Shown piece after piece: positions 1 through 64,000 of a stretch of DNA of 64,000 bases. Where the stretch lies: assembly GCF_019890675.1 (NCBI RefSeq), contig NZ_JAIOAA010000007.1, forward strand, positions 186,001-250,000. The letters run 5' to 3'. Numbering within the stretch: position 1 is the stretch's first letter; each line of letters begins with the position of its first letter. Source of the DNA: Micromonospora sp. PLK6-60. GTDB lineage: Bacteria > Actinomycetota > Actinomycetes > Mycobacteriales > Micromonosporaceae. The position numbers were made by a program, and so were the translations under genes. The notes under the pieces were generated by a model. The model searched no databases. It was not told the DNA's origin and worked only from the letters and a program-made list of their open reading frames with translations.

Positions 1-2
1 GG

Positions 3-491
3 CTCGGCAACGGCTGGGTGATCGTGATCCTCGCCGCGCTGCTGGCCATCGAGGTGGTCGCCGACAAGGTGCCCGTCGTCGACCATGTCAACGACGTGGT
101 GCAGACCGTGGTCCGGCCGACCGCCGGCGGCCTGGCCTTCGGCGCAGGGTCGAGTTCGGAGACCGTCACGGTAAGCGACCCGGACACCTTCTTCTCCTCG
201 CACCAGTGGGTCCCGGTGGTGGTCGGCGTGCTTATCGCGCTCGGGGTGCACCTGCTCAAGTCGGCCGCCCGGCCGGTCATCAACGCCACCACCGCCGGCA
301 TCGGCGCGCCGGTGGCCAGCACCGCCGAGGACGCCACGAGCGTGGTGATGTCGGTGGTGGCGCTCCTGCTGCCGGTGCTGGTGCTGGTCTTCCTGGTCGG
401 CCTGGTCGGCTTCCTCTTCTGGTTCCTGCGCCGGCGCAAGGACCGCCGCCGGGAGCGGGCGGCAGCCCGGGCCGCCGGCTTCCGGGTCTGA
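3..491 (+). CDS. DUF4126 membrane protein, 5'-truncated by window edge
   Basis: The reading frame is open from the window edge (codons Leu-Gly-Asn-Gly-Trp precede the first possible GTG at 18), so the true start lies outside. The visible 162 residues include a motif rich in Glu, Val and Asp near the start (AIEVVADKVPVVD) that is typical of DUF4126 proteins, then two hydrophobic segments around visible residues 70-85 and 110-138, and an Arg/Lys-rich cytoplasmic tail. This fits an integral membrane protein with its C-terminus inside. DUF4126 has no established function. Family assignment rests on the pattern of motif and topology. Confidence 0.75.
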   Translation, partial: LGNGWVIVILAALLAIEVVADKVPVVDHVNDVVQTVVRPTAGGLAFGAGSSSETVTVSDPDTFFSSHQWVPVVVGVLIALGVHLLKSAARPVINATTAGIGAPVASTAEDATSVVMSVVALLLPVLVLVFLVGLVGFLFWFLRRRKDRRRERAAARAAGFRV

Positions 492-594
492 CCCGAACGG
501 CCGGTGGTCGCACCTCGGGGTGAGGGGCGTCTGAACGGCGGCGGGGAAAGGGTGCGAATGCCTAGGCTCGGGACAAAGCCTAGAGGAGGTCGCC

Positions 595-891
595 GTGACC
601 GCGTCGATGGAGATGCCCCGGGTGCAGGAGTGCGTGGCCACCTCCTGCGCCTACAACCAGACCAACGCCTGCCACGCCTTCGCCATCACCATCGGCAGCA
701 GCGACCACGCGCACTGCCACACCTTCATCGACCTGCCGGTGCGCGGCGGCATCGAGACCCTGGTCGCCCAGGTGGGCGCCTGCCAGCGCGCCGACTGCCG
801 GCACAACTCGGAGCTGGCGTGCCGGGCGCCGTCCATCCGGGTCGGCCCGGACAACGACGGCGCCGACTGCATGACCTACGCCGCCCGCTGA
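595..891 (+). CDS. DUF1540 domain protein (Cys-rich, probable metal binding)
   Basis: A 98-residue protein beginning at GTG 595, preceded by a strong GAGGAGG ribosome-binding site at about 582-588. It contains two Cys clusters, CVATSCAYN...NACHA near residues 13-27 and CQRADCRHN...LACRA near 63-78, the duplicated arrangement of DUF1540 proteins. The Cys and His residues suggest metal binding; this is family-level inference, as the biochemical role is unknown. It stands alone: the next gene, meaA, converges on it from the right. Confidence 0.85.
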   Translation: MTASMEMPRVQECVATSCAYNQTNACHAFAITIGSSDHAHCHTFIDLPVRGGIETLVAQVGACQRADCRHNSELACRAPSIRVGPDNDGADCMTYAAR

Positions 892-963
892 CCCACTCCG
901 CGCCGGCCGACCCGCGCTGACCTGGCCGGCGACGCCGGCCGGCCCGGTCGCAGCGGACGAGGG

Positions 964-2985
964 TCAGGTCAGGTCGTTGGCCTCGCGGATGACGGTGACC
1001 AGGTCGTCGATGATGCCGGTCAGGGCGAAGTCGCGGGGGGTGAAGACCCGGGCCACCCCGGCGGCCCGCAGCGCGTCGGCGTCCGGGGCGGGGATGATCC
1101 CGCCGACCACCACCGGCAGGTCGGGCCGACCGGCGGCGCGCAGCCCGGCCAGCACCGCCGGCACGGCGGCCAGGTGCGAGCCGGAGAGCACCGAGAGGCC
1201 GACCAGGTCGACGTCCTCCTCCACGGCGGCGGCCACGATCTGCCCGGCGGTCAGCCGGATGCCCTGGTAGACCACCTCGAAGCCGGCGTCGCGGGCGCGT
1301 ACCGCGATCTGCTCGGCGCCGTTGGAGTGCCCGTCCAGGCCGGGCTTGCCGACCAGCAGCCGCAACCGGCCGCTGCCCAGCTCCCGGGCGGTGGCGGCGA
1401 CCCGTTCGCGGACCGCCGCGAGCCCGGCGTCCCCGGCGGACCCGGCCGCGCCGGCCAGCCCGGTCGGCGCCCGGTACTCGCCGAAGACCGCGCGCAGCGC
1501 CCCGGCCCACTCGCCGGTGGTCACCCCGGCCCGCACGCAGGCCAGGGTCGCCGGCATAAGGTTCGTCGTGGTCGCGGCGTCCGCGCGCAGCCGGTCCAGC
1601 GCGGCGTCCACGGCCGCCGCGTCCCGGCCGGCCCGCCACTGGCGTACGCCGGCCGTGGCGGCCGCCTCGACCGCCGGGTCCACCTGCTCGATCGCCTCGG
1701 CGCCGGCCGCGGTCAGCGGGGACGGCTCGGTCTCGGTGAACCGGTTGACGCCGACCACCACGTCGTCGCCGGCCTCCATCCGGCGGCGGCGCTCGGCCAG
1801 CGAGGCCACCAGGGCGCTCTTGAGGTAGCCGGTCTCCACGGCGGCCACCACGCCGCCCAGTTCCAGCACCTTGTCCAGCTCGGCGCGGGCCCCGGCCACG
1901 ATCCCCTCCACCAGGGCGGTCATCACGTGCGAGCCGTCGAACAGGTCCGGATATTCCAGCAGGTCCGACTCGTACGCCAGCACCTGCTGCATGCGCAGCG
2001 ACCACTGCTGGTCCCACGGCCGGGGCAGGCCGAGCGCCTCGTTCCAGGCGGGCAGCTGCACGGCGCGGGCCCGGGCGTCGCGGGACAGCGTGACGCCGAG
2101 CATCTCCAGCACGATCCGCTGGATGTTGTTCTCCGGCTGCGCCTCGGTCAGGCCCAGCGAGTTGACCTGCACGCCGTACCGGAAGCGGCGCTGCTTCGGG
2201 TTCGTCACGCCGTAGCGGTCCCGGGTGATCTCGTCCCAGAGCACGCCGAACGCGCGCATCTTGGCGATCTCCTCGACGAAGCGCACCCCGGCGTTGACGA
2301 AGAAGGAGATCCGCTGGACCACGTCCCCCATCCGCTCGGCCGGCACCTGGCCGGAGTCGCGGACGGCGTCGAGCACCGCGACCGCGGTGGCCAGCGCGAA
2401 GCCGACCTCCTGCACCGGCGTCGCGCCCGCCTCCTGGAGGTGGTACGAGCAGATGTTGACCGGGTTCCAGCGCGGCATCTCCCGCAGCGTGTACGCGATG
2501 ACGTCCGCGGTGAGCCGCAGCGAGGCGGCCGGCGGGAAGATGTACGTCCCCCGGGACAGGTACTCCTTGATGATGTCGTTCTGGGTGGTGCCGGCGCAGC
2601 GACTCAGCTCGGCGCCCTGCTCGGCGGCGACCGTGCCGTAGAGGGCGAGCAGCCACATCGCCGGCGCGTTGATGGTCATGGACGTGTTCGTCTCGCCCAG
2701 CGGCAGCCCGTCGAAGAGGGCTCGCATGTCCCCCAGGTGCGCGACCGGCACCCCGACCCGGCCCACCTCGCCGGCGGCCAGCTCGTGGTCCGGGTCGTAC
2801 CCGGTCTGGGTGGGCAGGTCGAAGGCGACGGAGAGCCCGGTCTGCCCCTTGGCCAGGTTGCGGCGGAACAGCGCGTTGGTGGCCGCGGCGGAGGAGTGCC
2901 CGGCGTACGTGCGCATCACCCAGGGACGGTCGCGCTCCGGCAGCCGGGCCGGAAGAGCCTGCTCATCCATGGCCTTCTCATCCAT
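964..2985 (-). CDS. meaA: MeaA/ethylmalonyl-CoA mutase-type B12-dependent mutase
   Basis: A 673-residue acyl-CoA mutase carrying the catalytic (alpha/beta) barrel at about 20-530 (TYAGHSSA, FDLPTQTGYD, GTTQND, NICSYHLQEAG) and a C-terminal cobalamin-binding domain at about 540-670 with the His-on motif GLDGHSNG and a later VGGIIP loop. Such single-chain enzymes of about 670 residues are the MeaA/Ecm group, which converts ethylmalonyl-CoA to methylsuccinyl-CoA in the ethylmalonyl-CoA pathway. Methylmalonyl-CoA mutase large subunits are longer. Two starts are possible. ATG 2985 lies 6 nt after TAGACT (leaderless type), and ATG 2970 follows GAGAAGG. I chose 2985. A crotonyl-CoA reductase gene, the usual partner, is not in the window. 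Confidence 0.85.
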   Translation of the reverse strand: MDEKAMDEQALPARLPERDRPWVMRTYAGHSSAAATNALFRRNLAKGQTGLSVAFDLPTQTGYDPDHELAAGEVGRVGVPVAHLGDMRALFDGLPLGETNTSMTINAPAMWLLALYGTVAAEQGAELSRCAGTTQNDIIKEYLSRGTYIFPPAASLRLTADVIAYTLREMPRWNPVNICSYHLQEAGATPVQEVGFALATAVAVLDAVRDSGQVPAERMGDVVQRISFFVNAGVRFVEEIAKMRAFGVLWDEITRDRYGVTNPKQRRFRYGVQVNSLGLTEAQPENNIQRIVLEMLGVTLSRDARARAVQLPAWNEALGLPRPWDQQWSLRMQQVLAYESDLLEYPDLFDGSHVMTALVEGIVAGARAELDKVLELGGVVAAVETGYLKSALVASLAERRRRMEAGDDVVVGVNRFTETEPSPLTAAGAEAIEQVDPAVEAAATAGVRQWRAGRDAAAVDAALDRLRADAATTTNLMPATLACVRAGVTTGEWAGALRAVFGEYRAPTGLAGAAGSAGDAGLAAVRERVAATARELGSGRLRLLVGKPGLDGHSNGAEQIAVRARDAGFEVVYQGIRLTAGQIVAAAVEEDVDLVGLSVLSGSHLAAVPAVLAGLRAAGRPDLPVVVGGIIPAPDADALRAAGVARVFTPRDFALTGIIDDLVTVIREANDLT

Positions 2986-2991
2986 GGCCGG

Positions 2992-3013
2992 AGTCTAAGT
3001 TACCGTTCAGTAA
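2992..3013 (-). promoter_or_regulatory. meaA -10 hexamer with adjoining TetR-like operator
   Basis: On the minus strand TAGACT (2997 to 2992) ends 6 nt before the meaA ATG. Directly upstream lies the imperfect palindrome TTACTGAACGGTAA (3000-3013). Its position between the expected -35 and -10 would block RNA polymerase, as TetR-family repressors commonly do. The regulator is unknown and no TetR gene is adjacent. Confidence 0.5.
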
Positions 3014-3136
3014 AACGGGCTGTGGAAAACAGCACAGGCCCATGGCGGGGACGACCGGGTGACCGGGGCGCGACATGGCCGACACCACCACACCCCGGGC
3101 CGCCGCCGCGCGCCGGGCCGTCGCACACTGGACGGC

Positions 3137-3982
3137 ATGGAAGACGAGCTCGCGATCTCCGTACGGGGACTGCGCAAGGCGTACGGCGACAACGTCGCGG
3201 TGGCGGGGGTCGACCTCGACGTCCACCGGGGTGAGGTGTTCGCCCTGCTCGGCCCGAACGGCGCCGGCAAGACCACCACGGTGGAGATCCTGGAGGGCTA
3301 CCGGCGGCGCGACGCCGGCGAGGTGAGCGTGCTCGGCAGCGACCCCGGCTCGCCGGCCGCCGACTGGCGGTCCCGGGTGGGCATCGTGCTCCAGGGCACC
3401 GGCGAGTTCGACGAGCTGACCGTCGGCGAGGTGGTCCGGCACTTCTCCGGCTTCTATCCCGACGCCGACGACCCGGACAAGGTGATCGAGCGGGTCGGGC
3501 TGGGCGCCAAGGCGAAGGCCCGTACGCACACCCTGTCCGGCGGCCAGAAGCGCCGCCTCGACGTGGCGCTGGGCATCATCGGCCGGCCGGAACTGCTCTT
3601 CCTCGACGAGCCGACCACCGGGTTCGACCCGGAGGCCCGGCGGGAGTTCTGGGAGCTGATCCGCGACCTCGCCGCCGCCGGCACCACCATCGTGCTGACC
3701 ACCCACTACCTGGACGAGGCGGAGTCGCTCGCCGACCGGGTCGGGGTGATCGCCGCCGGCCGGGTGGTCGAGGTGGCCCCGCCCGACCGCCTCGGCGACC
3801 GGCAGGCGGCGCTGGCCACCGTCTCCTGGCGTACCCCGGACGGGACGCCGGAGTCGGCGCAGAGCGCGACGCCGACGGCGCTGGTGGCGGAGCTGGCCGC
3901 GCGGTACGGCGGCGAGGTCCCCGGCCTGACCGTGACCCGGCCGACCCTGGAAGACGTCTACCTGCGGATGATCGGACACTGA
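3137..3982 (+). CDS. ABC transporter ATP-binding protein (drug-exporter type)
   Basis: A 281-residue ATPase with Walker A GPNGAGKTTT near residue 40, Q-loop VLQGTGEF, signature LSGGQKRRL near 140, Walker B LLFLDEPTTG and the switch His in LTTHYLDEAE. The C-terminal extension after residue 220 is typical of DrrA/CcmA-like subunits of ABC-2 exporters. It hydrolyses ATP at the inner face of the membrane for the permease that follows, whose ATG overlaps this TGA by one base. ATG 3137 was chosen over the in-frame GTG at 3059 because alignment with the family starts there. A weak -10 (CACACT, 7 nt upstream) suggests a leaderless mRNA. Substrate unknown. Confidence 0.92.
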   Translation: MEDELAISVRGLRKAYGDNVAVAGVDLDVHRGEVFALLGPNGAGKTTTVEILEGYRRRDAGEVSVLGSDPGSPAADWRSRVGIVLQGTGEFDELTVGEVVRHFSGFYPDADDPDKVIERVGLGAKAKARTHTLSGGQKRRLDVALGIIGRPELLFLDEPTTGFDPEARREFWELIRDLAAAGTTIVLTTHYLDEAESLADRVGVIAAGRVVEVAPPDRLGDRQAALATVSWRTPDGTPESAQSATPTALVAELAARYGGEVPGLTVTRPTLEDVYLRMIGH

Positions 3983-4827
3983 TGACCACCACGACCAAGC
4001 CGGCGGCCCCGGTCACCGGCGCGCCGGCCCGGCGGCTCGGCGCGGGCGCCCTGGCGCTGCGCCAGGGCCGGCTGGAGCTGACCCAGTTCCTGCGCAGCCG
4101 GGAGTCCGTCGTCTTCACGATGGGCTTCCCGATCATCATGATCCTGATCTTCGCCGCCATCTTCAGCGACGAGATCGCCCCCGGGGTCAGCTACACGCAG
4201 TACTTCATCACCGGCATGATCGCGACCGGCCTGATGACCGTGAGCTTCCAGAACCTGGGCATCTGGATCCCGATCGAACGGGACCGGGGCGTGCTCAAGC
4301 GCTACCGGGGCACGCCGATGCCGAAGTGGGTGTGGTTCGCCGGCAAGGTGCTCATGGTGGTGGCCATCGGCATCGCCGAGACCGTCCTGCTGCTCGCCGT
4401 CTCCGTCGCCCTGTTCGACCTGGAGCTGCCCGCCACCGCCGCCAAGTGGGCCACCTTCGGCTGGGTCGCCGTCCTCGGCGTCACCGCCTGCACGCTCTGC
4501 GGCATCGCGATCTCCTCGCTGGCCCGTACGGCCCGCAGCGGGTCGGCGGTGGTCACCCCGGTGGCGCTGGTGCTCCAGTTCATCTCCGGGGTGTTCTTCG
4601 TCTTCACCAGCCTGCCGACCTGGATGCAGCAGGTGGCGGCGCTCTTCCCACTCAAGTGGATGTGCCAGGGCCTGCGCTCGGTCTTCCTGCCGGACAGCTT
4701 CGGCGCCCAGGAACCGGGCGGCTCGTTCGAGCTGGGCCGGGTCGCCCTGGTGCTGGCGCTCTGGTGCGTGATCGGCCTGGCCCTCTGCCTCACCACTTTC
4801 CGCTGGACCACCAAGCGCGACGGCTGA
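3982..4827 (+). CDS. ABC-2 type transporter permease
   Basis: A 281-residue integral membrane protein with about six hydrophobic segments (roughly 47-62, 72-90, 121-145, 155-175, 190-208, 248-270), starting in TGATG overlap with the ATPase gene and so translationally coupled to it. The ABC-2 signature region in the third quarter (VTPVALVLQFISGVFFVF and a nearby LPTW) is present. With the ATPase it forms an exporter of the DrrAB type, which can carry drugs, lipids or polysaccharides. Its stop is one base before a 60-bp perfect palindrome that probably terminates the operon. Confidence 0.9.
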   Translation: MTTTTKPAAPVTGAPARRLGAGALALRQGRLELTQFLRSRESVVFTMGFPIIMILIFAAIFSDEIAPGVSYTQYFITGMIATGLMTVSFQNLGIWIPIERDRGVLKRYRGTPMPKWVWFAGKVLMVVAIGIAETVLLLAVSVALFDLELPATAAKWATFGWVAVLGVTACTLCGIAISSLARTARSGSAVVTPVALVLQFISGVFFVFTSLPTWMQQVAALFPLKWMCQGLRSVFLPDSFGAQEPGGSFELGRVALVLALWCVIGLALCLTTFRWTTKRDG

Positions 4828-4887
4828 GGTGTAAGGAGGGGCCCCTTATTAACAGACGTCTGTTAATAAGGGGCCCCTCCTTACACC
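4828..4887. repeat. 60-bp perfect palindrome, GGGGCCCC repeat copy 1
   Basis: Every base from 4828 to 4887 pairs around the centre 4857/4858 (AGAC|GTCT). The arms hold GTAAGGAGGGGCCCC then TTATTAACA. It sits exactly between two convergent genes, so its RNA hairpin, with internal AT tract, would stop transcription from both sides. The core is identical to copy 2 at 24136-24199. Confidence 0.9.
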
Positions 4888-4890
4888 CGA

Positions 4891-5739
4891 TCAGTACGGG
4901 TAGAAGCCCTGGCCGGTCTTGCGGCCGAGGTCGCCGGCCGTGGCCATCCGCTGGAGCAGCTCCGGCGGGAAGAACTTCTCGTCGGCCGTGTCGGTGTAGA
5001 TGTTCCTGGTGGCGTTGAGCAGCACGTCCACGCCGGTCAGGTCGACCGTGGCGAGCGGGCCCATGGCGTGGCCGAAGCCCAGCTTGCAGGCGGTGTCCAG
5101 GTCCTCGGCGGAGATCACGCCGGCCTCGACCAGCTTGACCGCCTCCATGGCCAGGGCGCAGATCAGCCGGGTGGTGACGAAACCGGCGATGTCCCGGTTG
5201 ACCACCACCACGGTCTTGCCGATCTCCTCGGCGAACGACTTCGCGGTGGCCAGCGTCTCGTCGCTGGTCTTGTAGCCCCGGACCAGCTCGCAGAGCTTCA
5301 TCATCGGCACCGGCGAGAAGAAGTGGGTGCCGACCACCGACTCGGGGCGCTCGGTGGCGGTGGCGATCTGGGTGACCGGGATGGCCGAGGTGTTGGTGGC
5401 CAGCACCGCGTCCGCCTTGCAGATCTTGTCCAGCGCGCGGAACACCTCGTGCTTGATCTCGATCTTCTCGAAGACCGCCTCGACCACGATGTCCGCGTCG
5501 GCCGCCGCCTCCAGCTCGGTGGTCGGGGTGATCCGGGCCAGGGTCGCGTCGACCTCGGACGCCTCGATCTTGCCCTTCTCGGCGAACTTGGTGAGCGACT
5601 TCCGGATGCCGTCCACACCCCGCCCGGTGGCCGCGTCGTCGATGTCGCGCAGCGTCACCTGCCAGCCCGCCTGCGCCGCCACCTGGGCGATGCCCGAGCC
5701 CATCAGCCCGGCACCGATGACCGCGAGTCGACCCGCCAT
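4891..5739 (-). CDS. 3-hydroxybutyryl-CoA dehydrogenase
   Basis: A 282-residue soluble enzyme of the 3-hydroxyacyl-CoA dehydrogenase family. The N-terminal Rossmann motif GAGLMGSGIAQ (residues about 8-18), the Ser of NTSAIPVT, the catalytic His in GTHFFSPVP and the C-terminal helical domain with GFGHAMGPL are all present; the length equals that of stand-alone Hbd/PaaH enzymes. It oxidises (S)-3-hydroxyacyl-CoA with NAD(P) in fatty-acid or butyrate/acetoacetyl-CoA metabolism. With MeaA 2 kb away it hints at acyl-CoA C4-C5 metabolism, though the genes are not an operon. GGGAGAAG precedes the ATG. Confidence 0.92.
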   Translation of the reverse strand: MAGRLAVIGAGLMGSGIAQVAAQAGWQVTLRDIDDAATGRGVDGIRKSLTKFAEKGKIEASEVDATLARITPTTELEAAADADIVVEAVFEKIEIKHEVFRALDKICKADAVLATNTSAIPVTQIATATERPESVVGTHFFSPVPMMKLCELVRGYKTSDETLATAKSFAEEIGKTVVVVNRDIAGFVTTRLICALAMEAVKLVEAGVISAEDLDTACKLGFGHAMGPLATVDLTGVDVLLNATRNIYTDTADEKFFPPELLQRMATAGDLGRKTGQGFYPY

Positions 5740-5805
5740 CTGCTTCTCCCTCGCCCGTGTTCTCGACTGTCCAGGAGCACCCTACTTAACGAGGGATAAG
5801 GGCCG

Positions 5806-7245
5806 TCAGATGGCCAGGTCGGGCTCCTCGGGCGCGGTGCCCCGCTCCACCTCGATCCCCAGCGCCCGCAGGTCGGCCACGAAGTCGGGGTAGCCCCGGT
5901 CGACGTGGTGCACGTGGGAGACCTCGGTGACGCCGTCGGCGCAGAGCCCGGCGATGATCAGCCCGGCGCCGGCCCGGATGTCGGTGGCGCGTACCGGCGC
6001 GCCGGAGAGCCGCTCGTGACCGCAGACCAGGGCGTGGTGGCCGTCGGTCTTGATGTCCGCGCCGAGCCGCATCATCTCGTTGGCGAACATGAACCGGCCG
6101 TCGAAGATGTTCTCGGTGATCAGGGACGCCCCGTCGCTCACCGCGGCCAGCCCGATCGCCATCGGCAGCAGGTCGGTGGCGAAGCCCGGGAACGGCAGGG
6201 TGACCACGTCCACGGCCTTCGGCCGGTCGTCCATGCGTACCCGGAAGGCGTCGCCGCGGGTCTCCACCAGGCCGCCGGCCGAGACCAGCTTGTCCAGCGC
6301 GACCTCCAGGAAGGCCGGCGGCACGCCGGTCACCGTGACGTCCCCGCGGGTCATCGCCGCCGCGAACGCCCAGGTGCCGGCGACGATCCGGTCCCCGACC
6401 GTGGCGTGCCGCACCGGCCGCAGTTCCGGTACGCCGATGATGCGCAGCGTCGAGGTGCCAGCCCCGGAGATCCGGGCGCCCATCCCGCTGAGCATCGCGC
6501 AGATGTCCACGATCTCCGGCTCCCGGGCGGCGTTGTCGATCACGGTGGCCCCGCGGGCCAGCACCGCCGCCATCACCAGGTTCTCGGTGGCCCCCACGCT
6601 CGGGAAGTCCAGCACGATCTCCGCGCCGTGCAGCCCGTCCGGGGCCTCGGCGATCACGAAGCCGTGCTCACCGGAGATCACCGCACCCATCCGGGCCAGC
6701 CCGGCGATGTGCATGTCCAGACCACGCGAGCCGATCGCGTCGCCGCCGGGGTGGGCGACCCGCACGTACCCGCGGCGGGCCAGCAGCGGACCGAGTACGC
6801 AGATCGAGGCCCGCAGCCGCCGGACCAGGTCGTAGTCGGCCTCGGCGCCCGGCTCCTCGGGTACGTCGATGATCACCTGCCGGGAGCGGGGCGAGCCGTC
6901 CCGGGCGATCATCGGGTCGGGCGGGTCGTCCGCCTCGAACCGTACGCCGCAGCCGAGCCGGCGCAGCACCTCCCCCATGATCGCGATGTCGGTGATCCGG
7001 GGGACGTTGGTGATCACGTTACGGCCGGGCGCGAGCAGCGCCGCCGCCATCAGCTTCAACGCCGAGTTCTTCGCGCCCACCACGTGCACCGTGCCCGCCA
7101 GCCGGGCCTCCCCGGCGACCCGGATGACGTCGATGTCGTTGATCGCGGCGTCGCCGGCGTCCCCCGGCCCCACGGCGGGTCGGGCGGTTCCCTGGTCGGG
7201 CCGCGCCGGGATCGTCAGGTCCGGTATCCGTAGGCTGTGCGTCAT
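5806..7245 (-). CDS. murA: MurA-family UDP-GlcNAc enolpyruvyl transferase, Cys-to-Asp active site
   Basis: A 479-residue EPSP-synthase-fold protein. It has the substrate-binding KN pair (VGAKNSAL, residues about 57-64), RASICVLGP and the loop PGGDAIGSR. In MurA the loop residue is normally Cys (Cys115 in E. coli); here it is Asp169, encoded at 6739-6741. The known mycobacterial MurA also carries Asp and resists fosfomycin. Reaction: transfer of enolpyruvate from PEP to UDP-GlcNAc, first committed step of peptidoglycan synthesis. Length exceeds the usual about 420 because of a 40-residue N-terminal tail. A later start near INDIDVIRV is possible. Its ATG overlaps the start codon of the divergent gene; a GAGGTGG site lies upstream. 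Confidence 0.85.
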
Positions 7246-7816
7246 GGCCGTCCACCTCACGCGCATCTACACCAAGGCCGGCGACGCCGGCATGACCAGG
7301 CTGAGCAACAACGAGCAGGTGCCGAAGACCGATCCGCGCATCGCGGCGTACGCGGACGTCGACGAGTGCAACGCCTCGATCGGCGTGGCACTCGCTCTGG
7401 GGCAGCTCGCCGAGGAGCTGCGCGCGGTGCTGGGCTCGATCCAGAACGACCTGTTCGACGTGGGCGCCGACCTGGCCACCCCGGTCGAGCCGGACCCGCA
7501 GTATCCGCCGCTGCGGGTCACCGAGGCGTACGTGGAGCGCCTCGAGGGCTGGTGCGACGAGTACAACGGGCGGCTGGGCAAGCTCGACTCCTTCGTCCTT
7601 CCCGGCGGCACCGCTGGCGCGGCGCTGCTGCACGTGGCACGAACGACCGCCAGGCGCGCCGAACGAGCGGCCTGGGCCCTGGTCGCTCACGATCCGGATC
7701 GCACCAGCTCCCTCCCGGCAAAGTATCTCAACCGGCTCTCCGACCTGCTCTTCATCCTGTCAAGGACGGCGAACCCGGCCGGGGATGTGCTATGGGTACC
7801 GGGCGGGAACCGCTGA
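7244..7816 (+). CDS. PduO-type ATP:cob(I)alamin adenosyltransferase
   Basis: A 190-residue cytosolic enzyme that moves the adenosyl group of ATP to cob(I)alamin to make adenosylcobalamin. Family motifs: IYTKAGDAG at the N-terminus, [38 protein letters not shown] (in two parts around residues 118-142) and [10 protein letters not shown] near the end. Start: ATG 7244 is 7 nt after TAGGCT (7231-7236), a leaderless signature, and overlaps the divergent murA ATG in the tetranucleotide CATG. The cofactor it makes is required by MeaA, 4 kb away. The downstream VOC gene overlaps it by 25 nt. Confidence 0.9.
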
Positions 7817-8211
7817 CCGTCGGGTCGCTGCACCACGTCGAGGTGTGGGTACCCGATCTGGCGGCGGCGAAGCACAGTTGGGGCTGGCTCCTCGCCGAGC
7901 TCGGGTGGACGCCGTTCCAGGACTGGCCGGCCGGCCGGTCCTGGCGGCTCGGCCCGACGTACCTGGTGCTGGAGCAGTCCCCCGCGCTGTCCGGGCGGGC
8001 GCACGACCGGCTCGCCCCGGGGCTGAACCACCTGGCCTTCCACGCCGGCCCGCCCGCCGAGGTGGACCGGCTGGTCGCCGCCGCGCCGGCGTACGGCTGG
8101 GAGCTGCTGTTCCCGGACCGGCACCCGCACGCGGGCGGCCCGGACACGTACGCGGCGTATCTGGCCGACGGGCAGGGCTACGAGGTGGAACTGGTCGCCG
8201 GGACCGACTGA
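7792..8211 (+). CDS. VOC family (glyoxalase/dioxygenase fold) protein
   Basis: A 139-residue protein with the beta-alpha-beta-beta-beta pattern of the vicinal oxygen chelate superfamily: LHHVEVWVPDL near residue 13 (first metal His), NHLAFH near the middle and a terminal Glu in GYEVELVA. The ligand set (His, His, Glu) suggests a metal enzyme, but substrate cannot be told from sequence. Its ATG lies inside the end of the adenosyltransferase gene, implying co-transcription and coupled translation. Confidence 0.85.
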   Translation: MGTGREPLTVGSLHHVEVWVPDLAAAKHSWGWLLAELGWTPFQDWPAGRSWRLGPTYLVLEQSPALSGRAHDRLAPGLNHLAFHAGPPAEVDRLVAAAPAYGWELLFPDRHPHAGGPDTYAAYLADGQGYEVELVAGTD

Positions 8212-8240
8212 CCGGCACCGCCGAGGGCCGGGACATCGGG

Positions 8241-8969
8241 TCAGGAGCGGTCCAGCGCGTTCCGGCGGGCCGGGGCGCTCCGCCCGGCACCCGGCCGCCG
8301 GGAACCGGACATCCGCCACTTCGGGGATCGACCGGGCCGGACCGCCCCGGCGCAGCCCCGGACCGGTGTCCGCCGGCGGCGCACCCGAGCCCGGCGTACG
8401 GTGAGCGCGACCACGACCACCGCGACCACCGCGCCGCCGACAGCGGTCGGCAGCCCGGTGGACGCCGCGCCGGCCGCCCAGCCGAGCAGCACCGTGCCGG
8501 GCACCCAGGCCAGCACCGCGACCCCGTCGAGGACCACGAACCGGACGTACGGCAGCCCTGCGGCGCCGGCCACCCGGGGCACCAGGGTACGGACGAAGGC
8601 GGTCCACCGGCCGAGCAGCACCGCCGTACCGCCCCGGGCGGCGATCAGCGCCTCGGCCCGCCGCCACCGCTGCTCGCCGACCCACCGTCCCAGCCGACCG
8701 GCCCGCAGCCGGGGCCCGAGCAGCCGGCCCTCCAGGTAGCCGAGCTGGTCCCCGACGAAGGCCGCGAGGGTGGTGACGGCGAGCGCCGTGCCGAGGTCGA
8801 GCCGGCCGGCCCTCGCCAGCAGTCCGACGGTCAGCATCGTGGTCGCGGCCGGCAGCACCATCCCGACCAGCAGGCCCACCTCGGCGGCGAGCACCGCCGC
8901 GGCGGCCAGCAGGACGTATCCGGGCGGCAAGGTGCCGAGGCGGTCCAGCAGGGAATCCACGAAGGTCAT
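8241..8969 (-). CDS. DedA/VTT-domain membrane protein
   Basis: A 242-residue inner-membrane protein with the family's acidic N-terminal helix, the VTT domain (about residues 25-170) with GDQLGYLEGR and the basic R-x(n)-GRWTAFVRTLVPRVAG motif, and four or five hydrophobic segments. DedA proteins act as lipid scramblases or undecaprenyl-phosphate translocases and support proton-motive force; which role applies here is not clear. The C-terminal 50 residues are Arg/Pro-rich and probably disordered. ATG 8969 begins MTFVDSLLDR; an in-frame GTG at 8987 is possible. Confidence 0.85.
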   Translation of the reverse strand: MTFVDSLLDRLGTLPPGYVLLAAAAVLAAEVGLLVGMVLPAATTMLTVGLLARAGRLDLGTALAVTTLAAFVGDQLGYLEGRLLGPRLRAGRLGRWVGEQRWRRAEALIAARGGTAVLLGRWTAFVRTLVPRVAGAAGLPYVRFVVLDGVAVLAWVPGTVLLGWAAGAASTGLPTAVGGAVVAVVVVALTVRRARVRRRRTPVRGCAGAVRPGRSPKWRMSGSRRPGAGRSAPARRNALDRS

Positions 8970-9050
8970 GTCACCAGCCTGCGACACCGGGCCACCCCCG
9001 CCGGTCCTCCCGGCGGCCGGGCCCGCTCCTCCGGGTGGCCGGCCGGTCCC

Positions 9051-9749
9051 CTAGGGAACCCCCGGGGTGGGGACCAGGTTGAAGTCGTCGTCCACCAGTC
9101 CGAGCCGGTGCGCCACCACCGCCGCCTGTACCCGGTTGCGCAGGTCCAGCTTCTCCATCGCCGCCGAGACATGGGTCTTCACCGTGGTGACGCCCAGGTG
9201 CAGCCGGGCACCGATCTCCGCGTTGGACAGGCCGGTGCCGACAAGCGCCAGCACCTCCCGCTCCCGGGGGCTGAGCATCCGCAGGCCCGGCTGCGGCACC
9301 TTGGGCTCCGGCCGCAGCTCATGGTCGTGGGCGGCGATCGCCCGGCGGACGATCCGGGCCAGCACCGGCGGTGCCACCAGCGCCTCGCCCCGGGCCGCCC
9401 GACCCACCGCGTCGATCAACTCCTCGGGCGCGCCGTCCTTCACCAGATAGCCGATCGCCCCGGCGCCCAGCGCGCCGTAGATGTCGGCGTCGTCGGCGAA
9501 GGTGGTCAACACCACCACCCGTACCCCCGGTTGCCGGGCGAGGATCCGGCGGGTCGCCTCGATGCCGTCCATCCGAGGCATCCGCAGGTCCATCAGGACG
9601 ATGTCGGGGCGCAACCGTTCGGTGAGGCGGACCGCCTCGTGGCCGTCCCCCGCCTCGCCGACGACCTCGAACCCCCCGGCGGTGCGCAACAGCAGGCCCA
9701 CGCCGGCCCGGACCAGCGCCTGGTCGTCCACCACGAGTACCCGGATCAC
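9051..9749 (-). CDS. NarL/LuxR-family response regulator
   Basis: A 232-residue regulator with a receiver domain (VLVVDDQ at 4-10, phosphoacceptor Asp in IVLMDLRMP, Thr in VLTTFAD, Lys in YLVKDGA) and a C-terminal LuxR-type helix-turn-helix (LSPREREVLALVGTGLSN...VKTHV). It is the DNA-binding partner of the histidine kinase just upstream: its GTG start overlaps the kinase TGA in GTGA, a 4-nt overlap that couples translation. Target genes cannot be inferred; the neighbouring DedA gene is on the same strand 80 bp downstream and could be one. Confidence 0.93.
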   Translation of the reverse strand: MIRVLVVDDQALVRAGVGLLLRTAGGFEVVGEAGDGHEAVRLTERLRPDIVLMDLRMPRMDGIEATRRILARQPGVRVVVLTTFADDADIYGALGAGAIGYLVKDGAPEELIDAVGRAARGEALVAPPVLARIVRRAIAAHDHELRPEPKVPQPGLRMLSPREREVLALVGTGLSNAEIGARLHLGVTTVKTHVSAAMEKLDLRNRVQAAVVAHRLGLVDDDFNLVPTPGVP

Positions 9750-10927
9750 GAAACCTCCCGTACCGGCAGCCAGGCGAGCAACCGCCACCCGCCCACGTGG
9801 GTCGGGCCGGCGGTCAGGGTGCCGCCCAGCAGCCCCACCCGCTCCCGCAGCCCGGCCAGCCCGTGCCCGGACGAGGGTAGCGCCGGGCCGGGCCGGGGCT
9901 GCTCCGGACCGCTGTCGTGTACCTCGACCAGCAGCCCGACCGGCTCCGACCGGACCACCACCGTGGCTGTCGCGCCCGGGCCGGCGTGCTTGAGGCTGTT
10001 GGTCAGCCCTTCCTGGATCACCCGGGCGGCGGTGGTGCGCACCACCAGCGGGGTGCTGGCCGCCCGGTCGTCGATGGTGACCTGCACGGCCAGGCCGGCG
10101 GTCCGGACCACCCGTTGCGCCTCGGTGATGATCTGCTCGGGTTCCACCATCGGCGCACCGCCCTCGATCGCCTCCGGGTCGCGGAGCACCTCCAACAGCT
10201 CACGAAGTTCGTCAAGCACCCGTCCGGCGGTGGACCGCAGCTCGCCGAGCGCCGTGACGGCCTCGTCCACCCGCCCGGTCCGCCGGGTGGCGTACTGGGC
10301 GGCCCCGGCCTGAAGGGCGATCGCCGCGACGTGGTGCGCGACGATGTCGTGCAGGTCCCGGGCGATGCTGGCGCGTTCGGCGAGCCGGGCGGCCCGGGTC
10401 TGCATTTCCTGCCGCGACTCGGCGTCCCGGGCCCGCTCCTCGGCCACCACCGCCGCGTTGCGCAGCCCTCTCAGGTAGCGGCCGAAGGCGACCGGCGCGG
10501 CCGATGAGCCGACGACCATCGCCAACCGGAGCAGGCCCGCGCCACCGGCCAGCACGTCCGGCGGGCCCGAGTCGAGCGCCGTGTAGAGCACGACCGCGAC
10601 GAACAGCGCGAAGGCCGCGGCGGTGGCCGGCCAGCCCGCCCGGTACCCGACGAACCCGAGCGCCACCGCGGCGCACAGCAGCGGGGTACCCGTGCCGAAC
10701 GGTGAGAGCTGGACCGCGGCCAGCATCAGCGCGCTCTCCAGCACCAGCACCGGGGCGGGCCACCGGCGCACCCCCACCAGGGCCAGCCCCGCGGTCACCG
10801 CGAGCGCCACGTTGACGCCCCGGCCGGTGACCTCCGGGGTCAGGCTGTTCAGGCTGCTGGCCAGGCCCAGCCCGGCCGCGGCCAGCCCGAGCAGCAGCTC
10901 CGGCCACCAGGCGCGTCCGACCTTCAC
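9746..10927 (-). CDS. Sensor histidine kinase, HisKA_3 (NarL-partner) type
   Basis: A 393-residue membrane kinase. About residues 5-150 hold five or six hydrophobic segments with no large extracellular loop, so it probably senses within the membrane. The dimerisation box ERASIARDLHDIVAHHV supplies the phosphorylated His, and the ATPase domain shows LTNSLKHAGP and GHGLAGLRERV. It phosphorylates the downstream-encoded LuxR-type regulator. Start GTG 10927 lies 7 nt after TAGGGT, a leaderless arrangement. The stimulus is unknown; similar membrane-only kinases in actinobacteria often answer to envelope stress. Confidence 0.9.
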   Translation of the reverse strand: MKVGRAWWPELLLGLAAAGLGLASSLNSLTPEVTGRGVNVALAVTAGLALVGVRRWPAPVLVLESALMLAAVQLSPFGTGTPLLCAAVALGFVGYRAGWPATAAAFALFVAVVLYTALDSGPPDVLAGGAGLLRLAMVVGSSAAPVAFGRYLRGLRNAAVVAEERARDAESRQEMQTRAARLAERASIARDLHDIVAHHVAAIALQAGAAQYATRRTGRVDEAVTALGELRSTAGRVLDELRELLEVLRDPEAIEGGAPMVEPEQIITEAQRVVRTAGLAVQVTIDDRAASTPLVVRTTAARVIQEGLTNSLKHAGPGATATVVVRSEPVGLLVEVHDSGPEQPRPGPALPSSGHGLAGLRERVGLLGGTLTAGPTHVGGWRLLAWLPVREVS

Positions 10928-11056
10928 CCGGCCAACCCTACGGAGCGGTGGCCGGACGGTGGTCCTCCCACCGGCCGCCCAGCCTCCTCCGGGTGGCCGG
11001 TGCACGGGCCGACGGGGCGATCTGGCGGCCCGGCCGTCGTTCCTAGCCTCGGCGAC

Positions 11057-11653
11057 ATGAGCGACTCGTGGGCGTTCCTCAGCCAGTTCACCCGGCATCC
11101 GTTCACCGTGGGCGCCGTGGCCCCCAGTGGGCCGGGGTTGGCCGCCGACATCACCGCGGCGGTGCCCAGCACGGGTGACCCGGTGGTGGTCGAGTTGGGT
11201 CCGGGCACGGGCGTGTTCACCCAGGCCATCCAGCGCCGGCTCGGCGGCCGGGGCCAGCACCTGGCGCTGGAGGTCAACCCGCGCTTCGCGGCCCGGGTGG
11301 CGCGGCGGTACCCGGGGGTGGAGGTGGTGCTCGGCGACGCGGCGGCGCTGGGTGGCCTGCTGGCCGCGCGGCGGCATCCGTGCGCCGACGTGGTGGTCAG
11401 CGGCCTGCCATGGGCGGCGTTCCGGGAGAGCCGGCAGCGCAGCGTGCTGGACGCGGTGGCCGCCGGGCTGGGCGACGGGGGCGCGTTCACCACGTTCGCC
11501 TACCGGCACGCGCTGTGGACGCCGCCGGCCCGCCGCTTCCGCAGCCTGTTGCGGCAGGTGTTCGACGAGGTCACCGTGGGCCGTACGGTCTGGGGGAACC
11601 TGCCGCCGGCGCTTGTCTACCACTGTCGCCGCCCGCTACGGGCCGGCGGCTGA
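11057..11653 (+). CDS. Class I SAM methyltransferase (PmtA/rRNA-methylase-like)
   Basis: A 198-residue Rossmann methyltransferase. Motif I VVELGPGTGVF lies at about residues 44-54, the acidic motif II at LALEVN, and the catalytic-loop region at VVSGLPWAAF. The order and length match the small phospholipid N-methyltransferase/rRNA adenine methylase-like group, whose substrates in actinobacteria are mostly unknown. ATG 11057 is 7 nt after TAGCCT (leaderless). It is divergent from the histidine kinase gene, 129 bp away. Confidence 0.8.
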   Translation: MSDSWAFLSQFTRHPFTVGAVAPSGPGLAADITAAVPSTGDPVVVELGPGTGVFTQAIQRRLGGRGQHLALEVNPRFAARVARRYPGVEVVLGDAAALGGLLAARRHPCADVVVSGLPWAAFRESRQRSVLDAVAAGLGDGGAFTTFAYRHALWTPPARRFRSLLRQVFDEVTVGRTVWGNLPPALVYHCRRPLRAGG

Positions 11654-11665
11654 CCGCGCGGCGGG

Positions 11666-12121
11666 TCAGGCGGCGGGCCAGTCCTGGGAGGCCAGACGCG
11701 GCGAGACCGCCCCGGGTGGGGCGGCCTCGAGCCAGGAGAGGAATCCGGTGACCGTGGACCGGGCCATGGCGATCTCCACCGGGGCGTGTTGACTGGTACA
11801 GCGGAGGATCACCCAGTCGGCGGGCATGGAGAATCGCTCCTGCCCTTCGGGCAGCCGCCGTCGCTCCACCACCAGTTCCTTGCGGGACAGCACCCGCTTG
11901 GGCCGGATGGCGAAACTGAACATCCGGTACCAACGGAGTTCGTCGCCGGCGAACCGGCCGAAACCGGGCGACCAGCCTCGGCCGTCGAGCATGGTGGTTA
12001 CCCGGACGCTGAGCCGGATGATGCCCCCGCTACGGGTCACCAGGGCGCGCCGGAGGAAGAGAATGAGGAGCGCGGCGAGGACGACCGCGATGCCGATACC
12101 GATCCCTTCCACGATCTCCAT
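11666..12121 (-). CDS. DUF2550 membrane-anchored protein
   Basis: A 151-residue protein with one N-terminal transmembrane helix (about 6-24, GIAVVLAALLILFL) and a soluble domain containing RWYRMFSFAIRPKRVLSR, typical of DUF2550. The gene follows atpC by 12 bp, the position DUF2550 occupies in many actinobacteria, so it is probably the last gene of this transcript. Function unknown. No terminator of the classical kind is evident downstream before the convergent methyltransferase gene. Confidence 0.88.
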   Translation of the reverse strand: MEIVEGIGIGIAVVLAALLILFLRRALVTRSGGIIRLSVRVTTMLDGRGWSPGFGRFAGDELRWYRMFSFAIRPKRVLSRKELVVERRRLPEGQERFSMPADWVILRCTSQHAPVEIAMARSTVTGFLSWLEAAPPGAVSPRLASQDWPAA

Positions 12122-12133
12122 CGGCGGGTCGGC

Positions 12134-12412
12134 TCAGCGCGCCGGAGTGGCCGGGCTGGCGCTCTCGGCGAGGACCGTCACGCCCTCGCCGGTCACCGAC
12201 AGGAAGCCGCCCGCGACGTCGTACGCGACCTGCTCACCGCCGGCCTGCTTGATGCGCACCTGGCTCGGCTCGGCGAGCTGGCCGAGCAGCGGCGCGTGCC
12301 CCGGCAGCACACCCAGCTCACCCTCGGTCGTCCGGGCGACGACCATCTCGGCCTCACCCGTCCAGACCTTCTCCTCGACGGCTACGAGCTCGACGTGAAG
12401 CTGCTTTGCCAC
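12134..12412 (-). CDS. atpC: F1Fo ATP synthase epsilon subunit
   Basis: A 92-residue epsilon subunit with the N-terminal beta-sandwich motifs (LHVELVAVEEKVWTGEA, GELGVLPGHAPLLGQL). The C-terminal helical hairpin found in most bacteria (130-140 residues total) is absent; short epsilon subunits are common in actinobacteria. It belongs to the central stalk with gamma. A GTG start follows AAGGAG. The gene is cut off from the rest of the operon by a terminator and an LCP gene, and has its own promoter in the gap to its right. Confidence 0.95.
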   Translation of the reverse strand: MAKQLHVELVAVEEKVWTGEAEMVVARTTEGELGVLPGHAPLLGQLAEPSQVRIKQAGGEQVAYDVAGGFLSVTGEGVTVLAESASPATPAR

Positions 12413-12445
12413 GCTGTCTCCTTGCTGCGGCGGCGGATTGCCGAA

Positions 12446-12475
12446 ATTCTAGTCGCGCCGCCCCGGGCCACCCAA
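12446..12475 (-). promoter_or_regulatory. Promoter of atpC-DUF2550
   Basis: On the minus strand TTGGGT (12475 to 12470) and TAGAAT (12451 to 12446) are separated by 18 bp, a good housekeeping-sigma promoter. It lies in the 111-bp gap between the LCP stop and the atpC GTG, about 34 bp before the start, leaving room for the AAGGAG ribosome-binding site. Confidence 0.65.
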
Positions 12476-12523
12476 CGCGGGTGCCGAGAGTTGCGCCACG
12501 AGTTCCGCCACCTGGTGCCGACG

Positions 12524-13663
12524 CTACTTGGTCGTCTGCCGGAAATCGGGGTGTTCCAGCAGGAAAGCATCCAGCTGTTCGTTGCGCAGCGCGGTGAAGA
12601 AGTCCTCGACCCCCGGCTCGAAGCGCTCACCCAGGTAGCGGGAGCCGCTGTTCACCGCCCCGCCCGGCAGCTTGATCGTCTCGATCGAGCTGGACCGCAG
12701 GTCCTTCAGCGCGAGGGCGTAGTCGACGATGCTGTCACCCCGGCCGTTGAAGATCAGCGACTGACCGGCGGCCCGCACCACCCGGTCGAGCTTGACCGGG
12801 TTGGTCACCACGTCGGCGCTGAACGCCTGGTCGGCCATCGCCTTGATGAACTGCTGCTGGTGCCGCTGCCGGCCGTAGTCGGCGTCCGGCACGCCGTTGC
12901 GCGGGTAACGCTGCCGGACGTAGTCCAGCGCCTGCCACCCCTTGAGGTGGGCGTTGCCCTTCTTGTACTGGGCCTGCGGCCCGATGTAGCCCTCGCCGTA
13001 GGGGTTGCCCTCGCGCAGGGTGCCGTCCGGCTTGCGGTGCTCGGAGCGGACGTCCCGCTCGATGTACATGTCGACGCCGCCCATCGCGTCGACGATCTTC
13101 GTGAAGCCGTTGAAGTTGATGATCGCCCCGGCGTCGAAACGCTTGATGCCGGTGACCTGCTGGACGGTCTTGGCCAGCAGCTCGAAGCCCCGCGCGGCGT
13201 CCGGGTCGGCGCCGTCGGGCATCGCGCTGCCGTGCGACATCGCCCCGTTGAGCTTGCCCTTGCCGCCGGCGTAGTCGGCCTTGGGGAACGCGGGGATGTC
13301 CACGTACAGGTCGCGCGGCACGGAGAAGAGGTACGCCCGGTCCAGCCCCGCGGGCACGTGCAGGACCATGATCGAGTCGGCGAGCGGGCGCTGCTTCGGA
13401 TTCCGCGGGTCGATGCCGACCAGCAGGATGTTGAGCGGGCCCTTGATGTCGCTCTTGCGCTCCTTGGCGCCGGCCGCCTGGTCGCCGAAGAGGTCGGCCT
13501 TGCCGACCGAGCCCTCGTAGCGGGCCACCAGGGCCTCGTAGCCCACCAGCACCGCGCCGCTGAGCAGCAGCAGCACGGTGCCGAAGATGGTGCACAGCCG
13601 GGCCCAGCGCGGTACGCCGGACCAGCGCGACCGCCCTCGGCGGTTCTTGCCGGCCTCACCCAC
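12524..13663 (-). CDS. LCP (LytR-CpsA-Psr) family cell-wall polymer ligase
   Basis: A 379-residue protein with a short basic N-terminus, one transmembrane helix at about 24-46 and an extracellular LCP domain at about 80-300. Conserved features: NILLVGIDPR, the Asp of LADSIMVLHV, SVPRDLYVDIP, a central DAMGGVDMYI and the Arg-rich YVRQRYPRNG. LCP enzymes transfer polyprenyl-phosphate-linked polymers (arabinogalactan, teichoic acid or other glycans) to peptidoglycan. The gene lies, in the same orientation, between atpD and atpC, which is unusual. A GGGGAG site precedes the GTG start. Confidence 0.92.
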   Translation of the reverse strand: MGEAGKNRRGRSRWSGVPRWARLCTIFGTVLLLLSGAVLVGYEALVARYEGSVGKADLFGDQAAGAKERKSDIKGPLNILLVGIDPRNPKQRPLADSIMVLHVPAGLDRAYLFSVPRDLYVDIPAFPKADYAGGKGKLNGAMSHGSAMPDGADPDAARGFELLAKTVQQVTGIKRFDAGAIINFNGFTKIVDAMGGVDMYIERDVRSEHRKPDGTLREGNPYGEGYIGPQAQYKKGNAHLKGWQALDYVRQRYPRNGVPDADYGRQRHQQQFIKAMADQAFSADVVTNPVKLDRVVRAAGQSLIFNGRGDSIVDYALALKDLRSSSIETIKLPGGAVNSGSRYLGERFEPGVEDFFTALRNEQLDAFLLEHPDFRQTTK

Positions 13664-13865
13664 GAGCAGCTCCCCTCGTCACGCCTTCGCCTTCGCCCCG
13701 TAGACGGGCGCACAGAGTCGTTTCGTTGCAGGTTTCACGCTCGTGACCCTGCGTGGGTTGCATGTTCCACCGAGTACGTGAACGTGGCTCGAACCGTACC
13801 CCGCTGCTCAGGTGGTCAAGCGGCGCGCGCAAAGCGACATCCGACGCGAACGACCCCAGTACGAC

Positions 13866-13901
13866 AAAGGGCCACCCCGGAATCATCCGGGGTGGCCCTT
13901 T
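13866..13901. terminator. Strong terminator hairpin after atpD
   Basis: A perfect 16-bp stem (13866-13881 with 13886-13901) with a 4-nt loop, flanked by A- and T-tracts on both sides, so it would work in either direction. It lies 18 bp beyond the atpD stop and should end the main atp transcript before the LCP and atpC genes. Confidence 0.85.
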
Positions 13902-13919
13902 TCGGCTGTGGCGGAATTC

Positions 13920-16303
<2,384 letters not shown>

Positions 16304-16306
16304 GGA

Positions 16307-17959
16307 TCAGCTCTCGGCCGGGCGGTCGGCGGCGCTGTCGCGGAAGCGGGTCACCGTCTCGCGGTTCTGCTCGCCCTCCAGCGGCTGCGCCGGCGCGTCG
16401 TTGACCCGCACCTCGTCCTCCTTGCCCAGGAAGACCTGCTTGAACTCGCTGATCGCCGAGTCCAGCGAGGCCACGATGTCGTCGCCCCACTTGTTGTCCG
16501 CGATCGAGGCCAGCACGCCCTGGTGCTTGTGCCGCAGGTACTGGAGGAACTCGGACTCGAAGCGGCGGACCTCGCCGACCGGGATGTCGTCCAGCTTGCC
16601 CTCGGTGCCGGCCCAGACGGAGACGACCTGCTCGTTCACCGGGTACGGCGAGTAGTTCGGCTGCTTGAGCAGCTCGACCAGGCGGGCGCCGCGGTTCAGC
16701 TGGTTCTGCGAGGCCTTGTCCAGGTCGGAGGCGAAGGCGGCGAACGCCTCCAGCTCACGGAACTGGGCCAGGTTGAGCCGCAGCGAGCCGGCGACCTTCT
16801 TCATCGGCTTCACCTGCGCGGCGCCACCGACCCGGGAGACCGAGGTGCCGACGTTGATGGCCGGCCGGACGCCCTGGTTGAACAGGTCGGTCTCCAGGAA
16901 GATCTGGCCGTCGGTGATGGAGATGACGTTGGTCGGGATGAACGCCGAGATGTCGTTCGCCTTGGTCTCGATGATCGGCAGACCGGTCATCGAACCGCCG
17001 CCCAGCTCGTCGGAGAGCTTGGCGCAGCGCTCCAGCAGGCGGGAGTGCAGGTAGAAGACGTCACCCGGGTACGCCTCGCGGCCCGGCGGGCGGCGCAGCA
17101 GCAGCGACACCGCGCGGTAGGCCTCGGCCTGCTTGCTCAGGTCGTCGAAGACGATCAGGACGTGCTTGCCGCCGTACATCCAGTGCTGCCCGATGGACGA
17201 GCCGGTGTAGGGCGCCAGGTACTTGAAGCCGGCCGGGTCGGAGGCCGGGGAGGCGACGATGGTGGTGAACTCCATCGCGCCGGCCGCCTCCAGCGTCCCC
17301 TTGATGGAGGCGATGGTGGAGGCCTTCTGGCCGATCGCGACGTAGATGCAGCGGACCTGCTTCGTCGGGTCGCCGGAGGCCCAGTTGTCCCGCTGGTTGA
17401 GGATGGCGTCCAGGGCGACCGTGGTCTTGCCGGTCTTCCGGTCACCGATGATCAGCTGCCGCTGACCCCGGCCGATCGGGGTCATCGCGTCGACCGCCTT
17501 GATGCCGGTCTGCAGCGGCTCGAAGACGGACTGCCGGGCCATCACGTTCGGGGCCTGCAGCTCCAGCTCGCGGTAGCCCTCGTTGGCGATGTCGCCGAGG
17601 CCGTCGATCGGCTCGCCGAGCGCGTTGACCACGCGGCCGAGGAAGGCGTCGCCGACCGGGACGGAGAGCACCCGCTCGGTGCGCTTGACGCGCTGACCCT
17701 CTTCGATCCCGCCGAAGTCACCGAGGACGACGACACCGATCTCCCGGACGTCGAGGTTCAGCGCCACGCCGAGCGTGCCGTCCTCGAACTCCAGCAGCTC
17801 GTTGGTCATGGTCGAGGGCAGGCCCTCGACGTGGGCGATGCCGTCGCCGGCGTCGGCGACGGTGCCGACCTCCTCGCGGGAGACGTCGGTCGTGTAGGAG
17901 GAGACGTAGCGCTCCAGGGCGCCGCGGATCTCCTCCGTCGAGATGGTCAGCTCGGCCAT
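16307..17959 (-). CDS. atpA: F1Fo ATP synthase alpha subunit
   Basis: A 550-residue non-catalytic nucleotide-binding subunit: Walker A GDRKTGKT near residue 171, the alpha-specific [10 protein letters not shown] and the [12 protein letters not shown] segment. A 35-residue polar C-terminal extension is present beyond the usual about 510 residues, as in other actinobacteria. AAGGAAGCAGAGG precedes the ATG, and the 75-bp gap to atpH is the longest inside the F1 genes. Confidence 0.98.
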
Positions 17960-18034
17960 CCTCTGCTTCCTTAAGTATCTCAGGGCCCGGGATACCTAGT
18001 ACCGACCGGTCCGGTGGCGACGTATCAGGGCTGC

Positions 18035-18856
18035 TCAGCGCTTGGCGAGCGCGTTACGGGTCTCGTTGAGGCGGCGCAGGACGGTGCCGTCGTACAGGTC
18101 GGAGCCGACCCGCACGCTCACCCCACCGAGCACCTCGGGGTCGACCGTCTGCTTGACGGAAACCTCTCGACCGTACATCTCCGAGAGGCGGGCGCCGAGG
18201 CGTCGCTCCTCGGAGTCACTCAGCGGGGCCGCCACGGTCACGTACGCGACCTGCCGGTCCCGCCGGTCGGCGGCCAGCTCGACCAGCCGGGTGAGCGCAC
18301 CGGTGAAGGAGCGTCCCCCGAAGCCGGCCAGCGCGGCCTCGACGAGGCGGACGGTGACCGGCCGCGCCTTGCCGGCGAGCAGCTCCCGGGCCAGCGAGGC
18401 CCGCTGCTCGGCCGGGGCGATCGGGTCGGAGAGGGTGTTGGACAGCGCGCCCGAGCCGGAGACGACCTGCCCGAAGCGGAACAGCTCGTCCTCCACCTCG
18501 CCCAGCTCGCCGGCGTTGTCGGCGCTCGCCAGGAGCGCCTCCACGCCCAGCCGCTCGGCGCCGTCGAGCAGTTCCGACGGTGCCGACCAGCGGCCGGAGA
18601 CCAGGGCGACGAGCAGGTCGACCGCGTCCCGGCCGACCTTGCCGCTCAGGATCCCGGTGAGCAGCGCGGCGCGGTCCTCACCCGAGCGCGCCGGGTCCGA
18701 CAGCGCCCGGCGCAGCCGCGGCTCCCGCCGCAGCAGGGCGGCGACGGAGAGGATGTCGTCGGCGGTGGTGGCCACCGCCGACGGCTCCGCGCCGCGGACG
18801 TACGCGTCGAGGCGCTCGGCCGCGACCTTGTACGACTCCCGGCTGGCGGCCTGCAT
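18035..18856 (-). CDS. atpH: F1Fo ATP synthase delta subunit
   Basis: A 273-residue delta (OSCP-type) subunit of the peripheral stalk. The N-terminal helical domain and the C-terminal signature VAAPLSDSEERRLGARLSEM followed by a glycine-rich GGVSVRVGSDLYDGT are clear. Length is above the usual 180 residues, a known actinobacterial feature. The ATG overlaps the atpF TGA in TGATG. Confidence 0.95.
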   Translation of the reverse strand: MQAASRESYKVAAERLDAYVRGAEPSAVATTADDILSVAALLRREPRLRRALSDPARSGEDRAALLTGILSGKVGRDAVDLLVALVSGRWSAPSELLDGAERLGVEALLASADNAGELGEVEDELFRFGQVVSGSGALSNTLSDPIAPAEQRASLARELLAGKARPVTVRLVEAALAGFGGRSFTGALTRLVELAADRRDRQVAYVTVAAPLSDSEERRLGARLSEMYGREVSVKQTVDPEVLGGVSVRVGSDLYDGTVLRRLNETRNALAKR

Positions 18857-19395
18857 CAGCGGGCCCCCGTGCTCTCGAGACCGCTCAGGAACCGGTCCAC
18901 GGTGCCCTTGCGACGCGCCTCGTCGGCCAGCGACTCACCGACGATCCGGCTGGCCAGGTCCACCGCGAGGGTGCCGACCTCGGTGCGCAGCTCGCGCACG
19001 ATGGTGGCCCGCTCGGCGGCGAGCTGCTCCTTGCCGGCGGCGATGACCCGGTCGGACTCCTCCCGCGCCTTGGCGAGGATGTCCTGGCGGATGCCCTCGG
19101 CGTCGGCCCGGGCGTCGTCCCGGATCTTGGCGGCGTCGGTACGCGCCTCGGCGAGCTGCGCACGGTACTGCTCGAGGAGCTGGTTCGCCTCGGCCTGCGC
19201 GGCCTCGGCGCGCTTGATGCCACCCTCGATCGCGTCGACCCGGGCCTGGAACGTCTGCTCCATGCGCGGGAAGACGAACTTCATCAGCACGAAGCAGAGA
19301 ATGCCGAAGGCGACCAGCCCGACCACGATCTCCTGCCAGATGGGGATGATCGGGTTGTGGGTCGCCTCACCACCCTCGGCGGCGAGGAAGTACAT
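18856..19395 (-). CDS. atpF: F1Fo ATP synthase subunit b
   Basis: A 179-residue peripheral-stalk subunit with one transmembrane helix (about 23-42, EIVVGLVAFGILCFVLMKF) and a long Ala/Glu/Arg-rich coiled coil to the C-terminus. GGGAGG precedes the ATG by 7 nt. It links Fo to delta on top of F1. Confidence 0.96.
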   Translation of the reverse strand: MYFLAAEGGEATHNPIIPIWQEIVVGLVAFGILCFVLMKFVFPRMEQTFQARVDAIEGGIKRAEAAQAEANQLLEQYRAQLAEARTDAAKIRDDARADAEGIRQDILAKAREESDRVIAAGKEQLAAERATIVRELRTEVGTLAVDLASRIVGESLADEARRKGTVDRFLSGLESTGAR

Positions 19396-19424
19396 GGGAA
19401 AACCTCCCGGTCAGAGGGGCTGGA

Positions 19425-19673
<249 letters not shown>

Positions 19674-19724
19674 TTATCACGCGTGACTCTCACGCGGGAC
19701 GACAACGGTTGGTACGAAGATTGC

Positions 19725-20522
19725 TCAGTGCTCGTCGGCGAGCGCGCCCTGCACGTAGCTGGCGGTCAGCACCGTGAAGACGTACGCCTGCAGACAGATC
19801 ACCAGGAACTCGAGGAAGGTCAGCGCGATCGTCATCGTCCAGGACAGCACCGACACCGGCGCCAGCCAGGTGTTGGCGCTGAGCATGGCGAAGCCGCCGA
19901 GCGTGAAGACCAGCAGGAGCATGTGGCCGGCGAACATGTTGGCGAAGAGACGAACCGCCAGCGAGAACGGCCGGACCAGGAACGTGGAGAAGAACTCGAT
20001 CGGGATCAGCAGCGGCAGGATGTACCAGGGCGCCGGCGGGATCAGAGAGTTCTTGAAGTACTTCACGAAGCCGTGGTGCCGGATGCCGACCCAGTTGAAG
20101 AGCAGGTAGCTGATCACGGCGAGAATCGCCGGGAAGGCGATGTGCGAGTTCGGCGAGATCTGGAAGAACGGAATGATCGCGAACATGTTCGTCAGCAGGA
20201 CGAAGCAGAAGAGCGTGGTGAAGTACGGAGCGAACCGCACGCCCCGGTGCCCGATCATGTCGACCGCGATGTTGTTGCGGACGAAACCGTAGATCGACTC
20301 GGCGAACCACTGCTTCTTCGTCGGGACCAGCTGCGGGTTCCGGTAGGTGGCGAGGAAGAAGATGATCAGCACGCCGACGGCGATCCAGACCATCGCGGTG
20401 ATCTTGGTGAACCAGTACGAGTCGTGCGCACCCCAGGGCAGGATGCTGGGCAGGTAGAAGTCCTCCACGCTCGGTGGGAATGCCGCCTGGCCCGCTGCCA
20501 GGACGTTCGCCTGTCCGAACAC
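19725..20522 (-). CDS. atpB: F1Fo ATP synthase subunit a
   Basis: A 265-residue stator channel with five or six transmembrane helices, the essential Arg in RPFSLAVRLFANMFAGH, and the C-terminal FLEFLVICLQAYVFTVL. The start is GTG 20522, preceded by AGGAAGG; the open frame continues upstream without a better start. It passes protons to the c ring. Confidence 0.96.
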   Translation of the reverse strand: MFGQANVLAAGQAAFPPSVEDFYLPSILPWGAHDSYWFTKITAMVWIAVGVLIIFFLATYRNPQLVPTKKQWFAESIYGFVRNNIAVDMIGHRGVRFAPYFTTLFCFVLLTNMFAIIPFFQISPNSHIAFPAILAVISYLLFNWVGIRHHGFVKYFKNSLIPPAPWYILPLLIPIEFFSTFLVRPFSLAVRLFANMFAGHMLLLVFTLGGFAMLSANTWLAPVSVLSWTMTIALTFLEFLVICLQAYVFTVLTASYVQGALADEH

Positions 20523-20533
20523 CGCGTCCCTTC

Positions 20534-20770
20534 CTAAGTAGGCGTGCCGAGCCGGCGGACGACCAGGATGATCCCCCCGGCCATGCCGAGCACGACCCCG
20601 ATCCCGGTGGCGATGCCGCCGGTGTCGAGCCACTGGTCGACCAGCCAGCCGATGAAGCCCCACACCAGCATTCCCCCGATGAGGTAGCTGAGCGCGGTCC
20701 AACCCTGACCGGCACCGGACGGAACGTCGTCCGCGCCGCCAGCGTTGGGGGGTTTCTGGTCACCGGCCAT
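20534..20770 (-). CDS. AtpZ/AtpI-type small membrane protein
   Basis: A 78-residue protein with two transmembrane helices (about 26-44 and 50-72, GGMLVWGFIGWLVDQW and IGVVLGMAGGIILVV), the size and topology of AtpZ-type assembly or Mg2+/Ca2+-related proteins encoded before atpB. It starts at ATG 20770, 12 bp before atpB in the transcript, and is probably co-transcribed with it. Confidence 0.8.
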   Translation of the reverse strand: MAGDQKPPNAGGADDVPSGAGQGWTALSYLIGGMLVWGFIGWLVDQWLDTGGIATGIGVVLGMAGGIILVVRRLGTPT

Positions 20771-20943
20771 GACGGGGCGAACGATATCAGTCGAGGAGAC
20801 GAGGCTGTGCCTCACCCCCCGCACAACCTGGTTGTGTGGGACACGGGCGGGCGATGTCGTCTGGAGGCACGCTACTCCTCCTCCGCGACTGAGAGAATGA
20901 CCGATCACGGACACGTCGGCGTGCCGTCCGAAGAGTGGGACGC
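20771..20943 (-). promoter_or_regulatory. Gap upstream of the atpZ-like gene; probable atp promoter region
   Basis: This 173-bp gap is the only long one between atpI and atpD. It holds a palindrome with 7-bp arms and one central base (CACAACC-T-GGTTGTG, 20822-20836) and, on the minus strand, a TGATAT hexamer about 20 bp before the ATG at 20770. A promoter here would add to read-through from glyA. I cannot fix a transcription start. Confidence 0.35.
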
Positions 20944-21375
20944 TCAGTTGTGGACCCGGCGGGCGTGCCGGGTGGCGAGCCACCAGATGTGCACCCCGGT
21001 CCAGACCACCACGCCCGCGGCGATGCCGAGGCAGAACGGGATCAGTCCCGGCCAGCCGGTCGACCCGACCAGGATCATCACCCCGCCGAGCAGTGTCATC
21101 TTGGCGATGTAGAGGCCCAGCCCGAACGGCAGGATCAGCTGCGGGTCGCGGGCGTCCGCCCAGGCCAGCACAACGGTGGTCAGCGAGTAGCTGACCGCGG
21201 TCACGGCCACCCCGGCCGCCGCGCCGAGCGCGCCGTCCGCGCCCCGCAGCATCCCGCCGGCCACCGCGGCCAGCGCGGCCACCCCGGCCGTCGCGGCCAG
21301 CAGCACGGGCAGGTGGCGCAGCCGCCAGCCCCGGTCCGCGGCCGCCTCCGCGCCGCCCACCCCGCGCTCAGCCAC
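20944..21375 (-). CDS. AtpI-like membrane protein
   Basis: A 143-residue protein with four transmembrane helices (about 23-41, 49-70, 82-102, 110-130), in the classical atpI position. The start overlaps the glyA stop by 8 nt, so glyA and the atp genes are probably one transcript. AtpI proteins help assemble the c ring or carry Mg2+; here the assignment rests on size, topology and place rather than on a strong motif. Confidence 0.75.
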
Positions 21376-22657
21376 GGGGGTACGCCGGGAAGGCGGCGAC
21401 CAGCTCGGTCACGTCGGCGGCGATCCGGGTCAGCTCGTCGGCGCCCCCGGGTGCCTGCGGGTCGGTGCGGACGGCCCGGGCGATCAGCGCGGCGATCCGG
21501 CGCATCTCCTCCTCGCGCATGCCCTGGGTGGTGACGCTGGGGCTGCCCACCCGGATGCCGGAGGCGACCATCGGCTTCTGCGGGTCGTACGGGATCGCGT
21601 TCTTGTTGAGCGTGATGCCGGCGGCGTCGCAGCGCGCCTCGGCCTCGGCGCCGGTCACCCCCACCTGCCGCAGGTCGAGCAGGGCGAGGTGGGTGTCGGT
21701 GCCGCCGGAAACCGGCCGCATCCCCTCGGCGGCCAGCCCGGCGGCCAGCGCCCGGGCGTTGCCGACCACCTGGCCGGCGTACGTCCGGTAGTCGGGCTGG
21801 GCGGCCTCGCGCAGCGCGACCGCCTTGGCCGCGACGGCGTGCATCAGCGGCCCGCCCTGGGTGAACGGGAAGACCGCCTTGTCGATCCGGGCCGCGAGGG
21901 ACTCCCGACAGAGGATCATGCCGCCGCGCGGGCCGCGCAGCACCTTGTGGGTGGTGGCGCAGACGACGTCGGCGTACGGCACCGGGGAGGGGATGGCGCC
22001 ACCGGCGACCAGCCCGATGAAGTGCGCCGCGTCCACCATCAGGTACGCCCCGACCTCGTCGGCGATCTCCCGGAACGCCGCGAAGTCGATCAACCGGGGA
22101 TAGGCCGTGGCCCCACAGATGATCATTTTGGGGCGGTGCGCGCGGGCCAGGTCCCGCACCTCGTCGTAGTCGATCAGCTCGGTGTCCCGCCGGACCGTGT
22201 AGCCGACCGCGTGGAACCACTTGCCGGAGAAGTTCACCCGGCTGCCGTGGGTGAGGTGGCCGCCGTGCGGCAGGTCCATCGCCAGCACCGTGTCCCCCGG
22301 CTGCACCAGCGCCGCGTACGCGGCCAGGTTGGCGCTCGCGCCGGAGTGCGGCTGGAGGTTCGCGTGCTCGGCGCCGAACAGCTCCTTCGCCCGGGCGATC
22401 CCGATCTCCTCCGCCCGGTCCACCTCGGCGCAGCCGCCGTAGTAGCGCCGACCGGGGTAGCCCTCGGCGTACTTGTTGGTGAGCGTCGAGCCGAGCGCGG
22501 CGAGCACCGCCGGCGAGGTCAGGTTCTCGCTGGCGATCAGTTGCAGACCGCCGCGCAACCGGTCCAGCTCGCCCAGCACCACCTCGGCGATCTCCGGGTC
22601 GACGGCGGTGAGCTGCTGGAAGTCCGGCCCCCAGAAGGTGTCCCTCGCGTTCTCCAC
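21368..22657 (-). CDS. glyA: Serine hydroxymethyltransferase
   Basis: A 429-residue PLP enzyme converting serine and tetrahydrofolate to glycine and methylene-tetrahydrofolate. Seen: [38 protein letters not shown] and the PLP-lysine region [12 protein letters not shown]. Placement directly before atpI is unusual: in mycobacteria rfe lies there. Start GTG 22657 is 8 nt after TAGACT with no ribosome-binding site, so leaderless. Many actinobacteria hold a second glyA elsewhere; whether this is the main copy cannot be told. Confidence 0.95.
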
Positions 22658-22692
22658 AGCGAAGGAGTCTACGGAGGCCCAGACTGGAAGCC
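22658..22692. promoter_or_regulatory. Overlapping divergent promoters, glyA and SDR gene
   Basis: Only 35 bp separate the two GTG codons. The minus-strand -10 TAGACT (22671 to 22666) serves glyA and the plus-strand CAGACT (22680-22685) serves the SDR gene, 7 nt before its GTG. Each -35 must lie in the other gene's first codons, so the two promoters compete for the same DNA. Confidence 0.5.
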
Positions 22693-24144
22693 GTGAGATG
22701 CCTGGTCACCGGAGCGACGGGTTACATCGGCGGGCGGCTGGCGCCCCGGCTGCTGGCGGAGGGGCACCAGGTCCGCTGCCTGGCCCGCACGGCCGGCCGG
22801 CTGCGGGACGTGCCGTGGGCCGCCGAGGCGGAGATCGCCGAGGGGGACCTGCGCAAGCCGGAAACGCTGCCGGCCGCGTTCGCGGGCGTCGACGTCGCGT
22901 ACTACCTGGTGCACTCGCTGGGCCAGGCCGGCTTCGAGGCGGCCGACCGGGAGGCGGCGACCAACTTCGTCGCGGCGGCGCGCGCCGCGGGCGTACGCCG
23001 GATCGTCTATCTCGGCGGCCCGGAGCCGGCGGGCGGGACCCCCTCGCCGCACCTGCGGTCCCGGGCCGAGGTGGCGCGGATCCTGCTGGCCGGCGGGGTG
23101 CCCACGGTGGTGCTCCGGGCGGCCGTGATCATCGGGTCCGGCTCGGCCTCCTTCGAGATGCTGCGCTACCTCACCGAGCGGTTGCCGGCCATGATCACCC
23201 CGCGCTGGGTCCGCAACCGGATCCAGCCGATCGCGGTCCGGGACGTGCTGCACTACCTGGCCGGCTGCGCCACCCTGCCGCCCGAGGTGAACCGGGGCTT
23301 CGACATCGCCGGCCCGGACATCCTCACCTTCACCGAGATGATGCAGCGCTACGCCCGGGTGGCCGGCCTGTCCCGCCGGATCATCGTGCCGGTGCGGGCG
23401 CTCACCCCGTCGCTCTCCTCGCACTGGGTCGGCCTGATCACCCCGGTCCCCAGCGGCATCGCCCGCCCGCTGGTGGAGAGCCTGATCCACGAGGCGGTGG
23501 CGCACGAGCACGACATCGCCGGGTACGTGCCCGACCCGCCCGGCGGGCTGACCGGCTTCGACCAGGCGGTCGGGCTGGCGCTGGCCAAGGTCCGCGACGC
23601 CGAGGTGGAGACCCGCTGGTCCACGGCCAGCGGGCCGGACGCCCCGGCCGAGCCGCTGCCCAGCGACCCGAAGTGGTCCGGCGGCACGGTCTACACCGAC
23701 CTCCGGGAGCGGGCGGTGCACGCGCCACCGGCGGCGCTGTGGCGGGTGATCGAGGGGGTCGGTGGCGAGCACGGCTGGTACTCCTTCCCGCTGGCCTGGT
23801 CGGTCCGGGGCTGGCTGGACCGGCTGGTCGGCGGGGTGGGCCTGCGCCGGGGTCGGCGCGACCCGCACCGGCTCCAGGTGGGCGAGGCGCTGGACTTCTG
23901 GCGGGTCGAGGAGATCGTCCCGGGTGAGCTGCTGCGACTGCGGGCCGAGATGCGGCTGCCCGGCCGGGCCTGGCTGGAGATGCGCGCCGAGCCGGCCGAG
24001 GGCGGCGGCAGCCGGTACGTGCAACGGGCGGTCTTCCTGCCGCACGGGCTGGCCGGGCACGCCTACTGGGGGGTGGTCTTCCCGTTCCACGCGGTCATCT
24101 TCGGCGGCATGGCCCGCAACATCGCCCGCGGCGCCGAGGTGTAA
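22693..24144 (+). CDS. NAD(P)-binding SDR-fold protein with C-terminal DUF2867
   Basis: A 483-residue two-domain protein. The N-terminal atypical short-chain dehydrogenase domain begins [15 protein letters not shown] (NADP-binding Gly motif) and spans about 1-300; the C-terminal DUF2867 part (about 330-480, [13 protein letters not shown] and [12 protein letters not shown]) resembles START/polyketide-cyclase-like folds. Such proteins are annotated as NAD(P)H-binding proteins of unknown substrate. The TAA stop lies inside the palindromic repeat that follows. Confidence 0.88.
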
Positions 24145-24199
24145 GGAGGGGCCCCTTATTAACAGACGTCTGTTAATAAGGGGCCCCTCCTTACACCTC
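24136..24199. repeat. 64-bp perfect palindrome, GGGGCCCC repeat copy 2
   Basis: Perfect pairing around 24167/24168 from 24136 to 24199; the central 60 bp are identical to copy 1 at 4828-4887. It contains the stop codon of the SDR gene (ending 24144) and two of the three bases of the PBP stop (24198-24200), so both convergent genes end inside it. Confidence 0.92.
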
Positions 24200-26312
24200 A
24201 GTTGCCGTCGCGGGCGCCGGTGGTCCGGTATGCGACCGACTCACTCGGCGGTACGAAGTCGCGGGCCGGCTCGCCCCGCAGGGCGTACGCGAGGGTCCGG
24301 CCGACGGCGTCCACCATCCGCGCCTGCACGGCCTTGCCCACCGCGTCGCGCGGGTCGTCGGGGTTGGCGGCGATCGAGGCGACCGCGAGCTGCGGGGTGA
24401 AGGCCACCACGCTCTCCGTCTCGAACCGCTCCGAGCTGCCGGTCTTGCCGGCCACCGGCCGGCCCAGCCGGGACCGCAGCTCCGGCGCGGTGCCGCCGTT
24501 GCAGCGCCGGTACATCGACTGGTCACCCACCGGGCAGCGGGCCGCGTCGGTGGCCGCCCGGGCCACCTCGGTGTCGAGCACCTGGCGGCAGTCGGGGCGG
24601 CCGGCGGCGACGGCCCGGCCGTCCGGGTCGGTGATCGAGCGGACCGGCCGGGGCGCGCACCAGGTCCCCTCGGCGGCCAGCGTGGCGTACGCGTTGGCCA
24701 GGTCCAGCGGGGTGGTGGCGGAGACGCCGAGGGTGAACGCCCCCCAGTCCGCGGCGCTCTGCCGGGCCAGCGCGGCGTCGGCCGGGGCGCGGAACTCGAT
24801 GCCGAGCCGCTCGGCCATCTCGACCACGCGGTCCGCCCCGACCCGCTGCTCCAGCCAGGCGAAGTAGGTGTTCACCGAGCGGCCGAAGGCGGTCCACATG
24901 GTGCGGTAGCCGTCCATCGCCGCGTCGGCGTTCTCCGGGCACCACCGCCCGCCGCAGTCGGCCGGCCCGCCGGAGGCCGGGAACCGGGTCACCAGCCGGG
25001 CCGGGGCGTCGTAGCCGGTGTCCAGGGGCAGCCCGGACTCCAGCGCGGCCAGCATGGTGAAGAGCTTGAAGGTGGAGCCGGCCTGGTAGCCGGCGATCGA
25101 TCCGCCGCCGGCCACCAGCTGGTTGACCGTGTTCGGGTAGTTGCGCTGGCCGGGCGGGTTGGCCGACACGCCGTAGCTGCGGTTCACCGCCATGGCCAGC
25201 ACCCGGCCGGTGCCCGGCTCCACCACCACGGTGGGCGCCACCCGCGGCTCGTCGGTGCCGTACACCGTCAGCACCTGCTCCCGCAGGGTGTCCTGGATCG
25301 CCGGGTCGAGCGAGGCGACGATCCGGTAGCCGCCCCGGCGGAGCAGGTGCCGCCGCTCGTCGACCGAGGCGCCGAAGGCGGGCTGGGCGTCCCACCATCG
25401 GGTGAACCAGTCGCAGAAGAACGCCCAGTCGTTGTGCCCCTCGGCGACGCCGGTGCAGTCGTTGGGCGTGGCGCTGGGCCGCAGGTCCAGCGGCTCGGCC
25501 CGGGCCCGCTCGGCGTCTTCGGGCGAGACCTGGCCGGTCTCCACCAGCCTCTCCAGCACGTACGACCGGCGGGTCAGGGCGGCCCCGGCGTCCCCGTTGA
25601 TCGGGTCGTCGGTGGCCGGCGAGCGGACCAGCCCGGCGAGCAGGGCGGCCTGGGCCAGCGTGAGGTCCGCCGGGGACCGGGAGAAGTACCGCTTGCTGGC
25701 GGCGGAGATGCCGTACGCCCCGGCGCCGAAGTAGGCGATGTTGAGGTAGCGGCCGAGGATCTGCTCCTTGCTCAGCCCTCGTTCCAGGGCCAGCGCGTAC
25801 CGCATCTCGCGCACCTTGCGACCGGCGGTGATCTCGGTCGCCTGGGCCCGCTCCTGCTCGGTGAGCCGCGGGTCGCCGGCCAGGGCGTTACGCACGTACT
25901 GCATGGTCAGCGTGGAGGCGCCCTGCCGGCCCCCACCGCCGGCCTGGTTGGCCGTGAACGCCCGGGCCACGCCGCGCGCGTCCACGCCGCGGTGCTGGTA
26001 GAACCGGGCGTCCTCGGCCGCCACGATCGCCTGCCGCATCACCGGCGCCACCCCGGACAGCGGCACGTCCACCCGGTCCTCCTCGTAGAACGAGGTGATC
26101 AGGGTGAGGCCGTCGCCGGCGTACAGGTTCGACCGCTGCACGCTCGGCGGCGTCCGCAGCGAGGCGGGCAGCTCGGACCAGGGGACGCTCAGCCCGCCGA
26201 AGCCGATGCCGTAGACCAGCGCGGCCGGCAGGGCCGCCACGGCCAGCGCCAGGCCGGCCAGCACGCCGGCGACCAGGACGGTGAGGACCTTGTGGAGTAG
26301 GGCCCGGATCAT
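24198..26312 (-). CDS. Class A penicillin-binding protein (transglycosylase/transpeptidase)
   Basis: A 704-residue bifunctional peptidoglycan synthase. One N-terminal transmembrane helix (about 11-38) anchors it outside. The GT51 domain (about 60-250) has the catalytic Glu in AAEDARFYQHRGVD and GASTLTMQY. The transpeptidase domain (about 340-690) has the three penicillin-binding motifs STFK, SVN and KTGS. It polymerises and cross-links lipid II. GGGGAGAG precedes the ATG. Length and motifs fit PonA-like proteins without a PASTA tail. Confidence 0.94.
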   Translation of the reverse strand: MIRALLHKVLTVLVAGVLAGLALAVAALPAALVYGIGFGGLSVPWSELPASLRTPPSVQRSNLYAGDGLTLITSFYEEDRVDVPLSGVAPVMRQAIVAAEDARFYQHRGVDARGVARAFTANQAGGGGRQGASTLTMQYVRNALAGDPRLTEQERAQATEITAGRKVREMRYALALERGLSKEQILGRYLNIAYFGAGAYGISAASKRYFSRSPADLTLAQAALLAGLVRSPATDDPINGDAGAALTRRSYVLERLVETGQVSPEDAERARAEPLDLRPSATPNDCTGVAEGHNDWAFFCDWFTRWWDAQPAFGASVDERRHLLRRGGYRIVASLDPAIQDTLREQVLTVYGTDEPRVAPTVVVEPGTGRVLAMAVNRSYGVSANPPGQRNYPNTVNQLVAGGGSIAGYQAGSTFKLFTMLAALESGLPLDTGYDAPARLVTRFPASGGPADCGGRWCPENADAAMDGYRTMWTAFGRSVNTYFAWLEQRVGADRVVEMAERLGIEFRAPADAALARQSAADWGAFTLGVSATTPLDLANAYATLAAEGTWCAPRPVRSITDPDGRAVAAGRPDCRQVLDTEVARAATDAARCPVGDQSMYRRCNGGTAPELRSRLGRPVAGKTGSSERFETESVVAFTPQLAVASIAANPDDPRDAVGKAVQARMVDAVGRTLAYALRGEPARDFVPPSESVAYRTTGARDGN

Positions 26313-26440
26313 CAGCTCTCCCCGCAGGAGCCGGTCACGCTAGGACCCGTCCAGAATGCCCCTTTAACCCCTGTTCACGGGCAAACCCGCAGAAAGCTCA
26401 CGAGAACTCCACACGACCGGCGTACGGGCGCCGGCCGGGC

Positions 26441-27052
26441 TCACGGCAGCAGGCCGCTGGCGAGGGGGTGGACGACCTCCTCGATCTCGTCGGCCACCCG
26501 GCTGAAGCACTGGTCGCCGCGGCCCCACGGGTCGTCCAGGTCGTCGGTGCTCAACGCGGGCGCGCCCCCCCGGGCCGTGTGCGCGGCGGCCACCAGGGCG
26601 ACCCCGCGCTCGTACACCCCCTCCGGGGTGATCCCGGCCGGCGGCAGCGCCGCGGTGTCCACCGCGCCGAGCAGCCGGCCGAACTCGCCCAGCACGAAGG
26701 TGCGGGCGGCGGCGTCGGGGCGCAGCGCCTGCACGTACTCCTGCTGGTCGGCGGTGGCGGTGAGCACCAGGTCCGCGGCGTCGATGTGGTCCGAGCGCAG
26801 CTTGCGGGCGGCGAAGCCCTCGACGTCACCGCCCCGGGAGAGCACCTGCCGGGCCGCCGGCGGGTTCATCTCCTCCCCCGCGTGCCAGCCGCCCGTGCCC
26901 GCGCTGTGGCTGTGCAGCAGCTCGTCCGCCCGGTCCGGCTCGACGCCGTGCCGGCCCAGCCGCTGCCGCACGGCGAGCACCAGCAGCCGCTCGGCCATCG
27001 GCGAGCGGCAGATGTTGCCCATGCACACGTGCAGGACGGTGAACGGCGGCAC
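26441..27052 (-). CDS. Low-molecular-weight protein tyrosine phosphatase
   Basis: A 203-residue cysteine phosphatase. The P-loop CMGNICRSPM near residue 10 gives the nucleophilic Cys and Arg, and the general acid is in DLDDPWG near 170. The family also includes arsenate reductases, but the DPWG loop favours a phosphatase. A loop insert around residues 30-60 lengthens it beyond the usual 160. GTG 27052 directly follows the sua5 stop, so the two are co-transcribed. Substrate unknown; such enzymes often act on tyrosine kinases of polysaccharide export. Confidence 0.88.
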   Translation of the reverse strand: MPPFTVLHVCMGNICRSPMAERLLVLAVRQRLGRHGVEPDRADELLHSHSAGTGGWHAGEEMNPPAARQVLSRGGDVEGFAARKLRSDHIDAADLVLTATADQQEYVQALRPDAAARTFVLGEFGRLLGAVDTAALPPAGITPEGVYERGVALVAAAHTARGGAPALSTDDLDDPWGRGDQCFSRVADEIEEVVHPLASGLLP

Positions 27053-27700
27053 TCACGCCTCCCGGACGTCGGCGATGTCCGGGACCACGTCGCGCAGCTT
27101 CTCCATCGGGATGGCCCCCCGGCGCAGCACCTGCGGCACGTCGCCGGTCAGGTCCACGATCGTGCTCGGCACCGGGTCCGGGCACGGCCCCGCCTCCAGG
27201 TAGGCGCGCACCGAGTAGCCGAGCTGGTCGCGGGCCTCCTCCGCGGTGACCGCCGCCGGCTGGCCGGTCTTGTTCGCCGAGGAGACGGCCATCGGGCCGG
27301 TCTCCCGCAGCACCTCCAGCGCCACCGGGTGCAGCGGCATCCGCACCGCCACCGTGCCGGTCTTGTCGCCCAGGTCCCAGTTCAGCGTGGGCGAGTGCTC
27401 GACCACGATGGTGAGCGCGCCCGGCCAGAACGCCTCGACCAGGTCGCGGGCCGCACGGGGCAGCGAGAAGACCAGGCCGTCGAGGGTGTGCCGGGAGCCG
27501 ATCAGCACCGGCGGCGGCATCTGCCGGCCGCGGCCCTTCGCGTCCAGCAGCGCCTTGACCGCGTACGGGGTGAACGCGTCCGCGCCGATCCCGTAGACCG
27601 TGTCGGTGGGCAGCACGACGAGTTCGCCGTTCTTGACCGCTTCGATGGCCGCAGCGATGCCGCGGTCCCGGTCGGCAGGCGACCGGCAGTCGTAGAGCAT
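27053..27700 (-). CDS. tsaC: L-threonylcarbamoyladenylate synthase (Sua5/TsaC)
   Basis: A 215-residue YrdC-domain enzyme that makes threonylcarbamoyl-AMP from Thr, bicarbonate and ATP for the t6A modification of tRNA. Motifs: VVLPTDTVYGIGADA, KGRGRQMPP, FWPGALTIVV, VAVRMPLHP and SSANKTGQPA. It lacks the C-terminal Sua5 domain, being the short TsaC form. ATG 27700 overlaps the prmC TGA in TGATG. Confidence 0.93.
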   Translation of the reverse strand: MLYDCRSPADRDRGIAAAIEAVKNGELVVLPTDTVYGIGADAFTPYAVKALLDAKGRGRQMPPPVLIGSRHTLDGLVFSLPRAARDLVEAFWPGALTIVVEHSPTLNWDLGDKTGTVAVRMPLHPVALEVLRETGPMAVSSANKTGQPAAVTAEEARDQLGYSVRAYLEAGPCPDPVPSTIVDLTGDVPQVLRRGAIPMEKLRDVVPDIADVREA

Positions 27701-28647
27701 CACGAGGAGCCAGTCTGCCACGCCGGGCCCGGGTCGGGTCGCGCGCCGTCCGACCGGCGGGACGCGGTGGCGAATCGGGCCCGTCCGGTGAGGTCCCGGT
27801 GCTCCTCGACGGCGGTGAACCGGCCGTCGGCGGCGAGCAGCGCCGGCACCGCCGAGCCGTGCGTGTCGTCGTGCTCGATGCCGAGCACGCCGCCGGGCCG
27901 CAGCAGCTCCGCCGCCCGGCGGACCACCGGGCGGATCACCTCCAGCCCGTCCGCCCCGCCGAAGACCGCCTCGTCCGGGTCGTGCCCGGCCACCTCCGGC
28001 GGGACGACCACCGAGCGCGGCACGTACGGCGGGTTGCAGAGCAGCACGTCCACCCGGCCGGCGAGGTCGGCCAGCAGCTCCGGGTCGGTGACGTCGGCCG
28101 GCACCACCTCGATCGGCCGGTCCCCCGCCGCCGCCCGGTCCGCCGCGTTGCGGCGCAGCCAGCGCAGCGCGGCCGGCGAGCGTTCCACCGCCACCACCCG
28201 GGCCGCCGGCAGCTCCTGGGCGAGCGCCAGGGCGATCGCGCCGGAGCCGCTGCACAGGTCCACCACCAGCGGTGCCGGCACCCGCCCGCCCCGGGCCACC
28301 CCCCAGCCGGCCAGCAGCTCGGTCTCCGGCCGGGGCACGAACACCCCCGGCCCGACCGCCAACTCCAGGTGCCGGAACCCGGCCACCCCGGTCAGGTGCT
28401 GCAACGGCTCCCGGTCCGCCCGGCGGGCGACCAGCGCGTCGAACCGGCCGAGCTGGTCCGGGTCGAACCCGTCGACCAGCGCCAGCCGGCCCCGGGGCAC
28501 CCCCAGCACGTACGCGGCGAGTTGCTCCGCCTCGGCCCGGGGCGCCTCGACGCCGGCCTCGGCCAGCCGGCGGGCGGCTCGGACCACCGCGTGGGACGGC
28601 CGGACCGGATCTGTCCCTTCGGACGGGTGTCGGGCATGGTGGGTCAC
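27700..28647 (-). CDS. prmC: Release-factor glutamine N5-methyltransferase
   Basis: A 315-residue SAM methyltransferase that methylates the Gln of the GGQ motif in peptide-chain release factors. The N-terminal helical domain is followed by FVPRPETE, the SAM motif VVDLCSGSGAIALALA and the catalytic LLCNPPYVP. A normal neighbour of prfA, it is here separated from prfA by a gene on the other strand. A low-complexity tail of about 35 residues follows the fold. Confidence 0.94.
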   Translation of the reverse strand: MTHHARHPSEGTDPVRPSHAVVRAARRLAEAGVEAPRAEAEQLAAYVLGVPRGRLALVDGFDPDQLGRFDALVARRADREPLQHLTGVAGFRHLELAVGPGVFVPRPETELLAGWGVARGGRVPAPLVVDLCSGSGAIALALAQELPAARVVAVERSPAALRWLRRNAADRAAAGDRPIEVVPADVTDPELLADLAGRVDVLLCNPPYVPRSVVVPPEVAGHDPDEAVFGGADGLEVIRPVVRRAAELLRPGGVLGIEHDDTHGSAVPALLAADGRFTAVEEHRDLTGRARFATASRRSDGARPDPGPAWQTGSS

Positions 28648-28721
28648 GTAATAATCATGAGTCGTCGCCCGGGGCAGCCACGAGCCGGTGCGGCAACACG
28701 CACACCGACAGGAGGCCGCGG

Positions 28722-30275
28722 GTGGGCTGGTCCGACCGGGTCACCGACCAGGTTGACGCCCTGAAGCAGGCGCAGCGGCTGCAGGAGTCGAGCCGCTCGG
28801 CCGAGGCGTGCGTGATCCTGGACCGGGTGATCCGCACCACCACCGACCCGTACACCCGGGCCGAGGCCCTGGTGCAGCGCCTCTCCGCGCTGATCAACCT
28901 GGGCCGTACGGCCGAGTTCACCCGGGCCATCGAGGAGGCGTCCACCGCCGTCCGGGACCTGGCCGAGCCGTACCTGCACGGGCATCTCAACGCGCTGGCC
29001 GCCCTCGCCGCGCACCACCAGGGCGCGCTCGACCGGTGCGTCACCCACCTGGTCAAGGCGGCCCGGGCGCTGGGCGCGGTGGAGGATCCGGACGCGCACA
29101 CCGCCTGGGGCTGGCACGACCTGGCGATGGCATATTCCTATCTCAGCTTCCACGGCTACGCGCTGGGGGCCATCGAGCGGGCCCGGCAGCTCGGCACGGC
29201 CGCCGGCATCCCGGAGGAGACCTTCGCCGCGCCGGGCATCCGGCTGCGCAACGCGGTCGCCCTGGACCACAACGGGGACAGCGACGGCTGCCTGCGGGTG
29301 CTGCGCGACGTGGCCGGCGACTTCGGCCGCTTCCTGCGCGCCGGGCGGGCCGCCCGGCTGCGGCCGAGCAGCCTGGCCGCGTACGGCTACGCCGCCGCCC
29401 GCCGGGCCGCGCTGGGCGACCGGGTGGACCGGGGCGCCGGCGCCGACCCGGCCCGGCTGCTCGAACACGGCGGGGACAGCGCCCGGGCCCGGGACATGGC
29501 CCAACTGGGCCAGGTCTGCCTGGCGGTGGCGGACGGCCGCCCGATCGAGGCGGTCACCTGGCTGGACCGGACCCGGGTCGGCGACGAGACCCTGGGCGCG
29601 GCCGAACCGGCCCGGCTGCGCAGCATCGCGCTCTCCCGGGCCGGCGACCACGCCGCCGCGCACCGGGCCGACCGGCTGGCCTTCCGGCTGGCCGCGCAGC
29701 GCAACGACCGGCTCCGCGACGTCTACATCGACGGCATCGCCGCCCGCATCGACCACGAGGAGATGCGCCGGGAGGCCGCCCGGTACGAGGGTGAGGCGCT
29801 GACCGACCCGCTGACCGGGCTGCCCAACCGCCGCCGGCTGGAGCGCTACATCGGCGCGGTGGTGGCGCGCGGCGAGCGGGTGGTGATCGGCGTCTGCGAC
29901 CTGGACGGCTTCAAGGCGGTGAACACGCGGCACGGGCACCACTCCGGTGACCTGGTGCTGCAACGCATCGCCGGGGTGATCAACCGGGTGATGCGCCGGG
30001 GCGACTTCGTGGCCCGCTACGGCGGCGACGAGTTCGTGGTGGTGCTGCCCGGCGCGAGCATGTCGGAGGCCGCCGAGGTGGCCCGGCGGATCGAGGGCGC
30101 GGTGCGCGCCGAGGACTGGGAGTCGTTGGTGCCGGGGACCCCGGTGGGGATCAGCATCGGCTTCGCCGAGGTGGGCGACGGCGCCGGGCCAACGCTGCGG
30201 GATGCCCTGGGCGCCGCGTTCGAGGCCGCCGACCGGGAGATGCTGCGCGCCAAGACCCGCCCCCGCGCGTCCTGA
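28722..30275 (+). CDS. TPR-like/GGDEF diguanylate cyclase
   Basis: A 517-residue cytosolic protein with no transmembrane helix. Residues about 1-340 form Ala/Arg-rich helical repeats like TPRs (protein sensing or binding); a short linker leads to a GGDEF domain (about 355-515) with LTDPLTGLPNRRRL, DLDGFKAVN, an intact RYGGDEF active site and an RRGD inhibitory site exactly in register upstream. It should make c-di-GMP and be product-inhibited. GTG 28722 is preceded by AGGAGG with 6-nt spacing. It sits between prmC and prfA on the opposite strand. Confidence 0.92.
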   Translation: MGWSDRVTDQVDALKQAQRLQESSRSAEACVILDRVIRTTTDPYTRAEALVQRLSALINLGRTAEFTRAIEEASTAVRDLAEPYLHGHLNALAALAAHHQGALDRCVTHLVKAARALGAVEDPDAHTAWGWHDLAMAYSYLSFHGYALGAIERARQLGTAAGIPEETFAAPGIRLRNAVALDHNGDSDGCLRVLRDVAGDFGRFLRAGRAARLRPSSLAAYGYAAARRAALGDRVDRGAGADPARLLEHGGDSARARDMAQLGQVCLAVADGRPIEAVTWLDRTRVGDETLGAAEPARLRSIALSRAGDHAAAHRADRLAFRLAAQRNDRLRDVYIDGIAARIDHEEMRREAARYEGEALTDPLTGLPNRRRLERYIGAVVARGERVVIGVCDLDGFKAVNTRHGHHSGDLVLQRIAGVINRVMRRGDFVARYGGDEFVVVLPGASMSEAAEVARRIEGAVRAEDWESLVPGTPVGISIGFAEVGDGAGPTLRDALGAAFEAADREMLRAKTRPRAS

Positions 30276-30307
30276 TCCCCCGCCCGCCGGCGATGGGGAG
30301 ACCGCAG

Positions 30308-30480
30308 CCTGCCGCAACTCGCGCCACCGGCGCGCGGGCCCGGGACTACCCGGCCTGCCGCAACTCGCGCCGTCGGGGACCGCCCGGCCTGCCGCAACTC
30401 GCGGCGTCGGGGACTACCCGGCCTGCCGCAACTCGCGCCCTTCCTACCTCGGACACCGCGCCCTGCCGCGAATCGCACCA
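30308..30480. repeat. Five direct repeats of CCTGCCGCAACTCGCG
   Basis: The unit begins at 30308, 30354, 30388, 30422 and (diverged) 30462; spacings are 34-46 bp, with GGGACTACCCGG and similar words shared between some copies. The array fills the gap between the convergent GGDEF and prfA genes. No coding sense is apparent. Spacer lengths and sequence do not fit a CRISPR. Confidence 0.75.
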
Positions 30481-30535
30481 TCGGGCGCGGCGGGGCGCGG
30501 CCGGATGCGGCCGGGTGCGGCCGGCGCGGCGCGGG

Positions 30536-31624
30536 TCAGCGGCGGGTGAGTTCCGGGTCGCCGGCGAGGCGGGCGGCGCGGTCGGCCTCGGTCAGCGCGT
30601 CCAGCACGCCGTCGAGGTCGCCGGCCAGCGCCAGGTCCAGGTTGTACGCGGTGTAGCCGATCCGGTGGTCGGTGATCCGGTTCTGCGGGAAGTTGTAGGT
30701 GCGGATCCGCTCCGAGCGGTCCACCGTGCGCACCTGCGCCTTGCGGGCGTCCGAGGCGGCGGCGTCGGCCTGCTCCTGAGCGGCGGCCAGCAGCCGGGCG
30801 CGCAGGATGCGCATCGCCTGCTCCCGGTTCTGCAGCTGGGACTTCTCGTTCTGGCAGGAGACCACGATCCCGGTCGGCACGTGGGTGATCCGCACCGCCG
30901 AATCGGTGGTGTTCACCGACTGGCCGCCCGGCCCGGACGAACGGAACACGTCGATCCGCAGCTCGTTCGGGTCGATGGTGACGTCCACGTCCTCCGCCTC
31001 GGGCAGCACCAGCACGCCGGCCGCGCTGGTGTGGATCCGGCCCTGCGACTCGGTGACCGGCACCCGCTGGACCCGGTGCACGCCGCCCTCCCACTTGAGC
31101 CGGGACCAGACGCCGTTGCCGCCCTCCGGCACGCCCTTGGTCTTGATCGCCAGCGAGACGTCCTTGACCCCGCCCAGGTCGGAGTCCTGGGCGTCGATCA
31201 CCTCGGTGAGCCAGCCGCGCCGCTCCGCGTACCGGGTGTACATCCGCAGCAGGTCGCCGGCGAAGAGCGCCGACTCCTCCCCGCCCTCGCCGGCCTTGAT
31301 CTCGACGATCACGTCCTTGGCGTCGTGCGGGTCGCGCGGGATGAGCAGCTCGGCGAGGCGCTCCTCCAGCGCCGGCAGGGTCGCCGCGATCGACTCCGCC
31401 TCGGCGGCGAAGGAGGGATCCTCCGCGGCCAGCTCCCGGGCGGCGGTGAGGTCGGCCCGGGCCTGTTCCAGCTCGCCGGCCGCCTTGTGCAGCGGGACCA
31501 GCTCGGCATAGCGGCGGCCGACCCGCCGGGCGACGCCCTGGTCAGCGTGGATCGCCGGATCGGCCAGCCGCTTCTCCAGCTCGGCGTACTCGTCGAGAAG
31601 GGCGGCCAGGCGCTCACTGCTCAT
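30536..31624 (-). CDS. prfA: Peptide chain release factor 1
   Basis: A 362-residue class I release factor reading UAA and UAG. The codon-recognition tripeptide PVT (in [15 protein letters not shown]) and the catalytic [15 protein letters not shown] are intact, and the order of domains is normal. The acidic [20 protein letters not shown] segment precedes them. AAGGAGC lies 11 nt before the ATG. The upstream rpmE gene and its hairpin are on the same strand. Confidence 0.97.
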
Positions 31625-31683
31625 GCGGGGGATGCTCCTTCGACGACGACACGCGGACGGGTTACCGAGGGCGGAACGGACGA

Positions 31684-31719
31684 ACGCCCGCGCCCGGCAC
31701 GGAGGCCGGACACGGGCGT
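31684..31719 (-). terminator. Hairpin downstream of rpmE
   Basis: ACGCCCG (31684-31690) pairs with CGGGCGT (31713-31719) and, in register, CCGGC with GCCGG inside. It lies 11 bp past the rpmE stop on the minus strand. No T-tract follows, so termination may be partial, letting some transcription reach prfA. Confidence 0.55.
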
Positions 31720-31730
31720 CGTCGGAAGAG

Positions 31731-31955
31731 CTACTTGGCCTTCTTCGGCTGAACCTTGGCGTACTTCTGCTGGAACTTCGCGACCCGGCCGGCGGTGTCC
31801 AGGACGCGCTGCTTGCCGGTGTAGAACGGGTGGCAGGCGCTGCAGGTCTCGACGTGGATCGAGCCGCCCTTGGCGGTGCTGCGGGTCGTGAAGGTGTTGC
31901 CGCAGGAGCAGGTGACGTCGGTGCTCACGTACTCCGGGTGGATGTTGGGCTTCAT
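31731..31955 (-). CDS. rpmE: Ribosomal protein L31, zinc-ribbon form
   Basis: A 74-residue L31 beginning [10 protein letters not shown]. Cys pairs CSC and CSAC supply four zinc ligands, the zinc-dependent (C+) form. Low-zinc paralogues lack them and are often Zur-controlled; none is seen here. GAGGCGAC precedes the ATG. Its 5' region contains a structured element (32050-32093). Confidence 0.96.
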
Positions 31956-32049
31956 GTCGCCTCGGTCCTTTCGTGGGTGGTCGCCGGGTCGCCTCCGCCG
32001 CCGTCGCGGCGGATCGTGGCGTGAACCGGAACCGGTGGCCGACTGACCA

Positions 32050-32093
32050 GTGTGCCATGGGCTTTCGCCCACCCGGCAGGCGGGTTGGCACAC
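32050..32093 (-). promoter_or_regulatory. Nested inverted repeats upstream of rpmE, possible L31 leader
   Basis: An 8-bp outer stem (32050-32057 with 32086-32093) encloses two hairpins, TGGGC/GCCCA (32058-32062/32067-32071) and CCCG/CGGG (32072-32075/32081-32084), giving a three-way-junction layout about 95 nt before the rpmE ATG. L31 leaders of actinobacteria are known as a class, but I cannot match this to their consensus. A CACACT hexamer overlaps its downstream edge and might be a -10, in which case it is an operator instead. Confidence 0.4.
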
Positions 32094-32221
32094 CGGGTCC
32101 GGCTGGCTCAACGCTCACCTTCCGGTACGCATTCCCGGCCGGCGGCGCCGGCATTCCTGCGCCCGGCCGTACGCCCGGGGCGGGGCACGATCCGGACGGC
32201 CGTGCCGCAACGGGACGGCTG

Positions 32222-32274
32222 TAAGCAGGGGCCCCCTATTAACGCATTCTGCATAACAGGGGCCCCCTGTTAAC
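32222..32274. repeat. GGGGCCCC inverted repeat copy 3 (imperfect)
   Basis: Two GGGGCCCCC blocks flank the core word CGCATTCTGCATAACAGG; the arms are imperfect (GCAGGGGCCCCCTATTAACGCA against TGCATAACAGGGGCCCCCTG). The core is shared with copy 4 and, reversed, with copy 5. It lies in the 622-bp gap between rpmE and rho. Confidence 0.8.
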
Positions 32275-32385
32275 AATCGCCACGGCACCGGCTCCTCCCC
32301 TATGCTTCCGCGCCATCAGCGCGACCGTCGCCGCTGCCGGTACGCCGGTACGCGGTCACCGGCGCGGATCACCCCGCCCGGCCCG

Positions 32386-32454
32386 CTTTGCTCTGCTGCC
32401 CTCCCGGCGACACCACGGCCCGGTTTCTGTTGCTTCGGCGGAAGCAGAGCAAAG
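32386..32454. repeat. 12-bp inverted repeat, CTTTGCTCTGCT/AGCAGAGCAAAG
   Basis: Perfect 12-bp arms at 32386-32397 and 32443-32454 surround 45 bp. The A/T-containing arms stand out from the GC-rich surroundings. It is in the rho-rpmE gap, 70 bp beyond the rho terminator, and belongs to no gene I can see. The rest of the 31956-32577 gap contains copy 3 of the GGGGCCCC repeat and the rpmE leader, and no convincing gene. Confidence 0.7.
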
Positions 32455-32523
32455 GCTGCGCGGCAGGGCTCCTCGGCCGCGCGGGGCCGTCCGCTGCGGC
32501 CCGCTGGCCGGCGTACGCGAAAG

Positions 32524-32554
32524 AAGGGCACGGCCACGACGGCCGTGCCCTTCC
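32524..32554 (-). terminator. Intrinsic terminator of rho
   Basis: A perfect 13-bp stem GAAGGGCACGGCC/GGCCGTGCCCTTC (32524-32536/32542-32554) with a 5-nt loop follows the rho stop by 23 bp; on the minus strand TTCTTT ends the stem. Confidence 0.8.
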
Positions 32555-32577
32555 TCGTCGGTCCTACCGGCGCGGGG

Positions 32578-34746
32578 TCACTCCCCCGGCGTCGACTTCG
32601 CGATCTGCATCAGGAACTCGATGTTGGTACGCGACTTCTTGAGCCGGTCCAGCAGCAGGTCCAGCGCCGCCTGCGAGTCCAGCGAGTGCATCACCTTGCG
32701 GAGCTTGTGGATGATGGCCAGCTCCTCCGGCGCGAGCAGGATCTCCTCCTTACGCGTACCGGACGCGCTGACGTCGACCGCCGGGAAGGTCCGCTTGTCG
32801 GCGATCTTCCGGTCCAGCTTCAGCTCCGCGTTACCGGTGCCCTTGAACTCCTCGAAGATGACCGTGTCCGCCATGGAGCCGGTCTCCACCAGCGCCGTGG
32901 CGAGGATGGTCAGCGACCCGCCGTTCTCGATGTTGCGGGCCGCGCCGAGGAAGCGCTTGGGCGGGTAGAGCGCGGTGGAGTCGATACCACCCGACATGAT
33001 CCGGCCGCTGGCCGGCGCCGCCAGGTTGTACGACCGCCCGAGCCGGGTCACCGAGTCGAGCAGCACGACCACGTCGTGCCCCAGCTCCACCAGGCGCTTG
33101 GCCCGCTCGATCGCCAGCTCGGCGACGGTGGTGTGGTCCTGCGGCGGACGGTCGAACGTGGCCGCGACGACCTCGCCCTTCACCGACCGCTGCATGTCGG
33201 TGACCTCTTCCGGCCGCTCGTCCACCAGCACCACCATCAGGTGGCACTCCGGGTTGTTGTGCGTGATCGCGTTGGCGATCGCCTGCAGCACCATGGTCTT
33301 ACCGGCCTTGGGCGGGGACACGATCAGCGCCCGCTGCCCCTTGCCGATCGGCATGACCAGGTCGATCACCCGGGTGGTGAGGATGTGCGGCTCGGTCTCC
33401 AGCCGCAGCCGCTCCTGCGGGTACAGCGGGGTGAGCTTGTAGAACTCCGGCCGGCGCCGGGCCTCCTCCGGCTCCATCCCGTTGACGGTGTCGAGCCGCA
33501 CGAGCGGGTTGTACTTGTCCCGCCGCTGGTCGCCGCCGCCACCGCCCTCGCGGCCGGCCCGCACGGCGCCGGTGATGGCGTCACCGCGGCGCAGGCCGTA
33601 CTTCTTGATCTGCGACATCGAGACGTACACATCGTTCGGGCCGGCCAGGTAGCCGGTGGTCCGCACGAACGCGTAGTTGTCCAGCACGTCCACGATGCCG
33701 GCCACCGGGACCAGCACCTCGTCCTCGCCGACCTGCGGCTCACGGCCGCCGCCGTCGTTGCCGGACTCGGAGCGGTCGCCCCGACCACGCCGACGGTCCC
33801 GGAACCGGCTGCGCCGGCCGCGCCGGCCGCCGCCCTCGCCGTCGTCGTCGTCGTTGTCCCGCTCGGCGCGCTGGCCGCGGTCGTTACGGTCGCCCCGGTC
33901 GTTACGGTCACCGCGGTCGTTACGGTCGCCCCGATCGTTGCGGTCACCGCGGTCGTTGCGCTCGGCCCGCTCGGACCGGTCGCCGCCCTCGGCCCGCTCG
34001 CCACGGTCGTTGCGCTCGCCCCGGTCACCCCGGTCACCACGCTCGCCCCGCTCGTTGCGGTCGCCCCGATCGTTACGGTCACCGCGGTCGTTGCGCTCGG
34101 CCCGCTCGCCACCGCGCTCGGCCCGGTCACCGCGCTCGGCCCGGTCGGCCCGCTCGCCACCGCGCTCAGCCCGCTCGCCACCGCGCTCGGCCCGGTCACC
34201 GCGCTCAGCCCGGTCGGCCCGCTCACCGCCGCGCTCAGCCCGGTCGGCCCGCTCACCGCCGCGCTCGGCCCGGTCACGACCGCCACGGGTCGTCTCACCC
34301 CGCTCGGCGCTCTCCTCGGCCCGCGGCTCGGCGGCCGGAGCCTCCGTCGCCACGGTCCGACCGCGCCGGGTCCGGGTACGCCCCTCGGTCTGGACCGGAG
34401 CCTGCTCGGCGGCCGGCTCGGCCGCCCGGCGCTCCGCCTCGGGGCGCTCCGCGGTCCGTACCTCGGCGTGCACCTCTTCCCGGGCCGGCGCGGCCGCGGC
34501 CGGCACCTCGGCGCGCGGTCGAGGGGTACCGGCGGCGGCGCCCTGCCGCTCGGAGATGGCGCTGATCAGCTCACCCTTGCGCATACGGGCGGTGCCGGAG
34601 ATGCCGAGCGACGCGGCCAGGCTCTGGAGCTCCGGCAGCAGCATCGCGGACAGGCCGGTACCGCTACGCCGCCGACGGGTAGGGGCGGCGGTGGCTTCGC
34701 CAGCGACGTTGGAAACATCCGACGTCACGTCGGTGGTGTCGCTCAA
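32578..34746 (-). CDS. rho: Transcription termination factor Rho with long repetitive insert
   Basis: A 722-residue hexameric RNA helicase/translocase. Order: Rho_N SAP-like domain (about 30-75, LSAMLLPELQSLAASLGISG), an Ala/Glu/Pro-rich linker, an Arg/Asp/Gly repeat region (about 150-325 with RNDRGD and RAERGGE units), the cold-shock RNA-binding domain (VAGIVDVLDNYAFVRT), then the ATPase with Walker A PPKAGKT, DSVTRLGRSYN and the R-loop region. The core is normal; E. coli Rho has 419 residues. The start is TTG 34746, preceded by GGAAGG; no ATG or GTG fits. The insert is disordered by composition and DNA-encoded by 18- and 30-bp tandem repeats. Confidence 0.96.
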   Translation of the reverse strand: MSDTTDVTSDVSNVAGEATAAPTRRRRSGTGLSAMLLPELQSLAASLGISGTARMRKGELISAISERQGAAAGTPRPRAEVPAAAAPAREEVHAEVRTAERPEAERRAAEPAAEQAPVQTEGRTRTRRGRTVATEAPAAEPRAEESAERGETTRGGRDRAERGGERADRAERGGERADRAERGDRAERGGERAERGGERADRAERGDRAERGGERAERNDRGDRNDRGDRNERGERGDRGDRGERNDRGERAEGGDRSERAERNDRGDRNDRGDRNDRGDRNDRGDRNDRGQRAERDNDDDDGEGGGRRGRRSRFRDRRRGRGDRSESGNDGGGREPQVGEDEVLVPVAGIVDVLDNYAFVRTTGYLAGPNDVYVSMSQIKKYGLRRGDAITGAVRAGREGGGGGDQRRDKYNPLVRLDTVNGMEPEEARRRPEFYKLTPLYPQERLRLETEPHILTTRVIDLVMPIGKGQRALIVSPPKAGKTMVLQAIANAITHNNPECHLMVVLVDERPEEVTDMQRSVKGEVVAATFDRPPQDHTTVAELAIERAKRLVELGHDVVVLLDSVTRLGRSYNLAAPASGRIMSGGIDSTALYPPKRFLGAARNIENGGSLTILATALVETGSMADTVIFEEFKGTGNAELKLDRKIADKRTFPAVDVSASGTRKEEILLAPEELAIIHKLRKVMHSLDSQAALDLLLDRLKKSRTNIEFLMQIAKSTPGE

Positions 34747-35041
34747 TGGATTCCTTCCCTCGATAGGCCGGGACTGCCCGGAGTCGACGTACGAGGTGGC
34801 CGGGCGGCCTCGGTGCACCCGCCTCGCAGGAACGCGTCGCGGGAGTCTGTGACACAGCAGCAGGTCGGTTTCCCGACTCACCAGCCTCGGTGAGCAGGTC
34901 TCGCCGGCTGCGGCGACCTGTGGAAACTGCGGCGCGGCGTGGCCTAGGCAGGGGTGACGGGCTGACCGCCGAAAGCTTCGGGGGTGCGCCGACCCGCAGG
35001 GAGATCGCATGCTTCGCGGCTGTGCTAGGCCTAGAGCGTAA
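34747..35041 (-). promoter_or_regulatory. rho 5' region
   Basis: This 295-bp gap holds no gene. On the minus strand CAGACT after GTGTCA (near 34845-34860) is a possible -10 for rho. Short palindromes GCCTAGGC (about 34941), CCGAA-AGC-TTCGG (about 34968-34980) and CTAGGCCTAG (about 35025-35034) lie upstream, the last near the thrB stop, where one could form a weak terminator. rho genes are often autoregulated through long leaders. Confidence 0.35.
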
Positions 35042-35989
35042 TCAACTCTTCCGACCTGCGGCAACAGGGTCCCGCTCGGCGTGTCCCAGTCTACCCCGTG
35101 CGACCCACGCCCCGCGCACCTCTACCGGCAACCGCCAAATCTGCCAACCCATTCCCGGATCGAAGCCCTCCGGCGGCCCGGTGAGCGCCAGCACGGTCGG
35201 CCCCGCCCCACTGACCACAGCCGCCACACCGGCCGCACGCAGCGCCCCCACCAGCGCCGCCGTGCCCGGCATGCCCCCGGCCCGGTAGTCCTGGTGCAGG
35301 CGGTCCTCGGTGGCCGGGAGCAGCAGCTCCGGCGCGGCGGCCAGCGCGTGCACCAGCAGGGCGGCTCGGCCGGCGTTGCGGGCCGCGTCACCGTGCGGCA
35401 CGGCCAGCGGCAGGGCGGCCCGGGCGGTCGCGGTCAGCCCCCGGTCGGCCGGCACGAACACGGTGGGCCGCACGGCGTCGGCGACCGGCAGCGACACGGC
35501 CCGGGCCCCGGACGGCTCCGTCCAGGCGATCGTGAAGCCGCCCAGCAGGCAGGGCGCCACATTGTCCGGATGGCCCTCGATCTCGGCGGCCAGCCGCAGC
35601 GCCGCCGCGTCGTCGAGGCGCTCGACGCCGTCGGCCACCAACGCCCGGGCCAGCAGCACCCCGGCGACGATCGCCGCCGACGAGGAGCCCAGGCCGCGCG
35701 CCTGCGGGATCCGGTTGACGCACTCCAGCGAGAGGCCGGCGGGCTGGCCGCCGAGCGCGTCGAAGGTGCGGCGCATGGCGGCGGCCACCAGGTGCCGGTC
35801 GTCCGCCGGCAGTTCGCCGGCGCCCTCCCCGGTCACCGACACCCGCACCCCGGGGGCGGTGGTGACCTCGGCGGCGACGTCGTCGTGCAGACCCAGCGCA
35901 AGGCCCAGCGCGTCGAAGCCCGGCCCCAGGTTGGCGCTGGTGGCGGGGACCCGGACGCGGACCGGGCCGGTGGCGAAAGTCAACGGCAC
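35042..35989 (-). CDS. thrB: Homoserine kinase
   Basis: A 315-residue GHMP kinase phosphorylating homoserine for threonine synthesis. Motif 1 PATSANLGPGFDALGLALG, ATP loop PQARGLGSSSAAI and C-terminal motif VSGAGPTVLAL are intact. GTG 35989 is 6 nt after TACCAT and has no ribosome-binding site (leaderless). In most actinobacteria thrB directly follows thrC; here it is 6.8 kb away and has its own promoter. Confidence 0.95.
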   Translation of the reverse strand: MPLTFATGPVRVRVPATSANLGPGFDALGLALGLHDDVAAEVTTAPGVRVSVTGEGAGELPADDRHLVAAAMRRTFDALGGQPAGLSLECVNRIPQARGLGSSSAAIVAGVLLARALVADGVERLDDAAALRLAAEIEGHPDNVAPCLLGGFTIAWTEPSGARAVSLPVADAVRPTVFVPADRGLTATARAALPLAVPHGDAARNAGRAALLVHALAAAPELLLPATEDRLHQDYRAGGMPGTAALVGALRAAGVAAVVSGAGPTVLALTGPPEGFDPGMGWQIWRLPVEVRGAWVARGRLGHAERDPVAAGRKS

Positions 35990-36066
35990 CGGCTCATGGT
36001 AGGTCCCGGCACCGACACCGGGCGGCTCCGTCCGGACGGTGGGACGTCGCCGACCGCGCCCGTCGG

Positions 36067-36198
36067 CGGCACCCGGCCCACGCACGGCCCGCCGGTCCGC
36101 GGCACCCGGCCCACGCACGGCCCGCCGGTCCGCGGCACCCGGCCCATGCCCGGCCCGCCGGTCCGCGGCACCCGGCCCATGCCCGGCCCGCCGGTCGC
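36067..36198. repeat. 33-bp tandem repeat, four copies
   Basis: Copies begin at 36067, 36100, 36133 and 36166. The unit is CGGCACCCGGCCCACGCAC followed by GGCCCGCCGGTCCG. Copies 1-2 read CACGCA, copies 3-4 CATGCC, and the last diverges at its end. The array fills the gap between the MFS stop and thrB. The 33-bp period keeps frame but no start or ribosome-binding site supports a gene. Confidence 0.9.
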
Positions 36199-36206
36199 CG
36201 GGCCGG

Positions 36207-37451
36207 TCAGGGCGCCGCCGACGGCTGAGGCGCCACCGCTGGCTCGGTGAGCGACAGCCGACGGGTGGCCAGCCGCCAGCCCAGCGCGTAGACCAGGGTG
36301 ACCAGGCCGCACCCGGCCAGCACCACCCGCTCGTCCACCAGGTCCACCACGCCGGCCACCACCAGCTGGCTGACCGAGATGGCCAGCGTCGCCAGCATCA
36401 TGTCGGTGGCGAAGATCCGCCCCCGCAGCCGGTCCGGCACCTCGCCCTGCAACGCGAAGTTGGACAGCACCCAGTTGCTGCCGCCGCCCAGGTGGGCCAG
36501 GAAGACCAGCACCAGCACCAGCGGGAACCAGCCGGCCACCGCGGCGCCCAGGTAGGCCAGCCCGTACAGCGACATGGACAGGGCGAGGCCGGGCAGCAGC
36601 CAGGAACGGGCGGTGAGCACCCGGCGCATCAGGATCGGCCCGACCAGGGCCCCTGCCCCGCGGAACGCGAACAGCAGGCCGGTGCCCACCGCGCCGACCC
36701 CGAACACGCCGGCCAGCAGCGGGAAGACGGTCAGCACCCCGTTGCCCAACCCGACCGCGGACTTCACCGTGACCAGCGCCAGCACCCGCGGGTGGTGGGC
36801 GATGTGGCCGAGCGCCTCCCGGATCGCCGGCCAGGTGCGCTGGACGGGCAGGGTCGCGTCCCGGGGCGCCTGCAACGGCCGGCGGATCAGCGCCGCCAGG
36901 CCCGCGGCCACGGCCAGGCCGACCGCGGCCACCGCGAAGGAGACGTACGGTCCGGTGACCGCGCTGAGCACCCCACCCAGAGACGCCCCGACCACGGTCA
37001 TCGTGCCCCACGCCGACCCGGCGATCGCGTTGCCGGCGGCCAGCTCCTGCGGGTCGAGCACGTTGGGCAGGGCGGCCTGGGCGGCAGGCGAGTAGAGCGC
37101 CTTGGCGACCGCCACCACGGCGATCGCCGCCAGGGCCAGCCAGGCGGTGCCAGCGCCGCGTACGCCGAGCAGCAGTAGCACGCCGGCCAGGGCGGCCGCG
37201 TTCGAGGCCATCATGATCTTCTTGCGGTCGAACCGGTCGGCGATCGTGCCGGTCCAGGGCAGCAGCAGCGCCAGCACGCCGGTGTCCACCGCGAGCACCA
37301 GGGCGCCCCAGATCCCGCTTCCGGTCAGCTTCGGCAGCAGCACCAGCAACGGCACCATCACGAACCAGTCGGCCCCGAAGACCACCAGCTCGGCCAGGAA
37401 GAGATTGCGGAAATCACGGTTGCGGACCAGGACCGAGACGGTGGGTGACAC
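36207..37451 (-). CDS. MFS transporter, DHA3-like
   Basis: A 414-residue transporter with 12 predicted transmembrane helices. The loop 2-3 motif is present as GTIADRFDRKKIMM, and a second basic loop follows helix 8 (RRVLTARSW). Length and pattern suit drug/H+ antiporters such as the macrolide-efflux-like DHA3 group; substrate is not known. It is one of three genes interposed between thrB and thrC. Confidence 0.88.
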   Translation of the reverse strand: MSPTVSVLVRNRDFRNLFLAELVVFGADWFVMVPLLVLLPKLTGSGIWGALVLAVDTGVLALLLPWTGTIADRFDRKKIMMASNAAALAGVLLLLGVRGAGTAWLALAAIAVVAVAKALYSPAAQAALPNVLDPQELAAGNAIAGSAWGTMTVVGASLGGVLSAVTGPYVSFAVAAVGLAVAAGLAALIRRPLQAPRDATLPVQRTWPAIREALGHIAHHPRVLALVTVKSAVGLGNGVLTVFPLLAGVFGVGAVGTGLLFAFRGAGALVGPILMRRVLTARSWLLPGLALSMSLYGLAYLGAAVAGWFPLVLVLVFLAHLGGGSNWVLSNFALQGEVPDRLRGRIFATDMMLATLAISVSQLVVAGVVDLVDERVVLAGCGLVTLVYALGWRLATRRLSLTEPAVAPQPSAAP

Positions 37452-37468
37452 CCGGGCACCTTAACGGC

Positions 37469-38278
37469 TCAGACCTCGGCGCCGGCATGCAGGAGTTGGG
37501 AAACCGTCACGAAGCGGTAGCCGCGTCCGCGCAGGCCGGCGATCATGTCGGGCAGGCCGTCCAGCGCCACGAGCCGGCGGCGCGTACCCACGTCGTGGGC
37601 CAGCAGGATGGTGCCCGGACGTACGTCCCCGACGATCCGCCGGGCGTGCCCGGCCGGGTCGTCGGGGAACTCGCTCTCCACCATCTGGAGGGTCCAGAGC
37701 ACCAGCCGGTAGTCCAGCCGGGCCGCGGCGTGCAAAACCGCCCCGCCCAGGTGGCCGTACGGCGGCCGGACCAGCCGGGGCGCCACCCCGGCCGCCGCGG
37801 TGATGGCGTCGTGGCTGCGACTCAGGTCATCGTGGACGGCGGCGGCGTCCATCCGGGCCAGGTCCCGGTGCGCCCAGCTGTGGTTGCCCACCTCGTGCCG
37901 GCCCAGCCGGCCGTGCACCACGCCCGCGTACCGCCGGGCCCGCTCGCCGACCAGGAAGAAGGTCGCCGGCACGGCGTACCGGTCCAGGGTGTCCAGCACC
38001 CGGGTGGTCCACTGTGGGCGCGGGCCGTCGTCGAAGGTGAGCGCGACGAGCGGGTCGGCCGTACGCACCCCCCAGACCACCGCGACCGCCCCGGCGCCGA
38101 CCTGCTGGAACCGGTTGCCCAGGGTGGCGCTCGCCGGCCCACCGGCCAACGGGAGCCGGCGGTCGGCGATCCAGGTGCTCTCCGACATCGCGACCGCCCC
38201 CACGGCCGCCCCACCGGCCAGCAGGGCGGAGCGCCGCAGCACGGTCCGCCGGCCGAGCCGCCCCCCGTCGTCCGCCAT
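37469..38278 (-). CDS. Tat-exported polysaccharide deacetylase (NodB domain)
   Basis: A 269-residue carbohydrate esterase family 4 protein. An N-terminal twin-arginine-like signal (RRTVLRRSALLAGGAAVG, residues about 9-26) suggests export by Tat or anchoring. The NodB domain has LTFDDGPRP (catalytic base and metal Asp), HSWAHRDL (metal His pair) and RPPYGH. It would remove acetyl groups from peptidoglycan or chitin-like glycans outside the cell. ATG 38278 follows GGGAG; longer upstream frames lack family support. Confidence 0.9.
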   Translation of the reverse strand: MADDGGRLGRRTVLRRSALLAGGAAVGAVAMSESTWIADRRLPLAGGPASATLGNRFQQVGAGAVAVVWGVRTADPLVALTFDDGPRPQWTTRVLDTLDRYAVPATFFLVGERARRYAGVVHGRLGRHEVGNHSWAHRDLARMDAAAVHDDLSRSHDAITAAAGVAPRLVRPPYGHLGGAVLHAAARLDYRLVLWTLQMVESEFPDDPAGHARRIVGDVRPGTILLAHDVGTRRRLVALDGLPDMIAGLRGRGYRFVTVSQLLHAGAEV

Positions 38279-38456
38279 CCCCCGCTCCCGCCGTCGCGCC
38301 GCGCGCCGGACCAGCCCGCCGGCCGGTCGGTGCGGTGGCCGGCCTCGACCGAGGGCACCGGGCGGGCGGACCCAATGCCCCTCAGTATGCGACCGATCAC
38401 TCCGCGCAATCCATCGGATACCCGATACCGCCGACAGATGGGACGGCGCCAGCACT

Positions 38457-38513
38457 TTCGGGGAAGTTGCTGCCTCCGCCTGCAAGGAGGCGACAACTTC
38501 CCCGAAGTTGTCG
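38457..38513. promoter_or_regulatory. Mutually exclusive hairpins upstream of the deacetylase gene
   Basis: Segment B (38491-38504, CGACAACTTCCCCG) can pair with A (38459-38469, CGGGGAAGTTG, 11 bp, with an extra in-register 6-bp GCCTCC/GGAGGC stem inside) or with C (38504-38513, 10-bp perfect palindrome with a CCC centre). The three-segment design is that of an attenuator, here about 180 nt before the deacetylase start. It may equally be a dispersed repeat. Confidence 0.5.
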
Positions 38514-38638
38514 ACGTCCGGGCCGACGAGGGGAGGCGTTGTCCAGGGTGAGGCGGTCGCCAGCGGCCAACCGCACCAACTCCAGCAGGTCACCGAGCCG
38601 GCGGGCGCGCCGGACGCCGGCCCGCCGTACCTCATGTA

Positions 38639-38747
38639 CGCCCTACCAACTTGACCTCACAAACGAATCACCGACCCCGATCCTTGCCGGAAACGGGGGA
38701 TACCGAGTCACCGAATGATTCGTTCACGACATCAAGTTGGTAGGGCG
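38639..38747. repeat. 109-bp element with 16-bp and 9-bp in-register inverted repeats
   Basis: CGCCCTACCAACTTGA (38639-38654) is perfectly inverted at 38732-38747, and in the same register AACGAATCA (38662-38670) is inverted at 38716-38724. The loop contains ATCACCGA/GTCACCGA direct repeats and a CCCCG/CGGGG pair. Base composition is lower in GC than its surroundings. No target-site duplication is seen. Confidence 0.8.
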
Positions 38748-38989
38748 CAGAGACCCCCCGCGGCCCAGGCGATGGCACGCCCCGCCCGCCCCGCCCGCTG
38801 CGCCCGCTGCGCCCGCTGCGCCCGCTGCGCCCAAACCCGTCCCGACAGCCGAAGCGGAGCGGCTCGGGGCGCTTCGCGGCAGGGCGAGCAGCGCCTCGCG
38901 GCAGGGCGAGCAGCACCCCAGGGCAGGGCTGGCGACACCCGGGGCAGGGCGAACAGCATCCCGGGGCAGGGCGGGCGAAACCGCGGGGC

Positions 38990-39073
38990 AGGGCGGGCGG
39001 CACCCCGGGCGGGGCGGGCGGCACCCCAGGCGGGGCGGGCGGCACCCCAGGCGGGGCGGGCGGCACCCCGGGC
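38990..39073. repeat. 21-bp G-rich tandem repeat
   Basis: Four near-identical units (38990, 39011, 39032, 39053) read GGGGCGGGCGGCACCCCAGGC; degenerate relatives extend left to about 38876. Runs of three or four G every few bases give quadruplex potential on the plus strand. It lies 125 bp beyond the RND stop. Confidence 0.85.
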
Positions 39074-39197
39074 GGGGCGCCTCGGGGGCTCCCGCGACGG
39101 ACGGACCGCCGCCTCACCCGGCCCTCGCGACGGGCACCCTGGACGACGCCACGTCCGGGGTGCCCGTCGCCCGCCCGTTCGGCGGCCGAAATCGGTG

Positions 39198-42638
<3,441 letters not shown>

Positions 42639-42820
42639 CGGTCTGGCTCACTCCTGAGGGGGAAGGGAAGGCTCGGGAGGAAAGTGTGCCGGAAGGGGAC
42701 TTCGACCCCCAGCCCGCCCCCTACCGGACGAACCGGTGACCCCACCGCCGGGGGCAAGACGCGAGGACGCCCGGAGGCGATCCGGGCCGCAGGTCCGGGC
42801 CGTTACGGTCGCCCGGCGGC

Positions 42821-43870
42821 TCAGACCAGGTCGAGCGAGCGGGCCGCGGCCAGCGGGTCGTTGGCGATGGTCAGCGGCGCGGGGGCGGTGGAGATGGCCC
42901 ACTCCGGATCCTTGAGACCGTGCCCGGTGACCGTGCAGACCACCGTGGACCCGGCCGGCACCCGACCGGCCGCCCCCTGCTGGAGCAGGCCGGCGACGCT
43001 GGCCGCGCTGCCCAGCTCGACGAAGACGCCCACCTCGCGGGCGAGCAGCCGGTACGCGGACAGGATCTCCCGGTCGGTGACCGCGGCGATCAGCCCGCCC
43101 GAGGCGTCCCGGGCGTCGATCGCCTTGGTCCAGCTGGCCGGGTTGCCGATCCGGATCGCGGTCGCGATGGTGGACGGCTCGGCCACCATCTTGCCGCTGA
43201 CCAGCGGGGCGGCCCCGGCGGCCTGGAAGCCGTACATCTTCGGGGCCCGGGTCGCGTTGCCCTGGTGCAGGTCCTCGGAATAGCCCAGCCAGTAGGCGGA
43301 GATGTTGCCGGCGTTGCCGACCGGCAGGCAGTGGATGTCCGGCGCGTCGCCGAGCGCCTCGACGATCTCGAAGGCCGCGGTCTTCTGGCCGTGCAGCCGG
43401 TCGATGTTGACCGAGTTGACCAGGGCCACCGGGTAGTCCTGGGCGAGCTTGCCGGCCAGCGCCAGGCAGTCGTCGAAGTTGCCGCTGACCTGGAGCAGCC
43501 GGGCGCCGTGCACGAGCGCCTGGGCCAGCTTGCCCAGCGCGATCTTGCCCTGCGGCACCAGCACCGCGCAGGTGATCCCGGCGCGGGCCGCGTACGCCGC
43601 GGCGGAGGCGCTGGTGTTGCCGGTGGACGCGCAGATGATCGCCTTGTCGCCGGCCTCGACCGCCTTGGACACGGCGAGGGTCATCCCCCGGTCCTTGAAG
43701 GAGCCGGTGGGGTTGGCGCCCTCGACCTTGAGGTAGACGTCGCAGTTCAGCCGGGCGGAGAGCGCCGGCGCCGGCAGCAGCGGCGTGTTCCCCTCGTGCA
43801 GGGTGACGACGGGCGTCGCGTCGGTGACCGGCAGCCGCTCCCGGTACGCGTCGATCAGACCTCGCCACAT
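42821..43870 (-). CDS. thrC: Threonine synthase
   Basis: A 349-residue PLP enzyme turning O-phosphohomoserine into threonine. The PLP Lys lies in [10 protein letters not shown], the phosphate-binding loop is PVGNAGNIS, and SGNFDDC and TVTGHGLKD are family-typical. AGGAG precedes ATG 43870. It follows hom by 96 bp in the transcript. A short hairpin GCCCGGA/TCCGGGC (42769-42787) beyond the stop may end it before the RND gene's 5' side. Confidence 0.95.
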
Positions 43871-43966
43871 GTCGTCGCTCCTATCGTCGGCCCGGTCAGG
43901 GTGGCGCACGCCGCGGCGCGGCCCGGCCGCACACCCATGGTCATCCACTTGGCGGGACGGGTCGGT

Positions 43967-45292
43967 TCAGGCGCCGCCCTCGACCCGCAGCACGCTGGCC
44001 ACCGAGCGGACGATCTCCAGCCCACGCAGCGCGCGTACGGTCGCGGCCAGCGCGGCGTCCGGGGCGACATGGGTGACGATCACCAGCTCCGCGTCGGAGC
44101 CGCGGCCGGCCGGCCCGCCGCCCGCCGGGCCCTGCCGCACGGTGGCGATGGAGACCTCGTGCCGGGCGAAGACCCCGGCGACCGCCTCCAGCACACCCGG
44201 CCGGTCGGCCACGTCGAGGCTGATGTGGTAGCGGGTCAGCGCCTCGCCCATCGGCCGCACCGACAGGTCGGCGTACGCGGACTCGCTGGACGCCCGGGCC
44301 CCGGCGAGCCGGTTACGGGCCACCGCCACCACGTCGCCGAGGACCGCGCTGGCGGTCGGCGCGCCGCCGGCGCCCCGACCGTAGAACATCAGCTGCCCGG
44401 CCGCCTCGGCCTCGACGAAGACCGCGTTGAACGCGTCGCCCACGCTGGCCAGCGGGTGGCTCAACGGGATCATCGCCGGGTGCACCCGGACGCTCACCGT
44501 CTCCCGCCCGGTGGCGTCGGCGCCCCGGGCCGCGATGCAGAGCAGCTTGATCGTGCAGCCCATCGCCTTGGCGCTGGCCACGTCGGCCGCGGTCACCTCG
44601 GTGATGCCCTCGCGGTGCACGTCGGCGGCGGTGACCCGGGTGTGGAAGGCGAGCGAGGCGAGGATGGCCGCCTTCGCGGCGGCGTCGAAGCCCTCCACGT
44701 CGGCGGTCGGGTCGGCCTCCGCGTAGCCCAGCTCGGTGGCCTCCTCCAGGGCCTCGGCGAAGCCGGCGCCGGTGGCGTCCATCGCGGAGAGGATGAAGTT
44801 GGTGGTGCCGTTGACGATGCCGGTGACCCGGTTGATCCGGTCCCCGTGCAGCGACTCGCGCAGCGGGCGCAGCAGCGGGATCGCGCCGGCCACGCTGGCC
44901 TCGTAGTAGAGGTCGGCGCCGCCCTCGGCGGCGGCGTCGTGCAGGGTCGCGCCGTCCTCGGCGAGCAGCGCCTTGTTGGCGGTGACCACGCTCTTGCCGG
45001 CGCGCAGCGCCTCGACCAGCCAGCTCCGGGCCGGTTCGATGCCGCCGACCACCTCGACCACCACGTCGACGTCGTCGCGCTTGACCAGCCCGAGCGGGTC
45101 GGTGGTGAACAGCGCCGGGTCGACCGGCAGGCCGCCCCGGTCCCGGCCGACCCGGCGTACGGCGATGCCGGCGATCTCCAGCGGAGCCCCGATCCGGGCG
45201 GCGAGGTCGGCCGACTGCTCGTGCAGCAGCCGGACCACCTCACTGCCGACGGTTCCGCAGCCGAGCAGCGCCAAGCGCACAGGTGACGTCAT
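43967..45292 (-). CDS. hom: Homoserine dehydrogenase
   Basis: A 441-residue NAD(P)-dependent enzyme reducing aspartate semialdehyde to homoserine. Rossmann GCGTVGSEV near residue 11, ANKALLA, the catalytic segment YYEASVAGAIPLL and GTTNFIL are clear; a C-terminal ACT domain (about 350-430, ISLDVADRPGVLEAV) gives feedback control by threonine. Its ATG overlaps the lysA stop in ATGA. Confidence 0.96.
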   Translation of the reverse strand: MTSPVRLALLGCGTVGSEVVRLLHEQSADLAARIGAPLEIAGIAVRRVGRDRGGLPVDPALFTTDPLGLVKRDDVDVVVEVVGGIEPARSWLVEALRAGKSVVTANKALLAEDGATLHDAAAEGGADLYYEASVAGAIPLLRPLRESLHGDRINRVTGIVNGTTNFILSAMDATGAGFAEALEEATELGYAEADPTADVEGFDAAAKAAILASLAFHTRVTAADVHREGITEVTAADVASAKAMGCTIKLLCIAARGADATGRETVSVRVHPAMIPLSHPLASVGDAFNAVFVEAEAAGQLMFYGRGAGGAPTASAVLGDVVAVARNRLAGARASSESAYADLSVRPMGEALTRYHISLDVADRPGVLEAVAGVFARHEVSIATVRQGPAGGGPAGRGSDAELVIVTHVAPDAALAATVRALRGLEIVRSVASVLRVEGGA

Positions 45293-46674
45293 CCCACATC
45301 CAAAGCCAGCAGGTCTTCTTCGGTCTCCCGGCGAACGATCAGCCGGGCCCGACCGTCACGGACGGCGACCACCGGGGGACGCGGGACATGGTTGTAGTTG
45401 CTGGCCATGCTCCGGCAGTACGCCCCGGTGCCGGGCACCGCGACAAGATCTCCGGGCTGCACGTCGGCGGGCAGGAATTCATCCTTCACCACGATGTCCC
45501 CGGACTCACAGTGCTTTCCCACCACGCGGGCGAGCAGCGGCTCCGCCGTCGAGGCCCGGTTGGCCACCGTCGCCGAGTACGACGCGTCGTAGAGCGCGGT
45601 GCGGATGTTGTCGCTCATCCCGCCGTCGACGCTGACGTACGTCCGCAGCCCGTCGACGTCCTTGACCGTGCCCACCTCGTAGAGGGTGAAGACCGCCGGG
45701 CCGACGATGGCCCGCCCCGGCTCGATGGACAGCCGCGGCACGGCCAGCCGCTCCGCCGCGCACTCCCCGTCGACGATCTTGCGCATCCGCTTGGCCAGCT
45801 CGTGCGGGGCGGCCGGGTCGTCCTGGGTGGTGTAGGCGATGCCGAACCCGCCGCCCAGGTCCAGCTCGGGCAGCTCCACCCCGCGCGCGTCGCGGATCTG
45901 CGCCTGGAGGGCGAGCACCCGGCGGGCGGAGACCTCGAAGCCGCTGGCGTCGAAGATCTGGGAGCCGATGTGCGAGTGCAGCCCGCGCAGGTCGAGCACG
46001 TCGTCGTCGAGCACCCGCAGGGCCGCCGCCAGGGCCGCCCCGCCGGCCAGCGAGAAGCCGAACTTCTGGTCCTCGTGGGCGGTGGCGATGAACTCGTGGG
46101 TGTGCGCCTCCACGCCGACGGTCACCCGGATCAGCACGCCGGGGCGTACCCCCCGCTCGCGGGCGAGCGCGGTGAGCCGGTCGATCTCGGCGAACGAGTC
46201 GAGGATGATCCGGCCCACCCCGGCGTCCAGTGCCCGGGTCAGCTCGGCCACCGACTTGTTGTTGCCGTGGAAGCCGATCCGCTCCGCCGGCATCCCGGCC
46301 GACAGCGCGGTGGCCAGCTCACCGCCGGTGCAGACGTCGAGGTGCAGCCCCTCCTCGGCGATCATCCGGACCACCGCCCGGCAGAGGAACGCCTTGCCGG
46401 CGTAGTAGACGTCCGCGTCGGCGAAGGCGGCCAGGAACTCCCGGGCCCGGCCGCGCAGGTCGTCCTCGTCCAGGACGTACGCCGGGGTGCCGTACTCGGC
46501 GGCCAGGTCGCGGACGTCGAGCCCGGCGACGGTCAGCGCCCCGCCGTCGGCGCGCCGGACGTTACCCGGCCAGAGCGCCGGCACCAGGGCGTTGACGTCG
46601 ATCGGGGCACGCAGCCAGGCGGGACCCCGGCTGCCGATGTCGCCGTGCAGGGCACCGGCCTCGTGCGCGCGCAT
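45289..46674 (-). CDS. lysA: Diaminopimelate decarboxylase
   Basis: A 461-residue PLP enzyme making lysine from meso-DAP. PLP Lys in YYAGKAFL, HSHIGSQIF, the catalytic Cys in GKHCESGD and the terminal GAYCRSMASNYN are present. A 35-residue N-terminal extension is typical of actinobacterial LysA. The start is 4 nt beyond the argS stop; argS, lysA and hom form one transcript. Confidence 0.96.
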   Translation of the reverse strand: MRAHEAGALHGDIGSRGPAWLRAPIDVNALVPALWPGNVRRADGGALTVAGLDVRDLAAEYGTPAYVLDEDDLRGRAREFLAAFADADVYYAGKAFLCRAVVRMIAEEGLHLDVCTGGELATALSAGMPAERIGFHGNNKSVAELTRALDAGVGRIILDSFAEIDRLTALARERGVRPGVLIRVTVGVEAHTHEFIATAHEDQKFGFSLAGGAALAAALRVLDDDVLDLRGLHSHIGSQIFDASGFEVSARRVLALQAQIRDARGVELPELDLGGGFGIAYTTQDDPAAPHELAKRMRKIVDGECAAERLAVPRLSIEPGRAIVGPAVFTLYEVGTVKDVDGLRTYVSVDGGMSDNIRTALYDASYSATVANRASTAEPLLARVVGKHCESGDIVVKDEFLPADVQPGDLVAVPGTGAYCRSMASNYNHVPRPPVVAVRDGRARLIVRRETEEDLLALDVG

Positions 46675-46678
46675 CTCG

Positions 46679-48346
46679 TCACATCCGCTCGGGGGCGGAG
46701 ACGCCGAGCAGGCGCAGGCCGTTGGCGATGACCACCCGGGTGGCGTCGTTGAGCCAGAGCCGGGCCCGGTGCAGGTCGGTGATCTCCTCGTCGCCCTGCG
46801 GCAGGACCCGGCAGTTGTCGTAGAAGCGGTGGTAGGACGCGGCCACGCTCTCCTCCAGGTAGCGCGCCACCCGGTGCGGCTCGCGCAGCTCGGCGGCGGT
46901 GGCCACCACGGCGGGGAACTCGGCCAGCGCCTTGAGCAGCTCGTTCTCCTTGTCGTGGGAGAGCAGCTCGGGCTGGAAGTCGTCGGCCGCGCCCCGGGTC
47001 AGCCCCACCTCGGCGGCGTTACGGGCGACGCCGGCGGTCCGGGCGGCGACGTACTGCACGTAGTAGACCGGGTTGTCCCGGGTGGCCCGGGTCCACAGCT
47101 CCACGTCGATGTCGATCGGCGAGTCGCTGGAGTAGCGGGCCAGCGCGTAGCGGGAGGCGTCCACGCCGATCGCGTCGACCAGGTCCTCCAGCGTGACCAC
47201 GGTGCCGGCCCGCTTGCTCATCCGCACCGGCGCGCCGTCGCGGACCAGGTTGACCAGCTGGCCGATGAGGATCTCCAGGTTGCGGGCCGGGTCGTCGCCG
47301 AAGCAGGCGGCCATCGCCTTCATCCGGCCGATGTAGCCGTGGTGGTCGGCGCCCAGCATGATCACGACCCGCTCGAAGCCGCGCTCCCGCTTGTCCAGGT
47401 AGTAGGCGCAGTCGGCGGCGAAGTATGTCCACTCGCCGTTGGACTTGCGCAGCACCCGGTCCTTGTCGTCACCGAAATCGGTGGTACGCAGCCAGGTGGC
47501 GCCGTCGGTCTCGAAGACGTGGCCCTGCTCCCGCAGCCGGTTGAGCGCCAGCTCCAGCTCGCCCCGGTCGTGCAGGTCCTTCTCGTTGAAGTAGGTGTCG
47601 AACTCCACCCCGAAGGCGGCCAGCGAGGACTTGATCTCGGCGAACATCAGCGCCACGCCCTCGACCCGGAAGGTCTCCTGGGCGGCCGCGTCGTCCAGCT
47701 CCAGCACGTCCGGGCGGATCTTGCGGACCGCCTCGGCGATCTCCGCGATGTAGGCCCCGCCGTACCCGTCCTCGGGGGCCGGCTCGCCCTTCGCGGCGGC
47801 CAGCAGCGACCGGGCGAACCGGTCGATCTGGGAGCCGGCGTCGTTGAAGTAGTATTCCGTGCCGACGTCCGCGCCGGTGGCCCGGAGCAGCCGGCTCAGC
47901 GCGTCACCGACGGCCGCCCAGCGGACCCCGCCGATGTGCACCGGGCCGGTCGGGTTGGCCGAGACGAACTCCAGGTTGATCTTCTCGCCGGTGAGCCGGT
48001 CGCTGCGGCCGTACCCGTCACCGGCCTCGACGATCACCCGGGCGAGCTGGCCGGCGGCGGCCGCGTCCAGCCGGATGTTGAGGAAGCCCGGGCCGGCGAT
48101 CTCCACCGACTTGATCCCCGGCGCCCGCCCGAGCTGCTCGGCCAGCGCGGTGGCCAGCTCCCGGGGCGGCACGCCGACCTTCTTGCTCAGCTGCAGCGCC
48201 AGCGTCGAGGCGTAGTCGCCGTGCTCCGGGTTGCGGGGACGCTCGACCGTGGTCCCCTCCGGCAGCACGGAACGGTCCAGCCCGCGCTCCGTGAACACGG
48301 CGTGGGCAGCGGAGAGGACGACGACGGCGAGTTCTGCGGGAGTCAC
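46679..48346 (-). CDS. argS: Arginyl-tRNA synthetase
   Basis: A 555-residue class I synthetase. The N-terminal additional domain recognises tRNA; the HIGH equivalent is [18 protein letters not shown], the KMSKS equivalent is RMSKRAGT, and the C-terminal DALR anticodon-binding domain ends the protein. Start GTG 48346 is 6 nt after TACCAT and lacks a ribosome-binding site, the same leaderless layout as thrB. It heads the argS-lysA-hom transcript. Confidence 0.97.
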
Positions 48347-48443
48347 CGACCCATGGTATCGGGGGTAGACTCGGGCACTCGGCGGCGACCCTGCGCGTCA
48401 CACCGGCCGCCGTCCCCCTGACCGACCGACCTGACGAGGCACG

Positions 48444-49265
48444 ATGAGCATCAGCACCCCGGGCGGCCCCGAGCGCCGTCCGACCGTGGTCAGCACCGGT
48501 AAGAAGCCGGCGGGTGGCCGGCCAGCCGCTGCGGACAAGACGGCCGGCGGCAAGGCCGGGGCCGGCAAGGGCGCACCCCGGCAGTCCTCGGGCGGCAAGG
48601 GCCGTAAGCCGATCACGCCGGTCAAGGTCAGCCAGGGCCGTTCCTGGGGGCCGATCGCGCTCTTCGCCGCCGTCGGCGTGCTGACCGTCGCGATCATCGG
48701 TTTCGCCGCGTTCTCGGCGTTCCAGGGCTCCAAGCCGTGGGAGAAGCGCGCGGCCGACATCAACGGCGTGACCGACTACCGGGAGAAGGACCCGGAGCTG
48801 GTCAAGGGCAGCCAGCACCAGCAGGGCACGGTCAAGTACACGGTCACCCCGCCGGTCGCCGGCCCGCACAACCCGGCCTGGCAGAACTGCATGGGCGACG
48901 TCTACGACGCCCCGATCGCCAACGAGCACGCGGTGCACAGCCTGGAGCACGGCGCGGTCTGGGTCACCTACCGCCCCGACCTGCCGGCCGACCAGGTGGC
49001 CACGCTCAAGGCCAAGGTCGAGGGCAAGGAGAAGCTGTTCATGAGCCCGTACGAGGGCCTGGACAAGCCGATCGCGCTCCAGGCCTGGGGCTACCAGCTC
49101 AAGGTCGACAACGCCGACGACAAGCGGATCGACGAGTTCATCAAGACGCTGCGGGTGAACGCCTCGATCGAGGGCCCGAACGCGCTGTGCAGCCAGGGCG
49201 TGACCGCCACCGGCACCACGCCGCGCGACATGGGCAACCAGATGGGCGACCAGACCCAGGGATGA
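48444..49265 (+). CDS. DUF3105 membrane-anchored protein
   Basis: A 273-residue protein with a Lys/Gly/Ala-rich cytoplasmic N-terminus, one transmembrane helix at about 68-93, and an extracellular DUF3105 domain with TPPVAGPHNPAW, HAVHSLEHGAVWVTY and a Cys near the end. Conserved His and Cys suggest metal binding; no function is known. It is followed by DUF305 after 7 bp. A TAGACT hexamer at 48366-48371 may be its -10, divergent from argS. Confidence 0.9.
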   Translation: MSISTPGGPERRPTVVSTGKKPAGGRPAAADKTAGGKAGAGKGAPRQSSGGKGRKPITPVKVSQGRSWGPIALFAAVGVLTVAIIGFAAFSAFQGSKPWEKRAADINGVTDYREKDPELVKGSQHQQGTVKYTVTPPVAGPHNPAWQNCMGDVYDAPIANEHAVHSLEHGAVWVTYRPDLPADQVATLKAKVEGKEKLFMSPYEGLDKPIALQAWGYQLKVDNADDKRIDEFIKTLRVNASIEGPNALCSQGVTATGTTPRDMGNQMGDQTQG

Positions 49266-49272
49266 GGACTTC

Positions 49273-49941
49273 ATGACGGCTCCCACCACGACGGCTGACG
49301 CACCGGACGAGACGGCGGTCGCCGACGACGGCGCCCGCCGGTCCGTGCGCCGCTTCGGCACGCTCGCGCTGGCCGCCGCCGTCGTGGTCGGGCTCCTCCT
49401 CGGGTACGCCGGCGGCCTGCTGACCCCGCAGCTCACCCGGCCCGGGGACAGCTCGGCCGAGGCGGGCTTCGCCCGGGACATGACCAGTCACCACGCGCAG
49501 GCGATCAGCATGGGCCTGATCGCCTTCCAGAGGGGCACCGACCCCGAGGTACGCCAGATGGGCGTCGACATCGCCACCGGCCAGCAGGGCGAGATCGGCA
49601 CCATGCAGACCTGGCTGCGCTCGTGGGGGCTGGACCCGGCCGGTTCGGATCCGGTGATGGCCTGGATGCCGGACGGCGCCAAGCTGGTGAAGAACGGCCT
49701 GATGCCCGGGATGGCCACTCCGCAGGAGATGGCGGCGCTGGAGTCCGCCCAGGGGCGCGAGCTGGACGTCATGTTCCTGCGCATGATGATCCGGCACCAC
49801 CTGGGCGGGGTGCACATGATCGACGGCATCCTCGACGCCAGCGACGACCCCGAGGTGACCCGGGTCGCCCAGACCATGAAGAACACCCAGCAGACCGACC
49901 TGGCCAACCTCCAGGCCGCGCTCACCCGGCTGGGCGGCTGA
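49273..49941 (+). CDS. DUF305 extracytoplasmic His/Met-rich protein
   Basis: A 222-residue protein with an N-terminal anchor helix (about 29-50) and a helical DUF305 domain. His/Met clusters DMTSHHAQAISMG and MMIRHHLGGVHM are typical of this ferritin-like family, linked by context to copper handling; that role is family-level inference. Co-transcribed with the DUF3105 gene. Two hairpins end the unit. Confidence 0.9.
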   Translation: MTAPTTTADAPDETAVADDGARRSVRRFGTLALAAAVVVGLLLGYAGGLLTPQLTRPGDSSAEAGFARDMTSHHAQAISMGLIAFQRGTDPEVRQMGVDIATGQQGEIGTMQTWLRSWGLDPAGSDPVMAWMPDGAKLVKNGLMPGMATPQEMAALESAQGRELDVMFLRMMIRHHLGGVHMIDGILDASDDPEVTRVAQTMKNTQQTDLANLQAALTRLGG

Positions 49942-49969
49942 CCGCACGCCCCCGACCCTGCTCGACCCG

Positions 49970-50006
49970 GCAGGCCCGCGTCCCGCCCCGGCGGACGCGG
50001 GCCTGC
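49970..50006 (+). terminator. Hairpin terminator after DUF305
   Basis: A perfect 14-bp stem GCAGGCCCGCGTCC/GGACGCGGGCCTGC with 9-nt loop, 28 bp past the stop; no T-tract. Confidence 0.75.
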
Positions 50007-50028
50007 GCACATCCGGTACGCGTCGCGG

Positions 50029-50059
50029 GAAGGCCCGACCTGCGGGATGTCGGGCCTTC
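50029..50059 (+). terminator. Second hairpin after DUF305
   Basis: An 11-bp perfect stem GAAGGCCCGAC/GTCGGGCCTTC with a 9-nt loop, 22 bp after the first. The tandem pair lies in the gene-free stretch 49942-50300, whose right part (50200-50300) is markedly richer in A+T and probably contains the promoter of the next gene. Confidence 0.7.
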
Positions 50060-50300
50060 GGACGGCGGCGATGGGCCGGAGTGCGGCATGGGGCGCTTTC
50101 GGGCCGCGCTGGCCGGCCTCTCCGAGCGCCCTGATCGGCCAACTTGCCGCGCATCGGCCCGTCCGCCCCCGGGCACGCCGTGAGCTTTGTCCGGAGATGG
50201 GGCTTTCATGCATCTAGTGGCTTACCACCCATTGCGGAGCTTGGAGACTTTTCTCCCCACATATCGTGACCGGTTCTGATTCGGGCTCGTTGCGTAGGAC

Positions 50301-50996
50301 GTGGGGGTTGCACTCAGAGACGCACGGCGGTCGGTGACCAGTTGGTGCCGGCGCCACACCATCGGCGGTGACGGGGCGGTGGCAGCCGTCCGTCGCGGAC
50401 AGCGGCAGGGCGAGCCGGGAACGCTCAGCCGCGAACAGGAACTGGAACTGATCGACACCCTGCGGGGCACCTACCCCGACGAGTTCGGCCTGGACGAGCA
50501 GCTGTGGACGCGGCAGAGCCTCACCACGCTGATCCAGCGCCGGTTCGCCACCGGGATGGACGCCGGCGAGGTCGGGGCGTACCTGCGGGCCTGGGGGTTG
50601 GGTCCGCGCGAGCCCCGCGAGCGGGCCTGCGGGCTCTGCGTGGGCGCGGTCGAGCGCTGGGTCCGTGGCGAGTACCCGGCGATCACCCGGGCCGCCCAGG
50701 AGCACCTGGCCGAGGTGTACTGGATCGGCCGGGTACGCCTGCGCGGCACCATGCCCGCGGCGGATGTGATCTCGGCGGTGTCGTCCCGGGGCCGGGTCCG
50801 CTTCATGATCACCACGCCGTCGGTCGACCCGCCGCTGCCCCGCGACTTCGTGCTGCGGCTCAGCGGCCCCGAGGAGCACACCGTGCACCTCATCGTGGAC
50901 GGGTCCTGGCCCAAGAACGAGTGGCCCCGGCGGCTGCCCCGCCGCATCGTCCTGCATCCCCTACCCAGCTGCGGTCGCACCCTGATCGCCGCCTGA
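50301..50996 (+). CDS. IS630-transposase-derived winged-helix protein, probably inactive
   Basis: A 231-residue protein. The middle (about 40-115) resembles the winged helix of IS630-type transposases (LWTRQSLTTLIQRRF, VGAYLRAWGLGPREP). The C-terminal part resembles a shrunken DDE domain: VISAVSSRGRVRFMI and HLIVDGS keep the second Asp, but the first Asp is replaced (HLAEVYWIG) and the final SPELNPxE block is absent. So transposition is unlikely. The frame is intact and codon use normal, which suggests a domesticated gene kept for DNA binding. No terminal inverted repeats seen. Start GTG 50301 uncertain. Confidence 0.6.
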   Translation: MGVALRDARRSVTSWCRRHTIGGDGAVAAVRRGQRQGEPGTLSREQELELIDTLRGTYPDEFGLDEQLWTRQSLTTLIQRRFATGMDAGEVGAYLRAWGLGPREPRERACGLCVGAVERWVRGEYPAITRAAQEHLAEVYWIGRVRLRGTMPAADVISAVSSRGRVRFMITTPSVDPPLPRDFVLRLSGPEEHTVHLIVDGSWPKNEWPRRLPRRIVLHPLPSCGRTLIAA

Positions 50997-51056
50997 CCTC
51001 CGCCGAGCCGAGGACAGACGGCAGCCGAGGACACGGGACGGGCGAGGCGGTACCGA

Positions 51057-51087
51057 TTGGGTGATCCGGGAGGGGGTTTGCTACTCT
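51057..51087 (+). promoter_or_regulatory. Probable tRNA-Arg promoter
   Basis: TTGGGT (51057-51062) and TACTCT (51082-51087) are 19 bp apart, ending 14 bp before the mature tRNA. Confidence 0.5.
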
Positions 51088-51101
51088 TCTCGGGTCGCTG
51101 A

Positions 51102-51176
51102 GCCCCCGTAGCTCAGGGGATAGAGCACCGCCCTCCGGAGGCGGGGGCGCAGGTTCGAATCCTGCCGGGGGCACCA
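51102..51176 (+). tRNA. tRNA-Arg (anticodon CCG)
   Basis: The acceptor stem GCCCCCG pairs with CGGGGGC; the D arm GCTC-AGGGGATA-GAGC, anticodon stem CCGCC/GGCGG around loop CTCCGGA, and T arm with GGTTCGAATCC are all canonical. The anticodon CCG reads CGG, a frequent Arg codon here. CCA is encoded (51174-51176). A classic terminator follows after 14 bp. Confidence 0.97.
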
Positions 51177-51190
51177 GAGAGACGACGAAG

Positions 51191-51216
51191 CCCGGGCCCG
51201 CTGGCCCGGGTTTTTT
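51191..51216 (+). terminator. Rho-independent terminator of tRNA-Arg
   Basis: An 8-bp stem CCCGGGCC/GGCCCGGG with 4-nt loop followed by six T (51211-51216), the best classical terminator in the window. Confidence 0.93.
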
Positions 51217-51232
51217 CGCGAGCAGGAGCCGG

Positions 51233-52189
51233 TCAGCCGGCCGCGCGGCGGGCGCGGGCCCGCCGTTTCCCCTCGTGCATCGCCTGCACCCGGGCCACCG
51301 GAATGGTCCGGCCGTGCGCCACCAGCTCCTCCGGCAGCCGTTGCGGGGCCGGCAGCAGCTCCCCCCACGGGTCCCGGTCGGCCACCAGCGGGGGCACCGT
51401 GCGGACCGTGAAGTCACCCGGTGTCACCTCGGCCAGGTCCGCCCAGGGCACCGGGAACGACACCGGCAGGCCGGGCCGCAGCCGCGGGCTGTAGACGGCC
51501 ACGACCGTCGCCCCGTACGCCCGGGTGGAGTCGACGAAGACCCGGCCGCCCCGGTCCTCCTTGATGAACGCGGTGGTGGCCAGCGTGGGGTCGAGCCGCT
51601 CCGCGCGGGCGGCGATCGCCCGGGTCGCCGCCGCCATCTCCTCCGCGGTGCCCCCGTCGACCGGTACGACGATGTGCAGGCCCTTCGCCCCGCTGGTCTT
51701 CACCGCCCCGGCCAGCCCGGTGTCGGCCAGCGCCCGCCGCACCAGGTGGGCGACGGCGACCGCCGCGTCGAACGAGTCCCCCTCCGGCGGGTCCAGGTCC
51801 AGCACCAGGTGGGTGGGGCGGTGCAGGTCGTCCACGGTGGCCAGGGTGGGGTGGTATTCCACCGCGCGCTGGTTGGCGAACCAGAGCAGCGTCCGCCGGT
51901 CGTCGCAGAGGCCGTACGAGATCTCCCGGCGGGACGCCTCCGCCCAGACCGCCGTCCGGCGCACCCAGTCCGGGGTGTACTTCGGCAGGTTCTTCTGCAT
52001 GAACGGCGGCTGGCCCGGGCGGACCCGGATCACCGACAGCGGGCGGCCCCGCAGCCCGGGCAGGATCCGGTCACGCACCGCGTCCAGGTAGTCCACCAGG
52101 TCCCGCTTGCTCGCCTCGGTCACATCGGACAGCGGCTGGTCGAGGCTGGTCAGCGCGACCCCGTCCCGGGTCTCGTCGGCACCGCTCAT
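51233..52189 (-). CDS. LigD-type NHEJ polymerase/primase domain protein
   Basis: A 318-residue archaeo-eukaryotic primase-family protein like the polymerase domain of LigD. Catalytic Asp pair in HLVLDLDPPEGD, His in SGAKGLHIVVP, and VFVDSTRAYGATVV are present. It fills gaps with ribonucleotides at double-strand breaks during Ku-dependent end joining. No ligase or Ku gene is beside it; stand-alone polymerase domains are common in actinobacteria. GGGAGG lies before the ATG. Confidence 0.92.
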   Translation of the reverse strand: MSGADETRDGVALTSLDQPLSDVTEASKRDLVDYLDAVRDRILPGLRGRPLSVIRVRPGQPPFMQKNLPKYTPDWVRRTAVWAEASRREISYGLCDDRRTLLWFANQRAVEYHPTLATVDDLHRPTHLVLDLDPPEGDSFDAAVAVAHLVRRALADTGLAGAVKTSGAKGLHIVVPVDGGTAEEMAAATRAIAARAERLDPTLATTAFIKEDRGGRVFVDSTRAYGATVVAVYSPRLRPGLPVSFPVPWADLAEVTPGDFTVRTVPPLVADRDPWGELLPAPQRLPEELVAHGRTIPVARVQAMHEGKRRARARRAAG

Positions 52190-52239
52190 CCGCCCCCCCT
52201 CCCGGCCAGACCGCCACCGGTCAACCCGCCGCGACGGGT

Positions 52240-53010
52240 TCAGCCGGACGTCGGGGCGAACGGGTCGCGCCCGTCCCGGACGGCGGCGAGCATCCGGTCG
52301 GTCGCCGCCTGCGCGGCGGCGTACACGCCGGAGCCGTAGCTGACCCGGGCCACCCCGAGTTTCGCCAGCTCGCCGGGGGCCGGCACACCACGACGGGCCA
52401 TCACGTTCACCGGCCCGTCGACCGCCGCGACGAAGCGGCCGATCAGCGGCGGGTCGGCCAGGACGATCGGGTAGACGCAGTCCGCGCCGGCCGACCGGTA
52501 GCGCCGGGCCCGCCGCACCGCCTCGTCGAACCCCGCGCCGGGGTCGCCGCCGCCGCGCAGGAAGACGTCCACCCGGGCGTTGATCACCAGGTCCGCGCCG
52601 GCCGCCGACCGGAGTGCGGCGATCAGGTCCGCCTGCTCGTCGACGTCGACCAGTTCGTGCGTACGCGGGTCGGAGTCCTCGATGTTGCAGCCGACCGCCC
52701 CGGCGGCGCGCAGCCGCTCGGCCAGTTCGGCCGGGCCCAGCCCGTACCCCCGCTCGATGTCCGCGGTGACCGGCACCTCGACGGCGGCCGCCACCCGGGC
52801 GACCGCGTCGAGCATCGCGGCCACCGGGGTGGCCTCGCCGTCGGCGTGGCCGAGCGACTCGGCGACCGCGCCGCTGCTGGTGGCGACGGCCGGGAAGCCG
52901 GCGCGGACGACGGCCCGGGCGGACCCGGCGTCCCAGGCGTTCGGCAGGATCAGCGGCGCACCCGGGCGGTGCAGGGCGCGCAGCGTGGCGGCCCGGTCGG
53001 TCGGCGTCAT
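52240..53010 (-). CDS. Isocitrate lyase/PEP mutase superfamily protein
   Basis: A 256-residue (beta/alpha)8 enzyme. PLILPNAWDAGSA, the Mg2+-binding VTADIERGYG and GCNIEDSD (catalytic acidic residues) identify the superfamily; the KKCGH loop of true isocitrate lyase is missing, so C-C or C-P bond cleavage in a small oxo-acid (for example oxaloacetate or a phosphono compound) is more likely. Substrate is unknown. It is alone on its strand, 50 bp before the LigD-type gene. Confidence 0.85.
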   Translation of the reverse strand: MTPTDRAATLRALHRPGAPLILPNAWDAGSARAVVRAGFPAVATSSGAVAESLGHADGEATPVAAMLDAVARVAAAVEVPVTADIERGYGLGPAELAERLRAAGAVGCNIEDSDPRTHELVDVDEQADLIAALRSAAGADLVINARVDVFLRGGGDPGAGFDEAVRRARRYRSAGADCVYPIVLADPPLIGRFVAAVDGPVNVMARRGVPAPGELAKLGVARVSYGSGVYAAAQAATDRMLAAVRDGRDPFAPTSG

Positions 53011-53087
53011 GGCCCGATTGTCGGCCGCCGGGCCACCGCCGGCCCAGGGCCAATTCCGGGCCGGCGGAGTGGGCCGGTCGGCGCGGC

Positions 53088-54506
53088 TCACCGCGCGGCG
53101 GCCGGGACCGGGGCCGACCGCCGGCCGGCGGTGGCCAGGCCGACCAGCAGGGCGGCGGTGACCAGCACCGCGGCCACCACGAAGGCCGACCGGTAGCCGG
53201 CGGCGAGGGCGGTCACCTCGTCGGTCCCGGCGGCCCGCAGCCCGGCGGTGCGGCCGGCGGCCAGGGTGGCGAGCGCGGCCAGCCCGAGCGCCCCGCCCAC
53301 CTGCTGGGTGGTGTTGGCCAGCCCGGAGGCCAGCCCGGCGTCGGCCGGGTCCGCGCCGGCCATGGCGAGGGTGGTCACCGCGGGCAGGGTGAGCCCGCCG
53401 GCCACCCCGAAGACCAGCATGGCCGGGAGCACGTCGGTCGGGTAGCCGGCGTCGACCGGCAGCCGGGCCAGCAGCAGGAAGCCGGCCACCGCGAGGACCA
53501 GACCGGTGTGCAGCACGGGCCGCGCGCCGAATCGGGCGATCAGCCGGCCGGCCAGCCCGAGCGACACCGCGGCGATGACCAGCGGGGTGGGCAGGAAGGC
53601 GAAGCCGGTGGCCGCCGGGTCGAGCCCGCCGACCAGTTGCAGCCGGAAGGCGAGCAGGAACTGGAAGCCGAAGTAGGCGGCCACCATCAGGAACTGCACG
53701 GCGTTGGCGGCGACCAGGCCGGGCGCCCGCAGCACCCGGGCGGGCAGCAGCGGGGTGCGGGCGGTCCGCTGCCGGGCCGCGAAGCCGGCGAGCAGCAGCG
53801 CGGCGAGGGCGGCGGCGCCGAGCGTACGGGCGGAGGTCCAGCCGTGCTCGGCGGTGCCCACGATGGCGAGTACGGCCGCCATCAGCCCGGCGGTGACCAG
53901 TGCCGCCCCGGGCAGGTCGAGGCCGGCGCGCAGGCCGATGCCCCGGTCGGGGGCGATCCGGCGGAGCGCGGCGGCGAGGATCAGCGCGCCGATCGGCAGG
54001 TTGATGGCGAAGATCGCCCGCCAGCCGACCAGGCCGGTGAGCAGCCCACCGACCAGCAGGCCGAGCGAGGCGCCGGCCGCGCCGGTGAAGCTGAACACGG
54101 CGATGGCCCGGGCCCGCTCGGCCGGCTCGGGGAAGAGCCGGACGATCATCCCGAGGCTGACCGCGGTGCTGAGCGCCCCGCCGGCGCCCTGCGCGAACCG
54201 GGCGGCCACCAGGGTCAGCGGGTCGGCCGCCAGGACGCAGGCCAGCGAGGCGAGGGTGAACAGGGTGACCCCGGCGAGGAAGACCCGGCGTCGGCCGAGC
54301 AGGTCGCCGAGCCGCCCGGCGAGCAGCAGCAACCCCCCGAAGGCGACCAGGTACGCGTTGACGACCCAGGCCGCGCCGGCGGCGGTGAAGCCGAGGTCGC
54401 GCTGGATCGCCGGCAGGGCGACGGCCACCACGCTGCCGTCCAGGATGATCATCAGGCTGCCCGCGCAGAGCACGAGCAGGGCGGTCCGGCGATGCTTCTC
54501 GGGCAC
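53088..54506 (-). CDS. DHA2-family MFS multidrug transporter
   Basis: A 472-residue transporter with 14 predicted helices. GSLMIILDGSVVAVALP in helix 1 is the DHA2 signature (LD..IVNVALP type) and GRLGDLLGRRRVF is the loop 2-3 motif. It exports drugs with proton antiport. GTG 54506 is preceded by AGGAGG with 6-nt spacing, so the longer upstream frame is rejected. Divergent HxlR gene and shared operators suggest local repression. Confidence 0.92.
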   Translation of the reverse strand: MPEKHRRTALLVLCAGSLMIILDGSVVAVALPAIQRDLGFTAAGAAWVVNAYLVAFGGLLLLAGRLGDLLGRRRVFLAGVTLFTLASLACVLAADPLTLVAARFAQGAGGALSTAVSLGMIVRLFPEPAERARAIAVFSFTGAAGASLGLLVGGLLTGLVGWRAIFAINLPIGALILAAALRRIAPDRGIGLRAGLDLPGAALVTAGLMAAVLAIVGTAEHGWTSARTLGAAALAALLLAGFAARQRTARTPLLPARVLRAPGLVAANAVQFLMVAAYFGFQFLLAFRLQLVGGLDPAATGFAFLPTPLVIAAVSLGLAGRLIARFGARPVLHTGLVLAVAGFLLLARLPVDAGYPTDVLPAMLVFGVAGGLTLPAVTTLAMAGADPADAGLASGLANTTQQVGGALGLAALATLAAGRTAGLRAAGTDEVTALAAGYRSAFVVAAVLVTAALLVGLATAGRRSAPVPAAAR

Positions 54507-54527
54507 GAGCGCCTCCTTGGTGCACGG

Positions 54528-54556
54528 TTTGTTACCAGGGCCATCATCTGTGACCA
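54528..54556. promoter_or_regulatory. Direct-repeat operator between MFS and hxlR genes
   Basis: TTTGTTACCA (54528-54537) and TCTGTGACCA (54547-54556) match in 8 of 10 positions with a 19-bp offset (about two helical turns), in the 77-bp gap between the divergent genes. HxlR-family dimers are the obvious binder. Confidence 0.5.
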
Positions 54557-54583
54557 TGAGGGCGCGCATAAGGAGGCACTTCC

Positions 54584-54976
54584 ATGTCCCAGAGGAACAG
54601 CTGTGAGACCGTGCGCGGGCACCAGGCGCGGGCCTGCACCGTGCGGGAGGCGCTGGACCGGGTGGGCGGCAAGTGGAGCATCGGCATCCTGGTCGCCGCC
54701 GCCCAGGGGCCGGTCCGCTTCACCGAGCTGGAGCGGCAGGTGGAGGGGATCAGCCGGCGGATGCTCACGCTGACCCTGCGCAACCTGGAGCGGGACGGCC
54801 TGCTGCACCGCACCGTCTATCCCACCGTCCCGCCCAGGGTGGAGTACACCGCCACCCCGATGGCGCTGGAGCTCTACGACTCGCTCGTCGCGCTCACCGC
54901 CTGGGCGGAGCGGCACCGGGCCGCGATCACCGACGCCCGGGAGGCGTACGACCGGGAGCACGCCGCCCCGGCCTGA
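54584..54976 (+). CDS. HxlR-family transcriptional regulator
   Basis: A 130-residue winged-helix regulator. The family pattern is clear: an N-terminal Cys (SCETVRG), ALDRVGGKWSIGIL, RFTELERQVEGISRRMLTLTLR and the wing VEYTATPMALEL. Two Cys residues near the N-terminus could sense oxidants or electrophiles. AGGAGG precedes the ATG. Divergence from the MFS gene suggests control of it. Confidence 0.92.
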   Translation: MSQRNSCETVRGHQARACTVREALDRVGGKWSIGILVAAAQGPVRFTELERQVEGISRRMLTLTLRNLERDGLLHRTVYPTVPPRVEYTATPMALELYDSLVALTAWAERHRAAITDAREAYDREHAAPA

Positions 54977-55011
54977 GCCGGGCGGGATGTGGCGAAGCCC
55001 ACCCGACTCCT

Positions 55012-55046
55012 CTGACCGATCGGTCAGGCTCTGACCGATCGGTCAG
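55012..55046 (+). promoter_or_regulatory. Tandem TetR operators
   Basis: Two perfect copies of the 16-bp palindrome CTGACCGATCGGTCAG at 55012-55027 and 55031-55046, offset by 19 bp, ending two bases before the first possible ATG of the tetR gene. This is a classic autoregulatory site. Confidence 0.85.
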
Positions 55047-55060
55047 GCATGCTGGACGGC

Positions 55061-55603
55061 ATGGCCCGCGCCCTGCCCGAGACCCACGACGAGATCCTGG
55101 CCGCCGCCTCGCGCCGGTTCGCCGTCACCGGCTACAAGGGCACCTCGTTGCAGGACATCGCCCGCGAGGTGGGCTGTTCCAAGGCCACCGTGCTCTACCA
55201 CTTCGCCAACAAGGAGGCGCTGCTCTCCGAGCTGATGGCCCCCGCCATCGCCGCCCTGGAGGCGCTCGACGCGCGGATCGCCGCGCACACCGGCGCCGCC
55301 GCCCAGCGGGTCGCCGCCGAGGGCTTCGTCGACCTGGCGGTGCGCTTCCGCCGGGAGATCGCCCTGCTCCGCGGCGAGTTCCCCGACCTGCTCCAGCAGC
55401 CCGCCTTCGCGCACGTGCAGCAGATGTCCGAGCGGCTCATCGCCGCGCTGGCCGGTCCGGCCGACCGCCCGGCCGCGCGGATCGCCGCGCTGGTGCTGCT
55501 CGCCGGGATCGCCGAGACCTGCCCCGAGTTCATCGACATCCCCGACGGGGAACTACGACCCGCGCTGCTGGCCGTGGCGCGCCGCGCACTGGAAACCACC
55601 TGA
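55061..55603 (+). CDS. TetR-family repressor
   Basis: A 180-residue regulator: the helix-turn-helix [22 protein letters not shown] (two parts, residues about 20-41) is followed by [12 protein letters not shown] and an all-helical ligand domain. ATG 55061 is favoured by length; ATG 55049 would add four residues and begins two bases after the operator. It precedes the MMPL gene by 21 bp, so the repressor and transporter form one autoregulated operon. Confidence 0.92.
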
Positions 55604-55624
55604 CCCCGAGGACAAAGGAATCCC

Positions 55625-57802
55625 ATGGCGACCCTGCTCTACCGGCTCGGCCGGGCCTCGTTGCGCCGCCGGCGACTCGTCGTCGCCGTCTGGCTCGTCG
55701 TACTCGTCGGCCTCGGCCTCGCCGCGGCCACCCTGCGCGGCCCGACGGCGAGCAACTTCACCATGCCCGGCACCGAGTCGCAGCGCGCGCTCGACCTGCT
55801 CGCCGACCGGTTCCCGGCGGCCAGCGGGGCCACCGGCACCATCGCGGTCAAGGCGCCGCAGGAGGGCCAACTCCTCAGCCCCGAGGGGCAGGCGGTGGTC
55901 AAGGAGGTCACCCAGGAGGCGGCCACCCTGCCCGGCGTGGTCGGCGCGGTCGACCCCTACCAGGTCAAGGCGCTCAGCCCGGACGGCCGGTACGCGCTGA
56001 TCCAGGTGCAGTTCGCCGGCCGGGCCGACGAGGTGACCGACGCGCAGCGCACCGCGTACGAGGAGGTCGGCGCGCGGGCCGAGCAGCAGGGCTGGCAGAT
56101 CGCGCCCGGCGGTGAGGTGCTCAACGGCGAGCCGGAGGTCGGCTCCACCGAGGCGCTCGGCGTGCTGGTCGCCGCGATCGTCCTGATCATCACGTTCGGC
56201 TCGCTGGTGGCGGCCGGGATGACCATGCTCAACGCGTTGATCGGCGTCGCCGTCGGCATGGCCGGCCTGTTCGCGCTCAGCGGCGCGGTCGAGCTGACCA
56301 GCACCGCGCCCATCCTGGCCCTGATGCTCGGCCTCGCCGTCGGCATCGACTACTCGCTGTTCATCACCTCCCGGCACCGGCAGAACCTGCTCGACGGCCA
56401 GGAACCGGAGGAGGCGGTCGGCCGGGCGGTGGGCACCGCCGGCTCCGCCGTCGTCTTCGCCGGCGCCACCGTGGTCATCGCGCTCGCCGGCCTGGCGGTG
56501 GTGAACATCCCGTTCCTCACCGTGATGGGCCTGGCCGCCGCCGGCACGGTCTCGGTGGCGGTGCTGGTCGCGATCACCCTGGCCCCGGCGCTGCTCGGCT
56601 TCGCCGGGCGCAAGGTGCTCCCCCGCCGGCTGCGCGACGCCGCACCGGCCGAGACCGCCCCGGCCGCCGAGGACCGCTCCGGCTTCGGCTTCCGCTGGGC
56701 CCGCTGGGTCACCCGGCTGCGCATCCCGGTCATCCTGGTCGGCCTGCTCGGCCTGGGCCTGCTGGCGCTGCCGGCGCAGGACATGCGGCTGGCCCTGCCG
56801 GACGCCTCCGCCGCCGCCGAGGGCACCCCGGCCCGGGTCAGCAACGACCTGATCCAGGAAGGCTTCGGCCCCGGCTTCACCGGCCGGCTCGCGGTGGTGG
56901 TGACCGCCGACTCCCCACAGGCCACCCAGGCCGCCGTGCCGCAGGTCACCGCGCTGATCCAGAAGACGGACGGGGTGCTGGCGGTCGCGCCGCCGCAGCT
57001 CGACCCGAGCGGCCGTACCGCGCTGCTCGGCGTCATCCCGAAGACCGGCCCGACCGACGCGGCCACCGAGACGCTGGTGCACGACATCCGCGACCAGGTG
57101 GGCGGCATCCAGAACGCCGACGTCCTGCTGACCGGCGTGACCGCCATCGGCATCGACGTGTCGGAGAAGCTGTCCGACGCGCTGCCGGTCTACCTGCTGC
57201 TCGTGGTCGGCCTCTCGGTGCTGCTGCTGATGCTGGTGTTCCGCTCGATCCTGGTGCCGGTGAAGGCCGCGCTCGGCTTCCTGCTCACCGTGGCGGCCAC
57301 CTTCGGCATCACGGTGGCGGTGTTCCAGCAGGGCCACCTGGCCGACCTGGTCGGGCTGGACACCCCCGCCCCGCTGGTCAGCTTCCTGCCGATCCTGCTG
57401 ATCGGCATCCTGTTCGGCCTGGCCATGGACTACGAGGTCTTCCTGGTCTCCCGGATGCGGGAGGACTTCGTGCACGGCGACAGCGCCCAGCAGGCCACCA
57501 TCAACGGGATGGGGCACGGCGCCCGGGTGGTCACCGCCGCCGCGCTGATCATGATCTCGGTCTTCGGCGGCTTCGTCTTCCTGGAGGACCCGATCATCAA
57601 GTCGATGGGCTTCGCGCTCGCGATCGGCGTCGCCATCGACGCGTTCGTGGTCCGGATGACCATCGTGCCGGCGGTGATGTCGCTGCTGAACAACGCCGCC
57701 TGGTGGCTGCCCCGCTGGCTGAACCGGGCCCTGCCCAACGTGGACGTGGAGGGCGAGGGCCTGCGCGCCCACCTCGCCGAACGCGAACCCGCGAACGTGT
57801 GA
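55625..57802 (+). CDS. MMPL-family transporter
   Basis: A 725-residue RND-related exporter with 12 helices and two extracellular domains. Helix 4 carries GLAVGIDYSLFITSRHR and helix 10 GLAMDYEVFLVSRMRE, the paired proton-relay motifs of MMPL proteins. It may export lipids, drugs or a natural product. AAAGGA precedes the ATG. The stop lies at the edge of GGGGCCCC repeat copy 4. Confidence 0.94.
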   Translation: MATLLYRLGRASLRRRRLVVAVWLVVLVGLGLAAATLRGPTASNFTMPGTESQRALDLLADRFPAASGATGTIAVKAPQEGQLLSPEGQAVVKEVTQEAATLPGVVGAVDPYQVKALSPDGRYALIQVQFAGRADEVTDAQRTAYEEVGARAEQQGWQIAPGGEVLNGEPEVGSTEALGVLVAAIVLIITFGSLVAAGMTMLNALIGVAVGMAGLFALSGAVELTSTAPILALMLGLAVGIDYSLFITSRHRQNLLDGQEPEEAVGRAVGTAGSAVVFAGATVVIALAGLAVVNIPFLTVMGLAAAGTVSVAVLVAITLAPALLGFAGRKVLPRRLRDAAPAETAPAAEDRSGFGFRWARWVTRLRIPVILVGLLGLGLLALPAQDMRLALPDASAAAEGTPARVSNDLIQEGFGPGFTGRLAVVVTADSPQATQAAVPQVTALIQKTDGVLAVAPPQLDPSGRTALLGVIPKTGPTDAATETLVHDIRDQVGGIQNADVLLTGVTAIGIDVSEKLSDALPVYLLLVVGLSVLLLMLVFRSILVPVKAALGFLLTVAATFGITVAVFQQGHLADLVGLDTPAPLVSFLPILLIGILFGLAMDYEVFLVSRMREDFVHGDSAQQATINGMGHGARVVTAAALIMISVFGGFVFLEDPIIKSMGFALAIGVAIDAFVVRMTIVPAVMSLLNNAAWWLPRWLNRALPNVDVEGEGLRAHLAEREPANV

Positions 57803-57857
57803 AAGGAGGGGCCCCCTGTTAACGCATTCTGCATAGCAGGGGGCCCCGCTTAACACC
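57800..57857. repeat. GGGGCCCC inverted repeat copy 4
   Basis: GGAGGGGCCCCCTGTTA pairs with TAGCAGGGGGCCCC around CGCATTCTGCA. It lies between the convergent MMPL and esterase-like genes, including the MMPL stop, and should terminate both. Confidence 0.85.
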
Positions 57858-57869
57858 TGAGCCGAGCGC

Positions 57870-59126
57870 TCACACCCCCGCCGGGTACGTCTCCATCTCG
57901 CCGAACGAGGTAAGCGCCGGCAGCGGGTGCAGCGCCGTCGTCTCGTCGCACCAGATGAACGCGTCGTAGCGCTCCCCCAGCCGGGTCGGCACGTAGTTGC
58001 CCCACGACTCGAAGCTGGGGTCGTACACCACTCCGATGGCCCGGTGGTCGGCCTCGCCGGTGACCCACTCCGGCTGGTCCGGGCCGCCGAAAACAAGCAC
58101 CGCCCGCTCCGGCAGCAGCTCGTGCAGCCGTCGCTCGACCGAGCCCTCCCGGGCCGGCGGAACGATCATCGTCTCGCTGGGCGAACCCCAGCGGGGCGCC
58201 GCCACCACCGTGCCCCGGTAGCTGCCGAAGCCGACCAGCACCACCGCCGCGTCGCCGTGCCGCTCCCGGCCCAACTGGCCGATGTTCACCATCCCGTCGG
58301 CCGCCATGTCGGTCGCCCGGGCGTCCCCCACGTGCGTGTTGTGCGCCCAGACGATGCCCCGGGCGTCCGGGCCGTACCGGTCGAGCAGCCGGTCCAGCGT
58401 GTCGGCCATGTGGGTGTCCCGCACGTTCCACGACTCCGGGCCGCCGTGCACCATGGCCCGGTAGTACCGCTCCGCGCCGGCGATCACCTCCGCGTTCTGC
58501 CAGGCCGAGAAGCGGTCCGGGCCGTCCGCCGCGGCCTGTTCCCGGGTACGCGCCAGCAGCCGCACCACCTCCTCCTCGCACCGCGCGGAGACGAACCGGC
58601 TCGCCGCCCCGTACTCCTCGACCCGCTTGCCGTACGGCTCGAAGCACCGGTACGCGTCCTGCGCGGCCTCCAGCGAGCCCGGGTCCTCCTCGCCCAGATA
58701 GTCAAAGATCGCCTGCATCGAGTCCCACAGGCTGTAGACGTCCAGCCCGTGGAAGCCGGCCCGCTCCCCCTCGGGCCGCTCGACGTTCCACGCCCGCAGC
58801 CAGCGGCAGAACCGGGCAACCTCCGCGTTGGCCCACATCCAGGTCGGCCAGCGCTCGAACCGTTCCAGAGCGGTCAGCGGGTCGGCCGCGCCGCCGGGCG
58901 CGGCCACCACCGACCGGTGCACCCGGTCGCAGTCCGGCCAGTCCCCCTCGACCGCGACGAAGTCGAAGCCCTGCTCGGCGATGAGCCGCCGGGTCAACTG
59001 CTCGCGCAACCGGTAGTAGTCGTAACTGCCGTGCGTCGCCTCGCCGAGCATCACGATCCGGGCGTCCCGCACCCGGTCCAGCAGAGGATCGAAGTCGCTC
59101 GGTGAGCCGAGCCGCTGAACCTGCAT
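57870..59126 (-). CDS. Erythromycin-esterase family protein
   Basis: A 418-residue protein of the Ere/EreB-like fold. MLGEATHGSYDYYRLR supplies the conserved Glu and His, VAVEGDWPDCDRVHR and IVWAHNTHVGDARATDM the other active-site elements. Ere enzymes hydrolyse the macrolactone of erythromycin, but many homologues in actinobacteria have other, unknown ester substrates. An Erm gene 0.3 kb away on the same strand makes macrolide resistance plausible. Confidence 0.88.
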   Translation of the reverse strand: MQVQRLGSPSDFDPLLDRVRDARIVMLGEATHGSYDYYRLREQLTRRLIAEQGFDFVAVEGDWPDCDRVHRSVVAAPGGAADPLTALERFERWPTWMWANAEVARFCRWLRAWNVERPEGERAGFHGLDVYSLWDSMQAIFDYLGEEDPGSLEAAQDAYRCFEPYGKRVEEYGAASRFVSARCEEEVVRLLARTREQAAADGPDRFSAWQNAEVIAGAERYYRAMVHGGPESWNVRDTHMADTLDRLLDRYGPDARGIVWAHNTHVGDARATDMAADGMVNIGQLGRERHGDAAVVLVGFGSYRGTVVAAPRWGSPSETMIVPPAREGSVERRLHELLPERAVLVFGGPDQPEWVTGEADHRAIGVVYDPSFESWGNYVPTRLGERYDAFIWCDETTALHPLPALTSFGEMETYPAGV

Positions 59127-59206
59127 GTCGCGGCCTACCCGGCGCGCCGCCGGGCAAACCGCGCGGGTCCGGGTGTGCGGGCGCGGCGGGCGGGTAGCCG
59201 GTGGGC

Positions 59207-59398
59207 ATGACCGTCAGCGGGGCGCAGATGCAGGAGTACCTGGCCGGGCTCGACTACCCGGTCTCCCGGGAGGACGTGCTCCGCCGGGCCCAGGAGAACG
59301 GCGCCAGCACCGAGCTGTTGCAGCTGCTGATGGCGCTGCCCGCGGACCAGTTCGACGATCCCGCCGAGCTGCACCGGGCGCTCGCCACGCTCGCCTGA
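59207..59398 (+). CDS. DUF2795 small protein
   Basis: A 63-residue helical protein, MTVSGAQMQEYLAGLDYPVSRED followed by LQLLMALPADQF, the pattern of DUF2795 (a KGG-like or regulatory domain of unknown role). ATG 59207 is 6 nt after TAGCCG, suggesting a leaderless mRNA. It lies between the Ere-like and Erm genes on the other strand. Confidence 0.85.
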   Translation: MTVSGAQMQEYLAGLDYPVSREDVLRRAQENGASTELLQLLMALPADQFDDPAELHRALATLA

Positions 59399-59402
59399 GC
59401 GC

Positions 59403-60203
59403 TCAGCGGGGGGCGTGCAGCAGGCGGAACAGCACCAGCCACTGCTCGGGCCAGACCAGCCCGACCGGGGTGGCCGGGTCGAGCCGGGCCGCCCGCAGCG
59501 CGCCGTCCACCCGGGCCCGCGGGTGAGCGGTCCGCAGCGAGGCCGCGAGGGAGCCGCCGACCCCGCCGAAGCCCAGCTCCACCATCCTTCGGTACGCCGG
59601 CAGCGCGGCCCGGGACAGCAACGGCTCGGGCCGGCGGTCGATCCGCAGGATCCCCCCGTCGACGGCGGGCACCGGGCGGAACGCGGCCCGGGGCACCCGC
59701 CCGGCCAGCCGCCAGTGGTACTCGGGCCAGGTCGACACGGTCAGCCGGCTCCACCGGCCGCGCTCGCCGGTGCGCTTGCGCGCGTACTCGAGCTGGGTCA
59801 GCAGGGTCGCCGCGCGCAGCCCCGGTGCGGCGAGGCACCACCGGACCACCGCGGCGGTCAGCGACCAGGGGATGTTGCCGACCACGGCGAACGGCTCGTC
59901 CGGCGGGTCGGCGGCGAGGAAGTCCGCGTGCCGGACGGTCACCCCCGGATGGTCGCGCCCGACGCCGGCCAGCTCGTCGACGACGGCGGGGTCCACCTCG
60001 TACGCGATTAGCCGGTCGCAGGCCGCGGCGAGCGGCCGGGTGAGCTGGCCACGCCCGGCGCCGACCTCGACGATCAGGTCGCCGGGGTCGGGTCGGGCCG
60101 CGCGGACCACGCGGGCGACGGCGGCCGGGTCGGCGAGAAAATTCTGGGACAGTACGCGACGGGTCCGGTCGCGTGCGGTGGTGCGGGTACGGCGGGGCGC
60201 CAC
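59403..60203 (-). CDS. Erm-family 23S rRNA adenine N6-methyltransferase
   Basis: A 266-residue SAM methyltransferase. SQNFLADP, motif I VEVGAGRGQLT, motif II AYEVDPA, motif IV VVGNIPWS and TQLEYARKRTGERGRWSR are those of Erm enzymes, which methylate A2058 of 23S rRNA and block macrolides, lincosamides and streptogramin B. The GNIPWS motif separates it from KsgA (NLPYN). Start GTG 60203 follows AGGAC; no other start fits before GTG 60350. The gene is preceded by a structured leader and a small ORF, so inducible expression is likely. A class-specific erm letter cannot be given. Confidence 0.92.
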   Translation of the reverse strand: MAPRRTRTTARDRTRRVLSQNFLADPAAVARVVRAARPDPGDLIVEVGAGRGQLTRPLAAACDRLIAYEVDPAVVDELAGVGRDHPGVTVRHADFLAADPPDEPFAVVGNIPWSLTAAVVRWCLAAPGLRAATLLTQLEYARKRTGERGRWSRLTVSTWPEYHWRLAGRVPRAAFRPVPAVDGGILRIDRRPEPLLSRAALPAYRRMVELGFGGVGGSLAASLRTAHPRARVDGALRAARLDPATPVGLVWPEQWLVLFRLLHAPR

Positions 60204-60210
60204 GGAGATC

Positions 60211-60269
60211 GTCCTGTCTGCCGCCGGACGGCGGCGGTACGGACAGGCAGCGCGGAGCGGGGCCTGTCC
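60211..60269 (-). promoter_or_regulatory. Attenuator-like segments in the erm leader
   Basis: In transcript order: segment 1 GGACAGGC (60269-60262), segment 2 GCCTGTCC (60248-60241), a GCCGCC-GTCC-GGCGGC hairpin (60235-60220), segment 3 GACAGGAC (60218-60211) just before the erm GTG. Segments 1 and 2 pair perfectly (8 bp); 2 and 3 pair over 6 bp and would hide the AGGA ribosome-binding site in segment 3. Confidence 0.6.
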
Positions 60270-60377
60270 GAGCGGATCGGGACTCGGACGACCCTGGGCG
60301 GTCGGCGGTACGCGTCGGCGCGCGCGAGGGCGGCCGCCGCACCCGGTCACGGGGCGGCGGCGGCCGATCAGGTCAGG

Positions 60378-60497
60378 TCAGGCGCGGCGAGCGTCCCGGC
60401 CGGCCAGGGCCGGGCGCCGGTTCCACGGACGGGCGACCAGGAGAAGGCCCCCCGTGGCCGGCGCGGCGGCCACGTTGATCAGGGCGTGCGCGAACAT
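60378..60497 (-). CDS. Small leaderless ORF upstream of erm
   Basis: A 39-codon frame beginning MFAHALINVAAAP with a Gly/Leu-rich middle and an Arg-rich end. Third-position G/C is about 35 of 38. Its ATG is 7 nt after TAGCCT, the same leaderless layout as several sure genes here. It ends 174 nt before the erm GTG, on the same strand, and could be a regulatory leader peptide or a small membrane protein. No homologue is recognised. Confidence 0.45.
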   Translation of the reverse strand: MFAHALINVAAAPATGGLLLVARPWNRRPALAGRDARRA

Positions 60498-60639
60498 GTC
60501 GGCCAGGCTAGTCGCCCGGTCGCTGCCCGGCGACGCAATTTCGCCCGCCGGCACGCGCCCACCCGGCGCCCGCCCCACCCCACGCGCCCCCGGCCTGCCG
60601 GACCGTGCCCCCGCGCGGCAGGCGGATGCCCGGCGCGGC

Positions 60640-60701
60640 AGGTGTTAATAAGGGGCCCCGCTACTACCGAATGCGTTAACAGGGGGCCCTTCCTTACACC
60701 T
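60640..60701. repeat. GGGGCCCC inverted repeat copy 5
   Basis: AGGTGTTAATAAGGGGCCCC at the left and GGGCCCTTCCTTACACCT at the right surround CTACTACCGAATGCGTTAAC. The GAATGCGTTAACAGGGGGCC part is the reverse complement of the copy 4 core. It includes the stop of the downstream oxidoreductase gene. Confidence 0.82.
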
Positions 60702-61593
60702 CGACGGTGCGGGACTGGGCGCGGGCGACCTCGGCGGCCCACAGCACCGCCACCACCTCCCGGCCGAACCGTACGTCGCAGCGGTGGTCCCGGGTGCCGG
60801 CGTCGATCTCCTCCAGCAGCTGGTCGATCGCGGTGCCGTAGGCGGTCAGCGCGCTGCCGTCGCCGGGCGGGACCACCTCGACGCCGTTCTCCCCGAAGAA
60901 GACGAAGTCCCGGGTGACCGCCGCGGGCGGCGCGTCCAGGGTGAGCGACAGCGAGCTGGTCGCGCCGCCGTCGTGGGTGAGCAGCAGGTGGACCAGGCCG
61001 CTCGGGCCGTCGGTGGCGGCGACCCGGGTGACCCGGCCGAGCACCGGCAGGACCAGCGACAGGGCGTGCGGGCCGATGTCCCACAGCGCGCCCTTCTCGT
61101 GCCGCCAGCGCGACTCGCCGTAGGGGTTGCCGGGCTGGAAGATGGAGGCGAACTGGGTGCCCCGGGCGTGCTGCCAGCCGCCCGCCGCGGCGGTGGCGGC
61201 CAGGAAGCCGGTGATGTTCGGGTGGTACCGCTGGGTGAAGAAGACCACCGAGGCGACGCCGCTCTGCTGCGCCGCGGCGACCACCCGGTCGGCGTCGGCG
61301 AGGCTGAGCGCCAGCGGCTTGTCCAGCAGCAGGTGCCGCCCCGCGGTGGCGGCCCGGAAGGCGATGTCGGCCTGCACGTCCGGCGGCAACGCCACCGCGA
61401 CCGCGTCACACGCGTCGATCAACGCGTCCACGTCCGGGAACACCGGTACGCCGTGCCGCGCGGCCAGCGCGCCGGCCCGCTCCGGGTTGCGGCCCCAGAC
61501 CCCGGCCAGGGTGGCGCGGGGGTGGGCGTCGATGGCCGCGGCGTGCGTCTCCGCCGCCCAGTGACCGGTGCCGAACAAGCCGAACCGCAGCAC
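60694..61593 (-). CDS. Gfo/Idh/MocA-family oxidoreductase
   Basis: A 299-residue NAD(P) enzyme: Rossmann GLFGTGHWAAETHA, GRNPERA, and the catalytic-region LLLDKPLALS with the conserved Lys-Pro, then an alpha/beta C-terminal domain (WDIGPHALSL). These enzymes act on sugars or inositols; substrate unknown. It is shorter than the usual 330-370 residues. Its stop lies within repeat copy 5. Confidence 0.88.
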   Translation of the reverse strand: MLRFGLFGTGHWAAETHAAAIDAHPRATLAGVWGRNPERAGALAARHGVPVFPDVDALIDACDAVAVALPPDVQADIAFRAATAGRHLLLDKPLALSLADADRVVAAAQQSGVASVVFFTQRYHPNITGFLAATAAAGGWQHARGTQFASIFQPGNPYGESRWRHEKGALWDIGPHALSLVLPVLGRVTRVAATDGPSGLVHLLLTHDGGATSSLSLTLDAPPAAVTRDFVFFGENGVEVVPPGDGSALTAYGTAIDQLLEEIDAGTRDHRCDVRFGREVVAVLWAAEVARAQSRTVEV

Positions 61594-61774
61594 GCATCCC
61601 CCAGCCGTCGTCCTCCGCCCCGGCCTGCGCCGGTGACCGTGATCCCACGCTATCCGGCCGGCCCGGCCGACGGGCGGCGACCGGCGGGAGAGCCGGGCGG
61701 CCCGGCCGACGGGCGTCGACCCGGCGGGAGAGCCGGGCGGCGGTCGCTACTACGCGGCTTAGTAGGCTGTGCCG

Positions 61775-61807
61775 GTGAACCGTACCGCGCCGGGATGGCG
61801 CCGATGA
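61775..61807 (+). CDS. Possible 10-codon leader ORF coupled to membrane-protein gene
   Basis: GTG 61775 is 6 nt after TAGGCT (61763-61768). The frame encodes about ten residues (MNRTAPGWRR) and ends TGA at 61805-61807, overlapping the next gene's ATG at 61804 in ATGA. Confidence 0.3.
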   Translation: MNRTAPGWRR

Positions 61808-62199
61808 CCAGCGCCGCGGCGGCCGGCTCGCCGGTGCACGGGCTCCTCGCGACGGCCGGCATCGTGCTGTCGCTCGTACTTGCCGGGTGGGCGCTGGTGG
61901 CGACGCTGCGGCACCGCGCCCCGGACCGGATCCAGTTCGCCGGCCTGGCGCTGCTGGAACTGGCGCTGCTCGGCCTCGCCGTGGTGGCGCTGGTCGCGCT
62001 CGGCGGCGGCGAGCGGCCGGGCGAGCCGGGCGCCTTCTTCGGCTATCTGGTGACCCTGGTCTGCCTGCCGCCGCTGGCCTGGGTGCTGGCCCGGATGGAG
62101 CCGACCCGCTGGGGCTCCGCGATCGTCTGCGCGATCTGCCTGGTGACCCCGGTGGTCGTGGTCCGCCTCCAGCAGACCTGGGAGGTGGTCGGTGGCTGA
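61804..62199 (+). CDS. Four-helix membrane protein, unknown family
   Basis: A 131-residue protein with four hydrophobic segments (about 12-33, 43-64, 73-95, 105-123), not matched to a family I recognise. ATG 61804 (or 61795) starts it. It overlaps the next gene by 8 nt, forming a two-gene unit of small membrane proteins. Confidence 0.75.
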   Translation: MTSAAAAGSPVHGLLATAGIVLSLVLAGWALVATLRHRAPDRIQFAGLALLELALLGLAVVALVALGGGERPGEPGAFFGYLVTLVCLPPLAWVLARMEPTRWGSAIVCAICLVTPVVVVRLQQTWEVVGG

Positions 62200-62596
62200 G
62201 CCGCAGGCGACCAACCGGGGGCCGGGCCGGCTGCTGATCGCGATCTACATCCTCTTCGCCATCGCGGCCACCTCGCGGGCCGGCTTGCAGATCGCCACCA
62301 AGTTCGACCGGGCGCCGGTGGCGTACCTGCTCTCCGCGGTGGCCGCGCTGATCTACATCGTGGCGGCGGTCGGGCTGGCCCGGGCCGGGCACGCCGGCCG
62401 GCGGACCGCCCTGCTCTGCTGCTCGATCGAGCTGGTCGGGGTGCTCGGGGTGGGCGTGCTCAGCCTGGCCGACCGGCAGCTCTTCCCGGACGAGACGGTC
62501 TGGTCCCAGTTCGGCAGCGGGTACGGCTACGTGCCGCTGGTGCTGCCGGTCCTCGGCCTGCTCTGGCTCTGGCGCACCCGCACCACCGCCACCTGA
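62192..62596 (+). CDS. Four-helix membrane protein, unknown family
   Basis: A 134-residue protein starting at GTG 62192, with four hydrophobic segments (about 13-32, 42-62, 70-90, 108-127) and a DETVWSQFGSGYGYVP loop before the last. Partner of the preceding gene by overlap; the pair could form a hetero-oligomer. No family recognised. Confidence 0.75.
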   Translation: MAEPQATNRGPGRLLIAIYILFAIAATSRAGLQIATKFDRAPVAYLLSAVAALIYIVAAVGLARAGHAGRRTALLCCSIELVGVLGVGVLSLADRQLFPDETVWSQFGSGYGYVPLVLPVLGLLWLWRTRTTAT

Positions 62597-62598
62597 CC

Positions 62599-62670
62599 GT
62601 CCCGCTCGCGCGCCGGGCGAGTCCCGCTCGCGCGCCGGGCGAGTCCCGCTCGCGCGCCGGGCGAGTCCCG
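62599..62670. repeat. 22-bp tandem repeat, three copies plus partial
   Basis: GTCCCGCTCGCGCGCCGGGCGA repeats exactly at 62599, 62621 and 62643, with a fourth start at 62665. It begins two bases after the preceding stop. The rest of the gap 62671-63029 carries an operator-like site and no gene. Confidence 0.92.
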
Positions 62671-62786
62671 CCTCGGTAGCCCGCGCCCACGGGTAGGCCC
62701 GTCGGCGGCCCGCCGGACACCACCTGGCGGGCATCGGCTCATCCGTCGGGCGTGTCGCGGTCGGGAAGCCTGGGCCTGCGCGAGCC

Positions 62787-62824
62787 TGATACCTCAGAGT
62801 CATATTGATACCCGAGAGGTATCA
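62787..62824. promoter_or_regulatory. Operator-like inverted and direct GATACC repeats, orphan
   Basis: TGATACCTC (62787-62795) is inverted at 62816-62824; TGATACC (62806-62812) and GGTATCA (62818-62824) form a second, tighter palindrome. The site is A+T-rich in a GC-rich region between two genes that both end here, so it has no obvious client. Confidence 0.45.
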
Positions 62825-63029
62825 CGCTCACGAAGGGATCCGCCGGCACCGGCGCACGGCGGGCGACCGGCCACGTCGTTCCCACCGGCCAGCCCGGCCA
62901 CCGCCTGGCTCGCCCGGGACCGCCCCACCCGCCGCACATCGGCCCATCCCCAGCCGGGGTTCGCCCCACCTGCCGCATACCGGGGCATCCCCCGCCGAGG
63001 ACCGCCCACCTGCCGCACCCGGCGCCCGG

Positions 63030-63788
63030 TCAGTCCTTGGGGCCGCCGGCGACGTAGATGACCTGGCCGGAGACGAAGGACGCGCCCTCGCTGGCGAGGA
63101 ACGACACGGTGTGCGCGACGTCCTCCGGGCGGCCGGTGCGGCGGACCGGGATCTCGGCGGCGGCGTGCTTCTGGAGGTCTTCGAAGCTGACCTTCATCCG
63201 GGCGGCGGTGGCGGCGGTCATCTCGGTGACGATGAAGCCCGGCGCGACCGCGTTGACGGTCACCCCGAACGGGCCCAGCTCGATGGCCAGGGTCTTGGTG
63301 AAGCCCTGGAGCCCGGCCTTGGCCGCCGAGTAGTTGGCCTGGCCGCGGTTGCCCAGCGCCGAGGTGCTGGAGAGGTTGACGATCCGGCCCCACTTCGCCT
63401 CGACCATGTGCTTCTGCGTCGCCTGGCTGAACAGGAACGAGCCGCGCAGGTGCACCCCCAGCACGGTGTCCCAGTCGGCGTCGGTCATCTTGAACAGCAG
63501 GTTGTCGCGGAGCACACCGGCGTTGTTGACCAGCACGGTCGGCGCGCCCAGCTCGGCGGCCACCCGCTGCACGGCGGCCTCGACCTGGGCCCGGTCGGCG
63601 ACGTCCGCGCCGACGCCGAGGGCCCGGCCGCCGGCCGCGGTGATCGCCTCCACCGTCTCCTTGGTGGCCGACTCCTCGATGTCGACCACGGCGACGGCCA
63701 GCCCGTCGGCGGCCAGCCGCCGGGCGGTGGCCGCACCGATGCCGCGCGCGGCGCCGGTGACGATGGCGACCCGCTGCTCCTCCGACAT
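63030..63788 (-). CDS. 3-oxoacyl-ACP reductase-like SDR (FabG family)
   Basis: A 252-residue classical SDR: TGAARGIGAATA cofactor motif, NNAGV, catalytic Ser in NLSSTSA, and Tyr/Lys in YSAAKAG. It reduces 3-oxoacyl thioesters, or a related ketone, with NADPH. GGGAGG precedes ATG 63788. Several FabG paralogues are usual, so its exact pathway is open. Confidence 0.88.
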   Translation of the reverse strand: MSEEQRVAIVTGAARGIGAATARRLAADGLAVAVVDIEESATKETVEAITAAGGRALGVGADVADRAQVEAAVQRVAAELGAPTVLVNNAGVLRDNLLFKMTDADWDTVLGVHLRGSFLFSQATQKHMVEAKWGRIVNLSSTSALGNRGQANYSAAKAGLQGFTKTLAIELGPFGVTVNAVAPGFIVTEMTAATAARMKVSFEDLQKHAAAEIPVRRTGRPEDVAHTVSFLASEGASFVSGQVIYVAGGPKD

Positions 63789-63845
63789 GACTACCTCCCG
63801 GTAACTTGTGGCTCGATCGGAGGAGCTTAACCCAGCCGTACGCGG

Positions 63846-63880
63846 CACGGCCCGCCGCCGAGCACCGGCGGCGGGCCGTG
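63846..63880. terminator. GC-rich hairpin terminator
   Basis: A perfect 15-bp stem CACGGCCCGCCGCCG/CGGCGGCGGGCCGTG with 5-nt loop, 21 bp past the stop of the gene on the right. No T-tract. Confidence 0.7.
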
Positions 63881-63900
63881 GGCGACGGCCTGCGGTCGTC

Positions 63901-64000
63901 CTACCAGGTGCGGCGCAGCCGGATCCAGCGGTAGCCGTGGCCGGCGAGCGCGACCCGATCCAGCTTGCCCACCTCCGGGTAGCCCCGGTCGGAGAGCACG
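63901..64000 (-). CDS. C-terminal fragment of probable alpha-amylase-family enzyme
   Basis: Thirty-two codons to TAG 63901 are visible; the rest is outside the window. The ending (LDRVALAGHGYRWIRLRR) resembles the last beta-strands of trehalose-synthase or amylase-type enzymes, where GYRW-L/I is frequent. Assignment is tentative. Confidence 0.4.
   Translation of the reverse strand, partial: VLSDRGYPEVGKLDRVALAGHGYRWIRLRRTW

Follow-up and report, generated by a model that had tools for sequence, protein, structure and literature searches.

A leaderless-type leader peptide and alternative RNA pairings point to a probable drug-responsive attenuator upstream of erm in Micromonospora

The minus strand of the window, that is, of the whole 64,000-nt stretch of Micromonospora sp. 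PLK6-60 DNA that we analysed, carries an erm gene preceded by a short open reading frame and a series of complementary segments. The encoded protein scored 351.7 bits against the NCBIfam model erm_SHROVE (curated cut-off 320) and belongs to Pfam PF00398, which bears out the gene identity given when the locus was first read from its sequence alone (hereafter the sequence-only reading). The product is a putative 23S rRNA A2058 methyltransferase of the ErmE/H/O/R type, predicted to confer MLS resistance. A DUF2795 gene (59201-59398), convergent with erm, lies between erm and an erythromycin-esterase-family ORF (57870-59126, PF05139). Elsewhere in the window, an intergenic palindrome, GTTAATAAGGGGCCCC / GTTAACAGGGGGCCC, is repeated (4838-4883, 24148-24193, 32229-32274, 57809-57823 and 60644-60689); nine matches were counted in the window against 0.14 expected, two of them being near-perfect long palindromes. 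An L31-Actinobacteria ribosomal protein leader (Rfam RF03158) is found at 31979-32035 on the minus strand. Between 60100 and 60700, a search against Rfam with E values up to 1 found no family. From the promoter to the coding sequence, the features of the erm region are as follows; segments 1 to 3 are those of the sequence-only reading, and segments A to E were defined by comparison with related loci.

60537-60542, minus strand: A/T box GAAATT, a WhiB7/WblC-type element (consensus GAAAWY) starting 32 nt upstream of the -10 element
60505-60510, minus strand: -10 element TAGCCT, 7 nt before the leader ATG
60378-60497, minus strand: leader ORF MFAHALINVAAAPATGGLLLVARPWNRRPALAGRDARRA, 39 codons, coordinates including the stop codon
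60423-60431, minus strand: leader codons 23-25, Arg-Pro-Trp, where nearly all relatives have Arg-Pro-Arg as the putative stall motif
60404-60412, minus strand: segment A CGGCCCTGG, inside the leader codons Pro-Ala-Leu, complementary to B
60283-60297, minus strand: segment B CCAGGGTCGTCCGAG, between the leader and segment 1
60260-60272, minus strand: segment C CTCGGACAGGCCC, which includes segment 1
60262-60269, minus strand: segment 1 GGACAGGC
60241-60248, minus strand: segment D, identical to segment 2, GCCTGTCC
60220-60235, minus strand: inner hairpin GCCGCC...GGCGGC, just upstream of the Shine-Dalgarno (SD) sequence
60209-60218, minus strand: segment E GACAGGACGA, which includes segment 3 and the SD sequence AGGA (60215-60212)
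60211-60218, minus strand: segment 3 GACAGGAC, which contains the same AGGA
59403-60203, minus strand: erm coding sequence, GTG start at 60203

As the sequence-only reading had described, a 39-codon ORF with the arrangement TAGCCT-7-ATG lies upstream of the GTG codon of erm, and three complementary segments follow it, with a 1:2 pairing of 8 bp (9 with a flanking C:G) and a 2:3 pairing of 6 bp (CCTGTC:GACAGG). These segments 1, 2 and 3 fall within or at C, D and E, respectively. Segment A can form 9 bp with B, one of them G-U, and B has two further options, to pair with C or, via TCGTCC, with the sequence GGACGA of the SD region. Dinucleotide shuffles of the 175-nt interval between leader and erm produced an 8-bp 1:2 pair in 39% of cases and a three-segment arrangement in 7%, so that the window sequence alone is weak proof of the segments. 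We consider the region to be real because the leader, the spacing of its start and the 1:2 pairing are conserved in related genomes.

The promoter of the window (60542-60505) reads GAAATT-GCG-TCGCCG-17-TAGCCT, with an imperfect -35 element, and has the layout of WhiB7/WblC-type promoters (box, 3 bp, -35, spacer of 17-18 bp, TANNNT). In S. coelicolor, WblC promoters are composed of GAAAWY, 3 bp, TKGMNN, 17-18 bp and TANNNT, and transcription begins 7-8 nt past the -10 element (PMC7157823). In the WhiB7 sites of M. abscessus, erm41 among them, the -35 element follows an AT-rich box at a distance of 3 bp (PMC10727445). A scan of the erm region for the sigma-70 consensus gave no match. Among 94 distinct erm-leader promoters, 85 carried an A/T box 30-34 nt upstream of the -10 element, compared with a mean of 2.0 and a maximum of 8 when the promoters were shuffled. 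Nearly all relatives had 6-7 nt between the -10 element and the start codon, other families mostly 7 nt, and the TAnnnT-6/7-ATG start was conserved in Micromonospora erm leaders. No SD sequence precedes the leader ATG in the window, where the 7-nt distance from the -10 element implies a transcription start at or next to the ATG. The erm-leader mRNA is predicted to be leaderless, starting at or adjoining this codon, and its promoter to depend on WhiB7; a WhiB protein with an RGRPRK AT-hook (L214) is encoded in the genome of the window.

The search for leaders in relatives asked for no more than TAnnnT followed, after a short spacer, by a start codon that opens a short reading frame. Homologous leaders were present at erm; their length was 37-41 codons in Micromonospora, against 27-37 in Dactylosporangium and Actinoplanes. 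The leaderless-type ORF, whose conservation had been proposed as a check on its significance, is thus conserved across the genus and beyond. Leaders having been found without regard to the peptide sequence, an Arg-x-Arg motif was counted in 112 of the 115 leaders of the combined first set. The only exceptions, the window (L002), L008 and L011, all read Arg-Pro-Trp; in the window the motif context is RPWN, the Trp being encoded by TGG at leader codon 25 (60423-60425), and the Trp state requires three changes on the erm tree. These three leaders constitute a natural test of the stall motif, and the Arg-Pro-Trp motif may lower or change the inducibility of erm in the window strain.

We then analysed codon usage in 86 distinct leaders, numbered from the first Arg of the motif (codon 0). 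Arg0 was present in 86/86 (100%) and Arg2 in 83/86 (97%), encoded by three and four synonymous codons, respectively, and this maintenance through several synonymous codons indicates selection on the peptide. Codons 4-10 (Arg-Arg-Pro-Ala-Leu-Ala-Gly), with the exception of codon 5, were nearly fixed at synonymous sites (CGG 85/85, CCG 85/86, GCC 85/85, GGC 85/85), indicating selection on the RNA.

Alignment of the loci with short inserts defined five conserved segments, A, B, C, D and E, together with the inner hairpin between D and E. The stretch from the leader to B varied in both length and sequence. Segment B reads CCAGGG[C/T]CGTCCGAG across the aligned loci, and CAGAC and GGAC of segment E were invariant in 34 aligned leaders. 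C:D was paired in 99% of cells (33 distinct rows), slid controls being far lower, and a single mismatch occurred in four rows. Compensatory changes were found in one clade (GGACAGGC/GCCTGTCC to GGACCGC/GCGGTCC) and in L057 (GGACAGGC/GCCTGTCC to GGACGGGC/GCCCGTCC), which is the covariation that had been suggested as a check on the 1:2 pairing. The inner hairpin was paired in 98% with changes on both sides, and one of its pairs alternated between T-A and C-G (21:11 among 32 paired rows, none broken at that pair). B:C was paired in 91%. A and B also covaried, leaders with CCG or TCG instead of CTG at codon 8 having CCGAGGG or CCGTGGG instead of CCAGGG in B.

The D:E pairing was present in 99.5% of the counted rows, yet it is nearly invariant there, and it is lost in the clade with D = GCGGTCC, where GTCC:GGAC can still form. 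Because this clade keeps 1:2, D:E is not the only sequestering pair, and we rejected it in that role; the 2:3 pairing that the sequence-only reading had seen as burying AGGA does exist in the window, but would not be alone in its proposed function. Compensated events on the erm tree were few in all (about 2 for C:D, 3 independent ones for the inner hairpin and 1-2 for A:B), and tree-based sign tests lacked power. Overall, alternative pairings that would hide or free the SD sequence are backed by covariation for C:D and the inner hairpin. The three-segment switch proposed earlier is made of real segments but is incomplete, since A and B are equally conserved and would link translation of the leader to the switch.

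A covariance model of segments B-E (R1) matched 94 of 160 Micromonospora genomes, once each and almost always at the start of erm; Erm itself was found in 93 of the 160 (E <= 1e-50). Two genomes without an Erm match, G021 (L196) and G147 (L197), contain decayed erm remnants that keep the B-E element, and no leader peptide is recognisable at these two loci. An esterase-family ORF similar to that of the window lies downstream of both remnants. In G123 a broken erm (C1:1675724-1676552) still has the B-E element, G086 and G148 carry a distant erm without it, and the match of G027, which has no erm, is weak and probably due to chance. We discarded the idea of a stand-alone RNA element that serves other genes: R1 occurs once per genome at erm or decayed erm, bar this one weak match.

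For distant loci the leader search was combined with the A/T box, again ignoring the peptide. In many actinobacterial families, erm is preceded by a leader of 12-47 codons whose promoter has the same spacing, so the design that the sequence-only reading had called unusual is usual in this group. A similarly placed leaderless-type leader was present at 43 of 60 class-level erm loci from other actinobacterial families. All 43 contained Arg/Lys-x-Arg/Lys, a motif known to stall macrolide-bound ribosomes, compared with 45% of background ORFs, and 33 contained R[LIVPYF]R, compared with 16%, the loci in both counts not being phylogenetically independent. In several families the leaders have only 12-22 codons and retain both Arg-x-Arg and the promoter. 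A:B-like pairs were found at p <= 0.05 in 12 of the 43; measured from the first Arg codon, most of their A-like segments start at 15-21 nt, in few independent lineages and within a short searched range. A 2024 survey that applied ORFfinder to ~250 bp reported no universal conservation (PMC11264731), and most of the Micromonospora, Nocardiopsis and Actinomadura leaders in our set begin farther upstream than this distance.

These data bear on the possibility that the WhiB7-type promoter alone controls erm, the leader and the RNA being kept for another reason, for example to stabilise the RNA or to keep translation constitutively low. In favour of this, conservation is as high for the promoter motif as for the leader, and the WblC regulon of S. 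coelicolor includes lrm/SCO6089, an Erm(O)-type gene (PMC7157823). However, selection of Arg-x-Arg as protein via synonymous codons and the presence of the basic-x-basic motif in every one of the other-family leaders point to drug-dependent stalling, and the compensatory changes in C:D also argue against the promoter acting by itself, an explanation that we regard as very unlikely.

The reading that we favour, and that the comparison of genomes makes probable, is that the region is a drug-responsive leader-peptide attenuator of erm fed by a stress promoter. Comparison supports the promoter motif, the leader and the spacing of its start, protein-level selection on Arg-x-Arg, RNA-level selection on A, the complementarity of A:B and of B:C, and the covariation of C:D and the inner hairpin. 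From these we infer a transcription start, a stalling site, a direction of switching and an induction as follows. The WhiB7/WblC-type promoter would give rise to an RNA beginning at the leader ATG and, because it begins there, ribosomes would load on its 5′ end without a Shine-Dalgarno sequence. A macrolide-bound ribosome would stall with the middle residue of Arg-x-Arg (in relatives, Arg-Pro-Arg) in its P site, and would then reach just to the beginning of segment A. Segment A, free of ribosomes, would pair with B and remove it from C and from the SD region; C:D (the 1:2 pairing) would then form, leaving the SD sequence in E free, and Erm would be made. Without drug, ribosomes would cross A, and B:C plus D:E (the 2:3 pairing), or B:E directly, would form, so that erm would be little translated. 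The step of stalling may be weakened in the window strain, because its motif is Arg-Pro-Trp.

The position of the stall can be estimated from tlrB of B. subtilis, where the stalled ribosome has Tyr of the RYR motif in its P site and the second Arg in its A site, and where the toeprint lies 15-16 nt downstream (PMC6851288). With a tlrB-like placement of the stall at Arg-Pro-Arg, the ribosome reaches to nt 18-19, counted from the first Arg codon, and A extends from nt 19; the stall therefore seems to expose A, not to cover it, bearing in mind that by position alone an exposed A is indistinguishable from a masked A. When the RNA was removed up to a ribosome stalled at Arg-Pro-Arg, the median A:B probability was 0.65 vs 0.22 in the full leader, and it was 0 with the ribosome at the leader stop codon. 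The ON (A:B plus C:D) and OFF (B:C plus D:E) states lay mostly within about 5 kcal/mol of each other. At equilibrium, none of the states tested had a free SD sequence, which was paired with D, B or the leader instead, so that the model would have to rely on kinetics during transcription or on energies beyond the accuracy of the Turner parameters. When a ribosome footprint was shifted along the leader, equilibrium folding failed to switch the SD sequence on and off, and for this reason we do not put folding energies forward as proof. For the window, stalling at the motif lowered the predicted C:D from 0.86 to 0.17, and the folding preference was B:E (TCGTCC:GGACGA).

An alternative is a masking logic as in ermC/ermA, the partner of a leader segment being freed when the stalled ribosome covers that segment. 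Its simple five-segment version was rejected: masking A favours B:C plus D:E, that is, an OFF state with drug. In a longer version, the ribosome would mask hairpins inside the leader, formed by codons -15 to -8 and by codons -11 to -9 with 3 to 5, and A:B would follow one step later in a chain with an even number of alternatives. Consistent with this version, the leader-internal hairpin covaries (L-43:L-22, C-G 47, G-C 27), the alternative pair between codon -11 and codon 5 shows A-T 44, G-C 21 and G-T 13, and codons 3-5 would lie under a ribosome at Arg-Pro-Arg. Against it, the 12-22-codon leaders of several families leave no room for internal hairpins and the tree-counted support for the internal pairs is weak, and we consider masking unlikely. 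Under the exposure of A that we prefer, the hairpin of codons -15 to -8 and the alternative pair of codons -11 to -9 with 3 to 5 may add a further step.

Control could also be exerted on transcription, which strong hairpins between leader and erm, or Rho, would end in the absence of a stalled ribosome, as happens with whiB7/wblC. The B:C and C:D stems are GC-rich; whiB7 leaders act via a uORF and a terminator (PMC10727445), and the tlrB leader of B. subtilis joins transcription and translation attenuation (PMC6851288). Nevertheless, a consensus scan of 59300-60800 revealed no site resembling an intrinsic terminator, there is no conserved T-run, and the conserved segments converge on the SD sequence. 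We give this explanation little credit and retain attenuation of erm translation as the preferred reading.

Leader-peptide control of erm, leaderless uORFs and WhiB7 regulation were already known separately, and in the open-access literature we found no paper on this combination in Micromonospora or as a shared actinobacterial erm design. If true, one compact leaderless design, present in most Micromonospora and in many other families, would unite a WhiB7-type promoter with a stalling leader and so combine two layers of intrinsic macrolide resistance. It is conceivable, with a chance that we place somewhat below even, that intrinsic actinobacterial erm genes share one ancestral or repeatedly selected design, comprising a WhiB7-type promoter, a leaderless mRNA, an Arg-x-Arg macrolide sensor in the first codons and a trp-like exposure switch with the stalled ribosome just upstream of the segment that captures the anti-SD strand. 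Such a design would contrast with the published view that erm uORFs lack a universal conservation pattern and have independent origins. Natural variants make the mechanism directly testable, namely, the Arg-Pro-Trp leaders, the clade without 2:3 and the two decayed erm loci without a recognisable leader.

Among known systems, the translational attenuators of ermC, ermA, ermB and ermD likewise join an erm gene, a leader peptide and alternative pairing around the erm SD sequence. Leaders of the ermD type use RLR. In contrast to the leader described here, those of the four genes have an SD sequence and are generally shorter, and control of the ermC type masks a segment whereas here the stall seems to expose one. 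The tlrB (yxjB) leader of B. subtilis resembles the leader type described here in the +X+ motif near the leader end, the rRNA methyltransferase gene downstream and the RNA that sequesters, or here would sequester, the SD sequence, but it has 9 codons, its own SD sequence and an intrinsic terminator (PMC6851288). Here, the leader is of the leaderless type with 39 codons, the promoter is of the WhiB7 type, no terminator was found and A lies beyond the predicted stall site. The uORF attenuators of whiB7/wblC share the actinobacterial uORF, the antibiotic-induced stalling that is predicted here, and the regulatory circuit; they control whiB7 transcription via a terminator (cited in PMC10727445), while the element studied here would act on erm, apparently via the SD sequence. 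In the trp operon attenuator, a ribosome stalled upstream at Trp codons leaves segment 2 (A in our case) free to capture segment 3 (B), and a ribosome that runs on disrupts this capture. That attenuator senses charged tRNA and controls termination, whereas a drug and the translation of erm would take these places here. In its logic, the attenuator that we propose is most likely nearer to that of the trp operon than to that of ermC.
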